Both the position numbers and the translations under genes were made by a program. A stretch of 53,179 bases of DNA, taken from contig JALVQA010000003.1 in NCBI GenBank assembly GCA_027031495.1, positions 1-53,179 of the forward strand, read 5' to 3'. This document shows, piece by piece, positions 1-53,179 of this stretch. The number at the start of each line of letters is the position of its first letter. Position 1 is the first letter of the stretch. The DNA is from Candidatus Moraniibacteriota bacterium. GTDB lineage: Bacteria; Patescibacteriota; Minisyncoccia; Moranbacterales; GCA-2747515. The notes beneath the pieces were generated by a model, which had not been told where the DNA came from, did no database searches, and was given only the letters and a program-made list of their open reading frames with translations.

Positions 1-51
1 ACGCTGGATGCATATCTGGAGAGGACAAATAGTGAGGGATTGACTCTATGA
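1..51 (+). CDS. C-terminal tail of an upstream gene (partial)
   Basis: Frame 1 is open from the window edge and ends at a TGA at 49-51. The tail reads TLDAYLERTNSEGLTL. The stop overlaps the ATG at 48 in an ATGA arrangement, which suggests translational coupling to the next small gene. Too little is present to name the product. Confidence 0.4.
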   Translation, partial: TLDAYLERTNSEGLTL

Positions 52-265
52 AAAATATTAACGTCACACCACTCACCAAGCGTTTTACTGTCCGATTTAG
101 CAACGAGCGTGTGCGGCTTCCGCGCGTAGTGAATTACCGGAGTTCGTCGAGGTGCTTGCGCTGAAGAGAAACAAAGAAGAAATTGCACGCTTCTTTGCAC
201 GTACAGATGTGGTTTTTGATGAATATATGAAGCCGTTGTTTGAGCACATCAGCGCCGATCTGTAG
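48..265 (+). pseudogene. Small hypothetical gene split by a frameshift
   Basis: An ATG at 48 opens a 38-codon frame that ends at 164 and begins MKNINVTPLTKRFTVRFSN. From about 101 to the TAG at 263-265 a second frame is open and reads like ordinary protein, including EFVEVLALKRNKEEIARFF and DEYMKPLFEHISADL. Joining the two frames somewhere between 101 and 160 gives a protein of about 70 residues. I read this as one gene with a frameshift, which could be a real lesion or an assembly error. No family is recognised. It lies between an upstream gene it overlaps and the HAD hydrolase gene. Confidence 0.45.
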
Positions 266-346
266 AGAACATGTGGTATGATACAACAGAAGCCCAGCAG
301 CGCGGCGGCGCACTGGAGATGGTTTAGGGAGTGTAATAAAACGACG

Positions 347-1030
347 ATGACAAAAGTATTCTTTGTAGATTTTGATGATGTGTTGTTTAACACGCGGGAC
401 TTTATGGCGGACCTGATTGCGGCGTGTGCGCCGTTTGGGATTGGTGAGGGAGAGTGGCGTGAGGCATACCGCGCGCGAACAGGGGATATTCCCGGTGTAC
501 ATAAACCGTTTACTATAGAGCGTTTTGCGGAAGTGCTTGGCAATCGCACGGGGGTGCCGGCGGCGCAGCTGGCCGATGCGATGCGTGCACGAGCGATGGA
601 CGATTTGCCGCGCTATGTCTTTGCGGATAGTGTGCCATTTCTGCGCGCGGTCGGGCGTAACCACGCGATGGTGCTGACATATGGTGACACGGAGTTTCAG
701 ATGACGCGGGTGCGTGACAGCGGCATTGCGCGCGAAGTGGCGGACGTGTTTGTCACGCAGTCGCAGAAGGTGGAGGTGATTGCCGACTACCTGGCGGCGT
801 ACCCAGATGTGGCACCGGCGGACATTGTCTACTTGGATGATCGCGCAACATATTTTGGTCCGGTCAAGGAGCGGTTGCCGGACGTGCACACGGTGCTCGT
901 CGCACGCCCCGAGCGCCGCTACGCCGACGCGCCAACCGACGCGTGCGACACGGTGGTGGAGAGTTTGGAGGAGGTACGCTCATTGTTCGTGTTTGTCAAT
1001 ACTAACGAAAGTGATATCATTAAGAAGTAA
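347..1030 (+). CDS. HAD-superfamily hydrolase
   Basis: The product is about 227 residues and starts MTKVFFVDFDDVLFNT, where D8 and D10 form the DxD nucleophile motif of haloacid dehalogenase-type phosphohydrolases. LTYGD matches the second motif, and YLDDR in the C-terminal half matches the acidic motif IV. The helical stretch after motif I fits a small cap domain. I chose the ATG at 347 because motif I usually sits within the first 10 residues; an open frame reaches back to 278. The substrate is unknown. The last 45 residues are odd: the stretch encoding PERRYADAPTDACDTVVESL is repeated at 2251-2316, beyond the next gene, so the present C-terminus may be a replacement. Confidence 0.8.
   Translation: MTKVFFVDFDDVLFNTRDFMADLIAACAPFGIGEGEWREAYRARTGDIPGVHKPFTIERFAEVLGNRTGVPAAQLADAMRARAMDDLPRYVFADSVPFLRAVGRNHAMVLTYGDTEFQMTRVRDSGIAREVADVFVTQSQKVEVIADYLAAYPDVAPADIVYLDDRATYFGPVKERLPDVHTVLVARPERRYADAPTDACDTVVESLEEVRSLFVFVNTNESDIIKK
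906..968. repeat. HAD 3'-end direct repeat, copy 1
   Basis: This is the first copy of a direct repeat of about 63 bp. Its first 19 bases (gccccgagcgccgctacgc, 906-924) are identical to 2251-2269, and the remainder differs at about eight positions, mostly synonymous. It lies inside the HAD coding frame. Confidence 0.8.
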
Positions 1031-1054
1031 AAGAATAACTCTTTTTTGTCCCAT

Positions 1055-2236
1055 ATGGGAATTGATTTGCTTGAATTTTTTATTGTCTTTATTGTGTCGC
1101 CAGTAGCACTTATTGATATTGCTATTCTTGTTGGTTTGGCAGTGGTTTGTGTTATTGGTATTGTTCGCTATTGTCCCGCTACATGGGTGCAGCGCTTTCC
1201 ACTGACAGTTACAGTCTTTGGGAGCATTGTTTCCACCAGTGTTTTTGCTGCCGCATTGTTAACACAATTAATGATGCCGCTTTTTGTGGATTGGCTGTTC
1301 TGGGGTGTGAGCATGTTTATTGATAGATTGCCCATAACATATAAGATTCTCACAGTATGCATCAATGCGCTTCCGGTCTTTTTTCTTATGATTATGTTGT
1401 CGTTCTTCTATATTCAAAAACGTTGCCAGGAAATGGCTGTTTGTTGCCACATTCCATCACCTAATGTTGGGCTTTTCTTTACAGCGCTTTTTATAATCGG
1501 CGGTATTATACAGGCTGGTGCAATTATCAACGGATGGGGTAGTGGAGTCATTTTGCCGCTCATGCAGACACTTCTAATATGTACGATTAGCGGAATTATA
1601 CTCTTCGTGCGATGGCGCCGACAAGCAATAAGACAAGAGATTGCATCTATACGTGGTGATGTATCTGCAAAAGTAAAGCGTGCCCGTAGCGATCGGTCGT
1701 TGGCGCTCACAATAGCATTATTATTTCTTGGTACTCCCGTAATCTTTGGGTGGTACACTTTTGCAATGATGCAGTTCGCGCGTGTCGGTACTGCACCTGG
1801 AATGACGCAACAGTTCTTTTTATCACGGTGTGTTGGCGACAATGCATTCTCTTCTCGTATAATGGATATATCAATTGGCGTGTGTTTTGAGGACTATATC
1901 TTTAATCAGTTGACAGATATAATGATGAGTATACCAGAGGCGCAACAAAGTGATGCTATTAATGGCATTGAGCAGGTTTGTAGTGAAATACCAGACGCGC
2001 CTATTCATCGTGACATTGCAAAATTGTACATGGTGCCACAGTCGTTAACAATGCGACAGTTGTGTGTGGCACTTTTTAATGCGCCGTACTATGATCCTCT
2101 TACCGGAGAATTAGAGTCAGAGCGGCAATTTTCAATAGAACAGACGCAGCAAATATGTGCAGTACTGTATCCGACAAATAGAAAGAAACAAAATACATGT
2201 GTATCCACAGTTGCAACACTGCCACGTATACGATAG
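1055..2236 (+). CDS. Polytopic membrane protein of unknown function
   Basis: This protein of about 393 residues has roughly seven or eight hydrophobic segments in its first 240 residues, with a basic loop (RWRRQAIRQE) between the last two. A soluble C-terminal region of about 130 residues contains several spaced cysteines (RCVG, GVCFED, QVCSE, QLCVA, QICAV, NTCVS), which could form disulfides outside the membrane. The ATG at 1055 is chosen over a TTG at 1046. No family is recognised. The gene is clearly AT-richer than the HAD gene before it and the DUF456 gene after it. It sits exactly between two copies of the HAD 3' end, so I infer that it was inserted. Confidence 0.7.
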   Translation: MGIDLLEFFIVFIVSPVALIDIAILVGLAVVCVIGIVRYCPATWVQRFPLTVTVFGSIVSTSVFAAALLTQLMMPLFVDWLFWGVSMFIDRLPITYKILTVCINALPVFFLMIMLSFFYIQKRCQEMAVCCHIPSPNVGLFFTALFIIGGIIQAGAIINGWGSGVILPLMQTLLICTISGIILFVRWRRQAIRQEIASIRGDVSAKVKRARSDRSLALTIALLFLGTPVIFGWYTFAMMQFARVGTAPGMTQQFFLSRCVGDNAFSSRIMDISIGVCFEDYIFNQLTDIMMSIPEAQQSDAINGIEQVCSEIPDAPIHRDIAKLYMVPQSLTMRQLCVALFNAPYYDPLTGELESERQFSIEQTQQICAVLYPTNRKKQNTCVSTVATLPRIR

Positions 2237-2248
2237 GAGGGTACGTAC

Positions 2249-2345
2249 GTGCCCCGAGCGCCGCTACGCGGACGCGCCGACGGATGCGTGTGATGCGGTG
2301 GTGGAGAGTTTGGCACAGGTGCAAGACATTGTGGTGAACGGATAA
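2249..2345 (+). pseudogene. Detached C-terminal fragment of a HAD hydrolase gene
   Basis: In the frame ending at the TAA at 2343-2345 the sequence reads CPERRYADAPTDACDAVVES and then LAQVQDIVVNG. The first part is nearly the same as the HAD protein C-terminus at 906-968. There is no start codon of its own, only chance upstream frame inside the membrane gene. I infer this is the original 3' end of the HAD gene, stranded when the membrane gene arrived. It is followed 5 bp later by the GC-rich DUF456 gene, which probably once followed the HAD gene directly. Confidence 0.7.
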
Positions 2346-2349
2346 ATAT

Positions 2350-2838
2350 ATGGCAACAGCAATGATTATTGCGGCGACGGTTCTGCTGATGCTTGCGGGA
2401 CTTGTCGGGACGGTAGTGCCGGCGTTGCCGGGGACGGCGCTGATTTTCGGTGGCGCGCTGGTGTATGCGTGGGGGACGGACTTTGCGCGTGTGGGACCGG
2501 AAACGCTCTGGCTGCTGGGCGGCATTACACTGGCAACGATTGTGCTGGACTATGTGGCGGGTGCGTACGGTGCGCGGCGAGCCGGGTCCACTGCTGCCGG
2601 TGTGTGGGGCAGTGTGATTGGTGCATTTTTTGGTATGGTAGTATTTGGTCTTCTTGGTCTGGTTCTCGGGACATTTCTCGGCGCTCTTTTTGCAGAAATT
2701 GTTTTTGCCGGTGTGTCTGTGCGTACTGCGATGAAAGTCGGTTTCGGCGCTGTACTTGGTTTTCTGGGTAGTACCGTGATGAAATTTATCGCTGCGATTG
2801 TAATGATTATTGTTTTTATTAGTGCGCTTTTTGTGTAA
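2350..2838 (+). CDS. DUF456 family membrane protein
   Basis: This 162-residue, very hydrophobic protein has a first segment with GLVGTVVPALPGTALIFGG, the Gly/Pro-rich hairpin typical of DUF456 proteins. A central YGARRAGSTAAGVWGSVIGA and later glycine-rich helices also fit this family. It would span the cytoplasmic membrane about four to six times. The role of the family is unknown. Base composition is GC-rich like the HAD gene. The gene ends about 160 bp before the lipoprotein gene, and no clear terminator was seen after it. Confidence 0.78.
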   Translation: MATAMIIAATVLLMLAGLVGTVVPALPGTALIFGGALVYAWGTDFARVGPETLWLLGGITLATIVLDYVAGAYGARRAGSTAAGVWGSVIGAFFGMVVFGLLGLVLGTFLGALFAEIVFAGVSVRTAMKVGFGAVLGFLGSTVMKFIAAIVMIIVFISALFV

Positions 2839-2947
2839 ATAAAAACGGTTCTTTTCCTATTTATCAATTATCCACGCTTTCTTGTAGTTTTTATATTCTT
2901 GCAGTGGGGCACCACGTTGTACGGAAATAGATTATTGAAAATATGTA

Positions 2948-2956
2948 TGGTATACT
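2948..2956 (+). promoter_or_regulatory. Extended -10 promoter for the b5-like lipoprotein
   Basis: TGG followed by TATACT (2951-2956) matches an extended -10 element 40 bp before the ATG at 2996. No properly spaced -35 box is visible, which is common for extended -10 promoters. Confidence 0.5.
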
Positions 2957-2995
2957 GTAAGTGTACAAAACATAAATAAATATAATAATTTTTTT

Positions 2996-3418
2996 ATGAA
3001 AAGATATTTTTTGTTTATGTCGCTGGCGATAGCGATGATAGCGGTATCTTTGAGTGGTTGCGCAAATGATAGTGAGGATGTAATGGCAACACCATCTGCA
3101 CCGCATACGCAGAGCACGGCGGCTGATGTTAATGTATCAAATGATGCGAAACAGGACGCAAAACCGCCAGAGGGTGTAAAGTTCTATACGATGGATGAGG
3201 TGGCAAAACATAATACACCGCAGGACTGCTGGACTGTAGTTGATGGTGGCGTGGCGGATGTTACAAGTTTCTTTAGCGAGCATCCTGGTGGTGATGACAA
3301 ACTTGCACAGGCATGCGGCAAAGATGCGACACAGCTCTTTATGGCGCAAGTAAAGCATGATCCAAAAGGTATGGCAAAATTCAAGACAATGATTATTGGT
3401 TCTCTAAAAGTACAGTAA
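2996..3418 (+). CDS. Lipoprotein with cytochrome b5-like heme-binding domain
   Basis: This 140-residue protein has a signal peptide ending in the lipobox LSGC, so C22 should be lipidated and the protein anchored outside the membrane. A Ser/Thr/Asp-rich linker (23-60) leads to a cytochrome b5 fold starting at YTMDEVAKHNTPQDCW. HPGG holds the first axial heme ligand (H96), and H121 in AQVKHDPKG is the best candidate for the second. Such a protein could carry electrons or bind heme or another ligand at the cell surface. No redox partner is encoded nearby. It appears monocistronic, with its own promoter and terminator. Confidence 0.82.
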   Translation: MKRYFLFMSLAIAMIAVSLSGCANDSEDVMATPSAPHTQSTAADVNVSNDAKQDAKPPEGVKFYTMDEVAKHNTPQDCWTVVDGGVADVTSFFSEHPGGDDKLAQACGKDATQLFMAQVKHDPKGMAKFKTMIIGSLKVQ

Positions 3419-3448
3419 TACTTACGTCACAGAAGACTGCTTTGTCTT

Positions 3449-3476
3449 GACACCGTTGTGAGTAGCGGTGTCTTCT
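3449..3476 (+). terminator. Terminator after the b5-like gene
   Basis: GACACCG (3449-3455) and CGGTGTC (3466-3472) form a 7-bp stem with a 10-base loop, followed by TTCTTAT. An overlapping AGAAGAC (3431-3437) can also pair with GTCTTCT. The T-tract is short, so efficiency is uncertain. Confidence 0.5.
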
Positions 3477-3620
3477 TATATGCTTATTAAAGTAATAGCA
3501 AGCGGTAATTAAGCGGATAATATTTCGGCATTAATATCTATGTAAATGGTGATATATACAAGGGGGTATGTGATACAATAAAAACACTTTATAATAGGTA
3601 AAGAATAATGTATAAAAGCT

Positions 3621-3932
3621 ATGATTGAGGTGCACGGCATGCAAGTTATTGAAGATGAAAAGGAACGTGAGGCTGCACGGGCTGTTATTGATGAGCGCTT
3701 GCCGTATTATGAGAAGCTTTTTTCACGGGAGCCACGTCCACACATGACATTGCGCTATGAAAGCCAGCGACCATTGGTTATTCGTATGAAATTTACACCG
3801 CCAGGAAAGTCGCCAAAAGTAATTGTTGTTGAAAGTTATTCATCTGCTGATGCGGCGACGAAATATGCGCTTAAGAAGATGCGACGTGTTGCAAAGAACT
3901 ACTTTCTTAAAACGAAGCCACGACATCACTAG
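3621..3932 (+). CDS. Small HPF/RaiA-like protein (tentative)
   Basis: The 103-residue product has an N-terminal acidic helix (EDEKEREAARAVIDERL), then strands (HMTLRYESQRPLVIRMKF), a strand VIVVESYSS and a basic C-terminal helix KYALKKMRRVAKNYFLK. This order and the positively charged last helix resemble the ribosome hibernation factor HPF/RaiA fold, which has a strand-helix-strand-strand-strand-helix pattern. The similarity is by eye only and no diagnostic motif exists, so a different small RNA-binding protein is possible. It ends 12 bp before the DedA-PAP2 gene and may be cotranscribed with it. Confidence 0.45.
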   Translation: MIEVHGMQVIEDEKEREAARAVIDERLPYYEKLFSREPRPHMTLRYESQRPLVIRMKFTPPGKSPKVIVVESYSSADAATKYALKKMRRVAKNYFLKTKPRHH

Positions 3933-3944
3933 AAGAAAAATTTT

Positions 3945-6092
3945 ATGGTAGACCAGTTGATAGCATTTTTTGATAGTGGTACACACCTTGTACAAATAGG
4001 TGGTTTTGCTGTTGCTTTTTTTGGCGCTCTAGCTGAAACAATTGTTGGTCTTTCGGCGATTGTGCCGGGCTCTAGTATGCTCTTTGTTCTTGGCGCATTG
4101 GCACAACAAGGATATATGCCACTTGTGCCGGTAATCCTTCTTGCTATCGCCGGCGCTGTAGTTGGTGATAATATTGCTTATTTGTTAGGATGGCGTTATG
4201 GGCGGAAATGGATTAAACAGGGAACACGCTTCTTAGACCCTTCTCATATGAAAAGGGCTGAAAACTTTTTTCGCCGCCACGGATGTATAAGTGTTTTTTT
4301 AGGGCGATTTATACCAATCCTTAAAGAGACAGTTCCGCTTATTGCCGGTATGACACGCATGTCACAGCACTCTTTTATTCTGTGGAATTTTTTTGGTGCG
4401 TGCGGATGGGCGTTTTTGTGGATTGGCAGCGGCGCGCTTTTAGCACATTCTTTAGTACATGCAGAGTTGTTAGTGCGTCATGCCGGTCTTCTCGTTCTTG
4501 GTATTATTGTTGCAATTGGCATACTTCTTGGATTGTACAATCTTGTCATATGGTATGGTCGTCGTGTGGCAAATGTTATGCGTTCCATAGTGCGCTCTGC
4601 ATGGCGTGGTATTACACAAGATGAGCATGTGCAGCATTTTGCGCACAAGTATGCACGACTCCTGAAATTTATTAGCGCACGTTTTGATAAAACACACTTT
4701 TGGGGGCGACCATTTACTTTTGTTATGCTTGCTGGTCTCTATGTTGCAGCACTCATTGCCGGGGTTGTGGAGAGTGTCGTGACGTCGTCTGATTCTATTG
4801 TTTATGTTGATAAGCGTGTTGTCGCGTTGATGCATATTCTGCAATACGACTCACTAACAACATTTTTTATTGTACTAACGACATTTGGTAACAAGATTTT
4901 TGTTGCGGTGAGCACTATCACGCTTGCAGTAATTTTAACTCTATGGCGCAAAGAGCGGTATGCAATCGGTCTTGTGACAAGTGTTGGTGTTGCCGCTTTT
5001 ATTACATGGATAGGTAAAATCTTTTTTGCGCGACCGCGACCGGAACTGGCGCTTCTTGTTGAAAACAGTTTTTCTTTTCCAAGCGGTCATGCAACAAATG
5101 CTGTAGCCTTTTATGGTTTCATGCTTTTTCTTTTGATAAGCGTTATTCGTTACTGGCGACGTCGTATTGCTGTATTATTTGTTGGAATTTTCTTCATTAC
5201 ACTTCTTGGCCTAAGTCGTGTTTACCTTAATGTGCACTATGTGAGCGATATTTGGGGTGGTTTTCTCGTCGGCACCCTTGGTTTATTGATTGGTATAAGT
5301 ATCACAGTATGGTTTAGATATCGTGCGAAAACCTTTGTATCGTTGCCGGCAGTTCTGTACAAATGGCGTAGGACAATAACGATGGTGATGGTTTGTATTT
5401 CTGTCAGTGTTTATGCTGTACTTGTATCTCAACCACATGTTATTCGCGATGTTTCTCATGTTAGAACTACGCAAACAGTTGCAGTATCTGATTTTGATAA
5501 AATATTTTCCACAGAACAGTTGCATTATACAGAAACATTGACGGGTGTGCGACAGGAGCCGTTTAGTTTTCTCATTACGGCAAAAAGTGATGATGATTTT
5601 GTAGAAGCATTTGCACGTGCAGAGTGGGTATTGGCGGATGATATTACTTTGCGCTCACTGTCTCGCATGCTCTTTGCCGCACTTTTGAAAGAGCGTTATC
5701 CAACGGCGCCGATGACACCAAGTTTTTGGAATATGCGTGTACATGACTTTGGTTTTCAACGAGAATCAGAAGAAGGTGGTGGCGCAAATAAGCGTCATCA
5801 TGCGCGGTTTTGGCGTACTGACTTTCGCACAAAAGATGGCTCTATTATTTACATTGGTACAGCGAGCTATGATAAAGGTGTGAAGTGGGGTGGCATTACA
5901 CATGTAATTGATCCGGCAATTGACGTTGAACGCGATACGCTTAAAGATGATCTCGTGCGCAGTGGCGTGGCAACAGTACGTGCGCTCAATCAATTTGTAC
6001 GCCCGCTTATCGGAAAGAATTTTGCCGGTGATACATTTTTTACTGATGGGAAAATCTACATCATGAACATAACAACGCCAACGCATGAGTAA
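3945..6092 (+). CDS. DedA-PAP2 phosphatase-LssY-like triple-domain membrane protein
   Basis: This 715-residue protein joins three modules. Residues about 1-200 are a DedA/VTT domain with the EXXXGLSAIVPGSS region and GRFIPILKETVPLIAGMTRM, expected to act in phospholipid or undecaprenyl-phosphate flipping. Residues about 245-470 are a PAP2 phosphatase with KIFFARPRPE, FPSGHATN and SRVYLNVHYVSD, the complete three-part catalytic signature with both histidines. The C-terminal 230 residues, after another membrane segment, resemble the LssY domain. Together they suggest dephosphorylation and recycling of a lipid phosphate carrier at the membrane. Separate DedA-PAP2 and LssY proteins are known; order and length here fit a fused form. 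SD-like AGAAGA precedes the ATG. Confidence 0.85.
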   Translation: MVDQLIAFFDSGTHLVQIGGFAVAFFGALAETIVGLSAIVPGSSMLFVLGALAQQGYMPLVPVILLAIAGAVVGDNIAYLLGWRYGRKWIKQGTRFLDPSHMKRAENFFRRHGCISVFLGRFIPILKETVPLIAGMTRMSQHSFILWNFFGACGWAFLWIGSGALLAHSLVHAELLVRHAGLLVLGIIVAIGILLGLYNLVIWYGRRVANVMRSIVRSAWRGITQDEHVQHFAHKYARLLKFISARFDKTHFWGRPFTFVMLAGLYVAALIAGVVESVVTSSDSIVYVDKRVVALMHILQYDSLTTFFIVLTTFGNKIFVAVSTITLAVILTLWRKERYAIGLVTSVGVAAFITWIGKIFFARPRPELALLVENSFSFPSGHATNAVAFYGFMLFLLISVIRYWRRRIAVLFVGIFFITLLGLSRVYLNVHYVSDIWGGFLVGTLGLLIGISITVWFRYRAKTFVSLPAVLYKWRRTITMVMVCISVSVYAVLVSQPHVIRDVSHVRTTQTVAVSDFDKIFSTEQLHYTETLTGVRQEPFSFLITAKSDDDFVEAFARAEWVLADDITLRSLSRMLFAALLKERYPTAPMTPSFWNMRVHDFGFQRESEEGGGANKRHHARFWRTDFRTKDGSIIYIGTASYDKGVKWGGITHVIDPAIDVERDTLKDDLVRSGVATVRALNQFVRPLIGKNFAGDTFFTDGKIYIMNITTPTHE

Positions 6093-6156
6093 AAAGTAGC
6101 ATCAATATTACCATGCGATGTGTGTATTATCTTTAATATAATGAAAAAGGAAAATT

Positions 6157-8004
6157 ATGTGTGGTATTGTTGGGTATATTGGCTCTGCGCCTCATGCATA
6201 TGATGTGTTGCTTGATGATTTACACCGTCTTGAATACCGTGGATATGATAGTGCTGGCATTGCGCTTGTGCGCGATAATGGTGCGCTTGTGCGTGTGCGC
6301 GCCGTCGGTAAAGTTGCAGCACTAGAAGAGAAGTTAACCAAACGCGCGCAAGTATATGCAAAACTTGGTATTGCGCATACGCGCTGGGCGACGCATGGCG
6401 CGCCATCCGTGCGTAATGCGCATCCGCATACAGCGGGAGCGATTACACTTGTTCATAACGGGATTATTGAAAACTTTGCGCAATTGCGTGAAGAAGTGCA
6501 AAAAGAAGGTCGCATGCTTCGTAGTGATACCGATACGGAGGTAATTGCACATCTCATAGATATGGCATATGCGCAGTTACATGATCTTGCAGACGCTGTG
6601 CGTGCCGTGTTACCGCGTTTGCGTGGTGCATATGCGCTTTTGGTGATAGCGAAAGGTGATCCAAAGACGCTTGTTGCTGTACGTGTTGCGTCGCCGTTGG
6701 TTATGGGTGTTGCAGCGGACGCACTCTTTTTTGCGTCGGATGCTGTGGCGATCGTTGCGCATACGCATCGTGTTATTTACCCACTTGATGGCGAGATTGT
6801 TGTGGCAAAGCGAACGGAGGGACGTGTCAGTTATACGATTACTACTGAGAAGGGTGCGTTGCGCAAACATACACCTCGTGTACTTAAGTGGGATCATACG
6901 CAAGCGCAAAAGGAGGGCTACGCACACTTTATGCTTAAGGAAATTATGGAACAACCGCACGCCGTAACGGATGCAATGCGCGGTCGTCTCGACAGTGATA
7001 ATGCAACGGCGCGTCTTGGCGGTCTTGCACCGGTGGAAGAGCGCCTTCGCACAATCAAACGCATAATTATTGTTTCATGTGGTACATCATATCACGCAGG
7101 TCTTATTGGCGCACAGCTCCTTCAAGAATACAGCGGTATTGTAGCAGAAGCTGTGTACGCGTCGGAATTTCGATATAGCAATTATCTTCTTGACAAAGAA
7201 ACGGCCGTTCTTGCAATTTCACAATCCGGTGAAACAGCTGATACGTTGGCCGCTGTGCGTGAGGCGAAAAACAAAGGTGTTCTCACACTCGGTATCGTAA
7301 ATGCGGTCGGATCCAGTATCGCACGAGAAGTTGACGCTGGCGTTTACAATCATGCTGGACCGGAGATAAGTGTTGCAAGTACAAAAGCATTTACTTCTCA
7401 GCTTATTGTTCTCGTGTTGATTGTGCTCCTTTTAGGGCGACAGCGTACAATGAGTGTGGCAATGGGTAAGCGCATTATACGGCATCTTTGCGCTATACCA
7501 CGTCTTATTGAAACGGTATGTCAACACCACAAAGAAATACGTGCAATTGCGCGACGGTATAAGCGCTATGACAACTTTCTCTATGTTGGGCGATTGCATA
7601 ATTTTCCCATTGCACTGGAGGGCGCACTTAAAATCAAAGAAATTGCATACGTACATGCTGAAGGCTATCCTTTTGGGGAAATGAAACACGGCCCTATTGC
7701 GCTGGTAGAGCCATCGCTTCCAACTGTTGTTATCGCACCGCGTGATAGCGTCTATGAAAAAAATCTTAGTGGCATACAAGAGATCCGTGCGCGTCGCGGA
7801 AAAGTGATAGCAATCACAACGCACGATGCCGTCGATATTGTCAAACATGCACATGATGCCATTATTGTCCCAAAGACGCTTCCTGTACTCATGCCGCTAA
7901 TAACGGTTATTCCGCTCCAGCTTTTGGCGTATGAGGTTGGCGTTGCGCATGGTGTTGACGTTGATAAGCCGCGTAATCTTGCAAAGAGCGTGACAGTGGA
8001 GTAG
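6157..8004 (+). CDS. glmS: Glucosamine-6-phosphate synthase (isomerizing)
   Basis: The 615-residue protein starts MCGIVGYIG, so C2 is the N-terminal nucleophile of the glutaminase domain. RWATHG and HNGIIENF are classic glutaminase motifs. Two SIS sugar-isomerase domains follow, with SCGTSYHAGL, ISQSGETADTLAA and STKAFTSQ. The C-terminus DKPRNLAKSVTVE is diagnostic. It makes glucosamine-6-phosphate from fructose-6-phosphate and glutamine, the first step toward UDP-GlcNAc and peptidoglycan. Length is normal for the family. AAAAAGGA lies just before the start. No glmS ribozyme-like structure was noticed upstream, where only 64 bp separate it from the previous gene. Confidence 0.97.
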   Translation: MCGIVGYIGSAPHAYDVLLDDLHRLEYRGYDSAGIALVRDNGALVRVRAVGKVAALEEKLTKRAQVYAKLGIAHTRWATHGAPSVRNAHPHTAGAITLVHNGIIENFAQLREEVQKEGRMLRSDTDTEVIAHLIDMAYAQLHDLADAVRAVLPRLRGAYALLVIAKGDPKTLVAVRVASPLVMGVAADALFFASDAVAIVAHTHRVIYPLDGEIVVAKRTEGRVSYTITTEKGALRKHTPRVLKWDHTQAQKEGYAHFMLKEIMEQPHAVTDAMRGRLDSDNATARLGGLAPVEERLRTIKRIIIVSCGTSYHAGLIGAQLLQEYSGIVAEAVYASEFRYSNYLLDKETAVLAISQSGETADTLAAVREAKNKGVLTLGIVNAVGSSIAREVDAGVYNHAGPEISVASTKAFTSQLIVLVLIVLLLGRQRTMSVAMGKRIIRHLCAIPRLIETVCQHHKEIRAIARRYKRYDNFLYVGRLHNFPIALEGALKIKEIAYVHAEGYPFGEMKHGPIALVEPSLPTVVIAPRDSVYEKNLSGIQEIRARRGKVIAITTHDAVDIVKHAHDAIIVPKTLPVLMPLITVIPLQLLAYEVGVAHGVDVDKPRNLAKSVTVE

Positions 8005-8042
8005 TGTGGAGTTATGCATAATTTTTTGTTACGTGTGTTTTT

Positions 8043-8912
8043 ATGGAGATAATTAATGGCACAGCGATTGCTGAAGCGCTTCTTGATGACGTCGCACGTG
8101 CTGCGCGCGCATTGGAGAAGAAAATGGGGCGTCGCCCATCACTTGCCGTTATTCTTGTGGGAAATGATCCGGCATCACACTTATATGTAAAACTCAAACA
8201 AAAGGCAGCGCAGAGTGTTGGTATTGATTTTCATGTGTACAGGTTCACGCATAATGAAACTGAGGACACGGTAATGCATGCGCTCTCATTTTTACGAGAG
8301 GATGACGATGTTGATGCGATTCTTATACAGATGCCGCTACCGGATAGATTTGATACTGATCGCCTTATTGAAACAATGGGAGCACAAAAAGACGTTGATG
8401 GTTTTCATCCGCACAGTGAAGAGCGCTTTCTTGCCGGCACATACGTGTGTGCGCCTGTTTTTCCGCGCGCACTCTTACGCGTTACGCGGGAGGCAATGAG
8501 TGATCTTGCTGGCAAGCGCGCGACACTTGTTGTTAATTCCGAACGCTTTGGACGTGTGCTTGCTGCAGCATGCCGCAAGGAAGGTATGATAACGGATATT
8601 ATCCTTGCGCAAAAAGTACCGTGTCTGCAAGCAGCTCTACTGAGTGCCGATATTATTATTACGGCATGCGGTATTCCTGGATTGATTACAGATGTGCATA
8701 TCAAAAATGAAGCTGTTGTTATTGATGGTGGAATCAGTAAAGTAAATGGTAAAACGGTCGGTGACGTTGATGTTGAGAGTGTGCAAAAGAGCAAAAAAGA
8801 TATCACGCTCTCACCTGTGCCCGGTGGCGTTGGACCTGTAACAGTTGCATGTCTGATGGATAATGTTATCGCGCTTGCACGAGAAAGAACGATGTCGCAA
8901 AAACATAACTAA
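8043..8912 (+). CDS. folD: Bifunctional methylenetetrahydrofolate dehydrogenase/cyclohydrolase, divergent
   Basis: The 289-residue protein has the FolD catalytic segment YVKLKQKAAQSVGI with its lysine, QMPLPDRFD, KDVDGF and the C-terminal PGGVGPVTVACLMDN. It should interconvert methylene- and formyl-tetrahydrofolate for purine and initiator formyl-Met synthesis. Two regions depart from the family. The usual CTPxG is CAPVFP here, and the NADP-binding GRSxxVGxP region reads NSERFGRVLAA, so cofactor use or activity may be changed. The gene follows glmS by 38 bp; no SD is evident. Confidence 0.9.
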   Translation: MEIINGTAIAEALLDDVARAARALEKKMGRRPSLAVILVGNDPASHLYVKLKQKAAQSVGIDFHVYRFTHNETEDTVMHALSFLREDDDVDAILIQMPLPDRFDTDRLIETMGAQKDVDGFHPHSEERFLAGTYVCAPVFPRALLRVTREAMSDLAGKRATLVVNSERFGRVLAAACRKEGMITDIILAQKVPCLQAALLSADIIITACGIPGLITDVHIKNEAVVIDGGISKVNGKTVGDVDVESVQKSKKDITLSPVPGGVGPVTVACLMDNVIALARERTMSQKHN

Positions 8913-8985
8913 TCATTGGTGAGCACAAAAGAGTGTTTATATAGCATGAGCTGGATATATTTCGACCTTTATGTTTTCGTGTATA

Positions 8986-9014
8986 TTGACAATATGTCAA
9001 AAAAGTGTTATGTT
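8986..9014 (+). promoter_or_regulatory. Strong sigma-70-type promoter without an obvious gene
   Basis: TTGACA (8986-8991) and TATGTT (9009-9014) are separated by exactly 17 bp. The nearest frame downstream (9042-9248, 68 codons) lacks an SD and does not look like protein, so the promoter may drive a non-coding transcript or the distant gene at 9675. Confidence 0.5.
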
Positions 9015-9340
9015 TAAGACGTCGGTGCTCCCGAGTTTTACATGCGGACATCGCAGGTAAATTATTTGATGGAGAGATTTCTAACAGCTAATACTTACTC
9101 TTCTCTTGATGGCAAAGGTTTTATAAGGTGTGTGGAGAGTTATACAGCAGTTGTTATAGTCACGAGAGAGTGGATTTTTTTGGTGATGTTGATGGGGTGT
9201 GTTTGTGATGCTAAGATTTTTCCTATAGTCTGGCAGAAAAAAATCTGATTGTGTTGAGAACTTTTGGCTATTAAAGGAGTTAAAGAAAAGGTCATTGTAG
9301 TTGTTGCTAAAGTATCCTAGATCCTTCCTAAAAAAAGATG
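9015..9340. other. Intergenic stretch with no convincing gene
   Basis: After the promoter at 8986 this stretch is AT-rich and has only chance open frames on both strands. I see no RNA gene or strong hairpin in it. It leads into the palindromic repeat cluster at 9341. Confidence 0.4.
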
Positions 9341-9495
9341 TCATTGCCTGCCCACCGGCAGGCAGGTGAGGAATGGAGCGTAGCGACAAGAAAAACTCGT
9401 CATTGCGAGGAATGGAGCGTAGCGAAATGACGAAGCAATCTCTGACACTATGTGTCATCCCCGCCTACCTACGGTAGGCAGGTGAAGATGGGGAT
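9341..9495. repeat. REP-like palindromic repeat cluster
   Basis: This block is a run of palindromes. GCCTGCC/GGCAGGC (9346-9352, 9357-9363), CGTCATT/AATGACG (9398-9404, 9426-9432), TGACAC/GTGTCA (9443-9457) and GCCTACC/GGTAGGC (9463-9469, 9473-9479) nested within ATCCCC/GGGGAT (9457-9462, 9490-9495). The 19-bp word gaggaatggagcgtagcga occurs twice (9368-9386 and 9407-9425). The wording (cattgcgagg, aagcaatctc, ggggatccag) resembles dispersed intergenic repeats common in several bacterial genomes, including candidate-phyla bacteria. Such elements are usually non-autonomous. Confidence 0.75.
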
Positions 9496-9667
9496 CCAGA
9501 AAGTACAACAGCCTTCCAATCAGCGTCTTGTGCAGAACACACACAGTGTTCCGCCCAACACGCTGCTCGGAAGAGTGGCAAAATTCAGGCGTCCGAAGTC
9601 CGCCCAAGGCGGATGGAGGACAAAATTCAATTTTGCGGTGAGGACAAAAGTCCAACAATCCGCGGGA
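9496..9667. other. Leader region with small inverted repeats before the exonuclease-like gene
   Basis: No gene is seen. Small hairpins are present: GAACAC/GTGTTC near 9538, TCCGCC-caa-GGCGGA near 9599-9613, CAAAATT-c-AATTTTG near 9622-9636 and GGAC-aaaa-GTCC near 9642-9653. They make the start of the hairpin chain that continues through the next two genes. Confidence 0.45.
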
Positions 9668-9674
9668 GATTGCA

Positions 9675-10286
9675 GTGAGCAATCAAAAAAACAAGGCGGC
9701 GACTGCCTCTAAAGTCGCAAAAAAAATCTTTTCCTTTGATTTGGAGGTCGACGGCCTGTATGGCCCGGCCTTCGCTATTGCCGCCACTGTGCGGCAAAAC
9801 GGGCAAGAGATTGCCCGGTTTGAGGGAAGAATTCCCGACTCGGCCGTTTCCGACGGCTGGGTTCGGGAAAATGTTCTTCCGGCGTTGGGTGACATGGAAG
9901 TCACTCACCAGACGTCGGAGGAGTTAGAGGAGGCGCTCTGGGCATTCTACGCCCAAGAGTGCCTCGTTGAAGGGGAGGGTGGTCCCTCCTTTGATGGCGA
10001 TAACATCATTGTTATCGTCCACTGCGGTAGCCCCGTCGAGTCCGGTTTTTTTCGTCGCTGCGTAGAGCGCGACGAAAGCCGAACTTTTCAGGCCCCCCTG
10101 CCTCTCCATGAGGTTGGGACACTCCTGGAAGCTCTTGACGAGGAGTCGACTTCGGTCGACTCCTACATCAAAAAACACGGCATTGCCGTGCAATTCGACG
10201 GGGTGACCCATCACCCTATGTATGATAGCGTCGTGGCGGCCCAGGTGTGGGAACACGCCATGGCTCGTATTCGCGGCGAGTTGTAA
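9675..10286 (+). CDS. DEDDh 3'-5' exonuclease-like protein in hairpin-dense sequence
   Basis: The 203-residue product has SFDLEVDG near the N-terminus (D22, E24: motif I of DnaQ-like exonucleases), VHCGSPVESGFF in the middle (motif II, with Glu where Asp is usual) and HHPMYDSVVAAQ near the end (H179, D184: motif III of DEDDh type). It probably trims RNA or DNA 3' ends; the substrate is unknown. The start is GTG at 9675 with GGGAG upstream. The start codon lies in the 5-base loop of a hairpin (GATTGC 9668-9673 with GCAATC 9679-9684). Codons are GC-richer than in neighbours, suggesting transfer. At least ten further hairpins of 6-15 bp lie inside the coding frame; see the finding on the chain. 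Confidence 0.7.
   Translation: MSNQKNKAATASKVAKKIFSFDLEVDGLYGPAFAIAATVRQNGQEIARFEGRIPDSAVSDGWVRENVLPALGDMEVTHQTSEELEEALWAFYAQECLVEGEGGPSFDGDNIIVIVHCGSPVESGFFRRCVERDESRTFQAPLPLHEVGTLLEALDEESTSVDSYIKKHGIAVQFDGVTHHPMYDSVVAAQVWEHAMARIRGEL
9832..9869 (+). other. Long coding-region hairpin
   Basis: TTCCCGA (9832-9838) pairs with TCGGGAA (9863-9869), and 9839-9846 pairs with 9854-9861, giving about 15 bp with one bulge and a 7-base loop. It lies wholly inside the exonuclease-like gene. Confidence 0.7.
10141..10164 (+). other. Perfect 10-bp hairpin with TTCG loop inside a gene
   Basis: AGGAGTCGAC (10141-10150) and GTCGACTCCT (10155-10164) pair perfectly around the loop TTCG. In RNA this is a UUCG tetraloop, one of the most stable known. 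It lies in the exonuclease-like coding frame. Confidence 0.85.
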
Positions 10287-10701
10287 CATCGTTACCGAAG
10301 TTGGAAGATCTTCGGGATAGAAAATAAAACTTCCATGATTTCTCACCATGCACGGGAAGTGTATGGTGAGCGCAACGGGAGAAGCGTTATTCTCCCTTTC
10401 TAATGAGTGTGCAATCGCAGCTGCGATTGTGGACTCATGAGAAAATGACAGTCCTTTGAAAAAAAACATCTACCCCTATGCGTGGCGCTGTGGGTGTATG
10501 TATCCAGCATACACACGTACCCAGAGCGCCACTCGTAAGCGGGTGGTAAAAATCTAAACAGTCTCACTCTACCTTACATTTCTGATCTGCAGGAAGTGTT
10601 TTCAAAGGGCAGGTGTGAGATAATTTTTTTAGGGCGCTAAGCCCCTCCGCCACGTTTTCATGGGCGTGGAGCAGACGGAGCGACACCCAAGGAGGTGTGA
10701 C
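10287..10701 (+). ncRNA. Structured spacer RNA candidate between the two hairpin-rich genes
   Basis: This 415-bp spacer has no convincing gene on the plus strand but holds consecutive inverted repeats. CCGAAG/CTTCGG (10295-10315); a 12-bp stem 10342-10353 with 10359-10370 and loop gggaa; GGGAGAA/TTCTCCC (10377-10396); a long stem 10403-10438 built on the palindrome CAATCGCAGCTGCGATTG; and a 51-base hairpin 10482-10532 whose outer arms are GTGGCGCT and AGCGCCAC. CCACTCG (10529-10535) can instead pair with CGGGTGG (10540-10546), so two folds compete. Near the 3' end ACACC/GGTGT (10683-10698) holds the AAGGAGG ribosome-binding site. It matches no RNA family I recognise. Confidence 0.5.
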
Positions 10702-11064
10702 ATGGAAAATTTTGAAAAGATTATTGGAGAGGGGAGAGTGGTATACTCTTCCCAAGATCGTGAAAAGATAGGAGCGGTAGATTCATTCTACCTCTCCTCA
10801 CCGAACCTCCAAAAAAGGGAGGTGCGATGTTGGAGAGGACAACCATTTCTGGTAATTTATACCAGAAATGCCATAATAGAAAAAACCGGCGCCGCACATT
10901 GCGGCGTTGGCCTCAGAGGTCAAGAGTGTATATACCAAAGAATAATAAAAGGGTACGAACCCGAGTGGAAACTAAAAAAGGTGGTGGCATTTAAAGATGC
11001 TGCCGCCAAAGGGGAGGTTATAAGTGATGCCGAGAGGTATCACGCAGAAAAATATTGTCGGTAG
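10702..11064 (+). CDS. Hypothetical protein of 120 residues in hairpin-dense sequence
   Basis: The ATG at 10702 follows AAGGAGG (10689-10695), a near-perfect SD partly enclosed by a 5-bp hairpin. The protein starts MENFEKIIGEGRVVYSSQDR and is soluble, rich in charged residues, with strands around REVRCWRGQPFLVIYTRNA and a C-terminal AEKYCR. No family is recognised. The coding sequence has at least seven local hairpins, including 10731-10753 (9 bp), 10770-10798 (11 of 12 bp), 10844-10870 (10 bp), 10886-10910 (11 bp, 3-base loop) and 11024-11043 (8 bp, GAGA loop). It ends just before a strong terminator. Confidence 0.65.
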   Translation: MENFEKIIGEGRVVYSSQDREKIGAVDSFYLSSPNLQKREVRCWRGQPFLVIYTRNAIIEKTGAAHCGVGLRGQECIYQRIIKGYEPEWKLKKVVAFKDAAAKGEVISDAERYHAEKYCR

Positions 11065-11075
11065 AAAAATACCTC

Positions 11076-11151
11076 GCCGAGCTGGAACGCATTCCGGCTC
11101 GGCACATCTTTTGAGCAGTGCAGCGCGATGCGCTGGAGTGTTCAAAAGATG
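11076..11151 (+). terminator. Two stacked hairpins ending the hairpin-rich unit
   Basis: The first hairpin has a 12-bp stem, GCCGAGCTGGAA (11076-11087) with TTCCGGCTCGGC (11092-11103), loop CGCA, followed by ACATCTTTT. The second starts immediately: CATCTTTTGA (11105-11114) pairs with TCAAAAGATG (11142-11151) and encloses CAGCGC-gat-GCGCTG (11121-11135). The first may act as a terminator, and the second overlaps its T-tract. Confidence 0.6.
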
Positions 11152-11191
11152 ATAGATGATATAAAGATGCGGATAAAAAGTGCAACGGAAA

Positions 11192-11222
11192 GTGTGCCGC
11201 TTTCGTATTTTTTGACGGATGT
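11192..11222 (+). terminator. Weak terminator-like hairpin
   Basis: GAAAG and CTTTC flank the loop TGTGCCG and are followed by GTATTTTTTG. The 5-bp stem is short, so this is a weak call. Confidence 0.3.
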
Positions 11223-11299
11223 TCTATCTTATTGACGAGCGCATCCTTTTTTGCGATACTTGGTGTGAGGCGCGTGTTCTTATAGTGTTAGGTGTAATC

Positions 11300-11385
11300 G
11301 CCGCGGTGGTGGAATTGGTAGACACGGGGGACTTAAAATCCCCTGACGCAAAAACGTCGTGCGGGTTCAAGTCCCGCTCGCGGCA
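11300..11385 (+). tRNA. tRNA-Leu (anticodon UAA)
   Basis: The acceptor arm is GCCGCGG paired with TCGCGGC, the D-arm has GGAATTGGTAGACAC, the anticodon stem GGGGA/TCCCC encloses CTTAAAA with anticodon TAA at 11334-11336, and the long variable arm GACGCAAAAACGTC marks a class II tRNA. The T-arm is GCGGGTTCAAGTCCCGC. The discriminator is A at 11385, as expected for leucine. CCA is not encoded, so it must be added by a CCA enzyme. It stands alone downstream of the hairpin-rich unit. Confidence 0.95.
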
Positions 11386-11408
11386 CACATGAGCGCAGCG
11401 AATGCTGT
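11380..11408. repeat. 29-bp direct repeat at the tRNA 3' end, copy 1
   Basis: The 29 bases from gcggcacacatgagcg to aatgctgt include the last six bases of the tRNA and are repeated exactly at 11499-11527. Repeats that begin in a tRNA 3' end are typical of integration sites, though this one overlaps the tRNA only slightly. Confidence 0.75.
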
Positions 11409-11498
11409 GCAAGGGAGCACGCCAACTGCTTGGCGTGCATCGGGACTTGAAGGGCGAAGCGTCCCCGCAAGCCCCGGCCCGGAGGGAAGTCCTGAGCA
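11409..11498. other. Short insert between the tRNA-end repeats
   Basis: The 90 bp between the repeats hold a strong hairpin (GCACGCCA 11417-11424 with TGGCGTGC 11431-11438) and an inverted 11-base copy of the tRNA T-arm: CGGGACTTGAA (11441-11451) is the reverse complement of 11366-11376. There is no gene. Confidence 0.6.
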
Positions 11499-11527
11499 GC
11501 GGCACACATGAGCGCAGCGAATGCTGT
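11499..11527. repeat. 29-bp direct repeat at the tRNA 3' end, copy 2
   Basis: This is an exact second copy of 11380-11408, lying 90 bp beyond the first. Confidence 0.75.
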
Positions 11528-11549
11528 AGTGGGGGAGGGCGATTTAAAA

Positions 11550-11577
11550 AGGACCTTCTTCAGATGAAGAAGGTCCT
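11550..11577. terminator. Strong bidirectional terminator hairpin
   Basis: AGGACCTTCTTC (11550-11561) and GAAGAAGGTCCT (11566-11577) form a perfect 12-bp stem with loop AGAT. It is followed by GTTGTCT on the plus strand and by TTTTTAAAT on the minus strand. It separates the tRNA from the convergent minus-strand gene and probably stops both. Confidence 0.75.
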
Positions 11578-11631
11578 GTTGTCTAGGGTATTATGATGCG
11601 CTCTTTATTTTATGCGCACCATCTACAACTA

Positions 11632-12048
11632 CTACATGGTAGCTTCCAGAAAGATTACCGGAAAGTCTTCCATGTAGCTTGAAAATTCTGTGCCGCCTAT
11701 GGTATGTGCGGTGGTAAGCTCTGCTGTAATGTAGACTGTCGTATCGTACGGTGGCACACTACTTATTGTTAGTGCCATGTAATTATCGTATTGTGAATAC
11801 ATTATCAACGTATTGCTGCATCCGGCGTCTTCTGTAAATGATCTGCTATTGCACGCTAGCTCATTGTATGTATTTAGTAGTATACGAGCGGTTTCCATGC
11901 TCATGTACAGTGTAGTACCAGCATCAGTTTCCAAGGTAATGCATTCAAATGGCATATCAACGTTATCACTAAGATATCGCCAAAATGCCGGATCGTTGAA
12001 TTCGTTGCATACGATCTCAGAGACACTGATACTACGTGCATTAAGCAT
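11632..12048 (-). CDS. Hypothetical protein behind an attenuator-like leader
   Basis: The 138-residue product starts MLNARSISVSEIVCNEFNDP and is acidic, with many Thr, Ser and Tyr. Strand-like stretches (ECITLETDAGTTLYMSM, YMALTISSVPPYDTTVYITA) suggest a beta-rich soluble protein. No signal peptide or membrane segment is seen and no family is recognised. The start is fixed by a perfect AGGAGG 7 bp upstream. Its transcript begins at a strong promoter about 100 bp upstream, and its leader can form either a terminator or a competing hairpin. Confidence 0.7.
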   Translation of the reverse strand: MLNARSISVSEIVCNEFNDPAFWRYLSDNVDMPFECITLETDAGTTLYMSMETARILLNTYNELACNSRSFTEDAGCSNTLIMYSQYDNYMALTISSVPPYDTTVYITAELTTAHTIGGTEFSSYMEDFPVIFLEATM

Positions 12049-12076
12049 AATAAATCCTCCTAAATTTTTAAGGAGT

Positions 12077-12114
12077 AAAAAAAACTTACCAAACAGAGGT
12101 AAGCACCATTACCT
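12077..12114 (-). promoter_or_regulatory. Attenuator: mutually exclusive terminator and antiterminator hairpins
   Basis: Read on the minus strand, CTTACC (12103-12098) pairs with GGTAAG (12090-12085) around loop tctgttt and is followed at once by eight Ts (12084-12077), a textbook intrinsic terminator. Its 5' arm overlaps TTACCT, which can instead pair with the upstream AGGTAA (12114-12109) around tggtgc, a competing antiterminator. Both lie between the promoter and the start of the gene ending at 11632. The signal sensed is unknown. Confidence 0.65.
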
Positions 12115-12154
12115 GTTTAGACAAGTTTTACTACTTATCCAAGCAAGTATGTTG

Positions 12155-12183
12155 ATAGTACAGCAATGGATTGTTTTTGTCAA
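12155..12183 (-). promoter_or_regulatory. Sigma-70-type promoter of the attenuated gene
   Basis: On the minus strand TTGACA (12183-12178) is followed after exactly 17 bp by TACTAT (12160-12155). Transcription would start near 12148, giving a leader of about 100 bases before the ATG at 12048. Confidence 0.75.
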
Positions 12184-12334
12184 GTCACATATTAGATCTT
12201 TGTTTTATATACAAATTTAGTTGTAATACATTACGGTTGCTGTGAAAGATTGTATATATGGTTTTTACTATCCTGACTATGGTGCCGGGAGAGTGGTGGT
12301 TGATGCAATCATGGCAACATGTTGGTAAGCATAT

Positions 12335-12368
12335 ACACACAAACACCTCTGCAGAGGTGTTTGTGTGT
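12335..12368. terminator. Perfect 34-bp palindrome after the glycosyltransferase operon
   Basis: ACACACAAACACCTCTG (12335-12351) is the exact reverse complement of 12352-12368. It lies 9 bp beyond the stop of the minus-strand glycosyltransferase gene, where a terminator is expected. Neither side has a clear T-tract, so protein binding or RNA 3' end protection is also possible. Confidence 0.6.
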
Positions 12369-12376
12369 GGTGAGCG

Positions 12377-14200
12377 CTACGGTGTATCGGCGTCCGACTT
12401 GGTATCAATAAGGTAGATAAGAATTGATGTGCCGACCTGGTAGCGCGGTTTTTTACCACGGAGGAAACGATAAGAATCTGTATCAGTCTTTTCTTTGCTG
12501 TAGATAGAGCCCTGCAAATAGTTGACGCTAATAGCATACCAACCGGTTTCCAGTGGGCGTTTTGAGTCCCACCATGGTATGTAGCGTTCACCAAGGCGAC
12601 GTGCAATGTCGTCACCGCCAAAGTAGTCAACGCGAATCTTAGTAATTTCTGGGTGTTGATCGAGGAATTTTTTGAGGCGCTTTGCATCTTGTCCCCAGTC
12701 AGCATTGGAATCCGTGACGAAGTGGTAGCCGTTTTTTGGTCCGCCGACGGTTTGGTTAAAGTACGATGTGTAGTAGGGATAGGCCATAGCAACATCAACG
12801 ATGAGGAATATAAAGAGTGCAATGGTTATAATTGCAATATGACGACAATCGCATGTAAGCATGTTTTCTTTGATTGCACGTGCAATTGTTGTGCCAACGA
12901 GGAGATAGATGAGAGGAATGATCGGCATAAGATGACGGTAGCCGATATTGAGATTGCCTGTGATGGAAATGTAGGCATAAAAGATAATAAATACAATAAG
13001 TGTAAGCTCTGTAATGTGAGTTGTGAAGTAGTGTTGCAATCGTTTGTGTAGTGGTGCTTTTTCTGTTCGTAAGAAGCGTGTGGTACCTGTAATGCCGATA
13101 ACAATGGCGATGATCATAAACACAAGGTGCGGTAGTGTTTCTTTGATAAGAAAGACAATGGGGAAGTAGAGTGGAAAGCCATCACTGGAAACCTCGCCGA
13201 GAAAATATGCACCGTTGCCACCATCAACGCGATTAAGTACTTGACCAAGACCTTGTAGATACATTGCGAAAGGGCGTGTCAGCGCAGTGTGGTTTAGTGT
13301 GAGAACGCTTTCGCGGAAAAATGTGTTACGTGCATCGTCCGTAGCAAACTTAATCGGCGCAATTGTGGTAAGTACAGTGTCCGGCAAGGTGAGTGTAAAT
13401 GGTGCGTAGACGAGCCATATTACAAAGATGCTAACAATACCACCGACGCACGCACGTACAAGTGTGCGTGCAAAGAGGCGGATGCGTGATGGTTCGTATG
13501 TTGTGCGTGCTTTCAGGAGTGGATATGTAATAACGAGAAGAATGAAAAAGGGAATGATGACAACGGCGGAGAATTTGACACATTGCGCGAGACCGAGTAC
13601 AACACCGGCAAGAAGCGCGTGTTGCCATGTCGGCCTTCTAACAAAGCGAAGAAGTGCTGCGAATGCAACTGCAATTGCAGCGGCGATACCGAGATCGGTG
13701 GTAACAAAGTGATCGTGACCGAGGATGTTTGGTGAGAGGGTATAGAGAAGAAGTGTGATAATGCCACCAAGTGCGCCACTGAGGCGACGTGCCCACGCAA
13801 AGAGAAACGCACCAAAAAGCACAGCGATGATGATAATTGGTACGCGTGCAAAAAAGGTGAGCATATCTGTGTTGTTACCGGCTTCATGGAGGAGATGGCG
13901 TCCCGCTGCCCATTGTCCGTATTCACCGTTAGCATCCGCTTGTGTCCACCATTTTTGCGTCGTATCAAATGTTGGGTGAAAACCAAGAATAGCAAGGCCT
14001 GAAAGTGCCTTAAGAATGGGCGGATGCTCCGGATTAAGGCGGTAATCACCGAGTGCAACGTATGAATAACCGGCAGGGATATGTGCAACCTCATCGAAAG
14101 TAAGCGCGTCAGTCCATGCGAGGCGAAGGGAGATTATTGCAAAGATAGTGAGGATCATTGTTGCTATAAACGGCGCGTACTTTGTAATAAAGCGAAGCAT
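12377..14200 (-). CDS. Membrane glycosyltransferase, PMT/ArnT-like (GT39-type)
   Basis: The 607-residue protein starts with a membrane segment and then TDALTFDEVAHIPAGY, carrying the acidic DE pair seen in the first extracytoplasmic loop of PMT/ArnT-type lipid-linked sugar transferases, and RLNPEHPPILKALSG. About ten to twelve hydrophobic segments follow, with LSPNILGHDHFVTTDLG matching the second conserved loop. It should move a sugar from a polyprenyl-phosphate donor to a protein, lipid or glycan outside the membrane. The C-terminal 100 residues are soluble (DSNADWGQDAKRLKKFLDQH). It is the second gene of a two-gene minus-strand operon. Confidence 0.85.
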   Translation of the reverse strand: MLRFITKYAPFIATMILTIFAIISLRLAWTDALTFDEVAHIPAGYSYVALGDYRLNPEHPPILKALSGLAILGFHPTFDTTQKWWTQADANGEYGQWAAGRHLLHEAGNNTDMLTFFARVPIIIIAVLFGAFLFAWARRLSGALGGIITLLLYTLSPNILGHDHFVTTDLGIAAAIAVAFAALLRFVRRPTWQHALLAGVVLGLAQCVKFSAVVIIPFFILLVITYPLLKARTTYEPSRIRLFARTLVRACVGGIVSIFVIWLVYAPFTLTLPDTVLTTIAPIKFATDDARNTFFRESVLTLNHTALTRPFAMYLQGLGQVLNRVDGGNGAYFLGEVSSDGFPLYFPIVFLIKETLPHLVFMIIAIVIGITGTTRFLRTEKAPLHKRLQHYFTTHITELTLIVFIIFYAYISITGNLNIGYRHLMPIIPLIYLLVGTTIARAIKENMLTCDCRHIAIITIALFIFLIVDVAMAYPYYTSYFNQTVGGPKNGYHFVTDSNADWGQDAKRLKKFLDQHPEITKIRVDYFGGDDIARRLGERYIPWWDSKRPLETGWYAISVNYLQGSIYSKEKTDTDSYRFLRGKKPRYQVGTSILIYLIDTKSDADTP

Positions 14201-14210
14201 ATTTTTTGTT

Positions 14211-15890
14211 TTATTTTTTTAGTGATGATGTGATTGTGCAGTAGTGTGTATCAAGTGATGTCGTGTGTTCTGTAACAGTAAGGTTTGGCAGTCGTTTACC
14301 GAAGGCGTCAATAATTTCTTGTGAACATCCTGTTACATAGATTATGACAGTGTTGCCGGCGGGCGTATATAATGGAATTTCGTGTTTATAGAGAATGGTA
14401 AGATTTTTCGTATCTGTATTGAGAAGTTTGATGACAAGGCGCTCTAGCGGTCCAGCGACAGTAACTTTCTCATCCTCAGCGGATGCGGCAGCGATGTCAC
14501 GTGCGATATCGGTGATGTTTTTATTGAAAGCTGTCGCTATGTGTGGATTATGTGTCCAAAAAACGTGGTATTTAATAATGTTAAAAGTAGTTATGTAGAG
14601 AAGGATAAGGCCGAGAAGCGGTACAAAGAGCTCACGAAAAATGATGCGATTGTATTCAAAATATTGCCAGAGCGTACCGACGCCGAGTGCCGCAAAAATG
14701 TAGACAACGGGGAGTGTACCAATGGCGCGCAATGCATGCGGTAACCCTTCTGTTGTGAGAAATTCCGGAGCGAGCATGAGTATGAACCATGAAAGGAGGA
14801 AGAGGTGAATTGATGGCCATGTCGGACGTTTTCGTTGTTGTGTTGATAAAGTGCGTGCGCGAATATGATGGATTAAATAGTTGATACGCAGAATAAAGAA
14901 GCGTGTGGCGACGGTGATGCTTGTGAAAAGACCGATGAGAAAGAATATGCCCGTTATCGGTTCAAGTGTCGGATAAGGAGGGTAGCCATGCCGCCAATTT
15001 TGGTCACCCCAAAAGTTGTATTTTGCAAGACTGAGTGTAAGTGTTGTGCCAAGTGTGCCGAGAAGATCGCCATGGTTATTCTGTGGCGAAAAGATGGAGA
15101 TATCGCTGGCGCGCGATGTGAGAAATGCCGGGTGTGTATAAAACGTCCACAGAAGCGGTGCGGCGCTGATGAGTGTGCCGCTAAGAAAGAGAAGTGCCGG
15201 TCGCCAGAGTGTTCTCAGGCGGAAGCGACCGGCAACAAGGAGAGCAATGAAAAGAACGACGAGAGCTGCTGGCGCAATGCGAAAGGCAATGTACGTATGA
15301 ATACCGAGGCCAAAAATGAGACCGGCGCAAAGAAATGTAAATGATGCTGCACGCCTCTCTTTGAGAAGGCGTAATCCGCGCAAGAGAAGCCAAAACGAAA
15401 AAACAAGTACGAACGGGAGGAGAATTGCGCGAAAGCCGATACGAGAAAACATAACATGCCAGAACGAACCGGCGACGAAAAGCGCGCTCATGAGCGCGAG
15501 ATACGCACCATTGTGCCACCGCCAGAACACCTCGCGACTAAGGAGGTATGTTCCAAGGATTGTGAGCGTACCAATGAGAATGGAAACAAATTTAAACGAG
15601 AAAATACTTACACCAAAGAGTGCGAAAGAGAGTGCGATAAGATTGATATAGAGACCTTCGCGACCGTTATTATCAGGATAAAACCAAAGGTATGTACCCG
15701 TCTTGTATGTGTGGTAGGCATCATAGCCGTTTTGTGCTTCATCGGGATAAATGCCGGCCGGCGCCCCATCAATGTTGTAGACACGCATAACAAAACCAAA
15801 AACAATAATTAGCGTAATGAGCGTTATGCGTGTTGTGCGTGACAGTTTATCAAATGCCTTTGTGTGGTGCATCGTTTTATTTGCTGTCAT
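14211..15890 (-). CDS. Membrane glycosyltransferase, PMT/ArnT-like (GT39-type)
   Basis: The 559-residue protein has an N-terminal membrane helix and then IYPDEAQNGYDAYHTY, with the catalytic-type DE of GT39/GT83-like enzymes, followed by GREGLYINLIALSFALFG. About eleven further membrane helices and a small soluble C-terminus (GPLERLVIKLLNTDTKNL) are visible. It is only distantly similar to its downstream neighbour, from which it is separated by 10 bp, so the two may glycosylate the same target. Start at ATG 15890; it diverges from the large coiled-coil gene. Confidence 0.85.
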   Translation of the reverse strand: MTANKTMHHTKAFDKLSRTTRITLITLIIVFGFVMRVYNIDGAPAGIYPDEAQNGYDAYHTYKTGTYLWFYPDNNGREGLYINLIALSFALFGVSIFSFKFVSILIGTLTILGTYLLSREVFWRWHNGAYLALMSALFVAGSFWHVMFSRIGFRAILLPFVLVFSFWLLLRGLRLLKERRAASFTFLCAGLIFGLGIHTYIAFRIAPAALVVLFIALLVAGRFRLRTLWRPALLFLSGTLISAAPLLWTFYTHPAFLTSRASDISIFSPQNNHGDLLGTLGTTLTLSLAKYNFWGDQNWRHGYPPYPTLEPITGIFFLIGLFTSITVATRFFILRINYLIHHIRARTLSTQQRKRPTWPSIHLFLLSWFILMLAPEFLTTEGLPHALRAIGTLPVVYIFAALGVGTLWQYFEYNRIIFRELFVPLLGLILLYITTFNIIKYHVFWTHNPHIATAFNKNITDIARDIAAASAEDEKVTVAGPLERLVIKLLNTDTKNLTILYKHEIPLYTPAGNTVIIYVTGCSQEIIDAFGKRLPNLTVTEHTTSLDTHYCTITSSLKK

Positions 15891-16002
15891 TGTGTTTTTA
15901 TGTTATTTTATCAGTAGACTTATCGTAAGTAGGCAGAGAGTGTCTATTAGAGCTTTGAAAATCAAAATCAGCAATATATTCATGTATAGTATAACATACT
16001 GA

Positions 16003-16011
16003 TGCTATAAT
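16003..16011 (+). promoter_or_regulatory. Extended -10 element abutting the coiled-coil gene start
   Basis: TGC followed by TATAAT (16006-16011) ends 3 bp before the ATG at 16015. If used, transcription would begin at or inside the start codon and the mRNA would be leaderless. A weaker TATAGT at 15985-15990 offers an alternative with a short leader. Confidence 0.4.
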
Positions 16012-16014
16012 ATA

Positions 16015-19000
16015 ATGTCAGAAAGAACACTAAAAACCGTGCAACAGAGATCTGCACTAAAAACCGCGCAGCGGAGATCCGATGAAGGCAGTGGCAAAGG
16101 TGGTGGCACTGGTAATAATACAGGGGGGAGTAATAACATAGACGCTGCAGTATACAATGCATTAAAAGCCGGTGGTACGCTGAATGCAATGCGTGAGAGT
16201 GGCACGCGCCGTCTTTTGGATAGTCCTGTGATGCAACGAGCGCAACAAGAGTATAGGAATGAGGATCGGCGCGGAAATGAACTAAGAGTGCGTATTGGCG
16301 ATATGATTGATCCACAGACAAGGAAGATGCTAAAGGACGGCGCTGTTTCAGATAATGATAATAATAGCAACACTACCCCCGATCAGTTTCAGGGCCAGAC
16401 TCGTCGGGAACAGCGTAGGAGAAGAGCGAGTGCGCATTTGTCTCACAACAAGAGCGATAATAAAAGTGCATTTTCTCGTGGCAAAAAGAATAATAAGAAT
16501 AATGAAGACATGTCTTCTCGTGCGAAAGGTTTTCTGAGGAGGATCGGTCTTAATTTTGGAGAGGATGCATATACACCGAAAACTTTGCGTAGTCATAGAC
16601 AAGAAGGAGGCGTTGATACACGCAATCTCTTGACAATGAATATTGCAACGCCGAACGGTCGTCCGAATTTTAGTGCGATTGATGCAAATAGAGAACGTGC
16701 ACAGCGTCTATCAAATAGTATAGCGAATACTGTTGCGCGTGCAGAAATGGATGGAGAGGTTGAAGTAAATGCCAATGAGCGTGATGCAATTGCAAAAATG
16801 GCACTACAAGATGCGCAATCTGTTGATAAGGACTATGGCAACAGAAATGATGAACCGCTCCTTCAAAAAAAGCAATTTAAAAATAATGAAGATAATACAC
16901 GACGTATGCAAGAACCTATACCTCACGAAACAAATGAAAAAACTGTGCCTGACATGCTCACTTCTCAAGATAGTGCGCAGCAAGAAAGTAGTCGTGTTGT
17001 AGAGGATGGTACTCATGATAGAAATCATGGTGATAGAAATACGCAATATATTGATGCAGCGGAGCAACGTGGTAATGTACCGGTAGTTGAGCGTCATTCT
17101 GAGGAACTTGCGCGGCAACCGGAGGTGGAGCAATCTGTAAAAGATGGTGAAGGAGCACAACAGCGTATAGAAGAGATACGAGATCTTCTCGAGGAGAAGC
17201 GTGCCAAAAACATGGCCGGTGAAGCAAAAATTAAAAGATTGCGCGAACGTTTTTCACATCTTCCCGATGATGTTTTTGGTAACTTTGCGCAGGAACTTCA
17301 TACTCTCAATGATGAGATTGCGCGTCTTGAAGCGGAGTTGCGTGCTTTGGAAGCACAGGGCGCACCTGATGATGAGATGGAAACAAAAACGCGCGAACAC
17401 GAACAGGCAGTACGAGCGTTTGATGAAAAATTCAGCGAAGTAAGTGTAGAAGCCGCTGTGTTGGATGCATATGCAAAAATGAAAGCAAACGAGCAAATGA
17501 TGCATGCGCTGGAAGTGCAACTTGGAGAAACAAAGCGTGCATACGAAGAAGCTCTGCGATCATACCAGGATGCACTCCATAAAAAGGAAATCTATGATAG
17601 TGACGAATACACTAATAACACTGGTGGTGATGAAGTAAAAAATGTTACTGGAAGTAAAGGAGATAAAAATGGTGAGTCTGGCACAATGTTGTTGGAAGAT
17701 AGAAGCAGTAGGCGTGATACAGTGCTACTGGAGAATGATAGCGCAAAGGCTGACAGCGACACAGTGGAACAATACAGTGCAGAAGACCGTCAATCTGCGT
17801 CAAAGGTAGACAATAGAGAAGTAGGTGATTCTCTTGTGGAGAAGGCGGTTAGCGGTACTGATGGTGTCAATATATCTGAAAGAAGTAGTGCAGAGAGTGA
17901 TGATTTTAGAAAAAAGGCATTTGAAAATGCGGACGAGGAGATACGCAAAGCACAAAGAGTGCTTGAGGCACATGAGGCGCGTGAAGCGCGTGAGGCGCTT
18001 GATGCTGCGCGCGAAGCGTATGCGCGAACGTATTTCAAAGGTACGGATGAACAAGTTGCTACTGCGCTGGAGGCTTATAGGAGTGCACGAGAAAGGTGGA
18101 TTGATGCACTTAGTGGTACAGCTGGCGAGCGCAAAGAACACCTCATTGCAGAGCGCGAACGTCTTTTGGATCGGTTAGAGCAAGCAATTAATAATGATAG
18201 TCCGCTTGCAGAAAAGGAGAAACGTGTTGTAACACGTCTACACAGGAAAGCGTCAAAAGAGGCGAGAAAAATGCGCAGAGAGCATGATAGGCTTATAAGG
18301 ACCGTACCAGAACAAGTTATAACTGAAAATGGTAAGAAGCTTTCGGTTGAGGATTTTGCGCGTTTCGTAAGAGACGAAATTGATGCAATGCAGGATGAGC
18401 TTGATGCGCGGTTAGCACGTGCCGGTGTTAAGACATCGGCAGCAACTCTTGTCGGGCAAAAAATTATGCATTTTATAAATTCTTTTACTAAGCGATTGAA
18501 GAGAAGTCATGATGTTGTTGCCGATGTGTGGGAGGGTGTTGAAGATGTATGGGATGATGATAAAAAAGAAGCAGATGGTGATGGCGGCATTGATGCGAAT
18601 AAAGACGTGGTAGCTGAAAAGAAACAAGGCGTAGACATAGTGGAAGAGAAGCTCAATGAGGCAAAAGACGAGAGTAAAGTGTCACTTTTCTTTGATAATG
18701 CTGTGTCACATGATGAGGCGCGCACACATGCCATTGCTGAAGGGGTATCGTCATATGCGATTGGTGATAATGTATATACGCGTGTTGATGATCGTTATAT
18801 CCTCAATCCACTGGTAAAACGAAGCGAACTTGAGCAACAAACTGATTTGCAGAGGGAAAGTGTTGATACTGATACAAGCGATGGTCCTTTTGAAGAAAGT
18901 GACAAGAGCGGCAAGAATGATGTTGATGGTGTTCCAACGCTTACGAAGGAAGAGTTTGACGGTGGTAAAGAATTGAAGGCAGAAGCCGTTAAAAATATTA

Positions 19001-19257
19001 TAAAATTGCTTCGCGAAAATGGCGTTAGATATGAAAAAATTGCCAATATTCCTACAAAAGAAATTGCTTATAATCCCGCTCTGACAATGAAGGAAAAGCG
19101 CTTTGCTATGCTGTATGTCGACGATGCAATTAGACAATTTGGTGATGATGTTGATCTAACGAAAAATAGCACGTTGGCATCGGCGCCATTTAGCGACTAT
19201 TTACTTCTTATAGAAAAGAAACGTCTTTTGGGAAAAACAGAAAAGATAGAAGTGTAA
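16015..19257 (+). CDS. Giant charged coiled-coil protein of unknown function
   Basis: The 1080-residue product is highly charged, with no signal peptide and no membrane segment. The N-terminal 160 residues are basic and low-complexity (SGKGGGTGNNTGGSNN). Long coiled-coil stretches occur around residues 380-520 (AKIKRLRERF, NDEIARLEAELRALEAQ) and 630-800 (EEIRKAQRVLEAHEAREARE). The last 110 residues (ALTMKEKRFAMLYVDDAIRQ) look folded. It heads a plus-strand cluster with two small proteins and a HerA/TraG ATPase, so it may be a structural or scaffold partner of a DNA or protein translocation system. That role is inferred from position only. Confidence 0.75.
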   Translation: MSERTLKTVQQRSALKTAQRRSDEGSGKGGGTGNNTGGSNNIDAAVYNALKAGGTLNAMRESGTRRLLDSPVMQRAQQEYRNEDRRGNELRVRIGDMIDPQTRKMLKDGAVSDNDNNSNTTPDQFQGQTRREQRRRRASAHLSHNKSDNKSAFSRGKKNNKNNEDMSSRAKGFLRRIGLNFGEDAYTPKTLRSHRQEGGVDTRNLLTMNIATPNGRPNFSAIDANRERAQRLSNSIANTVARAEMDGEVEVNANERDAIAKMALQDAQSVDKDYGNRNDEPLLQKKQFKNNEDNTRRMQEPIPHETNEKTVPDMLTSQDSAQQESSRVVEDGTHDRNHGDRNTQYIDAAEQRGNVPVVERHSEELARQPEVEQSVKDGEGAQQRIEEIRDLLEEKRAKNMAGEAKIKRLRERFSHLPDDVFGNFAQELHTLNDEIARLEAELRALEAQGAPDDEMETKTREHEQAVRAFDEKFSEVSVEAAVLDAYAKMKANEQMMHALEVQLGETKRAYEEALRSYQDALHKKEIYDSDEYTNNTGGDEVKNVTGSKGDKNGESGTMLLEDRSSRRDTVLLENDSAKADSDTVEQYSAEDRQSASKVDNREVGDSLVEKAVSGTDGVNISERSSAESDDFRKKAFENADEEIRKAQRVLEAHEAREAREALDAAREAYARTYFKGTDEQVATALEAYRSARERWIDALSGTAGERKEHLIAERERLLDRLEQAINNDSPLAEKEKRVVTRLHRKASKEARKMRREHDRLIRTVPEQVITENGKKLSVEDFARFVRDEIDAMQDELDARLARAGVKTSAATLVGQKIMHFINSFTKRLKRSHDVVADVWEGVEDVWDDDKKEADGDGGIDANKDVVAEKKQGVDIVEEKLNEAKDESKVSLFFDNAVSHDEARTHAIAEGVSSYAIGDNVYTRVDDRYILNPLVKRSELEQQTDLQRESVDTDTSDGPFEESDKSGKNDVDGVPTLTKEEFDGGKELKAEAVKNIIKLLRENGVRYEKIANIPTKEIAYNPALTMKEKRFAMLYVDDAIRQFGDDVDLTKNSTLASAPFSDYLLLIEKKRLLGKTEKIEV

Positions 19258-19285
19258 CGTAAATAAAATATGATACAATAGTTGT

Positions 19286-19621
19286 ATGGAGAAAATACAA
19301 AAAATGTCAGATGATATTATTGTGCAGCGTCTCGCAGAAATGGGTGTGCCCGAGAGTGAGCGAGAGATACTTGCAAAAGATATTTTTGATGTGTTATCAA
19401 AGCGACTTTTTGTAGAGTTGTTTGAGACGCTTTCTGATGAAGAACGCTTTGTGCTTAATGACATGCTCTCTAATGACAATCTTTCTGACGATGATCTAGA
19501 TCAATTTCTACGTGGTATTTTGCAAAACTACAAAGAGCGCATGCGTGATGTTATTGACATATTCTTTAATGAATTGCGAGAAAATATAGAGAAGCGCATT
19601 AAAGAATCGTCGGCAACATAA
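19286..19621 (+). CDS. Small acidic helical protein (DUF5663-like, tentative)
   Basis: The 111-residue product begins MEKIQKMSDDIIVQRLAEMG and is almost all helix, with DIFDVLSKRLFVELFETLSD and a coiled-coil-like end (NELRENIEKRIKESSA). Small helical proteins of this kind, annotated in candidate-phyla genomes as DUF5663, have a similar look; I cannot confirm membership. It sits 28 bp after the giant coiled-coil gene, with TACAAT 10-15 bp before the start, and probably belongs to the same unit. Confidence 0.6.
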   Translation: MEKIQKMSDDIIVQRLAEMGVPESEREILAKDIFDVLSKRLFVELFETLSDEERFVLNDMLSNDNLSDDDLDQFLRGILQNYKERMRDVIDIFFNELRENIEKRIKESSAT

Positions 19622-19654
19622 TAAGCAATTACGTTAATTCTAGAGAACAAAGTT

Positions 19655-20071
19655 ATGAACGATCCGTATCGTGAGCCTATTGATGGTGAGGGGAGTGTTG
19701 ATGACCTTCGTGCAAAGTTCGTCGGTGGTGTGAGTAGTCACGAAAAAAGAGCAGAGAGGAAGCATTCGCAGGAGAAAGAGCATGTTACTGAATCTGTACC
19801 ATCTTATGATGAAATATTGAAGCGTGTACAAACGGATGCGCAAGATGATGACAGTGATCATAAGGAAATTTCACGTGACGCGCAGGATGTTGCTGCGGAG
19901 TCAAGTGTTGAAGGTCGTGTGGAGCGTCTTATTGATCTCGCGTTAACGAAAGGGCCGGTATATGCTGTGAAGGTTGCGCGTCACGTGAGTGATTTTTATG
20001 CACTTGACAAGGTGCACGATGAGTTGGCGTGTCATTTTTTCGAAAAGCTGAGAGAAAAAAAACTCCTATGA
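19655..20071 (+). CDS. Hypothetical protein preceding the HerA/TraG ATPase
   Basis: The 138-residue product has a disordered, charged N-terminal half (HEKRAERKHSQEKEH) and a compact helical C-terminal half (RVERLIDLALTKGPVYAVKV, ACHFFEKLREKKLL). The C-terminal part recalls helical domains found next to conjugation-type ATPases, but no family is recognised. It ends 30 bp before the ATPase. Between them is a run of nine Gs (20081-20089). Confidence 0.65.
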   Translation: MNDPYREPIDGEGSVDDLRAKFVGGVSSHEKRAERKHSQEKEHVTESVPSYDEILKRVQTDAQDDDSDHKEISRDAQDVAAESSVEGRVERLIDLALTKGPVYAVKVARHVSDFYALDKVHDELACHFFEKLREKKLL

Positions 20072-20101
20072 AAGCGTGTAGGGGGGGGGTAGTGTTTTCT
20101 C

Positions 20102-22609
20102 TTGAAAATAAATACGATATTTATAAATAATAAAAAAAGCGTGATTAATCTTTTTCTTATTCCTCTTGCAGTTATTCTTGCACTTATAAGCCTTATCTCC
20201 GGCGGCTTTCTCGTTTTGCGGAGTTTTTTTGGTTTTCGTGCACAGGTGAAAGATTCGCTTAGTATGCGTGTTGCAACTATCCGCGTACGCAAGGGCGATG
20301 ATCGCAAAGATGAAACACAGCAGGCTGGTGGCGATAAGGAGGCATGGCAGAAGGAGATTGCCAATATGGAAGAATTACTGGGCGTTTTGGCGAATGTGCA
20401 TGCGAAGCGCCCTCTATGGGAGCGCATCTTTTATAAAGCGCCAATTATTACTTTTGAAATTGCCAACCCATCCGATAGCGAGGAGATCTCTTTCTATGTT
20501 TCTGCATCACGTATTCTGTGGGAACGCATTGAAAAGCAGATTCACAGTCATTTTCCCGATGCGCTTGTTGATGTTATTGATGATTACACGATTTTTACAC
20601 CCGGCTCTCACGTAGCTATTGCAATACTTTCTCTCAAAGATACGTACGCACTTCCTGTACGTACATATAAAAACTTTGATAACGATCCGCTCAATGAACT
20701 AACAACCGCTTTATCAAAGTTGGATACAAAAGAAGAGGGAGCTGCAATACAGGTTGTTTTGGCAGAAGCACCGACAGATTGGCGTCACGAAGGAAAAAAA
20801 ATTGCACATGAAATGCAACAAGGCAAACGACTTAGTGAGGTGCGTGGCAAGAATGTTTTAGGGAAAGTGGCAAAGGCCGTTGCTGATGCGCCACAAGTAC
20901 TCAAAACTGATGGACAGGAAAAGAAAAATGATACACCTGTACAACTTACGCCGGATGAGCAGGAACTTCTCAAGTCAATAGAAGACAAAACACGCAAAGC
21001 GGCATTTTCCGTCAATATTCGTCTCTTGGCGAGCGCCGCGACACAGGAGCGTGCGGATGATATTCTATCACATATTAAGAACGCCTTTGCACAATTTGAA
21101 AATCATGGTGTCAATACTTTTCGTGTTGTGCATCGTATCAAGAAGAAGAGTGTTGCATATCGCTATGTCTTTCGTGTTTTTGATTCCGACAATAGCATGA
21201 TTCTTAATACGGAGGAAATTGCTAGTTTCTTTCATTTGCCAACGGTACAAACTGCGACACCAAGAATTAGTTATCTTAAAGCGAAAACGGCGCCGCCACC
21301 ACCAAATCTGCCAAAAGAAGGCATCCTTCTCGGTTACAATGAGTACCGTGGTGTGAAGACGGATATTCGTCTATCACAGGATGCGCGTCGCCGTCATCTC
21401 TATACGATTGGTCAAACCGGTACTGGTAAATCCAACTTCCTCAAAGAGCTCGCAAAGCAAGATGTGCGCGAAGGGCGTGGCGTTTGCGTCATTGATCCAC
21501 ATGGTGACTTTGCGGATGATGTGCTTGGTTCTGTTCCAAAGGAACGTGCGGAGGATATTGTTTACTTTGATCCATCAGACGTGGAGCGCCCATTCGGTCT
21601 TAACATGATGGAGTACAATTCGGAAGAGCAGAAAGGTTTTGTTGTGAATGAAATGATCAATATTTTTGATAAGCTCTATGATCTTAAAGCAACGGGTGGT
21701 CCGATGTTTGAGCAATATATGCGCAATGCAATGCTTCTTGTTATGGAGGATCCGGAGAGTGGTTCTACGCTGATGGAGATTCCGAAAGTGATGGCTGACG
21801 AGGAGTTTCGTCGTATGAAGTTATCACGTTGTAAAAATCCTGTTGTGCATGATTTCTGGGTAAAGGAGGCGGAGAAAGCCGGCGGTGAGGCTGCGCTTGC
21901 CAATATGGTGCCGTATATTACATCAAAACTGACGCCGTTTGTGGCAAATGACATGATGCGCCCGATTATTGCACAACAGGAGAGCACAATCAACTTCCGT
22001 GATGTTATGGATAACGAGAAGATTTTGATTGTTAATCTTTCTAAGGGTAAAATCGGCGAGGTAAATGCACAATTGCTTGGCATGATTATTATCGGTAAGA
22101 TTTTGATGGCAGCGCTGTCACGCGTTGATATGCCGGAGGATGAACGTAAAGATTTCTATCTCTACATTGACGAGTTTCAAAACGTAACAACGGACTCCAT
22201 TGCGCAAATTCTCTCTGAGGCGCGTAAATATCATTTGGCGCTTATTATCGCGCATCAGTTTATTGGTCAGTTATCGGAGGAAATCTCAAAGGCCGTTTTT
22301 GGAAATGTCGGTTCCATGTGCGCTTTTCGTGTTGGTGCAGAAGATGCGGAACAATTGGAGAAGCAATTTGCGCCGGAGTTTTCTGCAGCTGATCTCATGA
22401 ATGTTGACAACTATAATGCCTTTATCAAGATTCTCGTTAATGGGCAGGTAACACCAGCATTCAACATTAAGACGTATCCGCCATCGCCAGTTGACAATGA
22501 ATTAGCGCAGTATTTCAAGGAGCTGTCGCGCCTGCGCTATGGTCGTGATCGTGAGATCGTTGAGCGTGAAATCATGGAGCGTGTACAACTGGCAAGCAAA
22601 CCGCGCTAA
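20102..22609 (+). CDS. HerA/TraG-type ATPase with type IV secretion DNA-binding domain
   Basis: The 835-residue protein has an N-terminal membrane segment (INLFLIPLAVILALISLISG), a region of about 350 residues with repeated beta-rich modules, then a P-loop ATPase core. GQTGTGKSN is Walker A, CVIDPHGDFADD follows it, DFYLYIDEFQNVTTDS is Walker B with the catalytic Glu, and the ATPase core closes near EISKAVFGNVGSMCAFRVG. This matches TraG/TraD coupling-type or HerA-like hexameric pumps, which move DNA or protein across the membrane. Translation starts at TTG 20102 because no ATG keeps the membrane helix; the G-run may serve as the ribosome site. No relaxase or VirB4 was seen here. Confidence 0.85.
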   Translation: MKINTIFINNKKSVINLFLIPLAVILALISLISGGFLVLRSFFGFRAQVKDSLSMRVATIRVRKGDDRKDETQQAGGDKEAWQKEIANMEELLGVLANVHAKRPLWERIFYKAPIITFEIANPSDSEEISFYVSASRILWERIEKQIHSHFPDALVDVIDDYTIFTPGSHVAIAILSLKDTYALPVRTYKNFDNDPLNELTTALSKLDTKEEGAAIQVVLAEAPTDWRHEGKKIAHEMQQGKRLSEVRGKNVLGKVAKAVADAPQVLKTDGQEKKNDTPVQLTPDEQELLKSIEDKTRKAAFSVNIRLLASAATQERADDILSHIKNAFAQFENHGVNTFRVVHRIKKKSVAYRYVFRVFDSDNSMILNTEEIASFFHLPTVQTATPRISYLKAKTAPPPPNLPKEGILLGYNEYRGVKTDIRLSQDARRRHLYTIGQTGTGKSNFLKELAKQDVREGRGVCVIDPHGDFADDVLGSVPKERAEDIVYFDPSDVERPFGLNMMEYNSEEQKGFVVNEMINIFDKLYDLKATGGPMFEQYMRNAMLLVMEDPESGSTLMEIPKVMADEEFRRMKLSRCKNPVVHDFWVKEAEKAGGEAALANMVPYITSKLTPFVANDMMRPIIAQQESTINFRDVMDNEKILIVNLSKGKIGEVNAQLLGMIIIGKILMAALSRVDMPEDERKDFYLYIDEFQNVTTDSIAQILSEARKYHLALIIAHQFIGQLSEEISKAVFGNVGSMCAFRVGAEDAEQLEKQFAPEFSAADLMNVDNYNAFIKILVNGQVTPAFNIKTYPPSPVDNELAQYFKELSRLRYGRDREIVEREIMERVQLASKPR

Positions 22610-22661
22610 CGGTTTTGCGATTTGCAAGAAAGGTAATATGATGAGAATGAACGTAGCATAA

Positions 22662-23264
22662 ATGTGTAGCAGTGCAAAGAAGTGTGTTGTTGGTATTCAA
22701 GGCGGGAAAGGTTCATTTAATGAAGAGGCGTTTCATGCGTTTGTTGAGCGCGGTGATGTACCGAAAGAATGTGGCATTAAGTATTGTTATGCAACGCGTC
22801 GTGTGCTTGATGCTGTGGAGGATGCTTCCGTAAAATATGGCATTTTTGCAATTTACAATAGTCGCTCTCTGATGGTGGAGGAAACAATGCATGAACTTGG
22901 CGCACACCGTTTTCGTGTTTGTGGCTTTGTTACGATTCCCATACGTCACATGCTTATGACAATACCCGGTGTGTCACGTGATGCCATTACGTGCATTGCC
23001 GGGCATGCAGAGGCACTTGCACAATGCGCGCAAACTTTAAAGCGACAATTTCCTTCTGTGCCACAATATGCACGCATTGATGATATGGTGGATGGCGCTA
23101 TGTTTGCATCTGCCCTTGCTCGCGGTGATGCGCGAATAGCGCAAACAACTGCTATTCTTGGTTCACAAGCTATTGCGCAAGCATATAATTTACGTATCAT
23201 TGCGCATAATTTGCATGACGATCCGCATAACACAACAACATTTCTTCTCGTAAAGCGTTTATAA
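22662..23264 (+). CDS. Prephenate dehydratase-like domain protein without ACT domain
   Basis: The 200-residue protein starts near VVGIQGGKGSFNEEAFHAF, the first motif of prephenate dehydratase, and ends with HNTTTFLLVKRL, matching the family's conserved TRF-type strand, where a second Thr precedes FLLV. The periplasmic-binding-like two-lobe fold fits. In full enzymes it converts prephenate to phenylpyruvate for phenylalanine synthesis, with a C-terminal ACT domain that binds phenylalanine. That regulatory domain is absent here, and no other aromatic pathway gene is in the window. It might be a stand-alone enzyme or a ligand sensor. Confidence 0.72.
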   Translation: MCSSAKKCVVGIQGGKGSFNEEAFHAFVERGDVPKECGIKYCYATRRVLDAVEDASVKYGIFAIYNSRSLMVEETMHELGAHRFRVCGFVTIPIRHMLMTIPGVSRDAITCIAGHAEALAQCAQTLKRQFPSVPQYARIDDMVDGAMFASALARGDARIAQTTAILGSQAIAQAYNLRIIAHNLHDDPHNTTTFLLVKRL

Positions 23265-23291
23265 ATAATTGATGATGCATATTATTATATT

Positions 23292-23657
23292 ATGAATAAT
23301 AAAACAGAACATCCGCATCTGTATGCTGTTCCATCGGATCCTGAAAAAGGAAAGAGGATCTTGCCGGAGGACGTGCAGTATCACGTGCAGGAACTGTTGC
23401 GTACAGCGCAAACCTCTCAAGATAATAGAGAAGCGCGCACTACTGCTCTTAATAAGTTTTACACATGGTGTGTACGTCAAAAAAATAAATGTTATGCAGA
23501 GGAAACGAAGAGATTTTTTGCACCTTTTAATGAAGCGGAGGGTCTTGTTGATGCATACAAAAATGGACGCATCACATTTGAAGAGATGGTACGGCGCATA
23601 CATACTGTGTTTTGTGCGCATAATTTGGTAGAAGACGATCATGAAAGACGATCATAA
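23292..23657 (+). CDS. Hypothetical helical protein
   Basis: The 121-residue product starts MNNKTEHPHLYAVPSDPEKG and then has helices (DVQYHVQELLRTAQTS, GLVDAYKNGRITFEEMVRRI). It is soluble with no recognisable domain. Its 3' end overlaps the next gene by 17 bp, which implies a shared transcript with the hydrolase. No clear SD is seen. Confidence 0.55.
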   Translation: MNNKTEHPHLYAVPSDPEKGKRILPEDVQYHVQELLRTAQTSQDNREARTTALNKFYTWCVRQKNKCYAEETKRFFAPFNEAEGLVDAYKNGRITFEEMVRRIHTVFCAHNLVEDDHERRS

Positions 23658-24288
23658 GGCAAATCAAAAACAAGTGGTATTTGTTCACGGTGGTACGGCG
23701 TGGCCATCAGAAGTTGCATTTCAGGATTATCTTGTAAACTATCCACAAGAACGTCTTGTTGAGAAGATGTTAAGAACAACCACATCATGGAGTCGGACAT
23801 TGGGCGATGTGCTCGGCCAGGAGTATGAAGTGTTAGCACCGCCAATGCCGTGTGCGCAGAATGCACGCTATAAATATTGGTCTTTATGGTTTGATAAAAT
23901 TATTCCTTTTCTGCATGATGGCGTTATTTTTGTAGGACACTCTCTTGGCGGTATCTTTTTGGCAAAATACCTCTCTGAACATACTTTGTCTGTGTGTATT
24001 GCACAACTGCATCTTGTTGCAGCACCAGTTGAAAACACGCCAGATGAGTCGCTGTGTGATTTTAATTTTACAGATCTTGCCGACATTTCTGTTATACAGG
24101 AGCGGGTGGATACAATTTACCTCTATCATTCTGAAGACGACTCTGTCGTGCCGTTTAAGGATGTTTCTGTCTATGCACACTACCTGCCACAAGCGGAAAT
24201 TGTTCGCTTTATCGATCGTGGGCATTTTCTTTCAGAAACATTTCCTGAACTTGTTTTTCGTATCAAAAAAGATAATCTATTAAAGTAG
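23641..24288 (+). CDS. Alpha/beta hydrolase (RBBP9/YdeN-like serine hydrolase)
   Basis: The 215-residue protein has VVFVHGGTAWPSE at the N-terminus (oxyanion region) and VGHSLGG with the nucleophilic Ser. SEDDSVVPFKDV supplies the Asp and IDRGHFLS the His, giving a complete Ser-Asp-His triad. The size and short cap suggest the RBBP9/YdeN group of small serine hydrolases. The substrate is unknown. It is cytoplasmic, as there is no signal peptide. It overlaps the preceding gene and is followed 6 bp later by a small disrupted gene. Confidence 0.82.
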   Translation: MKDDHKANQKQVVFVHGGTAWPSEVAFQDYLVNYPQERLVEKMLRTTTSWSRTLGDVLGQEYEVLAPPMPCAQNARYKYWSLWFDKIIPFLHDGVIFVGHSLGGIFLAKYLSEHTLSVCIAQLHLVAAPVENTPDESLCDFNFTDLADISVIQERVDTIYLYHSEDDSVVPFKDVSVYAHYLPQAEIVRFIDRGHFLSETFPELVFRIKKDNLLK

Positions 24289-24294
24289 AACTTT

Positions 24295-24555
24295 ATGACA
24301 GAACACTATAAACGTAAAGAGAATGATAATGTGCCTGACAGTGTGCGTGAACGTACAGCAGAGGATGTTGAAGCTGTAATAAAAGAGCTTTATGATCATG
24401 TGCGCGAGTTGGAAGATCTTCAGGAATAGTATGAAAAAGAATCTCGTGACCTACAAGCAGAACGTGCAATACAAAAAGAGACAGCGGATGCTGTGCGGCG
24501 TTTCTTTCAAGAATTTGCACATAATAGCGATGAAAATGTAAAAGAAATATTTTAA
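24295..24555 (+). pseudogene. Small helical gene interrupted by an in-frame TAG
   Basis: From ATG 24295 the frame reads MTEHYKRKENDNVPDSVRER and on through LYDHVRELEDLQE to a TAG at 24427-24429. The same frame then continues for 41 codons as YEKESRDLQAERAIQKE and ends DENVKEIF at TAA 24553-24555. Heptad-like hydrophobic spacing continues across the stop, so the TAG most likely replaced a Gln codon (CAG). It may be a pseudogene, a single-base sequencing difference or a readthrough site. Other genes end in TAG, so recoding is unlikely. Confidence 0.65.
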
Positions 24556-24643
24556 GCTCATTAACGAGTGGTGGCAGTACGCAACATCTTTTTATCGTGG
24601 CATACCGCCAATTGGTGATCCAAACGACGCTGATGTTGTCATT

Positions 24644-25153
24644 GTGCAGGCATTTGGGCGCAACAATGTACCGGATAAAGATCTTTATCGTATTGGTCGA
24701 TTACGTGTGCAGGGTGAGAGTGACATAAAGCTAATAGAAAAACTTGCGGATGCCGGCTTTGATCCCGGCGGTCCGAATACCGATCTTGCTAAAGAGATGC
24801 GTGATCTTATGGGGCGATACAACATACCGACGATTGCACAGTGGGAAGTAATCGTTGCGGCATTTTTAGATGACCACGAGTGGACAAAAGAACACAGTGA
24901 CGATCTTATGGCAGTATGGCCACCGCCAAGAAAACAAGCACGTTTTGATATAACACATGTCAAAAAAGAGACGGCGCGTATTATGATGGAAAAAGACTTG
25001 CATATGCCAATAGAATTGGCGCATGCGGCAATGATTGCACGCGCGTTTCTTATTGTAAAAAAAAGTTTTTGGCATAGAGCCGGTTGTTGTAAAGCAGCAT
25101 ACGTACACGTGGGACAAAAATTCTATACAAAAACAAATACAAGGGTCGTATAA
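24644..25153 (+). CDS. Hypothetical protein with unclear start (possibly YdcF-like)
   Basis: From GTG 24644 the 169-residue product begins QAFGRNNVPDKDLYRIGRL. The frame is open back to 24542 and encodes convincing protein (KLINEWWQYATSFYRGIPPI, then DPNDADVVIVQAFGRN), but no ATG, GTG or TTG lies in it, only an ATT at 24560. So the true start is non-standard or has been lost. The DVVIVQAFGRN strand and later LAHAAMIARAF helix recall the DUF218/YdcF fold, but this is weak. It follows a gene with an internal stop, so the whole stretch may be decaying. Confidence 0.5.
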   Translation: MQAFGRNNVPDKDLYRIGRLRVQGESDIKLIEKLADAGFDPGGPNTDLAKEMRDLMGRYNIPTIAQWEVIVAAFLDDHEWTKEHSDDLMAVWPPPRKQARFDITHVKKETARIMMEKDLHMPIELAHAAMIARAFLIVKKSFWHRAGCCKAAYVHVGQKFYTKTNTRVV

Positions 25154-25207
25154 ATGGATTTCTCGTGAAATATTAACTCGCATACATCACATATTAATAC
25201 GACGCGT

Positions 25208-25393
25208 ATGGTAAAAATAACACAAGAGCAAAAAAGGGCGCTGGCAATGTTGACGCAAAGAGTGCGGAATGCATACCATACAATGACGCCACAACAACAA
25301 TATGAGCTTATAAAAAAACTTGACACAATGGTGCAAGAAATTGCTCATGCATATCGCACGCGGCGCGATGGTGAGAAAGGAAAGAAAGGATGA
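25208..25393 (+). CDS. Small helical protein, 61 residues
   Basis: The product starts MVKITQEQKRALAMLTQRVR and is helical with a basic tail (RTRRDGEKGKKG). Two amphipathic helices are likely. There is no SD and no family is recognised, but the composition is protein-like and the gene lies clear of others. It converges on prmC. Confidence 0.45.
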   Translation: MVKITQEQKRALAMLTQRVRNAYHTMTPQQQYELIKKLDTMVQEIAHAYRTRRDGEKGKKG

Positions 25394-25412
25394 TAAGTGC
25401 ACGTGGTGTATT

Positions 25413-26354
25413 CTAGTGTTTAATGGCGAACTCAACAACACGCGGGCGACCGGCGAGGTCAGCGTGCGTTTGCGTTGCAAGTGAATACTTTTGTTCTTGC
25501 GATGTAATGCAATTTCTTACGTGTTTTATGAGAGGTTTTTCTTGCTGCGGATCAATTTCGCATAGAATATGCATAGGCACTTGTATACGTTCAAGGAGTG
25601 TGGCAATATCTGCAAAGAGCATTTTGTAGTGTGCTAAACCACCGTCATCAGACCACAACGCCTCTTGAGGTTCAAATGCAAGACCGCTACTTTCTTTGCG
25701 TTTGAGAAGTGTCTCTTTTGACGCATTATCAACATATGGTAAATTTGCACAAATGAGGAGATGTGCATCATGTTCAAGTATACGCATACATGCCTCGCTT
25801 TTGAGAAGCGGCGAAATGAATGGCGCATGTATAAATGCAATTTGCTCGGCAACATCAAATATTTGTGCATTACTTTCTGCAACAGTAAGTGCATCAATAT
25901 TTGTATCAGTCGCAATAAATCCACACATGTGGTCACTATAGCGAGTAGCGAGTTCTGCTGCTAATGTGACAATAATAATACCGGAGCCTGTGCCAACATC
26001 AACAATAATAAGCGGTTTTCTTGGTGATTTTTTAATGTGATTTTGTGCAATTGCAAGAGCGCGCTCGACAAGCACTTCCGTTTCCGGTCGTGGAACAAGT
26101 GTTTCTTGTGTAATGTTGAAAACACGTCCATAAAACTCTTTCTCACCAACAATGTATGCAAGAGGTTCATTGGCAGCACGTCTTTGTGTATATTCTTTGA
26201 AAAGTGATACATTGTGATGATCTATTGTCTGTTCCGGAAATGCAATAACATCTGCACGCTTAATCTTGAGTATGTGCGCCAGTATAATTTCAGCATCGTG
26301 GCGATTACATGGCGCGCTTGCAAGAAGACTTGCAACTGTGTGCTGTATTGTCAT
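25413..26354 (-). CDS. prmC: Peptide chain release factor glutamine methyltransferase
   Basis: The 313-residue protein has the PrmC/HemK plan. A helical N-terminal domain is followed by PLAYIVGEKEFYGR and LVPRPETEVLVERAL, then the SAM-binding DVGTGSGIIIVTLA. The substrate motif reads NLPYVD instead of the usual NPPY, a mild variant. It methylates the Gln of the GGQ motif in release factors, boosting termination. It lies 12 bp downstream of the PP2C-like membrane gene on the same strand, so the two are probably cotranscribed. Confidence 0.9.
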   Translation of the reverse strand: MTIQHTVASLLASAPCNRHDAEIILAHILKIKRADVIAFPEQTIDHHNVSLFKEYTQRRAANEPLAYIVGEKEFYGRVFNITQETLVPRPETEVLVERALAIAQNHIKKSPRKPLIIVDVGTGSGIIIVTLAAELATRYSDHMCGFIATDTNIDALTVAESNAQIFDVAEQIAFIHAPFISPLLKSEACMRILEHDAHLLICANLPYVDNASKETLLKRKESSGLAFEPQEALWSDDGGLAHYKMLFADIATLLERIQVPMHILCEIDPQQEKPLIKHVRNCITSQEQKYSLATQTHADLAGRPRVVEFAIKH

Positions 26355-26366
26355 AGGGATATTCTG

Positions 26367-28967
26367 TTAGTAACGGTATGTTGCAAGTGTGCCATCGTCC
26401 AAAAGTAGTGCAATTGTTGAAAGTCTTTCATTGACAGTAAACGATCGTGCTGTTGCAAAATCGTCATTTGTAATATCAACACTAATTGCACCACTTTTTT
26501 TATTGAGCGCAACAATGCGTCGTGCAGAACGATCAAGAATGAAGAGTGGTGCGCTCTCACGTGATGTAAAAAGCGCATCGGCATGAAGAGGGTGTTCTGT
26601 TTGAGGCGATGGCATTTGTATTTTTTTGTGACTGAAAAATGCGGAAAGAGTACCGTCACGATCGGCGAGATAAATTGTGCCGTCAATAACAATAGAGCGT
26701 GGTGTGTTAAACTCGCTATCATCCGTAAGCCACTTGAGAGCATCACCAAAACCACCAGGCACGCGTGGATAGCGGTAGATATTATTTGCGGAACTGTCAA
26801 AGAGGTAAAGGTACGTAAGATATGTTGCCATCGCGTCAACATGTACTTTTTTAGGGATGGTGATGTTGTTTTCTTTAAATTTTGTGAGCCCTTTTGGTGT
26901 AAAAGAGATGATCGTATTATTTTTTGTACGCAAAAATATCATATTAAGATCATTCATTGCGACTGCTTCTACAATTTGCGAGCGATATTTCTGAGGGATA
27001 GCAAAATCCCTCTTCGAATGCGCGTTTATAATATGAGTAATTTTTTGTGGCGTAACGACATATGTTTCACCACGGAGACTGACAAGTGTAATAGTATTCG
27101 CATCTTTATTGATTGTATATGCACGGCTGACAGGTGTACTTGTTGTGTTTGCATTGTGTGCATCTTGTTTCTTTTGTTGAGTGTTTTTTGTCGGTTGCAT
27201 TACTTCACGTGTTGTCTTTTGTGGTGTGTATAGGAAATTGTTAAATATGAGTGGTCCTACAATGATGATAGCAATGATAGCACCGGCAATAATTTGCTGA
27301 CGTAGCGTGAGTGCGCGCAAGGAAGCGATAGCGCGCCGCGGATGTGGTAGCAGGTTTGATACATTGGTACTAGCGGACTGCAAAAGAGTACGGGTACGCG
27401 ATAGTATGTTTGATATGTGTGCAGTTGTAGTATGTACAAAGTGCTCATCTTCATTCACGTCATGGTATGTTGCATCGTCTTTCTCCTGCGCTGTGCGTGC
27501 ATAAAAATCATCGAGAGCCGATATGTTGCCACGTTGTGTTTTGGCATCTTCAGTTTTCTGGTTTTTATATTCTCTAATTTTCCTTTGAAGTGGTGAGTGT
27601 GAATATGTGTTTTTGTCATCTTGTTCTTTTCGTTTTGCTTCCGAAGATACAGAGTGACTGTGTATGCGTGCATTGTGTTGTTGTGTATCACGTACATTGT
27701 CCACATTTGTCACAGCAGGAAATGCGGGATCGGAATCGGTAGAAGCAGTAGGTGTGTCATGATAAGTACTTGCAATATTCTCTTTATGTCTGATGTAGTT
27801 ACGCATGTTTTTGTGTGCATGCCCAATAGCAATGCGTGCTTTTTGTGCTAAAGCGCGTGCTTTTGCAAGAGCTATTGAGAATGATGTACATGTTGCTTTC
27901 CGCGTACGTTTTGCAATTATGTGCGACTTCTCGGCGCTTATCGTACGAAGTGTTTGTAGGTTGCGCATCAGCGCCATACCATTGCGTCGCAGCGCTGTGC
28001 GCAAAGAAAACGTGTACTCTCGCAAAACCTCGTTGAAGGGCGTTCGCTGTGTGTCCGTCTCATCACCTTGAAGATAGATGTGGCCGGGAGACATATTCTC
28101 CTCATTCTCTTCATCTGACAATGTTTCTTTGTGTGTGATATACTGGTTTTTGTCATTGTTCTGCGATGACTGCGCATTATTAGTGGCAAATGCTTGTGCG
28201 CTAAAAACATTTTCCGGGATAGTAATATTTTCTTCTTCAACGTCAAATGCGGCGCTGCGCCGTGCAATTTCTGTGCGTTTTGGTATTACTTCGACAATGT
28301 GTACGCAACTACCATCAGTTTGGTTGACAAGTGCTGTGCGAAAAAGTTGTTCACGCTGACGGATATCTGTGTAGTGCAGGCATGCACGTTCACATTCATC
28401 ATGAGGTAAAACATTCTCAATTTCGCGGGAAGCGATAATAAATGTATCTTTTTCTTGCAGTGGACCACACGCAATGTCGCTGAACGTAGAAAGAATTGAA
28501 GGCGTTTCGTCATCATTCGGTAGCGTGTTAATGCGCATGAGTGCGTTATTGCGAAAGAGGAGAATACTTGCGTGACCACATGAGCTGAAGCAAACAGATG
28601 TTTTTGTAAAGACACATACCGCACCGTCAATCTTACCAATCCATTGTGTTGTATTCTGCCTGGCAAGTTCGCCGAGCGCCATATTTACTTTTGCAAGCGC
28701 TGTTTCAAATGCCTTCTCCGTGCCATGACGCATGGATGCATAAAATTCTTTCTTAACAATAGATGTAAGAAAGTTGGCAATATATGCATTTTCCTCGCTT
28801 TCATCGTAGATGCGAAAAAAACCAACAAGTGATCCATGATCGCGCTCGATAATGTTTTGCGGAACAATAGAGAATGTATCAATGTATGGTGCAATCGCAC
28901 GACTGTTGGCAACAGTTACCGATGCTATAACATGCGAGAAATGCTGCTTGTTCTGTGTTTCTTTCAT
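26367..28967 (-). CDS. Membrane protein with PP2C-like N-terminal domain and extracytoplasmic C-terminal region
   Basis: The 866-residue protein starts with a region of about 240 residues resembling a PP2C/SpoIIE-type phosphatase fold (GFFRIYDESEENAYIANFL, VCFSSCGHASILLFRNNAL, DTFIIASREIENVL). The metal-binding aspartates are not clearly kept, so it may be inactive. A long polar linker (about 240-570) leads to one membrane helix, QIIAGAIIAIIIVGPLIFNN. The C-terminal 270 residues (VSLRGETYVVTPQKITHIIN, NNIYRYPRVPGGF) look like beta-propeller repeats outside the cell. It may link an outside signal to a phosphatase-like domain. Confidence 0.68.
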   Translation of the reverse strand: MKETQNKQHFSHVIASVTVANSRAIAPYIDTFSIVPQNIIERDHGSLVGFFRIYDESEENAYIANFLTSIVKKEFYASMRHGTEKAFETALAKVNMALGELARQNTTQWIGKIDGAVCVFTKTSVCFSSCGHASILLFRNNALMRINTLPNDDETPSILSTFSDIACGPLQEKDTFIIASREIENVLPHDECERACLHYTDIRQREQLFRTALVNQTDGSCVHIVEVIPKRTEIARRSAAFDVEEENITIPENVFSAQAFATNNAQSSQNNDKNQYITHKETLSDEENEENMSPGHIYLQGDETDTQRTPFNEVLREYTFSLRTALRRNGMALMRNLQTLRTISAEKSHIIAKRTRKATCTSFSIALAKARALAQKARIAIGHAHKNMRNYIRHKENIASTYHDTPTASTDSDPAFPAVTNVDNVRDTQQHNARIHSHSVSSEAKRKEQDDKNTYSHSPLQRKIREYKNQKTEDAKTQRGNISALDDFYARTAQEKDDATYHDVNEDEHFVHTTTAHISNILSRTRTLLQSASTNVSNLLPHPRRAIASLRALTLRQQIIAGAIIAIIIVGPLIFNNFLYTPQKTTREVMQPTKNTQQKKQDAHNANTTSTPVSRAYTINKDANTITLVSLRGETYVVTPQKITHIINAHSKRDFAIPQKYRSQIVEAVAMNDLNMIFLRTKNNTIISFTPKGLTKFKENNITIPKKVHVDAMATYLTYLYLFDSSANNIYRYPRVPGGFGDALKWLTDDSEFNTPRSIVIDGTIYLADRDGTLSAFFSHKKIQMPSPQTEHPLHADALFTSRESAPLFILDRSARRIVALNKKSGAISVDITNDDFATARSFTVNERLSTIALLLDDGTLATYRY

Positions 28968-29104
28968 ATGTCGCTATTATACTACATTTTTTTACACAGA
29001 TAAATGCAGTATATAGAGATGGTTCTCCGAGCCACCATCTTACTATATTATAGTATCAATGAATATATACCTTTTTAGCTAGTGTTTTTTAATTTTCAAA
29101 AAGA

Positions 29105-29134
29105 AATCCCCACACACTTTGGCGCATGGGGATT
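29105..29134 (-). terminator. Terminator for the minus-strand membrane gene
   Basis: AATCCCCA (29105-29112) and TGGGGATT (29127-29134) form an 8-bp stem. On the minus strand the stem is followed by TCTTTTTG, which fits an intrinsic terminator 16 bp after the stop at 29150. Confidence 0.65.
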
Positions 29135-29149
29135 GTTGGAGAAATAATC

Positions 29150-29626
29150 CTATAAAAGGTCTGCAAGAAGCACAAAAGCTACTAATGCGGAACCAATGCA
29201 AATAATGAATATGTGCCAATAACGCACAAACGTGACATCAAACGCAATATCCGGCAATTCACGTATGATACCACGTATATCGTCAAGCGCCACCTGATAT
29301 ACGGTGTCGTTCTCTGGCACGTTTTCAATGCTTTCAAGACGACCGATAATATTACCTACAGACCTATAGTATAATGCAAGGTCATTTGCAGGTGTCTTGA
29401 AAAATAGCGCAGTGTGACCGTGTGTCAGATCATGCTTTTCCATATTCTGTTTTAGTCTTTCCATGTAATGTAACATGTCCGTGCGGTTTGCTGCTACTTG
29501 TGCTCTCTGGAGCACAGCGTCAATATCGCGTTCGTATGTGTATTTTACATATACGAAGAACACGATGTTTAGTATTGTTATGATAACTGTAATAGTAAGC
29601 AGTGTTACTGTACGTGTTCTGCTCAT
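29150..29626 (-). CDS. Membrane protein with two helices flanking an outside domain
   Basis: The 158-residue product has an N-terminal helix (TLLTITVIITILNIVFFVYV) and a C-terminal helix (WHIFIICIGSALVAFVLLAD). Between them is a mainly helical domain of about 100 residues (DIDAVLQRAQVAANRTDMLH). The topology resembles four-helix sensor or scaffold proteins, but no signalling domain follows. No family is recognised. AGGAG lies 9 bp before the ATG, and it has its own terminator. Confidence 0.65.
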   Translation of the reverse strand: MSRTRTVTLLTITVIITILNIVFFVYVKYTYERDIDAVLQRAQVAANRTDMLHYMERLKQNMEKHDLTHGHTALFFKTPANDLALYYRSVGNIIGRLESIENVPENDTVYQVALDDIRGIIRELPDIAFDVTFVRYWHIFIICIGSALVAFVLLADLL

Positions 29627-29861
29627 TCTTCGCTCTCCTATTCTATTCTATTATATGGTAAGGTGCTGTGATGTACAACGTGCAACATCAGTACAAGTAT
29701 GTTCCTATTTTATTACATTTGTCAAATTTTTATAGATCTAGTAGAGGTATGGGGAATCCTGATAAAACGTTGCTGCACGCGTATCTACATGTGTTATTGA
29801 CATGCGTATTGCAGCATCGTACTATAGTAATTATAATAAACGTTCACACAGGATCATGATT

Positions 29862-30629
29862 ATGGGAAAGGTTTTGGTTGTACAATTTCGTGTAAAAAAA
29901 GATGCCATTAAAACCGAACGTGATGATATAGTACGTACAATCGGTGGATATGTTGACTTGGATTTTGTCAGTGCGGTAAAAGACGATGTTAAGTGGGATA
30001 ATCCGGAGCGCATCCTTTCTGATTATCATGGTGTTATTCTTGGCGGTTCGGGAGATATGCATTTTGATGCTGGTGGTAAGCGTGGTGATGTTGCATATGA
30101 TCTGATGCATGAGACAGCGACAAAAATACGTCCATTTTTGTTGTATCTTGTGGAAAATGATATTCCAACACTTGGTATTTGCTTAGGGCATCAATTACTT
30201 GCTCATGCTATGGGGACTGATGTAAAACATCAGAAACATCAATCAAAAACGGGTACATTTACTGTGAAAAATATGTGTGCCAGCGATGATCCGCTCTTTG
30301 GAAATATCCCACAAGAATTTGCTGCGCAATATGGTCATAAAGATGCTCTCACGTGTCTACCAAAGGGCGCGACGCTTCTTGTGGCTGGTGATAAATGTGA
30401 CTTTGGTGCTGTGCGCTATGGGAAGAACGTGTACTCAACGCAGTTTCATCCCGAGATGGATCGTGATTCCATGGTGCGACGTATTGAGGCGCATCCGGAG
30501 TATTTACCAGATGGTGTGTCTGTAAATGACGTTTTTGCACCGTCACCACATGCTTCAAAAGTCCTTGTTAATTTTGCGCATTTTGTAAATCGATGTGCAC
30601 AAAACAGCTCTTGCGCTGGTATGCACTGA
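29862..30629 (+). CDS. Class I glutamine amidotransferase (GMP synthase-like)
   Basis: The protein of about 255 residues has LGICLGHQLLAHAMG with the nucleophilic Cys and FHPEMD with His and Glu, a complete class I GATase triad. GVILGGSGDMHFDAGG matches the loop of GuaA-related stand-alone amidotransferases. The acceptor domain is missing, so it may hydrolyse glutamine or a gamma-glutamyl compound alone, or work with an unlinked partner. ATG 29862 is preferred because AGGA lies 8 bp upstream; ATG 29856 is also in frame. Confidence 0.8.
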   Translation: MGKVLVVQFRVKKDAIKTERDDIVRTIGGYVDLDFVSAVKDDVKWDNPERILSDYHGVILGGSGDMHFDAGGKRGDVAYDLMHETATKIRPFLLYLVENDIPTLGICLGHQLLAHAMGTDVKHQKHQSKTGTFTVKNMCASDDPLFGNIPQEFAAQYGHKDALTCLPKGATLLVAGDKCDFGAVRYGKNVYSTQFHPEMDRDSMVRRIEAHPEYLPDGVSVNDVFAPSPHASKVLVNFAHFVNRCAQNSSCAGMH

Positions 30630-30689
30630 TAGGTATACTAAAATAAAGAGGGAAGGGGCATAATTTCTGTTTTAACGAAGAATCATTGT

Positions 30690-31307
30690 ATGTCTGATGT
30701 TCTTACGTCGCTTTTTGGTTCAAAAGCGCGGGTGCGTGTGTTGCGCATTCTTCTTTTTAATGAAGGGGCGCAATTTACTGTTGCTGAGATTGCAAAACGC
30801 ACGCAAATTAATTCTCTTGATGTACGTCGCGAAATGCGTATGTTGGAGCGCATTGATTTTGCAAAAGCACGTCGTGTAAAAAAGCGGAAATACTACTCTG
30901 TAAATGAAGATTTTCCATTGAAAGATGAATTGACGGCACTTTTTGCACGTGCAACGGTAACGCCTGAATGCAAGAGTCTCGCGCAGGTAGAGAAAATTGG
31001 TGATGTGCACCTCGCTCTTGTAAGCGGTATTTTTCTTAACTACACAAAGGCGCGTGCTGATATTTTTATTGTTGCAAACGATGTGAGTCGCACGCGTCTT
31101 AAAAAGTGGATTTCCACACTGGAAGCGGAAACAGGGCGTGAGGTGAGTTATGTGCTTCTTACGATGGAGGAGTATAAATACAGAATCAATATGTCCGACC
31201 GTTTTTTACAAGATTTTCTGCAAGGACCGTACGATGAAATTGTCAACAAAATGCCACACTTTAAGCGAACGGTGAGTGCAATAAAACGTCGGGGTATTAT
31301 GATTTAA
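30690..31307 (+). CDS. Winged-helix regulator with nucleotidyltransferase-like C-terminal domain
   Basis: The 205-residue product begins MSDVLTSLFGSKARVRVLRI and has an ArsR/MarR-like winged helix (TVAEIAKRTQINSLDVRREM, MLERIDFAKARRVKKRKYY). The C-terminal half (ADIFIVANDVSRTRLKKWIS, TGREVSYVLLTMEEYKYRIN) resembles the small nucleotidyltransferase-like domain found in such fusions in candidate-phyla bacteria. It probably controls transcription; the target is unknown. It lies 60 bp after the amidotransferase gene and 10 bp before rmuC. Confidence 0.75.
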   Translation: MSDVLTSLFGSKARVRVLRILLFNEGAQFTVAEIAKRTQINSLDVRREMRMLERIDFAKARRVKKRKYYSVNEDFPLKDELTALFARATVTPECKSLAQVEKIGDVHLALVSGIFLNYTKARADIFIVANDVSRTRLKKWISTLEAETGREVSYVLLTMEEYKYRINMSDRFLQDFLQGPYDEIVNKMPHFKRTVSAIKRRGIMI

Positions 31308-31317
31308 AATTCATCTC

Positions 31318-32496
31318 ATGAGCGAACTTTTTCTTTTGTTATTGGGTATTGCCATTATCGCACTGCTTGGCGGTATAATCTTTTTATTATGGCGGCAGTC
31401 TGCACGTGCGCGAACAGAAAATAACAATATTACTGAAGAGCGTCTTGTTCAATTGCAAAATGAATTGCATAATACCATATCTGCAATTAATGCACAATTC
31501 GGCGTTTTAACAGAGACGTTTGACAGGCGACTTGCAGAAAATACGGCGCAACTTGATGTGCGGTTGAATAATGCCGCGCAATCCATTGCTACCATGCAGA
31601 AAGTGATCAATGAACAGTTATCACACAGCACAAAACGCATTGATCAACGTATGGACGCAACAGCACAATCATTTACACAAGTTAAAGAATTGTTAGCGAA
31701 AGTAGAGTCCTCAAATCAGCGTCTCATAGAAGTTGGTAAGGATGTGGCAAGTTTACAGGATATCTTGACAGCACCAAAACTGCGTGGCGGTTTCGGTGAA
31801 CTAATGCTTGGCGACTTGCTTGCAAGTATGTTACCTGCTGAGCGCTATGAGTTGCAACATCGTTTCTCAAGTGGTGAGGTTGTTGATGCTGTTATCAAGT
31901 TGCGTGATAACACACTTATTAGCGTTGATTCAAAATTTCCATTGGAGAATTTTAAGCGTATTCTTGCATCAGATGTTTCTGAGGGCGAACAGAAAGCTGC
32001 ACGACGTGCTTTTGTGAGCGATGTCAAAAAACATGTCCAGGCAATTGCGCAGAAATATATTGTGCCAGAGGAGGGAACATTGGAATTTGCACTGATGTAC
32101 ATACCGGCGGAAAATGTGTACTATGAAACAATTGTTTCTGATAAAGATGGTCATGGGCTTTTGGAGTATTTCTTTAAACATCGTGTAATTCCTGTTTCCC
32201 CAAATTCTTTTTATGCATATCTCATGACGATCGTTTTTGGTCTACGTGGACTGCGCATAGAAAAGCGTGCGCGAGAAATGATTGGTGCGATTGATAAACT
32301 GGGACGAGAGCATGAGCGGTTTGCAGATGAATTTGATGTTCTTGGTAAACATATTGGTAATGCGCAGAAAAAGTATGAAGATGCAAGTAGGCGTTTTGAC
32401 CGCATTGTAACGCATGTTGATCGCATTAAGAGCACATCAGCAAGAAACGATACATCTCTTTCTGAGGGAGACACTGATATGCGTGAGAGTAAGTAG
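31318..32496 (+). CDS. rmuC: DNA recombination protein RmuC
   Basis: The 392-residue protein has an N-terminal membrane helix (LFLLLLGIAIIALLGGIIFL), a coiled-coil region (about 40-150), and the RmuC nuclease-fold domain with LRGGFGELMLGDLLASMLP and ISVDSKFPLENFKR. RmuC proteins limit rearrangements between inverted repeats in DNA. Length matches the family. It ends 9 bp before the next gene. Confidence 0.92.
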   Translation: MSELFLLLLGIAIIALLGGIIFLLWRQSARARTENNNITEERLVQLQNELHNTISAINAQFGVLTETFDRRLAENTAQLDVRLNNAAQSIATMQKVINEQLSHSTKRIDQRMDATAQSFTQVKELLAKVESSNQRLIEVGKDVASLQDILTAPKLRGGFGELMLGDLLASMLPAERYELQHRFSSGEVVDAVIKLRDNTLISVDSKFPLENFKRILASDVSEGEQKAARRAFVSDVKKHVQAIAQKYIVPEEGTLEFALMYIPAENVYYETIVSDKDGHGLLEYFFKHRVIPVSPNSFYAYLMTIVFGLRGLRIEKRAREMIGAIDKLGREHERFADEFDVLGKHIGNAQKKYEDASRRFDRIVTHVDRIKSTSARNDTSLSEGDTDMRESK

Positions 32497-32505
32497 AGAT
32501 ATTAT

Positions 32506-32961
32506 ATGGCTACACCGATACCGCGACACACACCAACACCATCGCAGCATATTCTCGATAAGATTTACGCAAAGAAGGCGGCGATTGATCGTGCCGAGCG
32601 TCCACGTGTGCGCGATTTTTTTGCGAACAATATTGTACAGTGGCTCCTCTTAGTGAACATAGTTATTATTGTTAGCACTGCCGTTTTGTTGTGGTGGTTT
32701 ATTCATCCGACAGAATATGATATTATTTTTCGTTACAATGCTTTTTTTGGCGTTAGTAACGATATGTTTAGACCGTGGTGGCACGTGTATTATATTATTG
32801 CTTTTGGCTGTGGCGTGCTCCTGTTTAATACACTTCTTGCTCTTGTTTCATATTATTTTCGTGAACGTATTGCTAGTTATATTTTTCTTCTTGGCACTTT
32901 TCTTGCGCAACTTACTTTATTAATTGGTGCGATTGCAGTTGTTATTGTCAATCATCAATAA
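32506..32961 (+). CDS. Small membrane protein of unknown function
   Basis: The 151-residue protein has a polar N-terminus (TPIPRHTPTPSQHILDKIYA) and three hydrophobic segments (WLLLVNIVIIVSTAVLLWWF, YYIIAFGCGVLLFNTLLALV, IFLLGTFLAQLTLLIGAIAV). The layout is common in small membrane proteins near rmuC in candidate-phyla genomes, but no function is known to me. It is probably cotranscribed with rmuC and the glycosyltransferase. Confidence 0.7.
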   Translation: MATPIPRHTPTPSQHILDKIYAKKAAIDRAERPRVRDFFANNIVQWLLLVNIVIIVSTAVLLWWFIHPTEYDIIFRYNAFFGVSNDMFRPWWHVYYIIAFGCGVLLFNTLLALVSYYFRERIASYIFLLGTFLAQLTLLIGAIAVVIVNHQ

Positions 32962-33028
32962 GAGGTGTACGTGTACGATTTTTCTTGTTACTCTAGAGGT
33001 AATTGAGTGTAGTGTGATAACTTTTCTT

Positions 33029-34753
33029 ATGGTGTGTAAAGTACCAGAAATTAAGAACCCGCATTTTGTTTTTCCAGATCCACGTACGCGTGATCCGCGT
33101 GAGCATCGTGTGCAACGTTTTTTAGAAATTATTCCGGGTGCGCTAACGTGGACAACGATCTTTGGTATGATTATCTTGTCATTTATCGTACCGGTGTGGG
33201 TTGCTGTTTTTATTATTGCTTTTGATGTGTACTGGATTTTACGCACGATTTACATCTCGTTTTACTCGCGTGTGTCGCATCGCGCTTTGCAACGCGGTAA
33301 AGCTGCGGATTGGTGGATGCGTGTACGTTATAGTGGTGACTTTGATACATTGCGCAAAAAAATACACGAACGTATTGCGCGTAACAAAGAAAAGTGTCGC
33401 TTGCGTGACTTGTCACGCGCAGAAAGAAAAGCGTGCACATGGGCAATCAAAAGTGATCAGTGGTTTCTTAAGCATGAACTGCCGCGTATTGATCCGGCGT
33501 GTGTGATGCCGTGGGAAGACGTTATCCACATCGCTGTTTTGCCAACTGCCGGTGAAGATGCGGAGATTATTATTCCGTCAATTGAAGCAATTCGCGATAG
33601 TGTATATCCGAATGACAAGATTATTGTCGTTCTTGCAACGGAAGAGCGAGAAGAAAAGGAGCATCGTGAAAAGAAGGTAAAGATTTTGAGAGAAATGTTT
33701 GACGGCGTTTTTGCCGATTTTATCGTGACAACACACAAGGTTGCCAAAGGAGAGCTTAAGTGTAAGGCGTCGAATGTTGGTTATGCTGCACGCTATCTAA
33801 AAAAATATTTAAATGAAAAAGGCATTGACTACAAGCGCGTTCTTTTTTCAAATCTTGATTGTGACAGTGTTGTGCATCCGTACTATTTTGCGGCGTTGAC
33901 GTTTCTGTATATTACCGACCCAAAACGCTTACAGCGCGCCTACCAACCGATTCCTGTTTATCATAATAATTTGTGGGATACGAATGCTTTTGTGCGCGTG
34001 ATTGTGATTAGCTCGTCATTTTGGCATATGTTCCAAAGCACGCGGCGACAGATGGTGACATTTTCCTCACATGCAGAGCCGTTTGACACTCTTGTGAAAG
34101 TTGATTTTTGGCCGATAAATATGATTAGTGAAGATTCCGTCATTTACTGGAAATGTCAGGCATACTTTCATGGCGATTATGAAGTAAAGCCAATACCGTT
34201 GCCAATTTCACTGGATGCTGTGCTTGCAAAGACGTACTGGGGAACGATCAAAAATCAGTACAAGCAGACGCGTCGGTGGGCATACGGTATTGAGAACTTT
34301 CCTGTCACAATGCGTGCAATCTGGCCTGACAAAAAGATGCCGCTTGCTGATAAATTGCGCATTACGTTTGAAATGTTGGAAGGCCATCACTCATGGGCAA
34401 CAACACCACTCATGCTCGCACTTCTCGGGTGGCTTCCATTGTGGTTTGGTGATGAAGCGTTTAATCAGAGCGTTATAGCGCATAACCTTCCTATTGTCAC
34501 GAGCATTCTCATGAACCTTGCATTGATTGGTTTAGTATTTTCCATGTTTTTAAGTTTCTCCACGTTGCCGCCGCGTCCGGAGCGGTATTCGCGAAAACGC
34601 TATATTTACATGTTCTTGCAATGGTTCCTCTTTCCGATTACGGCGCCACTTCTTGGTTCCTTGCCGGCAATTGAGTCACAGACGCGCATCATGCTGGGCA
34701 AATACTTTGGGGAGTTTTGGGTCACCGAGAAGGTGCGTCGCAAGGATACATAG
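33029..34753 (+). CDS. Processive family 2 glycosyltransferase (membrane)
   Basis: The protein of about 574 residues has two N-terminal membrane segments, then a GT-A domain: HIAVLPTAGEDAEIIIPSIE, NLDCDSVVHPYYF (DxD, metal and nucleotide-sugar binding), NMISEDSVIYW (catalytic ED) and QTRRWAYG (QxxRW, seen in cellulose/hyaluronan-synthase-like processive enzymes). Three or more membrane segments end the protein. It should polymerise or extend an envelope glycan. ATG 33029 is preferred to an upstream in-frame start at 32924, which would overlap the previous gene. Confidence 0.85.
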   Translation: MVCKVPEIKNPHFVFPDPRTRDPREHRVQRFLEIIPGALTWTTIFGMIILSFIVPVWVAVFIIAFDVYWILRTIYISFYSRVSHRALQRGKAADWWMRVRYSGDFDTLRKKIHERIARNKEKCRLRDLSRAERKACTWAIKSDQWFLKHELPRIDPACVMPWEDVIHIAVLPTAGEDAEIIIPSIEAIRDSVYPNDKIIVVLATEEREEKEHREKKVKILREMFDGVFADFIVTTHKVAKGELKCKASNVGYAARYLKKYLNEKGIDYKRVLFSNLDCDSVVHPYYFAALTFLYITDPKRLQRAYQPIPVYHNNLWDTNAFVRVIVISSSFWHMFQSTRRQMVTFSSHAEPFDTLVKVDFWPINMISEDSVIYWKCQAYFHGDYEVKPIPLPISLDAVLAKTYWGTIKNQYKQTRRWAYGIENFPVTMRAIWPDKKMPLADKLRITFEMLEGHHSWATTPLMLALLGWLPLWFGDEAFNQSVIAHNLPIVTSILMNLALIGLVFSMFLSFSTLPPRPERYSRKRYIYMFLQWFLFPITAPLLGSLPAIESQTRIMLGKYFGEFWVTEKVRRKDT

Positions 34754-34770
34754 CGTATAGTTATATTGAT

Positions 34771-35352
34771 ATGTCATACATCATTACACAAGAAAACAGA
34801 AACAACCTTGTGCGACGTGGTCTTGTTCGGCTGATAGAATTTGGTCTGTTTTATGTGAGAAACATGTTTTTTAGTGTAGCTGTTCTCTTTATCTTCTTTG
34901 TATATGCTGTAACTCTCATATTCCTTCAAGACACGCTTTCAGAAAATTTGTTTACTATTTCAGAAGTGTACAAGGCTCTGCATGTCCCGGAGAACATACA
35001 CATGGATGAGGTTGCTATAGTGGCACTTTTCTTCAAAATATCTCTATATTTCACAATCTTAACAGAGGTAGTACGTTATATACGCATACGCTTTTTTCAT
35101 AAGACGTATACACTTTCACGAAAGAAATTGTGGAGGAGGATAGGTGTTTCTCTGGCGGGAATTAGTGTGAGTTACATCTTTGCCGGAACATATGTTGTTC
35201 TTAGCAGTGCAGAAGATGCGCAGAAGATACTTTTTGTGTTTGTTGTTTTCTGGATTATATGTTGTGGAGCAACGGCAGCGTTTCTCATGATAGATTTTTT
35301 AATAAAAGCAACACAGAAGAAACTTGCAAAATGGGCCGCCGCCAGTGTGTGA
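34771..35352 (+). CDS. Membrane protein of unknown function
   Basis: The product of about 193 residues has four hydrophobic segments (MFFSVAVLFIFFVYAVTLIF, VAIVALFFKISLYFTILTEV, IGVSLAGISVSYIFAGTYVV, ILFVFVVFWIICCGATAAFL). No motif is recognised. I chose the ATG at 34771 over upstream starts overlapping the glycosyltransferase gene. It probably belongs to the same transcript. Confidence 0.65.
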   Translation: MSYIITQENRNNLVRRGLVRLIEFGLFYVRNMFFSVAVLFIFFVYAVTLIFLQDTLSENLFTISEVYKALHVPENIHMDEVAIVALFFKISLYFTILTEVVRYIRIRFFHKTYTLSRKKLWRRIGVSLAGISVSYIFAGTYVVLSSAEDAQKILFVFVVFWIICCGATAAFLMIDFLIKATQKKLAKWAAASV

Positions 35353-35425
35353 TGAATGCACTATTATGGTATTCTGAAGATATAGTAAAATTAGGGAGTA
35401 AATTTTTGAAATTACGTAAAATAAC

Positions 35426-36439
35426 ATGTTACATTCAAGGCGGTTGTGGATAGTTGTGATTCTTGTCGTGATTGGCAGCATCTGGTGGTCGCGGCGTGAT
35501 ACAACGCAGACGCGTGAGACGTATACTATCGACACAGGTGATGTGGTGGCGACAGTGAGTGTATCCGGGTCTGTGGAGCCGGTCAAAGCGGCGGATTTGG
35601 CATTTGAGGGCGTTGGTACGATTGCTTGGGTTGGTGTGGATGTGGGTGATCGCGTGCACAAGGGACAGGCGCTGGTGCGACTGGACCGCGCACGGCTTCT
35701 GGCGGAGTATCGTGTGGCACAGCAGGATGTACGCAAGGCGGAAGAAGCGGAGAAGTTACAACGACGCGCATGGCGTAACCTCAAACCAGAGCAACGTGAG
35801 GAAGTCAAGGCAACAAGTGTGCAGGCACGTGAACGCCTGCGGGCTCTCAGTGCGACGCTGGCCAAGGCAACGCTTGTCGCGCCGTTTGATGGTATTGTGA
35901 CACGACAGGAGGTGCACGTGGGCGAGCGTACGCCGGCGAGTGGCACACTCGTGCGCGTGATTGCTGACGATGCGTTTGAGCTCAAAGTGCTGGTGCCGGA
36001 GGCGGACATCCATGCATTTCGCGTCGGCACAGAGGGCACGGCGACGTTTGATGCGCTTGGGCCGGAGCGAACGCTGAATGTAGAAGTGCAACGCATTGAG
36101 CCGGAAGCAACGGTTATTCAGGATGTAGTGTACTATGTGGCATACTTCCGTGCGCCGGAGCTTTCGCGCGATGGCGCGCTCATCGCGGATATTCGCAGTG
36201 GGATGAGTGTGGATGTGGATGTGGTAACCGCACAGCGCAAGGGCGTGGTGCGTGTGCCGCGGCGGCTAGTCGGACAAGATGATAGCGGATTCTTTGTAAT
36301 GATGGCGCCGCCGGCAGGCAGTGCAGATGCACCAGTGCGTCGCAACGTTACACTTGGTGTGCAGGGCGATGACGGCTTTGTTGAAATCACACAGGGGCTT
36401 GCTGCGGGAGATGTCATTGTGGAGCCACAGGTAAAATAG
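35426..36439 (+). CDS. MacA/HlyD-family adaptor protein of an export system
   Basis: The 337-residue protein has one N-terminal membrane anchor (RLWIVVILVVIGSIWW) and a split biotinyl-lipoyl-like domain (EPVKAADLAFEGVGTIAWVG, ATLVAPFDGIVTRQEVHVGE) around a short coiled coil (about 100-150). A beta-barrel (DDAFELKVLVPEADIHAFRV) follows. This is the membrane-fusion adaptor plan of MacA-type tripartite pumps. The hairpin is short, as expected where there is no outer membrane. It leads a four-gene operon with an ABC ATPase and two permeases. The whole operon is GC-richer than its upstream neighbours. Confidence 0.88.
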   Translation: MLHSRRLWIVVILVVIGSIWWSRRDTTQTRETYTIDTGDVVATVSVSGSVEPVKAADLAFEGVGTIAWVGVDVGDRVHKGQALVRLDRARLLAEYRVAQQDVRKAEEAEKLQRRAWRNLKPEQREEVKATSVQARERLRALSATLAKATLVAPFDGIVTRQEVHVGERTPASGTLVRVIADDAFELKVLVPEADIHAFRVGTEGTATFDALGPERTLNVEVQRIEPEATVIQDVVYYVAYFRAPELSRDGALIADIRSGMSVDVDVVTAQRKGVVRVPRRLVGQDDSGFFVMMAPPAGSADAPVRRNVTLGVQGDDGFVEITQGLAAGDVIVEPQVK

Positions 36440-36440
36440 T

Positions 36441-37169
36441 ATGTTGATTACGTGTAAAGATATTACCAAAGTCTACGTTACGGGCGAGACTGAAACGCGC
36501 GCGTTGCGCGATGTTGACTGTACGATTCGCGCAGGGGAGTTTGTAGCGATTATGGGTCCCAGCGGCAGCGGTAAGAGTACGTTTATGCAGATTTTGGGTT
36601 TGCTGGATCGTCCGACGAGCGGGGCGTACTTGCTGGATGGCAAAGACACGGCGACGTTTGATGACGATGCACTTTCACGGCTGCGCAACCGACGGTTCGG
36701 ATTTATCTTCCAGTCGTTCAATCTTTTGCCGCGCACGACCGTAGCGGACAACGTTGCGCTGCCACTGCTGTACAACCGCGACGAGCGCCTCTCGGCGACG
36801 CAATCGCATGAGCGCGTGATGGCGGCGCTTGCTGCGGTGAGTATGGAGCACCGTGCTACGCACACAACCAACCAGCTCTCCGGCGGGGAGCAGCAGCGTA
36901 CGGCGATTGCGCGTGCGCTGATCAACAATCCGGATATACTGTTTGCGGACGAGCCGACTGGCAACCTGGATAGCAAGACCGGGCTACAGGTGATGCGCAT
37001 TCTGCAGCAACTGCACGAAGACGGCAAGACGATTGTGCTGGTCACGCATGAAACCACGACAGCGCGCCACGCCGAGCGGATATTGTCCATGGTGGACGGG
37101 CGGATTGTAAATGACACGCCAGTGACAGACCGCGTTAGCGCTTGTGATGAAGATATGCTACACAAGTAA
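36441..37169 (+). CDS. MacB/LolD-type ABC transporter ATPase
   Basis: The 242-residue protein has Walker A GPSGSGKST, Q-loop FIFQSFNLLPRTTVADNV, signature LSGGEQQRTAIARAL, Walker B DILFADEPTGNLD and the H-loop LVTHE. This pattern is the LolD/MacB/FtsE family that powers mechanotransmission-type exporters. It starts 1 bp after the adaptor gene and ends 2 bp before the first permease, consistent with one operon. Confidence 0.95.
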   Translation: MLITCKDITKVYVTGETETRALRDVDCTIRAGEFVAIMGPSGSGKSTFMQILGLLDRPTSGAYLLDGKDTATFDDDALSRLRNRRFGFIFQSFNLLPRTTVADNVALPLLYNRDERLSATQSHERVMAALAAVSMEHRATHTTNQLSGGEQQRTAIARALINNPDILFADEPTGNLDSKTGLQVMRILQQLHEDGKTIVLVTHETTTARHAERILSMVDGRIVNDTPVTDRVSACDEDMLHK

Positions 37170-37171
37170 AT

Positions 37172-38419
37172 ATGTTTAAGAAATTTCTGTTTCCACTGAC
37201 GACAGCGCTAGGGAATATGCGCGCATCCATGACGCAGACGTTTTTAACGATTCTGGGTATTGTGATCGGCGTAGCGGCGGTAACAGTTGTAATGAGTGCT
37301 GGTGCAAGTGCACAGAAGCTTGTGCTCAATCAGATTCGCGGCATCGGTTCCAACATTGTGGCAATTCTTCCTGGTGCATCAGACGAAAACGGTCCACCGG
37401 CGCAGGCGTTTGGTGTAATCAATACGGCGTTTACCAACGACGATCTCGTGGCGCTGCGCGCAGATGGCGCTGTGCCGCACATGCGCGCGGCGTGTGGCTA
37501 TGTTAGTGGCAATGCGCCGGTGCAGTACAAAGGGCGTTCGGAGCGTGACACGTTCCAGGGTGTCTCACCGGCGATGGTGCGTGTGGAGAAAGCGCGTGTA
37601 CAGCAGGGACGCTTCTTTACGGATGAAGAGAACATGCGGCGCGCCCGCGTGGCGGTATTGGGGGTAAATCGCGCGCACAGTTTGTTCGGTGCAGTCTCAC
37701 CAATAGGAAAAAAAATCGCCATCAAAGGGCGGCGGTTTACGGTCATTGGTGTAATGGCGCCGCGCGGCGCTGTGGCGTTTACCAATCCGGATGACCTCAT
37801 CTATGTGCCGCTACTGACGGCACAGCAGCAGTTACTGGGTATTCACTTTTTGAATTTCGCGCGACTGAAGGTGGACAGCGAAGCACATATTGCCGATGTA
37901 AAACGTGCTGTCACAGCCATCTTGCGCGCGCGGCACGACATTCGTGTCGGTGAGGAGGATGACTTCAGTGTGCGGGACACGGCGAGTGCTCTGACAATTA
38001 TCACAAAAATCACCAATGTGCTGGCGGCATTTCTCGTGCTTGTGGCGGCGATCGCACTGCTAGTGGGCGGTATTGGTGTGATGAATGTAATGCTTATTGT
38101 GCTCGCGCAGCGGTTGCGGGAGATCGGGTTGCGTAAGGCGTTGGGTGCTACGCGACGCGATATTTTGTTGCAGTTTCTCGTGGAAGCAGTAGTTGTGGCG
38201 ATTGTTGGTGGCACCGTGGGTATTGTCGTGGGCATTGTGGCAACATGGGGAATTGCACAGCTCGCGCAGCATCTTGGTTACGCGTGGCCATTGATTATCA
38301 CGTGGCGCGCCATTGGCATTGCGGCAGCGGTGTCGGTGGCAATTGGTGTGGTTTTCGGGATATACCCTGCGATGAAGGCGGCATGCGTCAGCCCGATAGA
38401 AGCATTGCGGTATGAATAG
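37172..38419 (+). CDS. MacB/FtsX-type permease, first copy
   Basis: The 415-residue protein has one N-terminal membrane helix (TFLTILGIVIGVAAVTVVMS), a large extracytoplasmic MacB-PCD domain, and a C-terminal FtsX domain with VGGIGVMNVMLIVLAQRLRE and EIGLRKALGATRRDILLQFL followed by membrane helices. It should form the membrane channel half of the exporter. It is similar in layout to the next gene, suggesting duplication and a heterodimer. Confidence 0.92.
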   Translation: MFKKFLFPLTTALGNMRASMTQTFLTILGIVIGVAAVTVVMSAGASAQKLVLNQIRGIGSNIVAILPGASDENGPPAQAFGVINTAFTNDDLVALRADGAVPHMRAACGYVSGNAPVQYKGRSERDTFQGVSPAMVRVEKARVQQGRFFTDEENMRRARVAVLGVNRAHSLFGAVSPIGKKIAIKGRRFTVIGVMAPRGAVAFTNPDDLIYVPLLTAQQQLLGIHFLNFARLKVDSEAHIADVKRAVTAILRARHDIRVGEEDDFSVRDTASALTIITKITNVLAAFLVLVAAIALLVGGIGVMNVMLIVLAQRLREIGLRKALGATRRDILLQFLVEAVVVAIVGGTVGIVVGIVATWGIAQLAQHLGYAWPLIITWRAIGIAAAVSVAIGVVFGIYPAMKAACVSPIEALRYE

Positions 38420-39656
38420 AGCTTTTGTGCGAACAATTACACAGAGTTTGACAGCGCACAAAGTACGGACGTTTTTGACGTTGTTGGGAATGATTGTGTC
38501 TGTGATGGCGATTGTGGTTGTGGTGACGATTGGCGAGGGTGTTGCGCGGTACGTCAGTGATCAAGTCGGGTCGTTTGGTGCGCAGTCGGTGCAGGTGGAA
38601 GTTAAAGTTCCCAGCACGGACCAATTGTCCAACAGCAACTACACCAATCAGGCGCTCGGCGTGCAGATTACAACACTTACACTGGACGATGCGGCGGCAA
38701 TAGCGAAGTTGCCCGGTGTTGCCACCACAGCAGTGGGACTTATTACGCAGCAAAAGACACGCTTTGCTGGTAAGAGCACGCATGCGCTTATTCTTGGCAC
38801 AACGGCGCAGCAACCGCAGGTGGACCGCAATGTGAAAATTGCGCGCGGGGCGTTTTTTGCGCCGGTAGATGATGTTGCGCACGCGCAAGTGGCGGTGCTC
38901 GGTAGCGCCATCAAAGAAGAATTGTTTGGTCCGTTCGCAGATGCTGTGGGCAAGCGCATCAAAATTGGGCGCAACCGCTACCGTGTGGTGGGTGTGTTGC
39001 AGGAGCGCGGCGCGATGTTTGGTTTCTCGTGGGATGATGTGATCTACCTGCCCGTGACGACTGTGCAGAAAAAACTGATGGGCGTGGATTATGTGCAGTA
39101 CATTACTGTGCGCGCGGCCGACGACGCAGATCCGCAGACAGTGGCGGACGACATCACGGCGCTTTTGCGCATCCGGCACGACACGCACGGACCGGACGAT
39201 GACTTCGGTGTGGCAACAATCCGGGAAGCGCAAGATACGATGGACGGCGTGCTGAAGAGCGTGAACATTCTCTTACTGCTTCTGGCTTCCATCTCGTTGC
39301 TAGTTGGTGGCGTTGGGATTATGAACGTGATGCTGGTGGCGGTGCAAGAGCGCGTGCGCGAGATTGGGCTGCGACGTGCTCTCGGTGCGCGTGCGTGGGA
39401 CATTCGCGTGCAGTTCCTCGCAGAGGCGGTGGTGATTGCGCTCATCGGCGCGCTTATAGGGATTGTATTGGGTGTTGCACTGGTGTTTGGAGCGACGGTT
39501 GCGGCACACAGCCGGGGGATGGACGTGCCGATGACGCTCTCGGCTACCGGACCGCTCATTGGCATCGGCTTTGCTGTGATTGCCGGCGTTGTTTTTGGGT
39601 ATTATCCCGCACTGCGCGCCGCACGCACCAGTCCCATAGAGGCCTTGCGGCAGTAA
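38412..39656 (+). CDS. MacB/FtsX-type permease, second copy
   Basis: The 414-residue product has the same plan: an N-terminal helix (FLTLLGMIVSVMAIVVVVTI), the MacB-PCD domain, and the FtsX domain with VGGVGIMNVMLVAVQERVRE and EIGLRRALGARAWDIRVQFL. It overlaps the first permease gene by 8 bp. Two distinct permeases, one ATPase and one adaptor indicate a heterodimeric exporter of unknown substrate. Confidence 0.92.
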   Translation: MNRAFVRTITQSLTAHKVRTFLTLLGMIVSVMAIVVVVTIGEGVARYVSDQVGSFGAQSVQVEVKVPSTDQLSNSNYTNQALGVQITTLTLDDAAAIAKLPGVATTAVGLITQQKTRFAGKSTHALILGTTAQQPQVDRNVKIARGAFFAPVDDVAHAQVAVLGSAIKEELFGPFADAVGKRIKIGRNRYRVVGVLQERGAMFGFSWDDVIYLPVTTVQKKLMGVDYVQYITVRAADDADPQTVADDITALLRIRHDTHGPDDDFGVATIREAQDTMDGVLKSVNILLLLLASISLLVGGVGIMNVMLVAVQERVREIGLRRALGARAWDIRVQFLAEAVVIALIGALIGIVLGVALVFGATVAAHSRGMDVPMTLSATGPLIGIGFAVIAGVVFGYYPALRAARTSPIEALRQ

Positions 39657-39677
39657 TATTTTTATACAAAAACACGT

Positions 39678-40568
39678 ATGATTATTGATACACATACACA
39701 TCTACATGATGCGCGGTTTGACGGGGAGCGCGATGCTGTGGTGGCGCGCGCACGTGCTGCAGGGGTTGCGCAGATGATCACGATTGGCACAAGTGTGGCG
39801 GAGTCACGCGATGCGGTGGCGTGTGCGGAAAAATACGACGGCGTGTTTGCTAGTGTTGGTTTGCATCCGCATGTATTCAACGGTGGTGCGCCGCGCGATA
39901 GTGAATGGATGAAAGATATTGGTGCGGACAGTGCACCGGAAACACGTCGTGTGGCACTTGCGCAGGCGCTCGCTGAGTTGGAGGCGCTCATTGTCGCTCA
40001 CCGCGATACGGTTGTGGCGATCGGTGAGTGTGGTCTAGACTATTATGCACACGATGGTGGTGCGATCACACCGCCACAGCGCGCGTGGCAGCGCGAGGGG
40101 TTTGAAGCGCAAATTGCGCTTGCCGTGAAATACAACTTGCCAGTTGTAGTGCACGGTCGTGGCAGCACGCGCGAGAGTATGGATGCGTACGAGGACATTG
40201 CGGACGTCATTGCCGCACATCCGTATGCGCGGTTCGTACTGCATTGCTACATGGGCGATGTGGCGATGACGCGGACATTTCTTGCGTTACCGCAGGTGGC
40301 AGCGTTTTCGTTCGCGGGCAATGTAACCTATGCAAAGAAAAAAAAGCCCGGCCCTCTGGATGCTACACTTGCATGCATACCACTCTCTCGTATGATGATA
40401 GAGACGGACAGTCCATACCTTGCACCAACGCCGCAAAGGGGTGCGCGCAATGAATCTGCGTATATTGTATATACAGCACGCTACATTGCGCAACAAAAAA
40501 ACGTTCCTCTTGATGTGTGTATATACGAGACGACAAAAAACGCTCTTCGCGTCTTTGCGCTAGATTAG
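39678..40568 (+). CDS. tatD: TatD-family metal-dependent DNase
   Basis: The 296-residue protein has THTHLHDARFD, GECGLDYYA, VVHGRG, LHCYMGD and ETDSPYLAP, the histidines and acidic residues of TatD family metallohydrolases in order. They are 3'-5' exonucleases on DNA or RNA. It lies 21 bp after the export operon and keeps its GC-rich style. Confidence 0.93.
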   Translation: MIIDTHTHLHDARFDGERDAVVARARAAGVAQMITIGTSVAESRDAVACAEKYDGVFASVGLHPHVFNGGAPRDSEWMKDIGADSAPETRRVALAQALAELEALIVAHRDTVVAIGECGLDYYAHDGGAITPPQRAWQREGFEAQIALAVKYNLPVVVHGRGSTRESMDAYEDIADVIAAHPYARFVLHCYMGDVAMTRTFLALPQVAAFSFAGNVTYAKKKKPGPLDATLACIPLSRMMIETDSPYLAPTPQRGARNESAYIVYTARYIAQQKNVPLDVCIYETTKNALRVFALD

Positions 40569-40694
40569 TATAATGAGCTTTTCTCAGTAGATACACTTTA
40601 TGTAATATTGTTGTAAAAATAGTATTAGTAAAAGAATTATTTTGTAATAATCGGACTCATTGAAAGCTTTTATCACATTGGAGGATGGCTTAGG

Positions 40695-40751
40695 GTATCA
40701 TGATGTTTGCATCAATGATACATGGTAATGTAGTGTTTTTGGTGGTATAAT
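40695..40751 (+). promoter_or_regulatory. serS upstream region: hairpin and -10 box
   Basis: GTATCATGATG (40695-40705) pairs with CATCAATGATAC (40710-40721) with one bulged T, loop TTTG. A TATAAT box (40746-40751) follows, 31 bp before the serS ATG. No good -35 is visible. The hairpin ends 24 bp before the -10 box, so it would act at DNA level rather than in the mRNA. The stretch 40569-40694 shows nothing else. Confidence 0.4.
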
Positions 40752-40782
40752 ACGCTATTATCACTTTTTAAATTGGAATGAT

Positions 40783-42102
40783 ATGCTTGATATTCACTTT
40801 ATTCGCGATAATGTTGAACGTGTAAAAGCTGCGGTACGCAACAAGGGAAAAGATGTTGATATTGACGCATTGCTCGCGCTTGATGACGAGCGCCGTGCGC
40901 TGCAAGCACGTGTTGATGAAGAGCGTGCGCGCCAAAATGCCGTATCAAAGGAGATTGCGCGTGCTAAGGGTGCTGTGCGTGACGAGAAGATCAAAGAGAT
41001 GGCAGCACTAAAAAAAGCGCTTAAGGAGCATGAAGAGCGACTTGCCGCTGTGCGTAAGGAGTGGGAAAAGTTGTTGTATGCCGTGCCGAATGTCACCGAT
41101 CCGGCGATGCCTGTAGGTGTGGATGAGAGTGACAATGTTGTATTGCGTACATGGGGACAGAAACCATCATTTGATTTTACGCCGCGTGAACATCACATCA
41201 TTGCGGAGGCATTAGATATTCTCGATACACGAAAGGCGGCGGCAGTAAGTGGAACGCGCTTTTGGTATTTGAAAGGTGATTTGGTGCGTTTGCAATTTGC
41301 GCTTCATCAATTTGCTTTCGATGTGCTTGGCGATGAACATATTATTGCCGATGTTGCGCGCTCCGTTGGTGTTGCACATCTCTCTGCGAAACCGTTTGTG
41401 CCGATGTTGCCACCGGTGATGATTCGGCGTGATGTACACAAGGCAATCCATCGTATTCAAGGTGATACGACGTATCGCATTGAGATGGAGAATCTCAATT
41501 TAATTGCAAGTGCGGAGCACACGATTGCACCCTACTATATCAATGAGACGCTTGATGAGAAAGATTTGCCGCAACGCTACATAGGATACTCCACGGCATT
41601 TCGTCGCGAAGCGGGAACGTATGGCAAAGATATGAAAGGTTTTTTTCGCGGTCATCAGTTCGATAAATCTGAGATTGTTTCCTTTACAACCGCCGAGACC
41701 GGCGCTGATGAACAAAAATTGATTGTCGGTTTGCAGGAGTATATGGTACAAAAGCTTGGTGTGCCGTATCGCGTCGTACAAATTTGTACTGGTGACACAG
41801 GCGCACCGGATTATCAGCAGTTTGATATAGAATGCTGGCTTCCGGGACAAGGTGCATATCGGGAAACGCACACGAGTGATTATATGACGGATTATCAAAT
41901 GCGTGGCGTAAAGGCACGTTACAAGGATACTCATGGTAAATACCACTTTCTCCACTCCAACGATGCTACCGCTTTTGCCGGACGCATGATGATCGCTCTT
42001 CTTGAAAATTATCAACGCAAAGATGGTGCGGTGCGTATACCGGATGTTCTTCGTCCATATATGGGCGGGCGAGAAGTGATTGTAAAAAATAAGCGTCTAT
42101 GA
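40783..42102 (+). CDS. serS: Seryl-tRNA synthetase
   Basis: The 439-residue protein has an N-terminal antiparallel coiled-coil tRNA-binding arm (residues about 30-105) and a class II catalytic domain with motif 2 FRREAGTYGKDMKGFFRGHQ and motif 3 ending GRMMIALLENYQ. It charges tRNA-Ser. Length is typical. The start follows a weak GGA. The stop TGA overlaps the next ATG in an ATGA arrangement. Confidence 0.96.
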   Translation: MLDIHFIRDNVERVKAAVRNKGKDVDIDALLALDDERRALQARVDEERARQNAVSKEIARAKGAVRDEKIKEMAALKKALKEHEERLAAVRKEWEKLLYAVPNVTDPAMPVGVDESDNVVLRTWGQKPSFDFTPREHHIIAEALDILDTRKAAAVSGTRFWYLKGDLVRLQFALHQFAFDVLGDEHIIADVARSVGVAHLSAKPFVPMLPPVMIRRDVHKAIHRIQGDTTYRIEMENLNLIASAEHTIAPYYINETLDEKDLPQRYIGYSTAFRREAGTYGKDMKGFFRGHQFDKSEIVSFTTAETGADEQKLIVGLQEYMVQKLGVPYRVVQICTGDTGAPDYQQFDIECWLPGQGAYRETHTSDYMTDYQMRGVKARYKDTHGKYHFLHSNDATAFAGRMMIALLENYQRKDGAVRIPDVLRPYMGGREVIVKNKRL

Positions 42103-42464
42103 AAGAGATGTTATCAAAAGTGCAACATAAAGAGATATCCTCTGAGAGAGAAGATTCCCTACGCTCCATGCTAGAGCAGTTTATAGATGAACATAATATA
42201 ACGTGGAAAGATATTGCGGACTATCTTGCAGTGTTGTCACCATGTGGTGATACGACTGATGACGAGTATTGCTTTACGGAGAATAGTTTTGCACAGTTGG
42301 ATGGCGGAGCAAAGCGTCTTGCACGATTTGTTAGTGATGAGATGAATAAACACAGTTTTGATGATGTGTGGCACGCGCTTAATGGTATTCTTGATAGTAA
42401 AGTGCAGATGGTGCAACGTGTGCGTGATGTTTTAGAGCGTGATGAACAGCAATATTTACAGTAG
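42099..42464 (+). CDS. Hypothetical helical protein coupled to serS
   Basis: The 121-residue protein starts MKEMLSKVQHKEISSERED and is acidic and helical. EHNITWKDIADYLAVLSPC resembles a short helix-turn-helix, but the evidence is thin. The ATGA overlap with serS implies translational coupling. No family is recognised. Confidence 0.6.
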   Translation: MKEMLSKVQHKEISSEREDSLRSMLEQFIDEHNITWKDIADYLAVLSPCGDTTDDEYCFTENSFAQLDGGAKRLARFVSDEMNKHSFDDVWHALNGILDSKVQMVQRVRDVLERDEQQYLQ

Positions 42465-42479
42465 TTGTTGACGATCAAT

Positions 42480-43391
42480 CTAAAGTAAAATTAATGTCGT
42501 ATAAGGTGATGATGTTGATTGACATGCAAAAAGAGTGTCGCGCATTTTTTGTGTAAGCGGTCCAATCATACCCTTGTTAATAGCACGGTGATCAATATGT
42601 GTAATCGGTGCAACAAATGTACTTGTGCCGCACGCGAAGACTTCATCTGCTGTGTAAAGTTCTGTCAAAGCAACACGTCGTTCGCAAACAGGTATATTTT
42701 CCTTGCGCGCTTCATCTATTAGTGTTCGTCGTGTAATGCCCTCCAAAATATCAGAAGCCGCATCCGGTGTAATGAGAATGTTATCGCGCACGAGAAAAAT
42801 ATTAGCAGCAGTCAATTCGCTAACAAAGCCACTGTGATTAAGGAAAAGAGCATCGTCTGCGCCAGCGTCAAGAGCGTCTTGTTTCGCAAGACATGAATTA
42901 ACATAGGCGCCGTTGACTTTTGCGCGTGCCGGAATGGCATCATCGCACGTACGTCGCCAGAGACTTGTCTTAAGTATTGCTCCGTCTTGTGGCAAAATAG
43001 GACGCGCTTCATAGAGAAAAATACTCATAGTCGTTTCCACATCTGCTGTGCGTACACCAGCAACAGTTGATGTAGCATGAATAGTAGCGCGTACAAAAAC
43101 GTCGTGGTTTGGTTTATTGTATTGGATAAGTAAAGCAACTGCGTCTTTAAATGCGGTATATGTGTGACGATCCAGTGCAGAGCGCATACCGATCATTGCG
43201 GCAGATCGCATGAGGCGCGTGAAGTGATCTTCCAAGCGAAAGCACAAAAAACCGTTGTCAGTTTTCTTTGCGAAGGCAACGGTATAGACGCTGAGGCCAT
43301 AGAGAATAGCGCTGCTTGCGATAGATATGTGTGCTTCTTTTTCCGGTACAATTTTGTCATTTAAAAAGACAAATGGTGAAACGTGCGACAT
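42480..43391 (-). CDS. Class IV aminotransferase (branched-chain or D-amino-acid type)
   Basis: The protein of about 303 residues begins MSHVSPFVFLNDKIVPEKEA and has ILYGLSVYTVAFA, RAKVNGAYVNSCLAKQDAL with the PLP-binding Lys, FLNHSGFVSELTAANIFLV with the conserved Glu, and EGITRRTLIDEA. These are the motifs of fold-type IV PLP aminotransferases such as IlvE and D-alanine aminotransferase. The motif set cannot separate the two; no branched-chain pathway gene is nearby. ATG 43391 is preferred to a TTG at 43397. It converges on the serS unit. Confidence 0.85.
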   Translation of the reverse strand: MSHVSPFVFLNDKIVPEKEAHISIASSAILYGLSVYTVAFAKKTDNGFLCFRLEDHFTRLMRSAAMIGMRSALDRHTYTAFKDAVALLIQYNKPNHDVFVRATIHATSTVAGVRTADVETTMSIFLYEARPILPQDGAILKTSLWRRTCDDAIPARAKVNGAYVNSCLAKQDALDAGADDALFLNHSGFVSELTAANIFLVRDNILITPDAASDILEGITRRTLIDEARKENIPVCERRVALTELYTADEVFACGTSTFVAPITHIDHRAINKGMIGPLTQKMRDTLFACQSTSSPYTTLILL

Positions 43392-43494
43392 AAACAAGAC
43401 TAGTTAGTATATTATGTCAGTATAGCACGTAAGTTACAGAAAAACAGGACTGATGGTTGTTTTGCAGTATTGCATGATGCTGGTACGTTGCGTG

Positions 43495-43522
43495 TTGACA
43501 GCGTGTGTGTATATGTTATTTT
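43495..43522 (+). promoter_or_regulatory. Promoter of the small unknown gene at 43625
   Basis: TTGACA (43495-43500) is followed after 16 bp by TATTTT (43517-43522). The -35 is perfect and the -10 weak. The leader holds TGCATG/CATGCA (43556-43573). Confidence 0.45.
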
Positions 43523-43624
43523 TATAGTGGTTTTTCTCACTTGCAAGAGTGAAAATGCATGCCGTTACATGCAGATAGTTCTTTATTTTTTGTTGCGGTA
43601 ACGGACGCAGCGAAGGAGGGAAAC

Positions 43625-44101
43625 ATGAGTATGAGTGACGTTGTTAAAATTGTTGATGAGCTTTTTCTTTTCCCGCTTGTCAGCGGTATGGATTTGGAGG
43701 AAAAAAAGGATGACGGCGTTTCAATTTTTTACCTCAGCGATAGTATAATGAAGTTGCCACTGTGGCAACATGGGAACTGGCGGAATGTTGATGAAAGATG
43801 TTTTTTGCCGTGTTCCATGCCGTATCCTAAAATGGTATGGTATAATATTATGGAATGTGATGGCGAAATGTATCATGGCGAGGACCTTGTGGGCATATGG
43901 GAGGAATTTGCGGAGGAGCACAGAACCTCACTAAATGCGTTATATGTATACAAGTTTTGTGGCGGAAACTGGTCTGTTCTTGCAAAAGCGGATCATGTGC
44001 CATTACAGATCGCTACAGTTCACTGCAATAATGGAATCATTCCGCCACAACAAAACAATAACGTTGCTGGAGGGAGGGAAGTGTTTCGCTTTAACATTTA
44101 G
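43625..44101 (+). CDS. Hypothetical protein, monocistronic cassette
   Basis: The product of about 158 residues begins MSMSDVVKIVDELFLFPLVS and contains many Trp and Gly residues (LPLWQHGNWRNVDERCFLPC, YVYKFCGGNWSVLAKADHVP). It is soluble and mixed alpha/beta by eye. No family is recognised. ATG 43625 is fixed by AAGGAGG 7 bp upstream, although the frame is open to 43559. It has its own promoter and a strong terminator. Confidence 0.65.
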   Translation: MSMSDVVKIVDELFLFPLVSGMDLEEKKDDGVSIFYLSDSIMKLPLWQHGNWRNVDERCFLPCSMPYPKMVWYNIMECDGEMYHGEDLVGIWEEFAEEHRTSLNALYVYKFCGGNWSVLAKADHVPLQIATVHCNNGIIPPQQNNNVAGGREVFRFNI

Positions 44102-44123
44102 ATGATTTAGAGAGCTTTTGTCT

Positions 44124-44156
44124 AGCGCGGTGTGTAATGCACATCGCGCTTTTTTA
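44124..44156 (+). terminator. Strong intrinsic terminator
   Basis: AGCGCGGTGTG (44124-44134) and CACATCGCGCT (44140-44150) form an 11-bp stem with one G-T pair and loop TAATG, followed by TTTTTAT. It ends the 43625 gene. Confidence 0.85.
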
Positions 44157-44281
44157 TGTATTGTTGATGCTTTTTTTTGAGTAAAGAAAAAAGTATATAC
44201 TGTAGCACGAAATTGTATTGTCATTTTCTGTGTGATGTGCTATATTTGGTGCAACATGTAAAATATTAAAGTAGACGTACT

Positions 44282-44884
44282 ATGCAAAATGAACGCACAC
44301 TTGTGATTATTAAACCGGACGGTGTTCAGCGCTCGCTGATTGGTGAAATTATTCGTCGCTATGAACGTGTTGGTCTAAAACTTGTCGGTATTAAGATGCT
44401 TATTCCGTCACCGGAAAAAGCGCGTGAGCACTATATGATCGGTGGTGAAGAGTGGATTGAGATGGTCGGTAAGAAGGCAGCGGAAGCATACGAGAAAAAG
44501 GGTCTTAAAAGTCCATACGCAACACCACGCGAGAACGGCGAGGCGATTTTGGAGGCTAACGCAAAATACCTCTCGGCGGGACCGGTTGTTGCGATGGTGT
44601 GGCAGGGTGCGCAGGCAGTGCCGCTTGTGCGCAAAATTACTGGCGGAACAGAACCACTCTCCAGTGATGTGGGAACAATTCGTGGCGATTTTACACTGGA
44701 CAGCTATGGTCTTGCTGACGGTGATCGGCGTTCCATTCGCAACCTTATCCACGCTTCAGGTGATCCGGAAGAGGCGGAAAAGGAGATTGCTATTTGGTTC
44801 AATGATGATGAGCTTGTTTCGTACCGTCACCTCAACGAAGCAATTCTCTACGATATAGATCTTGCCGGCAATATCAAAAAGTAG
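44282..44884 (+). CDS. ndk: Nucleoside diphosphate kinase, long form
   Basis: The 200-residue protein has RTLVIIKPDGVQRSLIGEII, the GTIRGDFTLDSY region and NLIHASGDPEEAEKEIAIWF with the phospho-accepting His. It makes NTPs and dNTPs from NDPs using ATP. Bacterial Ndk is usually about 140-150 residues; the additional 50 lie mainly in an insert after MIGGEEW (residues about 60-95) and a C-terminal tail. An SD is not obvious. Confidence 0.93.
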   Translation: MQNERTLVIIKPDGVQRSLIGEIIRRYERVGLKLVGIKMLIPSPEKAREHYMIGGEEWIEMVGKKAAEAYEKKGLKSPYATPRENGEAILEANAKYLSAGPVVAMVWQGAQAVPLVRKITGGTEPLSSDVGTIRGDFTLDSYGLADGDRRSIRNLIHASGDPEEAEKEIAIWFNDDELVSYRHLNEAILYDIDLAGNIKK

Positions 44885-44888
44885 TGAT

Positions 44889-44917
44889 AAAAACGGCTTG
44901 CAAAAGCCGTTTTTTTG
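44889..44917. terminator. Strong terminator after ndk
   Basis: AAAAACGGCTT (44889-44899) and AAGCCGTTTTT (44904 on) form an 11-bp stem with loop GCAA, then further Ts. It separates ndk from the MurL-MurD gene. Confidence 0.9.
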
Positions 44918-44952
44918 TTGCGCAAGTACGTACAATCATCTAGTATAAATGT

Positions 44953-47487
44953 ATGCAACAAAAACCTCATACATTTGTTTTTAGTACATATTCCTTTGAT
45001 CGTGCGACACGGACGGCGTCTTTTACGTATCAATATCTTTTTGATGAGCGTGGGCCACAAACCTTTACGGAGAAAGTTGTTTTTGATACTGCAGCAGACG
45101 ATGCACACGTACCGGATGCATTGTTAGATCAAGTGTTACGTATGGTACACCTTACGCTTGGTGTTAGTTACTACAAGGCGTACTGCCCATTGCACATTAA
45201 AGTCACATATCCGCTGTCACGCGCGCAAGCACGTTACTGGGAGGAAGTGTATACAAAGGGTCTCGGTGAGTTTTTTTATGAAAATAAAATTGACTTTCGT
45301 GGTCGCGTGCGTTTTCCATATGACAAAGATTATACGCCGCCACGTGCCGTGCCATATAAGCGTGCTGATCGTGCGCTTGTCGGCATCGGTGGTGGCAAGG
45401 ATTCGCTTGTGAGTGCGCTTCTTCTCCGCGAGCAGGGGAAAGAATATGCGCAATATGTATTGGAAACACAAAAATCATATGCTGTCATTGAGAATGTCCT
45501 TTCAAAGAGTGATGCACAGACAATACGTGTACGGCGTTTCCTTGACGAGAAAATTGTTCATTCTGAAGTATTGCCTGGGAGCTATAACGGTCACGTCCCA
45601 ATCTCTGCTGTATACGGTGCGCTCGGTATTCTGACAGCACTTCTGTGCAATTATCGGTGGGTTGTTACATCAAATGAGCATAGTGCCAATGAAGGCAATC
45701 GTGTCTACTGCGGCGAGACGATTAACCACCAATGGAGCAAATCAGCCGCGTTTGAACATATGTTTCAAGAGTATGTGCGTATGTATGTTACACCGGATAT
45801 TGTCTATTTTTCACTTCTGCGACCATTCTACGAAATACGCATTGTGCAGATGTTTATAGAGAAAGGACGAGAGTACTTCAACGTCTTTTCAAGTTGTAAT
45901 CGCAATTTTGCAATTACGCACGTGCACAACCAGCAAGATTTGTGGTGTGGAAAATGTCCGAAGTGCGCGTTTGTCTTTCTCTTGTTTGCAGCATTTTTGT
46001 CGCGCGATGACATTGTTGGTATTTTTGGTAAAAATCTCTTTACAGATCAGTCACTGGAACCGCTTTTTCGCGACCTTCTCGGCCTTGGTGATGCGAAGCC
46101 GTTTGAGTGTGTTGGCACTTTTGATGAGTCGCGTGTGGCGTTTGTAATGGCAACTGAGCGTTTTGCAGATGATTACATTGTTGCGCGCTTGCGTCCTCTT
46201 GTGAAAAGTGATGATGCCACGCGCATGCGTGTTTTTGGTACGGCGCCTGCGCCAACTGTGCCGACACAGTTTATTCTTGCCGGTATACGCACAGCACTTA
46301 TTCTCGGCTATGGCACAGAAGGACGTGCAACCAAAAGTTTTCTTGAAAAGTACTATCCACACATAAAAATTGCCACCGCTGACGAAACTGATGGTCATGA
46401 TTATCTTGAGCGACAAAAAGATGTTGATATTGTTATTAAAACGCCAGGTATACCGCAGCGCCTCGTAACAGCGCATTACACAACGGCGACAAATCTTTTC
46501 TTTGCACGTGTTAAAGGTGTGCACACAACAATTGGTGTAACCGGCACAAAAGGAAAAAGCACAACTGCATCGCTCATTTATGCGATGCTCAAAGCAAGTG
46601 GCATGCATGCGCAGCTACTTGGCAATATTGGTGTGCCGATGCTACATGCTCTTATGGAAGATGTACCAGTTGATACGGTTTTTGTGATTGAATTATCAAG
46701 CTATCAATTAGAGACATTGCGCATCGCGCCGGATATCGCGGTTGTACTCAATCTCTTTCCGGAGCACATGGACCATCACGGTTCTGTTGATGCGTACTAC
46801 AACGCAAAAAAGAATATTGTAAAGTATCAGACTGCTCGTGATCTGTTTCTCTACAACGATGCAGATACGCGCCTTGTGCAGTGGGCGCGTACAGCACCTT
46901 CCGTTGTGCGTGCGTTTGAACACCTTAGCGACGATGAACGAAAAGTTTACACATTGCCGGGTACACACAATTACATAAACGCGTGTGCCGCAAAGACAGC
47001 AGCACGTGCAGTCGGAGCAACGCCGAAAGGTATCAAGGAAGCATTGCGCACGTTCTCACCGCTTCCACATCGCCTCTCGTATGTTGCGACGGTAGATGGT
47101 GTTATATTTTATGACGATGCGATTTCCACAACACCGGAGTCAACAATCGCCGCACTCACTGCCTTGGACAATGTACAGACACTTATTCTTGGCGGTCTTG
47201 ATCGTGGCTATGACTATACGCAACTCTCAGACGCTATTGCGCATACTAGCGTACGCACACTTATACTTTTTCCAGAGACAGGTAAACGTATTGCTATACC
47301 AAAAAGTGTTACACGTGTTCTCTATACGGAAAGCATGGATGAAGCCGTCGCTTTTGCTTTGAAAAACACGGATGCCGGCGGCATTTGTCTTTTGTCGCCC
47401 GGCGCACCAAGCTACAACCTCTACAAAAATTTCAAAGAGCGTGGCACTGCTTTTAGAAACGCTGTGCGCGCACATATGCAATCTTGA
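44953..47487 (+). CDS. Fused UDP-MurNAc-L-Ala-L-Glu epimerase (MurL) and MurD-type ligase
   Basis: The 844-residue protein joins two enzymes. Residues about 1-445 match MurL: GIGGGKDSLVSALLLREQ, SNEHSANEGN, NHQWSKSAAFEHMF, FSSCNRNFAITHV and WCGKCPKCAFVFL. Residues about 450-844 match a Mur ligase of MurD type: GVTGTKGKSTTASLIYAML (ATP loop), VIELSSYQLETL, NLFPEHMDHH, LPGTHNYINACAA and SPLPHRLSYV. In the MurL route, described from Xanthomonas, MurD2 adds L-Glu to UDP-MurNAc-L-Ala and MurL epimerises it to D-Glu, replacing glutamate racemase plus MurD. Fusion of both steps in one chain strongly supports this pathway here. Confidence 0.88.
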   Translation: MQQKPHTFVFSTYSFDRATRTASFTYQYLFDERGPQTFTEKVVFDTAADDAHVPDALLDQVLRMVHLTLGVSYYKAYCPLHIKVTYPLSRAQARYWEEVYTKGLGEFFYENKIDFRGRVRFPYDKDYTPPRAVPYKRADRALVGIGGGKDSLVSALLLREQGKEYAQYVLETQKSYAVIENVLSKSDAQTIRVRRFLDEKIVHSEVLPGSYNGHVPISAVYGALGILTALLCNYRWVVTSNEHSANEGNRVYCGETINHQWSKSAAFEHMFQEYVRMYVTPDIVYFSLLRPFYEIRIVQMFIEKGREYFNVFSSCNRNFAITHVHNQQDLWCGKCPKCAFVFLLFAAFLSRDDIVGIFGKNLFTDQSLEPLFRDLLGLGDAKPFECVGTFDESRVAFVMATERFADDYIVARLRPLVKSDDATRMRVFGTAPAPTVPTQFILAGIRTALILGYGTEGRATKSFLEKYYPHIKIATADETDGHDYLERQKDVDIVIKTPGIPQRLVTAHYTTATNLFFARVKGVHTTIGVTGTKGKSTTASLIYAMLKASGMHAQLLGNIGVPMLHALMEDVPVDTVFVIELSSYQLETLRIAPDIAVVLNLFPEHMDHHGSVDAYYNAKKNIVKYQTARDLFLYNDADTRLVQWARTAPSVVRAFEHLSDDERKVYTLPGTHNYINACAAKTAARAVGATPKGIKEALRTFSPLPHRLSYVATVDGVIFYDDAISTTPESTIAALTALDNVQTLILGGLDRGYDYTQLSDAIAHTSVRTLILFPETGKRIAIPKSVTRVLYTESMDEAVAFALKNTDAGGICLLSPGAPSYNLYKNFKERGTAFRNAVRAHMQS

Positions 47488-47554
47488 CGCCATGATGTAA
47501 AGCTTATACAATCGTATGTGCATAAAGTTTTTTAAAAGAAGTGTACTTACTACA

Positions 47555-47818
47555 ATGCATATCATACAGTCAAGCGTACTGTTTGCCATTCGTTTCTACC
47601 AAAAAACACTCTCTTTTGATCATGGGTTTTTAGGGAAAATTTTCCCATACACGCGTCACTGCCGTTTCTTTCCCAGTTGCTCGCAGTATACCTACGAAGC
47701 CGTAGAGCGCTTCGGTGTGCTGAAGGGGCTGTGGCTTGGCGTCAGACGGATCTCACGGTGTCACCCGTGGGGAGCGTCTGGTGACAATCCCGTCCCAGAA
47801 AAAACCAACAGGGCATAG
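47555..47818 (+). CDS. yidD: Membrane protein insertion efficiency factor YidD
   Basis: The product of about 87 residues contains [45 protein letters not shown] and GDNPVP, the near-invariant pattern of YidD with its conserved cysteines. YidD aids YidC-dependent membrane insertion. ATG 47555 gives the usual length; ATG 47516 is an alternative that adds 13 residues. yidC, rnpA and rpmH, the frequent neighbours, are not here. Confidence 0.92.
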
Positions 47819-47834
47819 GCCCTAAGGAGAGGAA

Positions 47835-48290
47835 ATGTGTGAATATTGTGTAGTTTTCAATGAATATAATAAAAAAGTACAAATTGATACTGGCAGAATT
47901 ACTCCAGGATCCTTACCAGAAAATGGAGTAGTTCTTTCCATTCATGTGAGTGATTCATTATCCTGGCAATTTCCACTTTTTCAACATGGAAATACCGTAA
48001 ATGTAATCATTGGTGGTGTCAAATTTATTGTTAGTCTTGGCGCTCGCGGACGGCTCCATGTACGACCCGCGCATTTGCGCAATAGGGTTTACGAGATTGT
48101 CCGACAAGGAGGCGGCATTAGCCTGCGACTGACGAGAGAGTTTACAAGGAGTGGCGGTCCAGTTGTCAGGACTGCGTGTGATTACATAGAGATAGGCGGT
48201 ATGAATGTGAGCATTAGAGGAAAAGGGGCGTATACGTTGGTGCGAAGAGAAGAAGGTCTTTGTCTTGAAAGAGTAAAGGAGGATACGTAG
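47835..48290 (+). CDS. Hypothetical beta-rich protein
   Basis: The 151-residue product starts MCEYCVVFNEYNKKVQIDTG and alternates short strands (GVVLSIHVSDSLSWQFPLF, NVIIGGVKFIVSLGARGRLH, GGMNVSIRGKGAYTLVRREE). It is soluble, with an N-terminal CxxC pair (C2, C5) and no membrane segment. No family is recognised. AAGGAGAGGAA before the ATG is a strong SD. It precedes the Cys-rich gene at once, so the pair is probably a two-gene unit. Confidence 0.65.
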   Translation: MCEYCVVFNEYNKKVQIDTGRITPGSLPENGVVLSIHVSDSLSWQFPLFQHGNTVNVIIGGVKFIVSLGARGRLHVRPAHLRNRVYEIVRQGGGISLRLTREFTRSGGPVVRTACDYIEIGGMNVSIRGKGAYTLVRREEGLCLERVKEDT

Positions 48291-48563
48291 GTGGCACAGC
48301 AGAAGAAGAAAAAGAAAAGTAAAAGCGGATGGATAAAGTGCGCGCGGTGTAATGGTGATTTAATTCACCCGAACCATGCAGCAAAGCTGTGGGTAAATGG
48401 CGCACCATGCCAAACATGTCAGTGGTGTGCGGCGTGTCGGTTCAATCAAACTAGTGCAAATATGCAGAATATGCGTCGTTTTTATATGAAAAAAGCGACG
48501 TATGAACACTGTGTCGGTTGCACTGGAGCGCCAATACAGTGTGTATCTTGCACGAAAGTTTGA
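48291..48563 (+). CDS. Small zinc-ribbon-like protein with CxxC motifs
   Basis: The 90-residue product starts MAQQKKKKKSKSGWIKCARC and has four CxxC-type pairs: CARC, CQTCQWCAAC, CVGC and CVSC. These could bind one or two zinc ions. The N-terminus is strongly basic, suggesting nucleic acid binding. It uses GTG 48291, directly abutting the stop of the previous gene, with AAAGGAGG upstream. No family is recognised. A strong terminator follows. Confidence 0.7.
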   Translation: MAQQKKKKKSKSGWIKCARCNGDLIHPNHAAKLWVNGAPCQTCQWCAACRFNQTSANMQNMRRFYMKKATYEHCVGCTGAPIQCVSCTKV

Positions 48564-48590
48564 TATAAGGAGAAATGATATGCTTGCGCG

Positions 48591-48626
48591 AAGGTCGTTG
48601 TGTTTTGCACAACGGCCTTGTTTTTT
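48591..48626 (+). terminator. Strong terminator whose T-tract reaches the next -35 box
   Basis: AAGGTCGTTGTG (48591-48602) and CACAACGGCCTT (48608-48619) form a 12-bp stem with one G-T pair and loop TTTTG, followed by GTTTTTT. The T-tract runs into TTTACA, the -35 box of the next promoter. Confidence 0.85.
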
Positions 48627-48653
48627 ACAAAAAATGTGTTAGCATGATAATGT
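48624..48653 (+). promoter_or_regulatory. Promoter of the small gene at 48680
   Basis: TTTACA (48624-48629), an 18-bp spacer ending in TGA, and TAATGT (48648-48653) form a sigma-70-type promoter with an extended -10 TGn. Confidence 0.6.
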
Positions 48654-48679
48654 CTTTAACAACACAGAAGGAGAGACTG

Positions 48680-49024
48680 ATGTCAACAGCAATAATTCCG
48701 CAGTACAAAATCATGCCAGATGCAATTCTGGTGCCGGTAGAGTATGAATTACAGCAAGCTAGAGTAAAAAAAATGTCACAACAAATTATTGAAGTTGAGG
48801 CAGAAAAACTATGGATCGCATTACCGGGAATTGGCGATGAATTGTGGCACAAATATGTGCGTGGCGAGAGATTCACGCTAAAAATGAAAAATAATGGGCA
48901 CGGTAACGTGTGGAATATTGTTGTGGAAGTTATTCCTAGAAGAGCAATGATAGTCGCAAAAATTTTTATTGGTAAAAATCGTGATGACGAGATAGTATGT
49001 GGAATAAAAAACAACAAATGTTAA
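48680..49024 (+). CDS. Hypothetical protein, monocistronic cassette
   Basis: The product of about 114 residues starts MSTAIIPQYKIMPDAILVPV and is mixed alpha/beta (QQIIEVEAEKLWIALPGIGD, NVWNIVVEVIPRRAMIVAKI). It ends in a lysine/asparagine/cysteine tail. No family is recognised. The ATG at 48680 has GAAGGAGAG just upstream and lies behind its own promoter, although the frame is open to 48575 through the upstream terminator. Confidence 0.65.
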   Translation: MSTAIIPQYKIMPDAILVPVEYELQQARVKKMSQQIIEVEAEKLWIALPGIGDELWHKYVRGERFTLKMKNNGHGNVWNIVVEVIPRRAMIVAKIFIGKNRDDEIVCGIKNNKC

Positions 49025-49205
49025 CAGGGGACGATTGCAGTGTAGTCATGACGGCTATTGCAAAAAATGATCCACTGCCGTCAGAGAAGGCATACAGATC
49101 AGGAAGTACTCGACATCATTCGCCGGGCTTTGTGCGCCGACAACTATCTTATTTTTAGGGATATAAGAAAAGAGAGGAAATATGGCAGATACACATGTAT
49201 CTGCC
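49025..49205 (+). terminator. Spacer with terminator after the 48680 gene
   Basis: The stem TGACGGC (49049-49055) with GCCGTCA (49077-49083) lies in the spacer. At the end, GGCAGATAC (49184-49192) and GTATCTGCC (49197-49205) form a perfect 9-bp stem with loop ACAT, followed by a long T-tract, a strong terminator. A 36-codon frame at 49048 lacks an SD and is not called. Confidence 0.8.
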
Positions 49206-49216
49206 TTTTCTTTTTT

Positions 49217-49243
49217 TTAGCACTCATGCTTGACGAGTGCTAA
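49217..49243. promoter_or_regulatory. CIRCE operator (HrcA binding site)
   Basis: TTAGCACTC-N9-GAGTGCTAA is a perfect match to the consensus CIRCE inverted repeat bound by HrcA. The N9 spacer atgcttgac supplies most of a -35 box TTGACG (49230-49235). Confidence 0.95.
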
Positions 49244-49259
49244 AGTGCGCTTGTATAAT
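49230..49259 (+). promoter_or_regulatory. hrcA operon promoter within CIRCE
   Basis: TTGACG (49230-49235), an 18-bp spacer and TATAAT (49254-49259) form the promoter. The CIRCE operator covers the -35 region, so HrcA binding would block RNA polymerase directly. Confidence 0.85.
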
Positions 49260-49305
49260 GAGTGTGTGGTATGCTGATGTTATTTCTTATAAGTAGCACA
49301 AAATA

Positions 49306-50043
49306 ATGAACGAGAGGCAAATTAAAGTTTTGGCAGCGGTAGTAAAGGAATACACAAAAACAGGGTTACCAGTTGGATCACGTCATTTGTGTGAAGCTTA
49401 TGGATTTGATGTTTCCAGTGCCACGCTCCGTGCTGATATGGCGCATCTTGAAGATGAGGGTTTGTTGTATCAGCCACATACGTCTGCAGGGCGTATTCCG
49501 ACAGATGAGGGTTTTCGCTACTTTGTGGAGGAAATTATGCCGGAGCGTGAGCTCTCCAAGCGTGAGCAGCAGCAATTACAGAAAGAACTTCTCAAACTCA
49601 GAGCACAAAACACACGACTGATGCGTACGACGGCGAAGTTGCTGTCCACAGTTGGTAATTGTGCTGCTGTTATGGTCAATGCCAAGACGGGCGAGGTAAG
49701 CGAATTTGGGATGCGTAATCTGCTGGAACATGCGGATAGGGACAGTATTGATGATTTGTGCAAAATTGCTGAAGCACTTGACTATATTGATGAGCGATGT
49801 GAGATGTTAATGCAAGAGTTGCCCGATGGTAAAACGCAGATTTTTATTGGTGAAGAAAATCCAATCTCTCGCACTAAAAATTATGCTATGGTTGTAAGTA
49901 AATACGAAAATGATGGTGAAGAAGGTATTGTTGCACTCATTGGGCCAAAGAATATGAAATATGACAAAAACAAGTCACTGATTGATTATGTTAAGAAGTT
50001 TCTCGGCGGTGCGGCAGTGATGGTAATTATGATAATTGTATAA
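49306..50043 (+). CDS. hrcA: Heat-inducible transcription repressor HrcA
   Basis: The 245-residue protein has an N-terminal winged helix (PVGSRHLCEAYGFDVSSATL, RADMAHLEDEGLL) and the HrcA hallmark HTSAGRIPTDEGFRYFVEEI. A coiled coil (ELSKREQQQLQKELLKLRAQ) and a GAF-like C-terminal domain follow. At 245 residues it is shorter than the usual 320-350, mainly in the C-terminal domain. It represses chaperone genes through CIRCE, and it sits directly behind a perfect CIRCE site, so it controls itself. Confidence 0.95.
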   Translation: MNERQIKVLAAVVKEYTKTGLPVGSRHLCEAYGFDVSSATLRADMAHLEDEGLLYQPHTSAGRIPTDEGFRYFVEEIMPERELSKREQQQLQKELLKLRAQNTRLMRTTAKLLSTVGNCAAVMVNAKTGEVSEFGMRNLLEHADRDSIDDLCKIAEALDYIDERCEMLMQELPDGKTQIFIGEENPISRTKNYAMVVSKYENDGEEGIVALIGPKNMKYDKNKSLIDYVKKFLGGAAVMVIMIIV

Positions 50044-50047
50044 AAGT

Positions 50048-50965
50048 ATGACACAAAAGAAAAAGCAGACATTTAACGTTGCTCACAAAAAAGACAAACG
50101 CTACTATGGTACGCTGGAGGTGTGCGCCGGTGGCGTTGTTGTTGACGGGGATGGTAAGATTCTTCTTGTACGCAGCCATAAATGGGATGGTAAGTACAGC
50201 ATTCCCGGTGGTCATGTTGAGTACGGTGAGTCGCTGGAAAAAGCACTTGTGCGTGAGATTAAAGAAGAGATGGGTATTGATGTGAAAGTTGTTGCGTGGT
50301 TGCCGCCAAGCGAATTGATTACGCCACGGCGCCACTTTCTCTTTACGAATGCTGCCTGTCTCTATGAAGGAGCAAAAGATGCTGTAAAGCCGTGTAAAGA
50401 TGAATTTGACGGTGAACCGATATGGTTTGATGTTGACGAAGCTCTCGCGCAACCACAAGAACTTGCTAGTGGCGTAGAGGTGCTGTTGAAGAGTTATAAA
50501 GCGTGGCGCGAATGTACGGAAGCGCTTGCCGGATGGCGACGCTGTTTGGCTGATTTTGACAACTACAAAAAGCGACAAGCGGAGAGTGCTAAGATACAAA
50601 TGCAATATGCCGCGCAGGATATGGTGACGCGACTGCTACCGGTACTGGATAATTTTCACGCTTCCATTGCACATGTACCAACAGAGCATGCTGAGAGTCC
50701 GTGGGTGACGGGTCTTAACTACATCTACAAACAACTTAATGATGTTTTGGCAGAGAGCGGTGTGACTGTGATTGCCGTCTCGCCCGGTGATATTTTTGAT
50801 CCTGCAAAACACGAGGCGATAGAGGGTAATGCAGAAGATAAAGATACAGAAACACAAGACGATGAATATGGTGATACAAAAGAGCAAAAGATTACCAAGG
50901 TTGTTTCGCAGGGGTACATGATGGGCGAGAAGGTTTTGCGTCCGGCACGTGTGGTAGTGAAGTAA
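50048..50965 (+). CDS. Nudix hydrolase-GrpE fusion protein
   Basis: This protein of about 305 residues is one uninterrupted frame. Residues about 20-150 are a Nudix domain with a perfect Nudix box, from G55 and E61 to R69-E70, E73-E74 and G76. Residues about 155-305 are GrpE: RCLADFDNYKKRQAESAK, VTRLLPVLDNFHASI, FDPAKHEAIEG and GYMMGEKVLRPARVVV. GrpE is the nucleotide exchange factor of DnaK. The Nudix domain should hydrolyse a nucleoside diphosphate derivative. It follows hrcA by 4 bp under CIRCE control. The long N-terminal coiled-coil helix of normal GrpE is much reduced. Confidence 0.9.
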   Translation: MTQKKKQTFNVAHKKDKRYYGTLEVCAGGVVVDGDGKILLVRSHKWDGKYSIPGGHVEYGESLEKALVREIKEEMGIDVKVVAWLPPSELITPRRHFLFTNAACLYEGAKDAVKPCKDEFDGEPIWFDVDEALAQPQELASGVEVLLKSYKAWRECTEALAGWRRCLADFDNYKKRQAESAKIQMQYAAQDMVTRLLPVLDNFHASIAHVPTEHAESPWVTGLNYIYKQLNDVLAESGVTVIAVSPGDIFDPAKHEAIEGNAEDKDTETQDDEYGDTKEQKITKVVSQGYMMGEKVLRPARVVVK

Positions 50966-51660
50966 TTACTTTACATGCCACTCAATTGTTGTCATATCTT
51001 GTATGGCACCGTCAAAAAAACGTTGCGCTGTGTATTTTTCCAGGTCAATAAGAAAACCGGTTGTGCGCATGTTTGCCGTACAGCAACCGTCGCAATCACT
51101 ATCGGCGCACATGTCAATAATGCGAACATCTAGTGTTTTGCCGGTATGCGGACTGCGAATGACGATGATCTTATTGCGATACTTTTCAAAGAATTTCTCG
51201 TGCACGGCGGCAATGTTGTGTGTTTTGACCCAACTAAGAGGTTTGACACCATCGATTGCTGCAAACTGTCCAGCCCATGTGCATCCATTATATTTTGCAC
51301 ATTCTTCACTGTGTGGGTCCGGGTATGATTCAAACCATGTTGCGGTAGCTTTTGCCAGTGAATATCCGATTCTTTAAAGGTAGGTGCAGAAGTAGGTAAT
51401 TGTGATGTGTTGCATGTTTGCTGACTTTTTTGTTGCAGTTGTGGCAATTTTTGCGGTTCTTGTGGTGATGTAATTTCTCTCTTTTCCGTAAAACTTTCTT
51501 TCATCTTGTGCGGTAATGTAGTCGGACCATCTGTTGTGACCGGCGTTGTATGCAATTGCATGAGTGGAAGGTCTTTTCTATTGTGTGCAAAAACGTACCA
51601 GCTAACGATGCTGGTAGAAATAATTATGAATGTAATGATACTATAAAAAACGAGTCACAT
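50966..51660 (-). pseudogene. Broken secreted RlpA/expansin-like gene
   Basis: Two minus-strand frames must be joined to make one protein. The first encodes a membrane anchor (VFYSIITFIIISTSIVSW) and a Pro/Gln-rich linker (PQEPQKLPQLQQKSQQ). Near 51370-51378 the reading switches frame to a C-terminal domain (KATATWFESYPDPHSEECAK, KIIVIRSPHTGKTLDVRIID, MCADSDCDGCC) that resembles an RlpA/expansin double-psi barrel. The likely start ATG (51660-51658) is followed directly by TGA (51657-51655). These two lesions suggest a pseudogene or assembly errors. Its stop abuts that of the Nudix-GrpE gene. Confidence 0.65.
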
Positions 51661-51691
51661 AAATGATTTTTTGATGATATTACTCAACTAA

Positions 51692-51700
51692 AGTATAGCA
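51692..51700 (-). promoter_or_regulatory. Extended -10 promoter of the broken secreted gene
   Basis: On the minus strand TGC is followed by TATACT (51697-51692), an extended -10 element about 32 bp before the ATG-TGA. No -35 box is evident. Confidence 0.45.
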
Positions 51701-51739
51701 TGACTGGCATGTTTATAGTGTGCAGAAAATCTATGAAAA

Positions 51740-51766
51740 TTAGCACTCTTGACAGGGGAGTCGTAG
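51740..51766. promoter_or_regulatory. Degenerate CIRCE-like site 1
   Basis: TTAGCACTC-N9-GAGTCGTAG keeps the left half exactly and differs from CIRCE at three positions in the right half. The spacer contains TTGACA. Confidence 0.6.
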
Positions 51767-51780
51767 TAAGTGCAAAAAAA

Positions 51781-51807
51781 CTAGCACTCTCTTGACGGGA
51801 GTGGTAA
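51781..51807. promoter_or_regulatory. Degenerate CIRCE-like site 2
   Basis: CTAGCACTC-N9-GAGTGGTAA differs from CIRCE by one base in each half, and the spacer contains TTGACG. It starts 41 bp after site 1. Confidence 0.6.
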
Positions 51808-51823
51808 TTCAAAAAAACGCTAA

Positions 51824-51851
51824 AACACTGGGAAAACCCAGTGTTTTTTGG
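51824..51851. terminator. Strong terminator between the CIRCE-like sites and the transglycosylase
   Basis: AACACTGGG (51824-51832) and CCCAGTGTT (51837-51845) form a perfect 9-bp stem with loop AAAA, followed by TTTTGG. It would stop plus-strand transcripts starting at the CIRCE-like sites. Confidence 0.85.
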
Positions 51852-51891
51852 TTGTAGGGTGAGCGCTAACGCGGACGCATATCCGCGGTAA

Positions 51892-52410
51892 ATGCTCGAA
51901 CATATGAGAAAGTTTCTCATAATATTCGCTGGCGGATGGCTTTTCATTCCAGTCATCGTGAGTGAACTACATTATCTTTTCGCTGAGAAAAGAGAAATCG
52001 TCAACACTTACTCTGATATAGCTCGTGCGGCAGAGGTGCCGGAAGCAGAATACACGGCACCGGACCCGTGCGGACTCATTGATGTGGTGTGTGATGATGA
52101 AAGACAACTTGACCGAGACGGTATAGAGCGTCTCATTCGGGAGACATTCCCGGAGGACCCGGACACGGCAGTGCGCATTGCACATTGTGAAAGTCGTCTG
52201 GATCCGACGCGTGTCGGTGACACGCACACGGCATACTCATCGTATGGAGTATTCCAAATCCGACTCCTTCCGGGTCGGGTAAAGTACGCAGGTCTGACAG
52301 CCGAGAAGCTGTTGGACGCGCGGGCAAACATCGCGTACGCGCGCAAAATCTATGATCGCTTTGGGTGGCGGCCGTGGACGTGCGCGAGAATTGTCGGCGT
52401 GGTGAAGTAA
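51892..52410 (+). CDS. Membrane-anchored lytic transglycosylase-like protein
   Basis: The 172-residue protein has an N-terminal membrane anchor (FLIIFAGGWLFIPVIVSEL) and a linker, then a lysozyme-like domain: VRIAHCESRLDPTRVGDTHT with the catalytic Glu, SSYGVFQIRLLPGR, and DARANIAYARKIYDRFGWRP. It should cleave peptidoglycan outside the membrane. Small SLT-type enzymes are frequent in conjugative elements and phages, where they open the wall. The following tiny genes and HTH gene fit that setting. Confidence 0.82.
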   Translation: MLEHMRKFLIIFAGGWLFIPVIVSELHYLFAEKREIVNTYSDIARAAEVPEAEYTAPDPCGLIDVVCDDERQLDRDGIERLIRETFPEDPDTAVRIAHCESRLDPTRVGDTHTAYSSYGVFQIRLLPGRVKYAGLTAEKLLDARANIAYARKIYDRFGWRPWTCARIVGVVK

Positions 52411-52413
52411 TTA

Positions 52414-52474
52414 GCTAACATCCAGTTCTCGGTGCCACCGTTTGTTGTTAGCGGCGGCGGTGCCGAGAACTGGA
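52414..52474 (+). other. Large inverted repeat with two competing hairpins
   Basis: TCCAGTTCTCGG (52421-52432) pairs with CCGAGAACTGGA (52463-52474), extended by CACCG/CGGTG, giving a 17-bp stem with a bulge. Alternatively GCTAACA (52414-52420) pairs with TGTTAGC (52446-52452); the second lies in the loop of the first. No T-tract follows. Confidence 0.65.
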
Positions 52475-52484
52475 CAGAACGACT

Positions 52485-52613
52485 ATGTGGGTGGCAATCA
52501 TTACAGCGGTGTGTGCATTTATCATCTGCTTTTTCGTTGCAGAGCACATCGCTGACGAGCGCGCAGAACGTGAAAGCGCAAAACTGTGGGGAAAGGAGGT
52601 GTGTGACCGATGA
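52485..52613 (+). CDS. Tiny single-helix membrane protein, 42 residues
   Basis: The product starts MWVAIITAVCAFIICFFVAE and ends in a polar tail (HIADERAERESAKLWGKEVC). It is a single-span membrane peptide. The stop overlaps the next start (ATGA), which supports real translation. No family is recognised. Small hydrophobic proteins near lysozyme-like genes can be holin-like, but this is speculative. Confidence 0.6.
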   Translation: MWVAIITAVCAFIICFFVAEHIADERAERESAKLWGKEVCDR

Positions 52614-52825
52614 AAAAGACAGCTATCACTGTACACATTGTGTACAGATATGCAGATGGTCGGCACCAGTGGCAATTTCGCATTGTTAACAATGGAGTTA
52701 CTGTGTTGAGGTCATGTCGGACATACACGCGGAGGGATAGTGCTACTCGTGCTGCGAGACGCCATATTGCGGCAATTGTGAGATGTCACAAAAACATCGT
52801 ATACAAAAACGTAATTTTTGACTAA
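52610..52825 (+). CDS. Small protein, possibly DUF1508/YegP-like
   Basis: The 71-residue product reads MKKTAITVHIVYRYADGRHQ and then WQFRIVNNGVTVLRSCRTYT. The pattern of a Trp-containing strand, an NG turn, a following strand and a helix (RDSATRAARRHIAAI) is like DUF1508 proteins, but short sequences make this uncertain. AAAGGAGG lies in the previous gene 10 bp before the ATG. Confidence 0.55.
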   Translation: MKKTAITVHIVYRYADGRHQWQFRIVNNGVTVLRSCRTYTRRDSATRAARRHIAAIVRCHKNIVYKNVIFD

Positions 52826-53179
52826 ATGACTGAAAAAACACAAAAAATAGAGGTGCGGGATAACCGGTCCAAAAAAAGATTCTACATAGATGACCGCTTT
52901 CATGATGACTACGCACGTCTCATTGGCCCCAGTGCCTATGTTGTCTATTGTGCCTTATGTCGCCGCGCAAATAGCAAACAACAGGCGTGGCCGAGCATAG
53001 ACACGATTGCACAGGATCTCAATATGTCGCGACCGACGGTTACTGATGCACTTACCATTCTGGAGTTTTTTCGCCTGATTAAAAAAGATAGGGTTGGAAA
53101 GAAATGTACCAACAGATATACGCTTCTTTCTGACAGATCATGGCGTAAAAATTTTTACGAAATGGCGCAGGCACTTGAG
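52826..53179 (+). CDS. HTH_36-type replication or regulatory protein (partial, 5' end)
   Basis: The open frame runs off the window. It starts MTEKTQKIEVRDNRSKKRFY and then RFHDDYARLIGPSAYVVYCAL, with a winged helix WPSIDTIAQDLNMSRPTVTD and ALTILEFFRLIKKDRVG. This combination is common in plasmid and phage replication initiators and in regulators of mobile elements. It supports reading the right edge as an accessory element. Confidence 0.7.
   Translation, partial: MTEKTQKIEVRDNRSKKRFYIDDRFHDDYARLIGPSAYVVYCALCRRANSKQQAWPSIDTIAQDLNMSRPTVTDALTILEFFRLIKKDRVGKKCTNRYTLLSDRSWRKNFYEMAQALE

Follow-up and report, generated by a model that had tools for sequence, protein, structure and literature searches.

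The locus lies within a 53,179-nucleotide stretch of DNA (hereafter, the window) from a Patescibacteria genome of 1.0 Mb that is 98% complete. The phylum was assigned through L092, a genome placed in the same phylum by the genome search, which is identical to a named Uhrbacteria MAG (L029). It comprises two short genes, each preceded by a structured leader, together with the spacer that separates them and a hairpin-rich 3' end (Table 1). The start of gene 2 was placed by its leader and not by an upstream ATG at 10660. The 3' hairpins contain an inverted repeat, cttttgagcagtgcag...tgttcaaaag, which is also found after an island gene on contig C14 of the same genome (L002 sequence), and this region is probably the transcript end. 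Immediately upstream of the locus, direct repeats of type gtcattgcgaggaatggagcgtagcgaaatgacgaagcaatctc occupy positions 9350-9500. Downstream, a segment formed by the 3' end of tRNA-Leu(taa) and cacatgagcgcagcgaatgctgt (11385-11412) recurs about 120 bases further on, at 11503-11532, with tRNA-like debris in between; this duplication of the tRNA 3' end is possibly an old integration scar.

Table 1. Features of the hyper-folded locus, numbered from the first base of the window
Feature	Position	Strand	Description or basis
Leader of gene 1 ("type B")	9525..9674	+	Hairpin chain; purine-rich ribosome-binding stretch at its end, followed by a GTG start
Gene 1, DEDD-type 3'-5' exonuclease-like, 203 aa, hyper-folded	9675..10286	+	Codon-shuffle, family alignment, AlphaFold, Foldseek
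Spacer hairpin, 12 bp, loop GGGAA	10342..10370	+	Local minimum-energy fold
Further spacer hairpins	10377-10396, 10410-10431	+	Local minimum-energy fold
boxA-like element TCCTTTGAAAA, candidate antitermination signal	10452..10462	+	Pattern enrichment
Repeated leader block, 88% identical to the copy on contig C14	10482..10704	+	DNA search of the same genome
"Type A" leader RNA motif	10631..10704	+	Copies and covariation
Hairpin with the Shine-Dalgarno sequence in its loop, ACACC-CAAGGA-GGUGU	10683..10698	+	Local and consensus fold
Gene 2, orphan protein, 120 aa, hyper-folded	10702..11064	+	Codon-shuffle z -6.1
3' hairpins, including 11076-11103 (12 bp)	11076..11150	+	Local fold

Results

Products of the two genes

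An AlphaFold model of the gene 1 product (pLDDT 90.8) gave 65 Foldseek matches in the PDB at E<=0.001; the best 50 of these 65 are for the most part DEDD-type exonucleases or proteins that contain a domain of this type, and the matches include the DinG, DnaQ, PolC, RNase T and ExoX exonucleases. In the family alignment, D22 and E24 of motif I (DxE) are invariant, and H179 and D184 of motif III (HxxxxD) are nearly so. The product is predicted with high confidence to adopt the RNase T/DnaQ exonuclease fold. It shares this fold and the two catalytic motifs with RNase T and DnaQ-type DEDD exonucleases, but differs from them in that an invariant glutamate, Glu122, stands at the position expected for the motif II aspartate, and in that it matches no Pfam family above threshold. 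The gene 2 product matches no Pfam, NCBIfam or PADLOC family, its PHROG match is at chance level, and no homologue was found among 95 relatives or in viral contigs. A viral origin was also sought through gene 2 and through a DHH-domain protein encoded in another island, and was set aside when no viral contig was found.

Folding of the locus

An earlier note, made from the sequence alone, had proposed that the two genes and their spacer (9668-11151) form one chain of RNA hairpins. Folding was scored in 120-nt windows against dinucleotide shuffles, slid across all 53,179 nt. The segment has a mean z of -4.16, which no stretch of equal length elsewhere in the window approaches, the window as a whole having a mean of -0.36 (sd 1.43). 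By the identical measure, the RNA phage MS2 averages -2.58 and phiX174 -0.40; 100 kb of E. coli averages about -0.35 and contains no 1-kb window below -1.8. A count independent of any energy model, limited to hairpins whose stems are perfectly Watson-Crick paired over 6 bp or more and whose loops span 3-9 nt, yields 18 hairpins in the segment, compared with 2.1 in its dinucleotide shuffles (maximum 6, n=200) and 2.6 in 33 other pieces of equal length from the window (maximum 7). Its local minimum-energy fold contains 39 hairpins, pairs 62% of the bases and leaves loops that are mostly 3-5 nt long. The RNA of 9668-11151 is predicted to fold into an unbroken chain of hairpins, more tightly than the MS2 genome, and on this central point the earlier note was right.

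Most of the individual hairpins listed by hand were recovered: 9800-9817 (loop GAGA), 9971-9992, 9998-10017, 10141-10164 (10 bp, TTCG), 10200-10217, 10342-10370 (12 bp), 10731-10753 (10 bp), 10844-10870 (11 bp), 10886-10910 (11 bp) and 11024-11043 (GAGA). Three others, at 9931-9964, 10050-10077 and 10482-10532, appear as shorter cores. The folded region does end near 11150, as proposed, but begins earlier than 9668, with the leader of gene 1 (about 9525).

Codon-preserving shuffles, the check that the earlier note had called for, strongly favour its claim. Gene 1 scores z -8.9 and gene 2 z -6.1, compared with +0.6 to -2.3 for ten control genes, two of them of high GC; 26 other island genes score from -1.9 to -11.6. 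The note had likened the pattern to selection on RNA folding across codons in single-stranded RNA phages, and the deficit does equal that of MS2 genes, which by the same measure score -5.8 to -8.1. An effect of genome background or GC content is ruled out by the dinucleotide and codon controls and by the high-GC control genes of the same stretch. An assembly artefact is likewise ruled out: independent metagenome-assembled genomes of other lineages show such folding too, and the flanks have z near 0. A second, smaller hyper-folded stretch (smoothed z < -1.8) occurs in the window at 51541-52500, around an open reading frame at 51892-52410.

Hyper-folded islands in the same genome

The genes neighbouring the locus lack similar folding, as had been claimed; several like islands nevertheless occur elsewhere in this genome. 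Of the spacer block at 10482-10704, the copy on contig C14 precedes a different gene, and shorter copies are found on contigs C21 and C13. Around these copies the DNA is hyper-folded over approximately 7 kb (C21), 4 kb (C13) and 2 kb (C14), with flanks near zero. Five more islands were found in 14 stretches of the genome taken arbitrarily (about 220 kb in all), bringing those seen to approximately ten; besides the loci that were targeted, the scan covered about 220 kb of this genome and, from relatives, single contigs. Survey z-scores were obtained by a fast regression, for which full shuffles at the same loci served as a check.

The islands sit in DNA contigs, within chromosomes, beside rpoC, glmS, folD and tRNA genes, and three of them lie near tRNA genes. 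Their products include the DHH-domain protein, a small zinc ribbon, a look-alike of TAXI-type solute receptors, a lipoprotein-like protein and many orphans; most of the genes have no Pfam, NCBIfam, PHROG or PADLOC match. Two island proteins have no homologue among 141 relatives, and the islands are therefore regarded as accessory DNA. The hyper-folded gene for the TAXI-type receptor-like protein, on the minus strand of L063 (14041-15042), has no homologue in these 141 relatives. Mildly folded genes also occur inside islands, namely a transposase on C21 and a 646-aa gene on C14.

Gene 1 homologues in other genomes

The gene 1 family is rare, being present in 6 of 380 genomes of the phylum (this one counted), and a scan of GTDB genomes for it yielded ten loci. 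Gene 1 lies in sharply bounded hyper-folded islands in the MAG contigs L024 and L025 and in contigs of Taylorbacteria, Nomurabacteria, Kaiserbacteria and Moranbacteria, where its neighbours are usually unrelated and hyper-folded too. What had been described as a single segment is thus a broader phenomenon, a class of islands across Patescibacteria. Folding is weaker at the Uhrbacteria loci and at L030, and the Taylorbacteria copy of gene 1 is itself mild (codon-shuffle z -1.9) beside a neighbour at -6.9. No codon-shuffle excess was found in the distant copy L095, and no hyper-folding in the Frankia homologue. Most homologues in phage contigs are unfolded and a few are single-gene folded patches; at L034 (5998-6846) and L050 (2569-2964), for example, the exonuclease is the lone folded gene of an otherwise unfolded phage genome, in the manner of a moron.

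At L024 (6526-7443) and L030 (6699-7892), gene 1 homologues are followed by a second common family, "...KYGIILPKGGMI(I/V)P...", which is a possible functional partner of the exonuclease. Separately, small hyper-folded genes form an array of 7 kb on one strand of a Moranbacteria contig (L033); within it a block, TTCTTTGAAAAG..CTCCTCCC..CGAGATTC..CATGGCCTTGGGT, is repeated at 3260, 3783 and 6765; this block is probably another leader family.

Leader RNAs and translation

The recurrent island spacers represent several unrelated leader types that end at start codons; an integron cassette array would show a single family of attC-type sites, one behind each gene, along with an integrase. The type A leader consists of a GGGC/GCCC hairpin, a stem in two parts whose UUCAUGG loop is invariant, a hairpin bearing the Shine-Dalgarno sequence, and the start codon. 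Four copies lie upstream of start codons in this genome and two in other families of the order. A first covariance model detected a weak copy from a different family of the order; this copy keeps the loop, and several of its pairs have changed on both sides. Among five copies, both partners have changed in 9 of 20 pairs, a number reached in 0 of 500 shuffles, in an alignment that was fitted to the structure and whose slid controls give 1-2 pairs. The improved model found a copy in a third genome with an E-value of 2e-7, values from such home-made models being rough, and nothing credible in 287 genomes of the phylum. The leader match G213 (E 0.035) was unfolded and was discarded.

The two new type A copies stand directly before a Shine-Dalgarno sequence and ATG, and the genes downstream have codon-shuffle z-scores of -8.9 and -11.0. 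Because the leader was not chosen for downstream folding, the finding that both matches are followed by hyper-folded genes constitutes a prospective confirmation. The same leaders recur before genes that are unrelated to one another, and in other genomes the leader is predictive of a hyper-folded gene.

Two more copies of the type B leader stand before unrelated genes of the C21 island (L019 12850-13003 and 15240-15397), with 71% mean column identity in alignment A7. A third leader type, "ccctgcgccaccacgcaggggattcaa...ttcaccac...gtggtgagaggag", is seen at L019 16020-16083, with related copies at C21:16347 and C21:18803, and precedes several genes of the C21 island. Searches of Rfam families returned chance-level matches only, apart from tRNA. 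A short leader pattern tried on viral contigs gave six chance matches with z near 0.

Start codons show less pairing than the bodies of the genes (0.55 vs 0.32-0.39), and Shine-Dalgarno regions show more than those of controls; the genes are therefore probably translated under the control of hairpins. Third codon positions diverge most in island genes, and translation of these genes is plausible from their sequences. The folding might serve solely to keep the accessory proteins at a low and tunable level of expression, without contributing to RNA stability. The highly paired Shine-Dalgarno regions would fit such translational dampening, as would the type A leader, which places the Shine-Dalgarno sequence in a hairpin; we regard it nonetheless as unlikely, since silencing needs the start region alone, yet whole genes and spacers are folded, and start codons are less paired than the gene body.

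The boxA-like element

The sequence at 10452..10462 resembles the boxA core of rrn operons and lambdoid phages, an element expected to bind NusB-S10 and to permit read-through. The pattern [TC][TC]CTTTGAAAA is enriched approximately 11-fold in hyper-folded islands (p 2e-6), for a motif picked post hoc, after the islands had been seen. As with boxA of rrn operons and lambdoid phages, the candidate element here lies upstream of hairpin-rich genes, where read-through would be needed. Unlike boxA of rrn operons, the putative element is not found at every island: many islands of this genome carry no boxA-like element, and neither does its rRNA leader. A role for boxA as a universal partner of the islands is unsupported in this genome.

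What selection maintains

Homologues at 79% nucleotide identity have approximately 60% of base pairs in common. In close homologues, compensatory changes exceed chance (7 vs 2.5+-1.4 and 6 vs 1.6+-1.1) and broken pairs are fewer than expected (12 vs 19+-1.6). Third positions predicted to be paired change approximately 40% less than unpaired ones in close homologues (0.32 vs 0.52 and 0.31 vs 0.53 at 79% identity), and other comparisons go in the same direction (0.51 vs 0.70 and 0.29 vs 0.45). In the closest pair, one-sided pair changes lead to G-U in 32 cases and to A-C in 13. Finally, 24 of 28 island genes fold better in the sense than in the antisense orientation, each compared with its own shuffles (binomial p ~1e-4), with MS2 biased in the same direction; for gene 1 the two scores are close, and for gene 2 they are slightly reversed. 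The conservation of paired synonymous sites, the compensatory changes and the preference for the sense strand bear out the proposal that selection acts on RNA folding.

Distant gene 1 homologues have only 0-6 of approximately 180 pairs in common, little above shifted controls, and the conservation of specific stems among them was rejected as an explanation; each homologue is strongly folded despite this. The expectation that stems are kept by compensatory change thus holds for close homologues, but in distant ones the amount of folding is kept while the stems differ. Individual stems turn over between species. The selected property is therefore general foldedness of the sense RNA together with a few specific leader elements, a conclusion that is well supported.

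Rapid turnover of stems between species is also what might be expected if the hairpins were a functionless by-product of mutation, for example of template switching at quasi-palindromes, which makes or repairs hairpins in new, weakly constrained DNA. Such an origin would account for the many stems that are perfect Watson-Crick repeats, for the prevalence of private orphans among island genes and for antisense folding that is strong too. We consider it rather improbable: housekeeping genes beside the islands show no such effect at synonymous sites, single-step changes to G-U outnumber those to A-C, the class is marked by a covarying leader, and a mutational process could mimic parts of the pattern, yet neither the strand bias nor the slow change of paired third positions.

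The earlier note had left open whether RNA or single-stranded DNA was the selected molecule, and the sense bias makes the latter less likely. Cassettes moving as single strands, by natural transformation or by attC-like folded-strand recombination, might be protected or guided by hairpins, and the cassette-like layout, with leaders reused before unrelated genes, and the three islands near tRNA genes would suit such movement. The sense bias and the tolerance of G-U indicate RNA, however, the single-stranded DNA phage phiX174 shows no such folding, and the folding fills entire genes and not cassette ends; we accordingly give selection on single-stranded DNA little credence.

Discussion

Here, we describe a locus that belongs to a class of hyper-folded cassettes. 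The reading that we favor, tentatively and at somewhat less than even confidence, is that the sense RNA of these cassettes is selected to be double-stranded throughout, likely for stability against nucleases and for control of translation. Each cassette would consist of a leader RNA, with the ribosome-binding site in or beside hairpins, a short and mostly orphan gene, and a hairpin-rich 3' end, with codons chosen such that the sense transcript forms back-to-back local hairpins; the cassettes would be accessory genes that spread horizontally. The sites cut by RNase E and RNase Y are AU-rich and single-stranded, and mRNA devoid of ribosomes is vulnerable (PMC3997798). A transcript in which hardly any single-stranded run exceeds the length of a loop may resist ribonucleases of single-strand specificity, and such resistance would pay when few ribosomes cover the transcript, a condition that would fit rarely translated accessory genes. 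Abundant E. coli mRNAs are more structured on average (PMC4619774). The leader hairpins would control the start of translation and, in the least certain step, an upstream boxA-like element may recruit Nus-type antitermination, allowing RNA polymerase to read through. Against the stability reading stands the absence of the device from the housekeeping genes of this genome, whose mRNA must be stable as well.

The closest parallels are found among RNA viruses. As in the islands, the coding sequences of Leviviricetes (single-stranded RNA phages such as MS2) are folded throughout, with codon-shuffle z-scores of -6 to -8 and the sense strand slightly above the antisense. The folding of the islands, in short local hairpins, matches or surpasses that of the phages; the islands differ in being chromosomal bacterial DNA that encodes no recognised phage proteins. 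The likeness raises the possibility that the islands were copied into DNA from an RNA replicon or a packaged RNA, or spread in that form, and that they retain such folding. A level of folding and a strand pattern that equal or exceed those of MS2, the mostly uniform direction of island genes, and spacers folded like the genes would all agree with an RNA stage. We see only a slim chance of it, given that replicase, coat protein and reverse transcriptase are unrecognised, that the sizes and gene contents of islands vary, and that lone hyper-folded genes occur too. In particular, scanned island proteins gave no Pfam or PHROG match to replicase, coat or maturation proteins, and the suggestion of an RNA-derived element made in the earlier note found no positive evidence, replicase, reverse transcriptase and phage-structural genes being unrecognised in the family searches run. 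Slimmer still is the chance that the cassettes are selected as free or packaged RNA, for example RNA exchanged between Patescibacteria cells or hosts and later fixed as DNA; this would account for genes and spacers alike being folded to the level of single-stranded RNA phages or beyond.

Returning to selection on the cellular sense transcript, two further precedents deserve comparison. In some animal RNA viruses coding RNA is folded pervasively and non-specifically, as in the islands, a property termed genome-scale ordered RNA structure (GORS; PMC7642675, PMC3950689). GORS is known from RNA genomes, however, and the papers found report no gene set of this kind in a cellular DNA genome. For bacterial coding sequences, a local mRNA folding bias has been described as a genome-wide average that is weaker in endosymbionts and intracellular species (PMC7063772). 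That work uses the same kind of measure, native minus synonymous-shuffled energy; the bias of the islands differs from it in amounting to approximately 8-17 kcal/mol per 120 nt and in being confined to islands. No description of this class was found in the open-access literature. These observations suggest that hyper-folded genes, sometimes behind a common leader, represent a previously undescribed class of bacterial mRNA.

If this is correct, some bacterial chromosomes hold a class of genes with near-fully double-stranded messages, so far a property of RNA viruses. It would then become testable how far synonymous sites serve RNA structure, and whether the gain lies in stability, controlled translation or mobility. 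Additionally, the fold statistics and the leader model provide a means of finding, from sequence data alone, accessory genes in Patescibacteria, most of which have no known function.
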